This document shows, piece after piece, positions 1-12,886 of a stretch of DNA of 12,886 bases. Position 1 is the stretch's first letter; every line of letters starts with the position of its first letter. The position numbers and the translations under genes were made by a program. The notes beneath the pieces were generated by a model, which did not search any database, was not told the DNA's origin, and saw only the letters and a list, made by a program, of their open reading frames with translations. Origin of the DNA: Desulfobacterales bacterium (GTDB taxonomy: Bacteria; Desulfobacterota; Desulfobacteria; Desulfobacterales; QNYZ01); contig JAOZUU010000025.1 of assembly GCA_029938515.1 (NCBI GenBank), forward strand, positions 1 through 12,886, written 5' to 3'.

Positions 1-4
1 CCCA

Positions 5-68
5 AGGCTTTAAAAAATACTCGGCATAGCCGATCCGCCTCAGGCGGACCTGCGTTTTTTAAAAGCCT
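5..68. terminator. Two-hairpin palindromic structure, probable operon-end terminator
   Basis: Two perfect hairpins lie side by side: TCGGC-ATA-GCCGA (21-33) and TCCGCC-TCA-GGCGGA (34-48). They are enclosed by an outer stem, 5-17 paired with 55-68 with one bulged A, so the whole can fold as a three-way junction. Read on either strand, a hairpin is followed within a few bases by a run of six T, so it could terminate transcription from both sides. It lies about 40 bases past the stop of the last antiporter-operon gene. The regular architecture also resembles dispersed REP-like palindromes. Seen directly: the pairing and T-runs. Inferred: terminator function. Confidence 0.6.
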
Positions 69-110
69 GATCATCTCAATATCTTGGCACATAGCTTCGC
101 GAAAAATCGC

Positions 111-311
111 TCAACTCAGGTTATAGAAAATATAAATCAGGGAAAGATAGAAAATACCAACGGCGACAAGCAGATAAAAAATCCGCTTGAATTTTGACGA
201 ACCTTCGTGGGCCAGTTCCATTTTCTCCTCGAAATCGGTCAGCCAGGCGGTAATTTCACCGTCCGCCTGTCGGTAGACCACTTCATCTCCCTCTACAACG
301 ATTTCGCCCAT
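111..311 (-). CDS. Small single-pass membrane protein at the end of the antiporter operon
   Basis: This is a 66-residue protein I do not recognise. Residues 1-42 are hydrophilic and acidic (several Glu/Asp, starting MGEIVVEGDEVVY). Residues about 44-64 form one strongly hydrophobic segment rich in Phe, Tyr and Ile preceded by KFKR, which suggests an N-in, tail-anchored topology. The ATG at 311 is preceded by a fair Shine-Dalgarno (AAAGGAA). It starts 57 bases after the stop of the NuoL/MrpA-like gene and before the hairpin structure at 5-68, so it is probably the last gene of the operon. By position it could be an accessory or assembly subunit of the antiporter, but nothing in the sequence proves this. 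Codon use looks like its neighbours. Confidence 0.65.
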   Translation of the reverse strand: MGEIVVEGDEVVYRQADGEITAWLTDFEEKMELAHEGSSKFKRIFYLLVAVGIFYLSLIYIFYNLS

Positions 312-368
312 TTTTATTTCCTTTTAGCGTAAAAACTCATATTACATTTTACATTGATCATCGCGTCC

Positions 369-1880
369 TTATGGAAACAATCCCCCGATCGCCAGATCCG
401 CCAGATCGAGAATGTAAAACGTTCCGGGGAAAAAGCAGAACACGATGGAAAAAATGGCCGTAATGGTCAGCGGAATTACCATAAACAGATACAGCGGCCG
501 CTCCCTTTCACTGCCGATCCGGACGGAATCATTCGATTCTTTTAGTGCAGCCGGTTTATCAAAAAAGGCCGTTTTTACAATCGGGAAGAAATAGATCACA
601 TCCAGCAGGGAACTGGTCAGGATGACAACCAGAAAAATCAGATAACCGCTTTGTACGGTCCCCAGACACAAATACCATTTGCTGATAAAACCGGCTACCG
701 GCGGCGCACCGGCCATGCCTACCGCGCCAATCGTAAAAGCAACCATGGTGACCGGCATCCGCCGACCGATGCCGGCCATCTGACTGATCTTTTTTTTACC
801 GGTGATAACCAATACCGCCCCGGCGCATAAAAAGAGGGTGATTTTCATAAATCCATGAAACGGGATGTGAATCATGGCCCCTTTAACCCCGTATGAACTC
901 AGAAGGGCCGCTCCAAAAAGAATGTAAGCGAGCTGACTGATTGTTGAGAAAGCGAGACGCCGTTTGAGGTTATCCTCCCCGATGGCGAAAAAAGATCCCA
1001 CGATCATGGTAAAGGAAGCCACCGCGCCAAGCATGAGGCCAAGTCCGAGCGCCTGCATCAGGTCAACGCCAAAGACATAGCAGACAATCCGTACGAATCC
1101 GAATACACCGGCTTTGACTACCGCAACCGCATGCAGCAAAGAGCTGACCGGTGTCGGGGCCACCATGGCCGCCGGCAACCAGGAATGAAACGGCATCCAC
1201 GCCGCCTTCATCGATCCCAGGGCAAACAGCGCGAACAATAACATCAGGGTGCCGGGAGATGCCGTATCCCTGGAAAGAATCCCCCCTTCGGTAAAAGCGG
1301 TGGTTCCGGTAAGGGCATAGGTCATCACGACAGCGGCAAACAAAAACCATCCGGAAGCAAGCAGATAAGATAGATATTTCCGGGTGGCCGCAAACGCTTC
1401 CTCATCTTCGTGGTGGGCGACCAGCCAGTAAGTTGAAAGGGTTAAAGCTTCGTAAAAGATGTAAAATGTTACCAGGTTGGCGGAAAACGCAATGCTTACG
1501 GCGGAAAAGATGGCCAGCGCGAACATAAAATAATATCGGGTCTGGGCATGTTCATCCAGCGCGCGCATGTAGCCGATGGAATAGACCGAAACCAGAATCC
1601 ATAGAAAGGAAGATGTAATCGCAAATATCAGCCCGAAGGCGTCCACCCGATACCCGACCTCCAGGCCGGCGGCAATGGTGATAATGTGGCTGACGATAAC
1701 CTTTCCTTCGAGGATAATCGGAGCCATGGAGATAATTACGGCAAACTGGGCCACAGCGGCGATAAGGGTACAGCCTTCGCGTATGTTGGGCCGGCGGCGA
1801 AAGAAAAAAATAAGCAGGGCGCAACCGAAAGGGAAGGCCAGCGCCAGCAACGGACGAACGGAGTGGATAACCGGATTCAT
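369..1880 (-). CDS. NuoL/MrpA-N-like proton-translocating antiporter subunit (second large subunit)
   Basis: This 503-residue polytopic membrane protein belongs to the proton-antiporter family shared by complex I NuoL/M/N and MrpA/D. It would form one ion-translocating channel in the membrane. Visible key residues are Glu144 in TM5 (YEALTLSTYW), Lys225 in TM7 (MKAAWMPFHSW), the APTPVSSLLHAV motif at 241-252 with His250, Lys256 in TM8, LKRRLAFSTISQLAY at about 305-319, His338/His342, and Lys401 in TM12 (FISKWYL). The APTPVSSLLHA motif is NuoL/MrpA-type rather than MrpD-type, but the long C-terminal part of MrpA is absent; its equivalents are separate genes upstream. The start is set at ATG 1880, which overlaps the preceding stop as ATGA and has a GGGAGGG Shine-Dalgarno 5 bases away. 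A longer reading from 1949 would run deep into the previous gene and is rejected. Confidence 0.9.
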   Translation of the reverse strand: MNPVIHSVRPLLALAFPFGCALLIFFFRRRPNIREGCTLIAAVAQFAVIISMAPIILEGKVIVSHIITIAAGLEVGYRVDAFGLIFAITSSFLWILVSVYSIGYMRALDEHAQTRYYFMFALAIFSAVSIAFSANLVTFYIFYEALTLSTYWLVAHHEDEEAFAATRKYLSYLLASGWFLFAAVVMTYALTGTTAFTEGGILSRDTASPGTLMLLFALFALGSMKAAWMPFHSWLPAAMVAPTPVSSLLHAVAVVKAGVFGFVRIVCYVFGVDLMQALGLGLMLGAVASFTMIVGSFFAIGEDNLKRRLAFSTISQLAYILFGAALLSSYGVKGAMIHIPFHGFMKITLFLCAGAVLVITGKKKISQMAGIGRRMPVTMVAFTIGAVGMAGAPPVAGFISKWYLCLGTVQSGYLIFLVVILTSSLLDVIYFFPIVKTAFFDKPAALKESNDSVRIGSERERPLYLFMVIPLTITAIFSIVFCFFPGTFYILDLADLAIGGLFP

Positions 1881-3382
1881 GGCGTCCCTCCCAGTCCGAA
1901 ACCGGTGTTGATCGCGCCAAGAAAAGGATGGAGGGTTCCGGAGATCCACACGATACCGAAAACAAACGACAGAACCCCCAGAAATAATCCGGGCACAAGC
2001 ATACTTGCCGGGATTTCATTCACCCCGCCCCCCCCGGGAAGGATGGCCTCTTTCTCGGTGCGGATATACATGATCTCGATGACACGCCAAAAGTAGACGA
2101 TCATCAGAAGCGTGCTGGCAAAAATCACGGCCACGAACACGTACCCGCGAGCTTCCAGCGCCGCCCGGATCAGGTACCATTTGGTAACGAACCCGACCCC
2201 AGGCGGCATTCCGATCATTGCCAGGGCCGCCAGGATCATCGCCAGGCTCGTATAGGGCATTCGTCGGCCGAGACCGGCAAATTGACGAATATCCCATAAA
2301 TTATATCGATAAATGAAGCCGCAGGCGGCCATGAACATGCAGCCTTTGATCACCGCGTGGTTGAGAATGTGCATGACGGCCGGTGTCAATCCCAGCGAGG
2401 ATGATGGGGCCAGGCCGACAGCCAAAATGATATAACCCACGTTGGCGATACTGGAATAGGCCAGCATTCGTTTGAGATTGTATTGATTGATGGCGAAAAT
2501 AGAACCGATGATTATGGCCACGGCGGCTGCCCAGCAGATGATCCCGAACACGGGCAGGATCTCCTTGATAAAGCCTAATGTGAATACGGAAAAAATGATG
2601 CGTATAAGGGCATAGACAAATGTCTTGGCTACGGCAGTGGAGATAATCACGCTCACGGCCGACGGGGCATAAGTGTATGCGTCCGGTTGCCAGCTGTGCA
2701 GCGGAAACAGGGCGATTTTAATGGCAAATCCGATGAAGATAAAGACGAAAGCCGTCTGGACAACCCGTGAACCGTACAGATCCGGCAAAAGCATGCGCAA
2801 ATCTTCCATGTTCAGCGAACCGGTGGCAACGTATAAATAGCCGATTCCTATCAGGTAGAACGAGGCGCCGATGGTGCCGATAATGAGGTAACGCAAGCTG
2901 GCAAATGGGGCTTTATCCCGTCCGCTGGCAACCAGGGCGTAACCGGATAGGGAAGCGACTTCGAGAAGAACGAAAAGGTTGAACATATCACCGGTGATGA
3001 TAATTCCCAGCAGCCCGGTTATCAGCAGCATATAAAGGGTCCAGAACAGGGAAATTTTTTCCGGCAGTTCCTGTTCAACGCTTTTTTTGGCATAAACGGC
3101 TGCCAGCCATCCAAGCAAGGATACCAGGGCCAGCATAAAAGCGGTCAGATGATCGACCCTAAATTCAATTCCCCAGGGAGGTTGCCAGCCGCCGAGCTGG
3201 TATTGGGTCGGTCCGTAACGGAGGACCGAATCAAGGGCAACGGCAGCCGACACTACGCATACAGACAGCCCCCCCATAGCTAAAGGGAAAGCCAGTTGTT
3301 TATTCCGCCAACCGAAAAAAAAGATGAAAATGGAGGCGATAAGTGGAGCGACAACAATGATGGCAGGGAATTGGTGCAGCAT
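1877..3382 (-). CDS. mnhD: Mrp-type cation/proton antiporter subunit D
   Basis: This 501-residue protein has about 14 membrane segments and belongs to the NuoM/N-MrpD family of proton-translocating antiporter subunits. Conserved charged residues of the channel are visible: Glu141 in TM5 (VLLEVASLSGYALV), Lys222 in TM7 (IKIALFPLHSW), His229, Lys253 in TM8 following YAPSAVSVI, His338, Lys346 and Lys401 in TM12 (FVTKWYL). LKRMLAYSSIANVGY at 303-317 is the typical family motif. The length fits MrpD. ATG 3382 lies directly against the stop of the upstream cyclic-nucleotide-fold gene (no gap), and its own stop overlaps the next start as ATGA, so the three genes are translationally coupled. By order and motifs it is the counterpart of MbhH/MbsH; this comparison rests on family knowledge, not on a search. 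Confidence 0.92.
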   Translation of the reverse strand: MLHQFPAIIVVAPLIASIFIFFFGWRNKQLAFPLAMGGLSVCVVSAAVALDSVLRYGPTQYQLGGWQPPWGIEFRVDHLTAFMLALVSLLGWLAAVYAKKSVEQELPEKISLFWTLYMLLITGLLGIIITGDMFNLFVLLEVASLSGYALVASGRDKAPFASLRYLIIGTIGASFYLIGIGYLYVATGSLNMEDLRMLLPDLYGSRVVQTAFVFIFIGFAIKIALFPLHSWQPDAYTYAPSAVSVIISTAVAKTFVYALIRIIFSVFTLGFIKEILPVFGIICWAAAVAIIIGSIFAINQYNLKRMLAYSSIANVGYIILAVGLAPSSSLGLTPAVMHILNHAVIKGCMFMAACGFIYRYNLWDIRQFAGLGRRMPYTSLAMILAALAMIGMPPGVGFVTKWYLIRAALEARGYVFVAVIFASTLLMIVYFWRVIEIMYIRTEKEAILPGGGGVNEIPASMLVPGLFLGVLSFVFGIVWISGTLHPFLGAINTGFGLGGTP

Positions 3383-3898
3383 CTACTTTTTCCGGTTATT
3401 ATCGTCTTTTTCCTTCTGTAGCAGACTTCCGATCTCAGGATGGTGCCGAATCACCTTAAGAAACTGCTCCGTCCGGATATCGTAACGTTTTTTAACAACA
3501 TGCAGCAGCCGGTGACTCATGATGTATCCCAAATGATAATCTTTATCGAAAAGTGCTTTCAATTTCTCTGCCCGAAACGAGAGCAGTTGAGCCGGTTCCG
3601 CACAGATCGCGTCGGAGGTATAGAATTCGGCCTCTTCATCCAGCAAGGCCGACCAGCCAAAACCAAACCCCGCTTTTATCGAACTTATGGAAACGGTTAC
3701 CCCGGTGGCAATTCGCTGTTCCAACAATACCTTCCCCTGGAGAACAGAAAAATAACGGTCGGCTTTGTCTCCCTGGTGAAAGACGAATTCTTTTTCATCG
3801 TACTGAAGCAACTCGGTAATCGGTATCAGTTTATCGAGCATGTCATCGCTTAAATATCTCATCATGACGATTTGTTTCAGCGCTTCCCTGGATATCAT
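3383..3898 (-). CDS. Cyclic-nucleotide-binding-fold protein with atypical ligand pocket
   Basis: This 171-residue soluble protein has residues about 15-110 that read as a Crp-type cyclic-nucleotide-binding beta-barrel (Phe-x-His-Gln-Gly-Asp at 40-44 and VLQGKVLL at 52-59). A helical tail at 111-171 ends in a highly charged stretch. No helix-turn-helix DNA-binding domain is visible, so it is not a complete Crp/Fnr regulator. The phosphate-binding cassette is abnormal: the usual Phe-Gly-Glu-x-Ala-Leu reads FGWSALL at 80-86, with Trp replacing the ribose-binding Glu, and no Arg occurs from 80 to 100 where the phosphate-binding Arg should lie. Canonical cAMP or cGMP binding is therefore doubtful. 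ATG 3898 has an AGGAG site 6 bases upstream. The gene sits inside the antiporter operon and abuts mnhD, so it may sense something for, or regulate, the antiporter. That role is inference. Confidence 0.85.
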   Translation of the reverse strand: MISREALKQIVMMRYLSDDMLDKLIPITELLQYDEKEFVFHQGDKADRYFSVLQGKVLLEQRIATGVTVSISSIKAGFGFGWSALLDEEAEFYTSDAICAEPAQLLSFRAEKLKALFDKDYHLGYIMSHRLLHVVKKRYDIRTEQFLKVIRHHPEIGSLLQKEKDDNNRKK

Positions 3899-3990
3899 GA
3901 TCGCTCCTATAAACGTTTTCTATAGTAATTAAGAAAGAATTGAGGGGTCGCTATTCCCCAGTTCTATAGCCTCCGCAGAGGTGTCATCTG

Positions 3991-4082
3991 GTTGATACTT
4001 GATTCTGGATGCTTGATCCTGGATAAAAATAAGGTATAATTCTTTGTTGATACCCAGTACCTATAAACCAGTATCCAGTATC
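3991..4082. repeat. Palindromic heptamer-repeat element, copy A
   Basis: The 263-bp gap between mnhC and the cyclic-nucleotide-fold gene holds this element. The left arm is a degenerate 7-bp tandem array (units such as tggttga, tacttga, ttctgga, tgcttga, tcctgga). After an AT-rich centre, the right arm (4068-4082) carries the inverse unit CCAGTAT twice, so the arms can pair. Copy B lies at 9909-9994. TTCTGGAT (4003-4010) and GCTTGATnCTGGATAAAAA (4011-4029) are shared with copy B, which has exactly one extra heptamer between them. I see no gene in the rest of the gap. Confidence 0.75.
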
Positions 4083-4161
4083 TTGCCCCAATGGAACCTC
4101 ACGTTTTTTCTTTATGAAAAGGGATAGGTGGACTAAAAAATATTATCACAGATACTATATC

Positions 4162-4557
4162 TCAGGCTTCTCGGATCCTTTCCAGAATCTCGTTTTCTTC
4201 CAACGTGTGATACTGCTGATGGACCTTGATCACCAGTGTCAGGGCCACACCCAGCGTGGCGACAGCCACGACGATGGCTGTCAGCATCAGCACATGGGGC
4301 AACGGATTGATATAGTGAGTGGCCGTTACCGCCGTATGGGCGGCATCATGGCCATGCTCGATAATGGGGATCGTGGCGTTTTTTTTAGCGCCGATGGATA
4401 TAAAAAAAAGGATAACGGCCGTCTGAAGGATGTTCATGCCGATAATCTTCTTGACCAGATTTTTCTTGGCAATGATGCCGTAAAGGCCGATCATCATCAG
4501 CACAATATATACCCAGTAGTTCACCCTTGAAATCAGAACGTCCAGAAGCACTTCCAT
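4162..4557 (-). CDS. mnhC: Mrp-type cation/proton antiporter subunit C (NuoK-like)
   Basis: This 131-residue protein has three predicted membrane helices and is homologous to complex I NuoK and MrpC/MbhG. It helps form the lateral membrane channel next to the MrpD-type subunits. The family hallmark NPLPHVLMLTAIVVAVA lies at 84-100, followed by TLGVALTL; the first helix ends in GLYGIIAKKNLVKKIIG. The loop between helices 2 and 3 (about 57-84) is unusually His-rich (EHGHDAAHTAVTATHY), a possible metal- or proton-sensitive patch. The C-terminal tail of about 25 residues is charged. ATG 4557 follows the mnhB stop by only 2 bases. Downstream there is a 263-base gap with a palindromic repeat before the next operon gene, the largest break in this otherwise tight cluster. 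Confidence 0.92.
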   Translation of the reverse strand: MEVLLDVLISRVNYWVYIVLMMIGLYGIIAKKNLVKKIIGMNILQTAVILFFISIGAKKNATIPIIEHGHDAAHTAVTATHYINPLPHVLMLTAIVVAVATLGVALTLVIKVHQQYHTLEENEILERIREA

Positions 4558-4559
4558 GG

Positions 4560-5390
4560 CTACAACCCCTCGTCGTGTTTTCCGGCCGAGGCCAGGTTGT
4601 AGTACAACGTTACCATGACGGCCATGACCGCGATACCGACGCCGATTTCAACAATCAGGATTCCGTGGGACCTGGCCGTCACGGGGTCGACGCCAAGTAC
4701 GCCGGCCAATGCGCTGTAGTCCAAGTAGTTCAACCCCAGGAGCATGCACAACACTCCCGTACCGGCATAGATGAAAACCCCGAGGGTACACAACAATACG
4801 GTTAAACGCTCTCCCATCCGCCGGGTGGCCGATCGCAGATTGAATGCAACGGCATAGAGAATCATGGCGGCCCCCAGGATGACGCCGCCCTGAAAGCCAC
4901 CACCCGGGCTGTGATGACCGTGGGCGATGACATACAACGCGAAAATTTGAATAAATGGCACGATCAGTCGACAGGTGGTTTTAACGATCAGATCATGCGG
5001 CACCCAAACCGAATCGATTCGTTCGAATGCCGCCGATTTCTCTGGAAATTTGCCGCTCTTTTCGATCCGGAGGGTGATGCCGGTGGGAATATGACGGTAA
5101 AGCCGGGTTTCCGTCTCTTCTTTTCGAAAAATCCGCAAAAGAAAGATGCAGGCGATACCGGCCGTGAAGATGACGATGGTCTCGAACATGGTATCGTATC
5201 CCCGGTAATCGGCCAAAACGGCGGTGACAAGATTCGGAACGGAAGTATCTTCCACGGACTTCTCGATATAGTACGGAGATACATGGCTGCTGGCCGGTGA
5301 GGCAGGGTCCCCCCATGGTGGAAATTCAAGCGAGCCGTAGATCAGCACGCTTCCCAGGATGACAACCAGAATCAGACCGCCTATCTTCAA
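4560..5390 (-). CDS. mnhB: MbhE-MrpB fusion subunit of the Mrp-type antiporter
   Basis: This 276-residue membrane protein is made of two units. Residues 1-90 resemble MbhE or the extreme C-terminal part of MrpA: one helix at about 4-20, the motif DYRGYDTMFE at 61-70 and a second helix at 70-88. After a charged linker (about 89-130), residues 131-276 are MrpB, with four helices and the hallmark HGHHSPGGGFQGG at 157-169. It forms part of the membrane core linking the small subunits to the antiporter channels. Translation starts at TTG 5390, which overlaps the upstream stop as TTGA. An AGGAGG site (5399-5404) lies 8 bases upstream, so the rare start is well supported, and no in-frame ATG competes nearby. 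MbhE and MbhF(MrpB) are separate proteins in Pyrococcus Mbh, so the fusion is notable. Confidence 0.9.
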   Translation of the reverse strand: MKIGGLILVVILGSVLIYGSLEFPPWGDPASPASSHVSPYYIEKSVEDTSVPNLVTAVLADYRGYDTMFETIVIFTAGIACIFLLRIFRKEETETRLYRHIPTGITLRIEKSGKFPEKSAAFERIDSVWVPHDLIVKTTCRLIVPFIQIFALYVIAHGHHSPGGGFQGGVILGAAMILYAVAFNLRSATRRMGERLTVLLCTLGVFIYAGTGVLCMLLGLNYLDYSALAGVLGVDPVTARSHGILIVEIGVGIAVMAVMVTLYYNLASAGKHDEGL

Positions 5391-5632
5391 TCTTCGGTCC
5401 TCCTGGATGTACGAAATACGGCAGCGACGAACAGCACCGTACTGATGCCGGCCCCTACCGACGCTTCAGTGAAGGCGACATCGACCGCACCCATGATGGC
5501 CCACAACAGACACATCATAAAACTATAGGCCCCGAACAAGATGGCCGCGCTCAGTAAGTCTTTGACGGCCAGGGCACCGACAGCCAGGATGATCACGATG
5601 ATCAGGATAAGAAGTTCAATCTGCCAGATCAT
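5387..5632 (-). CDS. MbhD-like subunit (MrpA C-terminal domain, DUF4040-type)
   Basis: This 81-residue protein has three hydrophobic segments (about 5-22, 27-48 and 58-73). It corresponds to the MbhD subunit, equivalent to a domain near the C-terminus of MrpA. Its hallmark is the conserved acidic pair in DVAFTEASVGAG at 51-62 (Asp51, Glu56), with Lys24-Asp25 earlier in the chain. These residues are thought to lie on the ion path between the small subunits and the antiporter subunits. The start is ATG 5632, which overlaps the mnhG stop as ATGA and has an AAGGGG site just upstream. An in-frame ATG at 5665 would add 11 residues inside mnhG and is less likely. It is coupled at its 3' end to the TTG start of mnhB. 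Confidence 0.85.
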   Translation of the reverse strand: MIWQIELLILIIVIILAVGALAVKDLLSAAILFGAYSFMMCLLWAIMGAVDVAFTEASVGAGISTVLFVAAVFRTSRRTED

Positions 5633-5955
5633 GCCTGCCCCTTTTCTGCAGGCGGTTTTGTCCACGGTTTCAATCCGGCCCTGACACCGGCATCGACAAT
5701 GGCATGGGTAGCCGTCGGACTCGTTATAAAGACAAACACAAGAATCAAACCGATTTTCAATGCCGTTAAATACAATCCTTGCGAAAAAGCAATATATAAT
5801 GCCAGGGTACCGATGGTAGTCACCAATCCGAAGGTATCGAGTTTACCGGCCGGATGCAGTCGGGAATAAAAATCCGGGAATCGGAGAATACCTAAAGTAC
5901 CGCCGGTAAAAAAGATCAGGCCGCATATCAAAAGAAGTGTAAAGATAATATTCAT
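5629..5955 (-). CDS. mnhG: Mrp-type cation/proton antiporter subunit G
   Basis: This 108-residue protein has three membrane helices, as expected for MrpG/MbhC. The hallmark GTLGILRFPDFYSRLHPAGK lies at about 19-38 and is followed by the DTFGL motif; the third helix is ALKIGLILVFVFITSPTATHAI. MrpG is a small subunit of the antiporter membrane core. ATG 5955 sits 82 bases after the mnhF stop, with AAAGGGG a little far upstream (about 12 bases), so initiation may be modest. Its stop overlaps the start of the MbhD-like gene as ATGA. The length and motifs are normal for the family. Confidence 0.92.
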   Translation of the reverse strand: MNIIFTLLLICGLIFFTGGTLGILRFPDFYSRLHPAGKLDTFGLVTTIGTLALYIAFSQGLYLTALKIGLILVFVFITSPTATHAIVDAGVRAGLKPWTKPPAEKGQA

Positions 5956-6037
5956 TAAATTTCATTCCCCTTTCGGTCCGGGATTTCACCTTCCGGCCCG
6001 AATCGACGAAGATCCGAAATCTTAGGGTACGACCAAT

Positions 6038-6328
6038 TCAGCGATGAGGGCTTTCGTCATATAAGCCTTTTCGTTTCTGAAAATACCTTGAAGCCGCCAG
6101 CACGGCGATAAAATTCAACATGGCATAGGCCAGGGCAATATCAACGAACATGTCCACCCGATGATACATCAGTCCGATGAGAATCAGGAGCGTCGTGGTT
6201 TTGCTGCCGATGGCATTGACGCCGATCAAACGGTCCAGAATCGTCGGGCCGCGCACCGCCCGATACAAAGACAGAAACATCAGCAAACACAGGTACAGAC
6301 CGGTATATAGAAAAACGTGTTCCATCAT
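6038..6328 (-). CDS. mnhF: Mrp-type cation/proton antiporter subunit F
   Basis: This 96-residue protein has three membrane helices and is typical of MrpF/MbhB. The conserved segment is RGPTILDRLIGVNAIGSKT at about 26-44, with the DRL acidic/basic pair, followed by DMFVDIALAYAMLNF. MrpF is thought to help carry the ion in the antiporter core. The start at 6328 (Met-Met, second ATG at 6325) overlaps the mnhE stop as ATGA, so translation is coupled. AAGGA lies directly before the first ATG, which slightly favours the second Met. The C-terminal KRKGLYDESPHR is polar and short. The next gene, mnhG, follows after 82 bases. Confidence 0.92.
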   Translation of the reverse strand: MMEHVFLYTGLYLCLLMFLSLYRAVRGPTILDRLIGVNAIGSKTTTLLILIGLMYHRVDMFVDIALAYAMLNFIAVLAASRYFQKRKGLYDESPHR

Positions 6329-6903
6329 TCCTTGAATACGCGGGCGATTCGGTGCTCCATTTCACCGGGCAGTGGCTCACCCGAGGGCACATCGATGCAA
6401 TGAACCGTGAATCGGCCCATTACGGAAACATTTACGGTTATGGTTCCGGGCGTTAACGTGATGGAATTGGCAAAAGTGGTCCGGGCAATATCACTTTCCA
6501 GATGACTGTTAAATTCGATGATGTGCGGATCGATTAACTCCATCATTCTGGGATGAAAGGACAGACGGAGCACGTGCAGGTTGGCAAGTAAAATCTGATA
6601 GAGCAACCAGGGAACATACCATGCAAATCTAATCCAACAGGATAAAAAATCAGTTTTCAATCCGGAGGGGAACAGCAGATCACTGGAAAAAATAGTTACC
6701 AGCAGGCAGGAAACCACGCCTAGAGATAGATGAAATAGATCGAATTTACCGGAAAAGATCAGCCAAAAGCCAATCATAATGATGAAGGTGATAATAAAAG
6801 GTAATGTAGATGATCGCTTTTTGGTGGGGTGTTGCGGTTGATGCGTCTGCAGCACAGGCTGGTTGGGCTCCCGGGTCGGGGTTATTTTTTTATCAGCTCC
6901 CAA
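6325..6903 (-). CDS. mnhE: Mrp-type cation/proton antiporter subunit E, first gene of the operon
   Basis: With the start chosen here this is a 192-residue MrpE/MbhA homologue. It has a polar Pro/Gln-rich tail of about 30 residues, two closely spaced helices (PFIITFIIMIGFWLIFSG and LSLGVVSCLLVTIF), a third helix (WYVPWLLYQILLANL), then a soluble domain with the family hallmark TTFANSITLTPGT. Two starts are possible. ATG 6990 (221 aa) has no Shine-Dalgarno and coincides with the predicted transcript start of the sigma-54-like promoter at 6999-7015. TTG 6903 has GAGGAGGG 7 bases upstream. I therefore prefer TTG 6903, as for the other TTG start in this operon (5390). Even so, the N-terminal tail is longer than usual for MrpE. 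Its stop overlaps mnhF as ATGA. Confidence 0.88.
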   Translation of the reverse strand: MGADKKITPTREPNQPVLQTHQPQHPTKKRSSTLPFIITFIIMIGFWLIFSGKFDLFHLSLGVVSCLLVTIFSSDLLFPSGLKTDFLSCWIRFAWYVPWLLYQILLANLHVLRLSFHPRMMELIDPHIIEFNSHLESDIARTTFANSITLTPGTITVNVSVMGRFTVHCIDVPSGEPLPGEMEHRIARVFKE

Positions 6904-6910
6904 TCCTTGA

Positions 6911-6918
6911 CCCTCCTC
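6911..6918 (-). promoter_or_regulatory. Strong Shine-Dalgarno deciding the mnhE start
   Basis: GAGGAGGG on the minus strand lies 7 bases before TTG 6903, an optimal distance. The alternative ATG at 6990 has no comparable site. This supports the shorter MnhE. Confidence 0.6.
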
Positions 6919-6998
6919 TTCCAAAAGTATCTTATCTATAACAATTGCTTGGGGGGCACGTTCTGGGTTCGTGTCGGTGGTATTAGCCATGACAATAG

Positions 6999-7015
6999 AG
7001 CAATATTTATGCCAA
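6999..7015 (-). promoter_or_regulatory. Sigma-54 (-24/-12) promoter of the antiporter operon
   Basis: The minus strand reads TTGGCATAAATATTGCT. Against the RpoN consensus YTGGCACGRNNNTTGCW it matches at all but two informative positions. The invariant GG and GC are exactly 10 bases apart. With C of GC at -12 (7000), transcription would begin near 6988. That start falls within the ATG at 6990-6988, so that ATG could not be used on this transcript. A palindrome at 7139-7156 could bind the activator that sigma-54 promoters require. Seen: the match and spacing. Inferred: use in vivo. Confidence 0.7.
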
Positions 7016-7052
7016 GTTGATACTATTCAAATCGTCTGCAGGCTATTTACCT

Positions 7053-7087
7053 TGAACCCTGAACGATGAACGATGAACGATGAACCA
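7053..7087. repeat. Tandem heptamer array (TGAACGA units)
   Basis: Five consecutive 7-bp units are present: TGAACCC, three perfect TGAACGA, and TGAACCA. The array lies between the sigma-54-like promoter and the upstream palindrome, in the 5' region of the antiporter operon. It is a simple short tandem repeat, so unit number may vary between strains and would change promoter-to-activator-site spacing. Confidence 0.85.
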
Positions 7088-7138
7088 CTTAACATAGAAA
7101 AAATATCGATGGCTGAATCTGGGTAAGCATGTCAGGAT

Positions 7139-7156
7139 CGCAATATATTTATTGCG
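7139..7156. promoter_or_regulatory. Palindrome, possible activator-binding site for the antiporter operon
   Basis: This is a perfect inverted repeat with 7-bp arms and a 4-bp spacer (CGCAATA-TATT-TATTGCG). It is centred about 160 bases upstream of the transcript start predicted from the sigma-54-like box, in the usual range for enhancer-binding-protein sites. No such regulator gene is in the window. It could instead be a hairpin in the 3' tail of the upstream gene, but it lacks a T-run. Confidence 0.4.
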
Positions 7157-7212
7157 TTGGATGTTTTTTATTGCATGGTTCCTGGTGTTGCCCGAAGTAA
7201 CATATCAACCCC

Positions 7213-7881
7213 TTAACCCCTGACAATTTGATAGCTGGCCGATTTATATCCCTTCACCTTCCGGATGTGAAAAGCGAGAATCCGGCTTTCGTATTGGCCG
7301 GTATAATTTTTAAGCTTTTTTTTGCCTTTCCGAAATCGCGCGCCCTGAAGGTTCACTATCAGGCTTTGTACGTCGTTGACCCTTCCTTCGCAGAGCAGAC
7401 GGGGACCGTCGCCGATTAATACCTCCCATTCCCCGGCGACCAAAATACCCAAATCTTCAAGCATCGGATAAAATTCTTCCATAACATATCGAGAATACTC
7501 ATCGTAGTCTTCTTTTTTTTCGGTGACGACGTTCCACATCTGGTTAAATTTAATCGTGTTCTCACGAATATCGGTGGAATAGGCGTCCTTCTTTCCGGTT
7601 GATACCAGCACCTTGGTTTTGTAATTGGTGATATGGTTTTGCAGATCCGACAACAGCTTTCGATAATCATCACTCCGTAGTGCCCCTTCGAGAAGATCAA
7701 GGTCGTTGCTGACCGTTTCGAGGATGAAATCGTTGTATGCCCCCACCATCACGGACCACGCCGCCACCGTATGCATGTTCAATCGATTCACCCCGGGGAT
7801 AAACTGTTTAATGATAAATTTTTCGTAATCATCTCTTTTCCGGGGATTGACCGTCCAGTAATGATTAAATTTAACCGTCAT
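7213..7881 (-). CDS. Unknown protein made of two tandem dimeric alpha/beta-barrel-like domains
   Basis: This 222-residue soluble protein has no signal peptide and no recognised function. Residues 4-95 and 111-205 are an internal duplication. Both begin Lys-Phe-Asn-x-x-Trp (KFNHYWTV and KFNQMWNV), continue with Lys-x-x-Asp-Tyr (RDDYEKF and KEDYDEY), an Ala-x-x-Trp-x-Val-Met/Leu-(Val/Ile)-Gly strand (AAWSVMVG and GEWEVLIG), and end in a helix before VL/IL. The pattern of about 95 residues per unit suits a ferredoxin-like dimeric alpha/beta-barrel (NIPSNAP/antibiotic-monooxygenase-like fold), so one chain could form an intramolecular pair. The first repeat has an acidic helix; the second is very basic near 184-192 (RKGKKKLK). 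ATG 7881 has an excellent AGGAGGG site. It appears monocistronic, ending in a Pro-poor basic tail 222 bases before mnhE. Confidence 0.8.
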   Translation of the reverse strand: MTVKFNHYWTVNPRKRDDYEKFIIKQFIPGVNRLNMHTVAAWSVMVGAYNDFILETVSNDLDLLEGALRSDDYRKLLSDLQNHITNYKTKVLVSTGKKDAYSTDIRENTIKFNQMWNVVTEKKEDYDEYSRYVMEEFYPMLEDLGILVAGEWEVLIGDGPRLLCEGRVNDVQSLIVNLQGARFRKGKKKLKNYTGQYESRILAFHIRKVKGYKSASYQIVRG

Positions 7882-7930
7882 TGTTCGTCCCTCCTAATTT
7901 TTTCTACAGGGTTTGTATCGGCGGTCATAC

Positions 7931-7958
7931 AGAATCACCTTAAACAACCATTTGTCAA
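7931..7958 (-). promoter_or_regulatory. Possible sigma-70-type promoter of the duplicated-domain gene
   Basis: A perfect -35 TTGACA (7953-7958, minus strand) is followed after 16 bases by a weak -10 GATTCT (7931-7936), about 50 bases before the ATG at 7881. The -10 matches only three of six consensus bases, so this is tentative. Confidence 0.3.
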
Positions 7959-8053
7959 TCGCAGCTTGGGGGTCGCGAAAAAATTAATCCGCAATTTCGG
8001 ATGATTGAGTATGTCAGATGATCCATTTGGTTGTCAAGTATCGAGTAAAGAAT

Positions 8054-8072
8054 CCTGGCCCAGAGGACCAGG
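8054..8072. terminator. Hairpin downstream of the holA operon
   Basis: CCTGGCCC-AGA-GGACCAGG can form an 8-bp stem (one G-T pair) with a 3-base loop, about 23 bases beyond the stop of the 74-aa gene. On the coding strand it is followed by ATTCTTTAC, a poor T-tract; on the other strand by TTTTC. It may be a weak terminator or an mRNA 3' end hairpin. Confidence 0.4.
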
Positions 8073-8095
8073 TTTTCAATGATAGAACGAAACTT

Positions 8096-8320
8096 TTATC
8101 GGCGTTTCAGGTCTGTGATGAGGTCGTCGGCCAGCTCTTTTAATATGGTCAGGACATTCTGACCCCGTTTTTTTGCAATGTGATGGGCTTCCGCCACCAT
8201 TTGGGCGGCCTGCAGACTGAGGGTGATATCGTCCGGGGGCGCAAGACCTTTTTTTTCGTACTGGCGGCGTATGAAACGCTCGGCCAGCCGCTCCTGTTGT
8301 TTTCGAAAAAATCCGATCAT
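8096..8320 (-). CDS. Small cytoplasmic protein of unknown function coupled to holA
   Basis: This 74-residue protein has no membrane segment and I do not recognise it. The N-terminus is strongly basic (RKQQERLAERFIRRQYEKK). The middle (about 26-32) has PPDDI, and residues about 33-74 look like two helices (LSLQAAQMVAEAHHIAKK and LTILKELADDLITDLKRR) with alternating charge. Its ATG at 8320 overlaps the holA stop as ATGA, so it is translated with holA, and it is followed by a hairpin at 8054-8072. Overlap with a core replication gene argues for a real gene. No function can be assigned; a helical nucleic-acid- or protein-binding adaptor is only a guess from composition. Confidence 0.65.
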   Translation of the reverse strand: MIGFFRKQQERLAERFIRRQYEKKGLAPPDDITLSLQAAQMVAEAHHIAKKRGQNVLTILKELADDLITDLKRR

Positions 8321-9798
8321 TTATTTCCCGTTCTTTCCTGGCGGCAAATCCGAATGATTAAATTGCTCAGCACCAATTCCGGATTCCTGTCTCCGGTTTT
8401 AAGTCGCCAATCAGCCTCGTAAAGCCTCTCCAGGGCCTCAATCAATTCTATTAAGGTAAAACGCTGGGCATTTTGAATGGTTTTAAATACCGGAAACGGA
8501 TTGGCCGTTCCCGGGGACAGGAGAAGCCGGGTGTCAGTCGATTTTTTCTTCTTTTTCCCCTTCGCTTTTGCCGAGCGCTTGCCATTCCCATGGGGCAATT
8601 TATCTCCAAGCGCGTTTTCCCAGTCAGATAACATCTGGCGCAATTCATCGTCATAGGCACGGATCGCCGGCATCACCACCCGCCGAAAATCGGGAAACCC
8701 CATTCCCGCTCGCCATCCCCGGCCATGGGAACTTTCGATGAACTCCCTGGCCACCATCAACTTGCGAACCTGGTTGGACAAAGCGGCGATAATCTGTAAG
8801 GGATGCAGGTCTCCGGCCAGCATCGATTTTAGATAAAACAGGGCTGTTTCCAGGTTGCGTTCACTGAAGGCACTGGTCAACTCAAAAACCGGGTCCTGCC
8901 TGGATCGGCTTAACACCGCTTCAACATCCGCCGCTTTTATCCGGTTGCGGTCGCCCACATAATCAACCAGTTTCTCAAGATTGCCGCAAAATGACCGCAG
9001 TTGAAACCCGGTTTTTTCGTAAAGGGCACGATAGGCGGCCGGATTCATTTGCTTGTCGTGTTTTTTCAAAATGACGGCCATTCGTTCTTTTAAGACCGCT
9101 TCCTGGACGGTTTTTTCCGCTTTCCGTGACCCCTGCGGAACGGTGCAATCCACCACGACGCCGTATTCGCCGATCACTTTATAAAGTCGCCGCCGCCGGT
9201 CGATCAGATCGGTGGTGATGATCAGATGGTGTTTTTCGGGAAACCCGTGCTTGATGGCATCTTCGAGTACTTGCGGGTGGTCCGTGCCGGCGGGAACAGT
9301 CATGCCGGTTTCCCGGCAATAATTTAACACGGGATCAATCCAGCGATCATCTGCTTCCGGCCCCAATTTCAGCAATTGTCGGCACTCTTTTCCGCTGACA
9401 TCGTCCAGGGACAGGTTCAGTACTCCCAGCAGGCGGATGAAATGGCGCCCGGCACTTGTAAGGTCATCCCCGGCAAGGGCCGCCCTGGCTTTGGCCGCCA
9501 GGTTTGATGTATTTTTCGGGGAATCGAAAATCCGGCAGTCCAGCATTGCAACCACTTTTCGACCCGGTAAAAACGTATAGGTGTTGACCTTTTCCAGCGC
9601 AACAAGCACCTGGTCGTCATCCGGTCCGACGGGCTCATAATTCATCCGGTCCGACGGGTCGGGCAATAAGGCGGCCAGGACGGCATCAAGGATCTGGGCA
9701 CGTAAAAACTCTTCGCCGTGAATAAGCCACAGGGTGTCAAGGGTTTTGCCGGCGGAACGAAGGTGACGGCTCAGATTTTGATAATCGATGACGGGCAT
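8317..9798 (-). CDS. holA: DNA polymerase III delta subunit, long form
   Basis: HolA is the wrench of the clamp loader, opening the beta sliding clamp. Recognisable parts are the degenerate AAA+ start LIHGEEFLRAQILDAVL (25-41), the LPGRKVVAMLDC strand (77-88), LIITTDLIDRRRRLYKVIGEYG VVVDC around 192-218, FQLRSFCGNLEKLVDY (265-280), the DVEAVLSRSRQDPVFEL helix-turn (291-307), and the C-terminal LQIIAALSNQVRKLMVA region. At 493 residues it is about 150 longer than the usual 340. Extra material lies at about 95-185 in domain I and at about 355-435, the latter with a Lys-rich stretch (KRSAKAKGKKKKK at 407-419). The ATG at 9798 has no clear Shine-Dalgarno. Its stop overlaps the 74-aa gene as ATGA. 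Assignment rests on motifs; the insertions look lineage-specific. Confidence 0.88.
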   Translation of the reverse strand: MPVIDYQNLSRHLRSAGKTLDTLWLIHGEEFLRAQILDAVLAALLPDPSDRMNYEPVGPDDDQVLVALEKVNTYTFLPGRKVVAMLDCRIFDSPKNTSNLAAKARAALAGDDLTSAGRHFIRLLGVLNLSLDDVSGKECRQLLKLGPEADDRWIDPVLNYCRETGMTVPAGTDHPQVLEDAIKHGFPEKHHLIITTDLIDRRRRLYKVIGEYGVVVDCTVPQGSRKAEKTVQEAVLKERMAVILKKHDKQMNPAAYRALYEKTGFQLRSFCGNLEKLVDYVGDRNRIKAADVEAVLSRSRQDPVFELTSAFSERNLETALFYLKSMLAGDLHPLQIIAALSNQVRKLMVAREFIESSHGRGWRAGMGFPDFRRVVMPAIRAYDDELRQMLSDWENALGDKLPHGNGKRSAKAKGKKKKKSTDTRLLLSPGTANPFPVFKTIQNAQRFTLIELIEALERLYEADWRLKTGDRNPELVLSNLIIRICRQERTGNK

Positions 9799-9852
9799 GG
9801 TTGAAAACGATCAACAGGTTCAGGTGCTGATAGAGGTTTACGGGCTCCTCTG

Positions 9853-9874
9853 CCTCAAACCGACGCGTTTGAGG
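9853..9874. other. Perfect 8-bp inverted repeat upstream of holA
   Basis: CCTCAAAC-(6 bases)-GTTTGAGG is a perfect 8-bp inverted repeat about 55 bases upstream of the holA ATG. There is no following T-run, so it is not a standard terminator. It could be an operator or a 5'-leader hairpin of holA. Function unknown. Confidence 0.4.
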
Positions 9875-9908
9875 TGGTAGAATAACCGCATTGCTCGTAG
9901 TGTAGAGA

Positions 9909-9994
9909 TTCTGGATACCTGATGCTTGATACTGGATAAAAAAATGAAAAAATTCCTTATTCCTTCCAGGATCCAGTATCCAGTATCCAGTATC
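9909..9994. repeat. Palindromic heptamer-repeat element, copy B
   Basis: This lies in the 265-bp gap between lspA and holA. The left arm is TTCTGGAT, ACCTGAT, GCTTGAT, ACTGGATAAA; the right arm is three perfect CCAGTAT units (9973-9993). The arms are mutually inverse across an AT-rich centre, so a long imperfect hairpin can form. Compared with copy A (3991-4082), the left arm has one additional 7-bp unit and the right arm one additional CCAGTAT. Confidence 0.8.
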
Positions 9995-10030
9995 TTTTCA
10001 TTATTTACACCACAATATATTGAAACTTCA

Positions 10031-10063
10031 CATAAAATTTAAAACCTGAGTCTATAAAGACTC
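10031..10063 (-). terminator. Intrinsic terminator after lspA
   Basis: Directly after the lspA stop the coding strand reads GAGTCT-TTAT-AGACTC (10048-10063), a 6-bp stem with a 4-base loop, followed by AGG and an AT-rich stretch with two TTTT runs (10031-10044). This is a plausible though short rho-independent terminator for ileS-lspA. Confidence 0.55.
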
Positions 10064-10615
10064 CTAGTTCCATTCATCGGGCATCTTGCTAAAAACGAGA
10101 TGGACAATAAAAATCCCGACCCCCACGGTGATGGCGCTGTCGGCAATATTAAAACTCGGCCACTGGTATTTTCCGATGTAAAATTTGAGAAAATCGACCA
10201 CTTCTCCCAATCGAATCCGGTCGATCAAATTTCCAATGGCCCCGCCGAAAATCAGGGCCAACCCGGCGGATAGCCATGGATGTGAAGACGGTATGATCCG
10301 GTAAAAATAAAAAATCGTGACGATCGCGACCGATGTAAGGATTAAGAAGAAGAATTGACGCCAGCCTTCACTCTGGTTAGCAAAAAAACCGAACGCACCC
10401 CCCGGGTTGCGGACATGGGTCAGATCGAAAAAACCGGGGATAATCGGGATGCTATGATAAAGGGGGACAAATTTCAATATCGCCGCTTTTGATAATTGAT
10501 CGGCCAGTATCACGATACCAGCAAATAGAATCAATCGGAAATAGTGCCCTTTTCTTCCTCGGTCCTTCGCCGAGACCTTTGAAAAACGCCCCTCTTTGCT
10601 CAATTTCGGCGTCAT
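10064..10615 (-). CDS. lspA: Lipoprotein signal peptidase (signal peptidase II)
   Basis: This 183-residue inner-membrane aspartyl protease cleaves the signal peptide of prolipoproteins after diacylglyceryl modification of the lipobox Cys. Four membrane helices are visible. Family motifs are DQLSK at 39-43, RNPGGAFGF at 69-77, GNLIDRIRLGEVVDF at 128-142 and FNIADSAITVG at 155-165; the catalytic aspartates are Asp132 and Asp159. The start is ATG 10615, two bases beyond the ileS stop. A longer in-frame reading from 10720 overlaps ileS by about 100 bases and is rejected. The first 24 residues are basic and polar, slightly longer than typical. ileS-lspA adjacency is common in bacteria, and co-transcription is likely. 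A short terminator follows directly. Confidence 0.95.
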   Translation of the reverse strand: MTPKLSKEGRFSKVSAKDRGRKGHYFRLILFAGIVILADQLSKAAILKFVPLYHSIPIIPGFFDLTHVRNPGGAFGFFANQSEGWRQFFFLILTSVAIVTIFYFYRIIPSSHPWLSAGLALIFGGAIGNLIDRIRLGEVVDFLKFYIGKYQWPSFNIADSAITVGVGIFIVHLVFSKMPDEWN

Positions 10616-10617
10616 AT

Positions 10618-12886
10618 TCAGGATGCAAGCCTGGCCACAACATCGCCGCAGCGGTGACAAATAGTCGGATGATCCGGGCTTGATCCGACACTGGGGTCCC
10701 GTATCCAACAGCGGTCGCATTTTTCCCCGTTAGCCGGAATGACCTGAATTTCCAGGCCTTCAATGTTCTCGCTTAAATAAGCATCTGCCGGGGAACCATC
10801 CTGTACTAATTCCGCCTGGGAAGTGATGAATACCGTCTTTAATTCGTCGACATAAGGCCGCAGCTCCTGGTAAAGATCCGCCGGGGCGGAAATCACCACG
10901 CGCGCGTCCAGGGGATGACCGATCTTTTTCGCCACCCGGGCCGTCTCCAGCGCTTTGGTGACTTCTTCGCGCACCATCAGGATCCGTTGCCATATATCCG
11001 CCAGGTCTGGATTGTGCCAATCCGGATTCGCTTGAGGAAACAATTCGAGATGGATGCTGGCAGCCTTTTCCTTACCCTCCGGTAAATACCGCCAGATCTC
11101 CTCGGCCGTAAAGGCCATGATGGGCGCCATGATTCGAACCAGGGCATCCAAAACGGTATACAATACGGTCTGAGCGCTGCGTCTTGCCGGGTCTGTCGGC
11201 AGGAAGGTGTAAAGCCGGTCTTTTAAAATATCAAGGTAGAATGACGACAGGTCCAGGGTGCAATAGTTGTACAGGGCATGGTAGACACCGTGGAATTCGT
11301 ACGCATCGTAGGATCGACGGCACCCTTCGATCAAACGGTTAAGGGTGTGCAGGGCAAAGCGGTCAAGCTCCGGCATCTGCTCGTAAGGGACGGCATCGGT
11401 CCGCGGGTCAAAATCCAAACAATTTCCCAGAATGAACCGGCAGGTATTTCTGATTTTCCGGTAGGCATCGGTCAACTGTTTGAGAATATTCTCGGAAATA
11501 CGGATATCATCCCGATAATCGGTTGCCGTTACCCACAGCCTCAAGATCTCGGCACCGTATTTTTTAATCACTTCACCGGGGGCCACCACATTGCCTACGG
11601 ATTTGGACATTTTTTTCCCTTGCGCGTCCACCACGAATCCGTGGGTAAGCACGGCTTTGTAAGGTGCCCGGCCTCTCAGCCCCACTGCCGTCAACAAAGA
11701 GCTGTGAAACCACCCGCGATGCTGATCGCTCCCTTCCAGATAAAGATCGGCGGGCCAATCCAGGTAATCACGGTATTCCAGTACGGCCGCATGACTGACC
11801 CCCGAGTCGAACCAGACGTCCAGAATATCGTTTTCCTTGACAAAGGTGTCATGGCCGCACTGGGGGCAGGCCGGTTGATCGGTCAGCAGTTCTTCAACGG
11901 TTTTTTCAAACCAGACATCAGCTCCTTTTTCAACGAAGAGGGCATGGATCTTTTCCATGAGTGCTTCCGTCATATAGGGGGCATCGCATTTTTCACAATA
12001 AAATACCGTGATGGGAACCCCCCAGGCGCGCTGCCTCGACACGCACCAGTCGGGGCGGTTTTCGATCATCCCGTAAATCCGTTCCTTGCCCCAATGAGGT
12101 ATCCACTGGACCTTTTCAATCTCGTTCAATGAATTTTGCCGCAGGCCGGTTTTATCCATTGAGATAAACCATTGCGGCGTGGCCCTGAAGATCACCGGCT
12201 TTTTGCAGCGCCAGCAATGGGGATAGGAATGGGACAGATTCTCTTCTTTGACCAGCCCGCCGATCTCCTTAAGCCTGGCATTGATGGTCTGATTGGCATC
12301 AAATACGAACTGGCCGCCAAAAAATTCGACATCCTCGGTAAACCGGCCCTGATCGTCCACCGGAGAATAGGCCTCGATTCCGTAAGTCACCCCGACTTCG
12401 TAATCCTCCCGCCCATGACCCGGCGCGGTGTGGACACAACCGGTCCCAGCTTCCAGGGTGACATGGTCGCCCAGGATAATGAGCGATTCCCGCTCGTAAA
12501 GCGGATGCCGGCAACGCAGCCGTTCCAGATCGGCGGCCTCGATATCAGTCAGCACCGTATAATTATCCATGCCGAAAGATCCCATGCAATCATCCACCAG
12601 ATCCCGGGCCATGATAAAGACTTCCCCGGCCGGTGTTTCCACAGCAGTGTAAACAAACTGCGGGTTAAGGGCCACGGCCAGGTTGGCCGGGAGGGTCCAT
12701 GGCGTGGTGGTCCAGATAATCACGAAAACCTTTTTCCCGGCCAGGGCCGGGATCCGGGCACTGATATCGTCTATAAGGGCGAACTTGACATAAATACTGG
12801 GAGTGGTCTCGTCCTGGTACTCAATCTCCGCCTCGGCCAGAGCCGTTTGACAACTGCAGCACCAGTAGATCGGTTTTTTGCTGCGG
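10618..12886 (-). CDS. ileS: Isoleucyl-tRNA synthetase (5' part beyond the window)
   Basis: This class I aminoacyl-tRNA synthetase charges tRNA-Ile in the cytoplasm. About 755 C-terminal residues are present. The reading frame stays open to the right edge, so roughly 180 N-terminal residues, including the HIGH motif, lie outside. Visible features in order are a Cys-rich element (PIYWCCSCQTALAEAE), the editing-domain entry WTTTPWTLPANLA, the editing motif HTAPGHGREDYEVG, CWRCKKPVIFR, a CEKC/CPQC zinc site, DVWFDSG, the catalytic KMSKS (codons at 11599-11613), the anticodon-binding helices, and a C-terminal zinc finger (CDRCW and CHRC) ending close to the stop. Motifs point to the bacterial (KMSKS-type, zinc-finger-ended) form, with intact editing and catalytic residues. 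The internal GTG at 12723 is not its start. Confidence 0.97.
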   Translation of the reverse strand, partial: RSKKPIYWCCSCQTALAEAEIEYQDETTPSIYVKFALIDDISARIPALAGKKVFVIIWTTTPWTLPANLAVALNPQFVYTAVETPAGEVFIMARDLVDDCMGSFGMDNYTVLTDIEAADLERLRCRHPLYERESLIILGDHVTLEAGTGCVHTAPGHGREDYEVGVTYGIEAYSPVDDQGRFTEDVEFFGGQFVFDANQTINARLKEIGGLVKEENLSHSYPHCWRCKKPVIFRATPQWFISMDKTGLRQNSLNEIEKVQWIPHWGKERIYGMIENRPDWCVSRQRAWGVPITVFYCEKCDAPYMTEALMEKIHALFVEKGADVWFEKTVEELLTDQPACPQCGHDTFVKENDILDVWFDSGVSHAAVLEYRDYLDWPADLYLEGSDQHRGWFHSSLLTAVGLRGRAPYKAVLTHGFVVDAQGKKMSKSVGNVVAPGEVIKKYGAEILRLWVTATDYRDDIRISENILKQLTDAYRKIRNTCRFILGNCLDFDPRTDAVPYEQMPELDRFALHTLNRLIEGCRRSYDAYEFHGVYHALYNYCTLDLSSFYLDILKDRLYTFLPTDPARRSAQTVLYTVLDALVRIMAPIMAFTAEEIWRYLPEGKEKAASIHLELFPQANPDWHNPDLADIWQRILMVREEVTKALETARVAKKIGHPLDARVVISAPADLYQELRPYVDELKTVFITSQAELVQDGSPADAYLSENIEGLEIQVIPANGEKCDRCWIRDPSVGSSPDHPTICHRCGDVVARLAS

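Follow-up and report, generated by a model that had tools for sequence, protein, structure and literature searches.

A predicted sigma-54 promoter with paired putative activator sites ahead of an Mrp-type antiporter operon in a Desulfobacterales bacterium

We analysed a 12,886-nucleotide stretch of DNA from a Desulfobacterales bacterium (the window), and our data suggest, with a probability of roughly three in four, that its mnh (Mrp-type antiporter) operon is activated through sigma-54 by an NtrC-family response regulator encoded on contig C35 of the same genome, jointly with a redox locus on contig C288. Direct computation gave a sigma-54 box, a pair of upstream sites, their spacing and the match to a regulator-linked motif, and showed that the genome has both rpoN and the regulator gene. 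Regulator binding, phosphorylation, the transcription start, the adjacency of C35 and C288 and the physiological reason are steps that we infer. The mnh operon would be transcribed from the promoter at 7014–6999, and the C35 response regulator, phosphorylated by the neighbouring PAS-domain histidine kinase, would bind tandem TGCAATA-N4-TATTGCA-like palindromes at 7139–7175 and reach the polymerase through a DNA loop of about 124 bp. It would also drive the C288 locus, with its TauE/SafE-like (TSUP) permease and, read divergently, a cytoplasmic molybdopterin oxidoreductase accompanied by Fe-S and NuoE/NuoF-like proteins. If the C35 regulator drives both, the antiporter would be made when the C288 redox system is made, presumably balancing the Na+ and H+ gradients that this system changes.

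The promoter core, TGGCATAAATATTGCT, lies on the minus strand at 7014–6999 and fits the consensus TGGCAYRNNNNTTGCW with zero mismatches, its GG and GC exactly 10 bases apart; it likewise satisfies the pattern TGGCAYR-N4-TTGCW exactly. An RpoN box with GG-N10-GC spacing had been proposed at 6999–7015 in the initial annotation, and the exact fit bears this out; the sequence of those 17 bases, TTGGCATAAATATTGCT (minus strand 7015–6999), holds the 16-base core, and base 7015 is one more than the core. Within the window alone the box is only mildly unusual and proves little, as one site at ≤1 mismatch (in fact with none) was found against 0.34 expected from shuffles. Across the whole genome (3.23 Mb, 72% complete), the exact consensus occurs at 10 sites, compared to one for the reversed pattern, and therefore most exact sites are not due to chance. 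These strict counts are independent of the sigma-54 score matrix used for the relatives, whose weights we assigned after the published consensus. The same genome encodes RpoN on contig C152 (PF04552, 208 bits) as a 387-aa fragment whose N-terminal part lies beyond the contig end, and the sigma-54 activator domain gives 21 matches in it, of which 18 are strong.

The operon downstream of the box runs leftward, with all genes on the minus strand, in the order mnhE (6325–6903, PF01899, with a probable TTG start), mnhF/mrpF-like (6038–6328, PF04066), mnhG-like (5629–5955, PF03334, and TIGR01300 above its cut-off), an MbhD-like subunit corresponding to the DUF4040 part of MnhA (5387–5665, PF13244), an MbhE–MnhB fusion (4560–5390, PF20501 and PF04039), NuoK-like mnhC (4162–4557, PF00420), a cyclic-nucleotide-binding-domain protein (3383–3898, PF00027) and two MnhD-type subunits (1877–3382 and 369–1949, both PF00361, with antiporter subunit D as the best NCBIfam match, below cut-offs). 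Subunits B, C, D, E, F and G of the Mrp (MnhABCDEFG) antiporter are thus recognised in the window by Pfam above cut-off. Unlike that system, the window has the C-terminal parts of MnhA as separate pieces (MbhD on its own, MbhE joined to MnhB) and two D-type subunits; its gene order begins with E and includes the cyclic-nucleotide-binding protein as an insertion. We call the operon Mrp-type because no open reading frame in the window carries the full MnhA domain set as a single large MnhA, the MbhD and MbhE domains being found on separate small genes. An open reading frame with a start similar to that of the cyclic-nucleotide-binding protein sits at the equivalent place in L099, L208 and L209, and none is listed at that place in the f42 operons L211 and L212. 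Upstream of mnhE lies a 222-aa open reading frame (7213–7881, minus strand), for which no Pfam or NCBIfam match was found; DNA resembling its 3′ end occurs upstream of mnhE in L032, L033, L003, L004 and L005.

The transcription start predicted from the box, 12 bases past the C of the −12 GC, is 6988 on the minus strand. This position falls within the ATG at 6990–6988, which therefore cannot be the start codon of that transcript, and in L033, a 67%-identical relative, the alignment places AAC opposite this ATG while the box is intact; we rejected ATG 6990 as the mnhE start on both counts. The MNHE domain (PF01899) occupies residues 69–214 of the ATG version, and this late beginning also favours a start further downstream. 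A Shine-Dalgarno-like sequence, GAGGAGGG, is seen at 6918–6911 on the minus strand, with an in-frame TTG (6903–6901) 7 bases after it, and mnhE probably starts at this TTG rather than at the ATG, which would leave an 85-base leader. The Shine-Dalgarno sequence that had been noted downstream of the box is present, and it fits the TTG.

Upstream of the box, as the initial annotation had claimed, there is a palindrome, GCAATAAATATATTGC (GCAA-N8-TTGC), at 7155–7140. It belongs to the main (proximal) putative activator site, CGCAATAAATATATTGCG at 7139–7156, which scores 22.7 bits with a motif trained at regulator loci; a second (distal), weaker putative site, TGCAATAAAAAACATCCA at 7158–7175, scores 11.9 bits exactly 19 bp further upstream. 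A second site at 19 bp is also found at the mnh promoters of L033, L006, L150 and L142 and at C288, and in all six promoters examined, the window included, this position is the best remaining one of 236. The distance from the end of the main site to the box is 122–127 bp in the window, L033, L006 and L150, 88 bp in L142 and 115 bp at C288. In L006 a different, divergent and unrelated gene lies upstream of the site, and therefore the arrangement follows mnhE and not its neighbour. The sequence GCAATAAATATATTGC, in either orientation, also occurs at the regulator loci of genomes G092, G253 and G112. Between the activator site and the promoter, the window carries a heptamer tandem repeat, TGAACGA ×3.7 (7060–7085); another heptamer, TCCAGTA ×4.3, is found at 9965–9994, with the rotated form CCAGTAT ×2.1 at 4068–4082.

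A composite search of the 389 genomes of the order for the dyad GCAA-N8-TTGC 108–138 bp before a box gave 51 sites in 47 genomes, compared to 5 with the reversed pattern. Several of these matches lie between divergent sigma-54 boxes at loci with TauE/SafE-like permease and molybdopterin-oxidoreductase genes, and at some loci a membrane histidine kinase and an NtrC-type response regulator are close by. A match to the regulator is present in 28 of the 47 genomes with a composite site and in 132 of the 342 others (P 0.005). The composite pattern was rejected as proof of a C35-type regulator, since 19 of the 47 genomes have no regulator match and many matches may be due to chance or to other proteins; for that reason the motif was learned at loci selected through the regulator. 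Twenty regions upstream of regulator orthologs were drawn from the 160 genomes with an ortholog, and 14 of them, together with L135 and L136, made up a training set of 16 divergent sigma-54 regions, picked by regulator rather than by motif and with the window excluded. The six left out were L191, L193, L196 and L201, which have no divergent box pair, and L197 and L206, from genomes already found by the composite pattern. TGCA-N10-TGCA is present in 11 of the 16 training regions and GCAA-N8-TTGC in 10, compared to about 0.13 in shuffles; 300 rounds of shuffling never took any dyad above 7.

The trained matrix, TGCAATAAATTTATTGCA, which gives the window site (7156–7139) its 22.7 bits, scores 25.7 before mnhE in L150, 20.0 in L006, 18.0 in L142, 14.9 in L033 and 9.8 in L032. 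A reversed control over 816 kb of partly overlapping loci gave no site at ≥14.9 and three at ≥13. Searched through the window's own genome, YGCAATAWWWWTATTGCR has its only site with zero mismatches at mnh (7139–7156) and its only site with one mismatch at C288; at ≤3 mismatches there are 50 sites, compared to 27 for the reversed pattern. Eight other genomes were searched at ≤2 mismatches, and three have a perfect site: G102 before mnhE, and G092 and G253 at the regulator locus. Sites with two mismatches precede mnh in G008 (among 10 sites, 2 reversed) and in the L033 genome (8 sites, 3 reversed), and such two-mismatch sites in other genomes are partly chance. The remaining GCAATN6ATTGC sites of the own genome, on C133, C256 and C356 (reversed control 2), were set aside, as they lie inside listed open frames with no box within 1 kb.

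To follow the box in relatives, we scored the window and 51 distinct relatives over the 450 bp that precede the MNHE domain, with a threshold of 12.5 (in L150 the search also went further upstream). The 51 are the loci retrieved (29 + 3 + 20, with L032 and L138 counted once); 159 of the 389 genomes, its own included, match at 1e-30. Nine relatives reach the threshold, compared to about 0.4 expected from a background in which 0.87% of 3,688 stretches do so; the binomial P of 6e-10 treats the relatives as independent, though five of them share one genus. The nine are L014, L153, L154, L156 and L157 (one f42 genus), L033, L150, L006 and L007; L142, at 11.8, falls below the threshold. The aligned copy of the box in L033 is TGGCATAATTATTGCG. 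In L032, the closest MnhE relative (83% identity; same upstream sequence as L138), the box-bearing segment is missing, a weak palindrome site is kept, and the genome has the regulator. The GCAA-N8-TTGC palindrome of 7155–7140 is kept in L033, L006 and L032, and a few relatives from other families keep box, palindrome pair and spacing together before mnhE. Conservation in relatives, which had been proposed as a check on the promoter, is partial: the box recurs in 9 of 51, but 42 of 51, L032 included, are below threshold within 450 bp, so that control by the putative sigma-54/palindrome route would be lineage-specific and labile.

Regulator matches at E ≤1e-160 are found in 160 of the 389 genomes, its own included. 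The own-genome copy, on C35, is 66% identical to the query regulator, combines a receiver domain (PF00072) with a sigma-54 activation domain (PF00158), and neighbours a histidine kinase with HisKA, HATPase_c and PAS domains. Pfam gave no match to the DNA-binding HTH_8 domain in the C35-type regulator; a helix-like C-terminal stretch, [LM]ERQALQQI[MI][RK]RY, is by eye nearly constant in 8 orthologs. The regulator has GAFTHA where GAFTGA is usual, a variant listed among those keeping activation in work on Desulfovibrio vulgaris Hildenborough (PMC4641369). As the site matches the motif of a specific NtrC-type regulator, the link from antiporter to an activator ATPase, which the initial annotation had drawn from the sigma-54 box, gains support from comparison and a candidate, the putative activator on C35.

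On C288 there are permease and oxidoreductase genes, the permease scoring 29.3 in Pfam (partial reading), below the TauE cut-off of 32.6. In this locus (L096) Fe-S, NuoE-, NuoF- and other redox-type open reading frames come after a molybdopterin oxidoreductase, opposite the TauE-like permease, and together they resemble a cytoplasmic, NAD-linked and perhaps electron-bifurcating complex. In the window's genome the regulator and this locus are on different contigs; the genes at the ends of C288 and C35 follow the order seen in the single locus of G092, G188 and G389, and the two contigs are therefore probably neighbours in the genome. Besides the own genome, those of L006, L150, L142 and L138 have a regulator ortholog, while in the L033 genome (completeness not given), which has both site and box, no ortholog was found (best match 46%). 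By count, regulator and palindrome co-occur weakly: GCAA-N8-TTGC precedes mnhE in 4 of 19 genomes with the regulator and in 0 of 31 without it (P 0.017), a count that excluded L032–L034, whose genomes are outside the regulator search, and adding L033 and L034 gives 4 of 19 and 1 of 33 (P 0.054). The palindrome is missing in the other 15 of the 19 genomes with regulator and mnhE. Scoring was on the exact palindrome, so that L138 counted as having it and L142, with one mismatch, did not. At L208 in G102 (2088–3713, plus strand), a molybdopterin oxidoreductase gene immediately precedes the mnh operon and its sigma-54 promoter.

These observations could also be explained by a real sigma-54 promoter that answers to another bEBP with a similar recognition site. 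The 18 strong activator-domain matches in a genome only 72% complete, the presence of the site in L033 without a detected ortholog, and a different bEBP system near the mnh operon in another family all speak for such a protein. We nevertheless consider it rather unlikely, as the motif was learned at C35-type regulator loci alone and yet has its sole perfect match in the genome at mnh, and the near-constant C-terminal stretch of the orthologs also argues against a different protein.

That the box itself is fortuitous, with mnhE served by an ordinary housekeeping promoter or by transcripts that run on from the 222-aa gene upstream, would agree with its absence in 42 of 51 relatives and with one weak sigma-70-like site predicted at 7226–7199. 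This site is the only one found and matches the chance number (1, compared to 0.9 in shuffles), and a sigma-70 promoter for mnhE was rejected for that reason. Moreover, box and paired site recur at near-fixed spacing before mnhE in L033, L006 and L150, with a different upstream gene in L006, and the composite pattern is tenfold commoner than its reversed form (51 and 5 sites in 389 genomes), which makes a chance box very improbable. The palindrome, an inverted repeat downstream of the 222-aa open reading frame, might instead be read as the terminator of that gene or as a repressor operator. The terminator reading was dropped because nothing terminator-like was found at 7139–7175, and in the training loci the same motif lies flanked by divergent sigma-54 boxes. 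Paired sites upstream of the box are the usual arrangement for activators, and with two sites 19 bp apart in that position here, we regard a terminator or operator as scarcely credible. Activation by the C35 regulator through the sigma-54 promoter remains our preferred reading.

A second system appears in the f42 genus. Two GGCA-N6-TGCC dyads, spaced exactly 40 bp apart and with ≤1 mismatch each, are present at all five of its box-bearing mnh promoters and at none of the four that lack a box. A sigma-54 activator gene lies near mnh in four f42 loci (L014, L153/L210, L156/L211 and L154/L212), identified by Pfam for L014 and L153 and by motif for the others, in a survey that covered these four of the five box-bearing loci. 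Judged from protein starts, receiver-like and kinase-like genes are near mnh in L210–L212 too. This looks like an independent way of placing the mnh operon under sigma-54. We tentatively suggest, at somewhat less than even odds, that in this order the Mrp-type antiporter has come under sigma-54 at least twice, by two activator systems, one shared with the TauE-like permease and molybdopterin oxidoreductase and the other a bEBP–receiver–kinase cluster beside the operon.

NtrC-family response regulators work through upstream activator sites and a sigma-54 promoter. The present case shares the receiver and sigma-54 activation domains, the paired palindromic upstream sites and the −24/−12 box of that family; it differs in having its own motif, TGCAATA-N4-TATTGCA, with sites 19 bp apart, an Mrp-type target and no HTH_8 match in Pfam. 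The sigma-54 regulome of D. vulgaris Hildenborough comprises 37 NtrC-type regulators (Kazakov et al. 2015, PMC4641369) and includes response regulators that, as proposed here, switch on operons for TSUP-family permeases from sigma-54 promoters. The main texts of PMC4641369 and PMC12316311 contain none of the words antiporter, mrp and mnh, PMC3333781 contains neither antiporter nor mrp, and the main text of the Mrp antiporter review PMC5703873 is without the words sigma, transcription and promoter. In the open literature searched, outside which most subscription papers lie, we found no Mrp operon reported to be under sigma-54 control; where Mrp antiporter and sigma-54 are mentioned together, the passages do not link the two. 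In marine sulfate reducers, Mrp is proposed to respond to Rnf by moving Na+ or H+ (PMC10553843). The kind of control described here is already known; its target, an Mrp-type antiporter operon, is unusual.

Sigma-54 promoters are silent without an activator ATPase, and therefore, if the proposed activation is correct, a bioenergetic ion antiporter would be a strictly signal-gated gene set, with a candidate sensor, regulator and binding site named. It would tie the antiporter to a poorly understood permease/molybdenum-enzyme module whose regulator is widespread in the order, and would give that regulator a concrete regulon. If two systems have indeed arisen, the antiporter would be a component that specific energy-conserving modules call up when needed, rather than a general salt or pH device.
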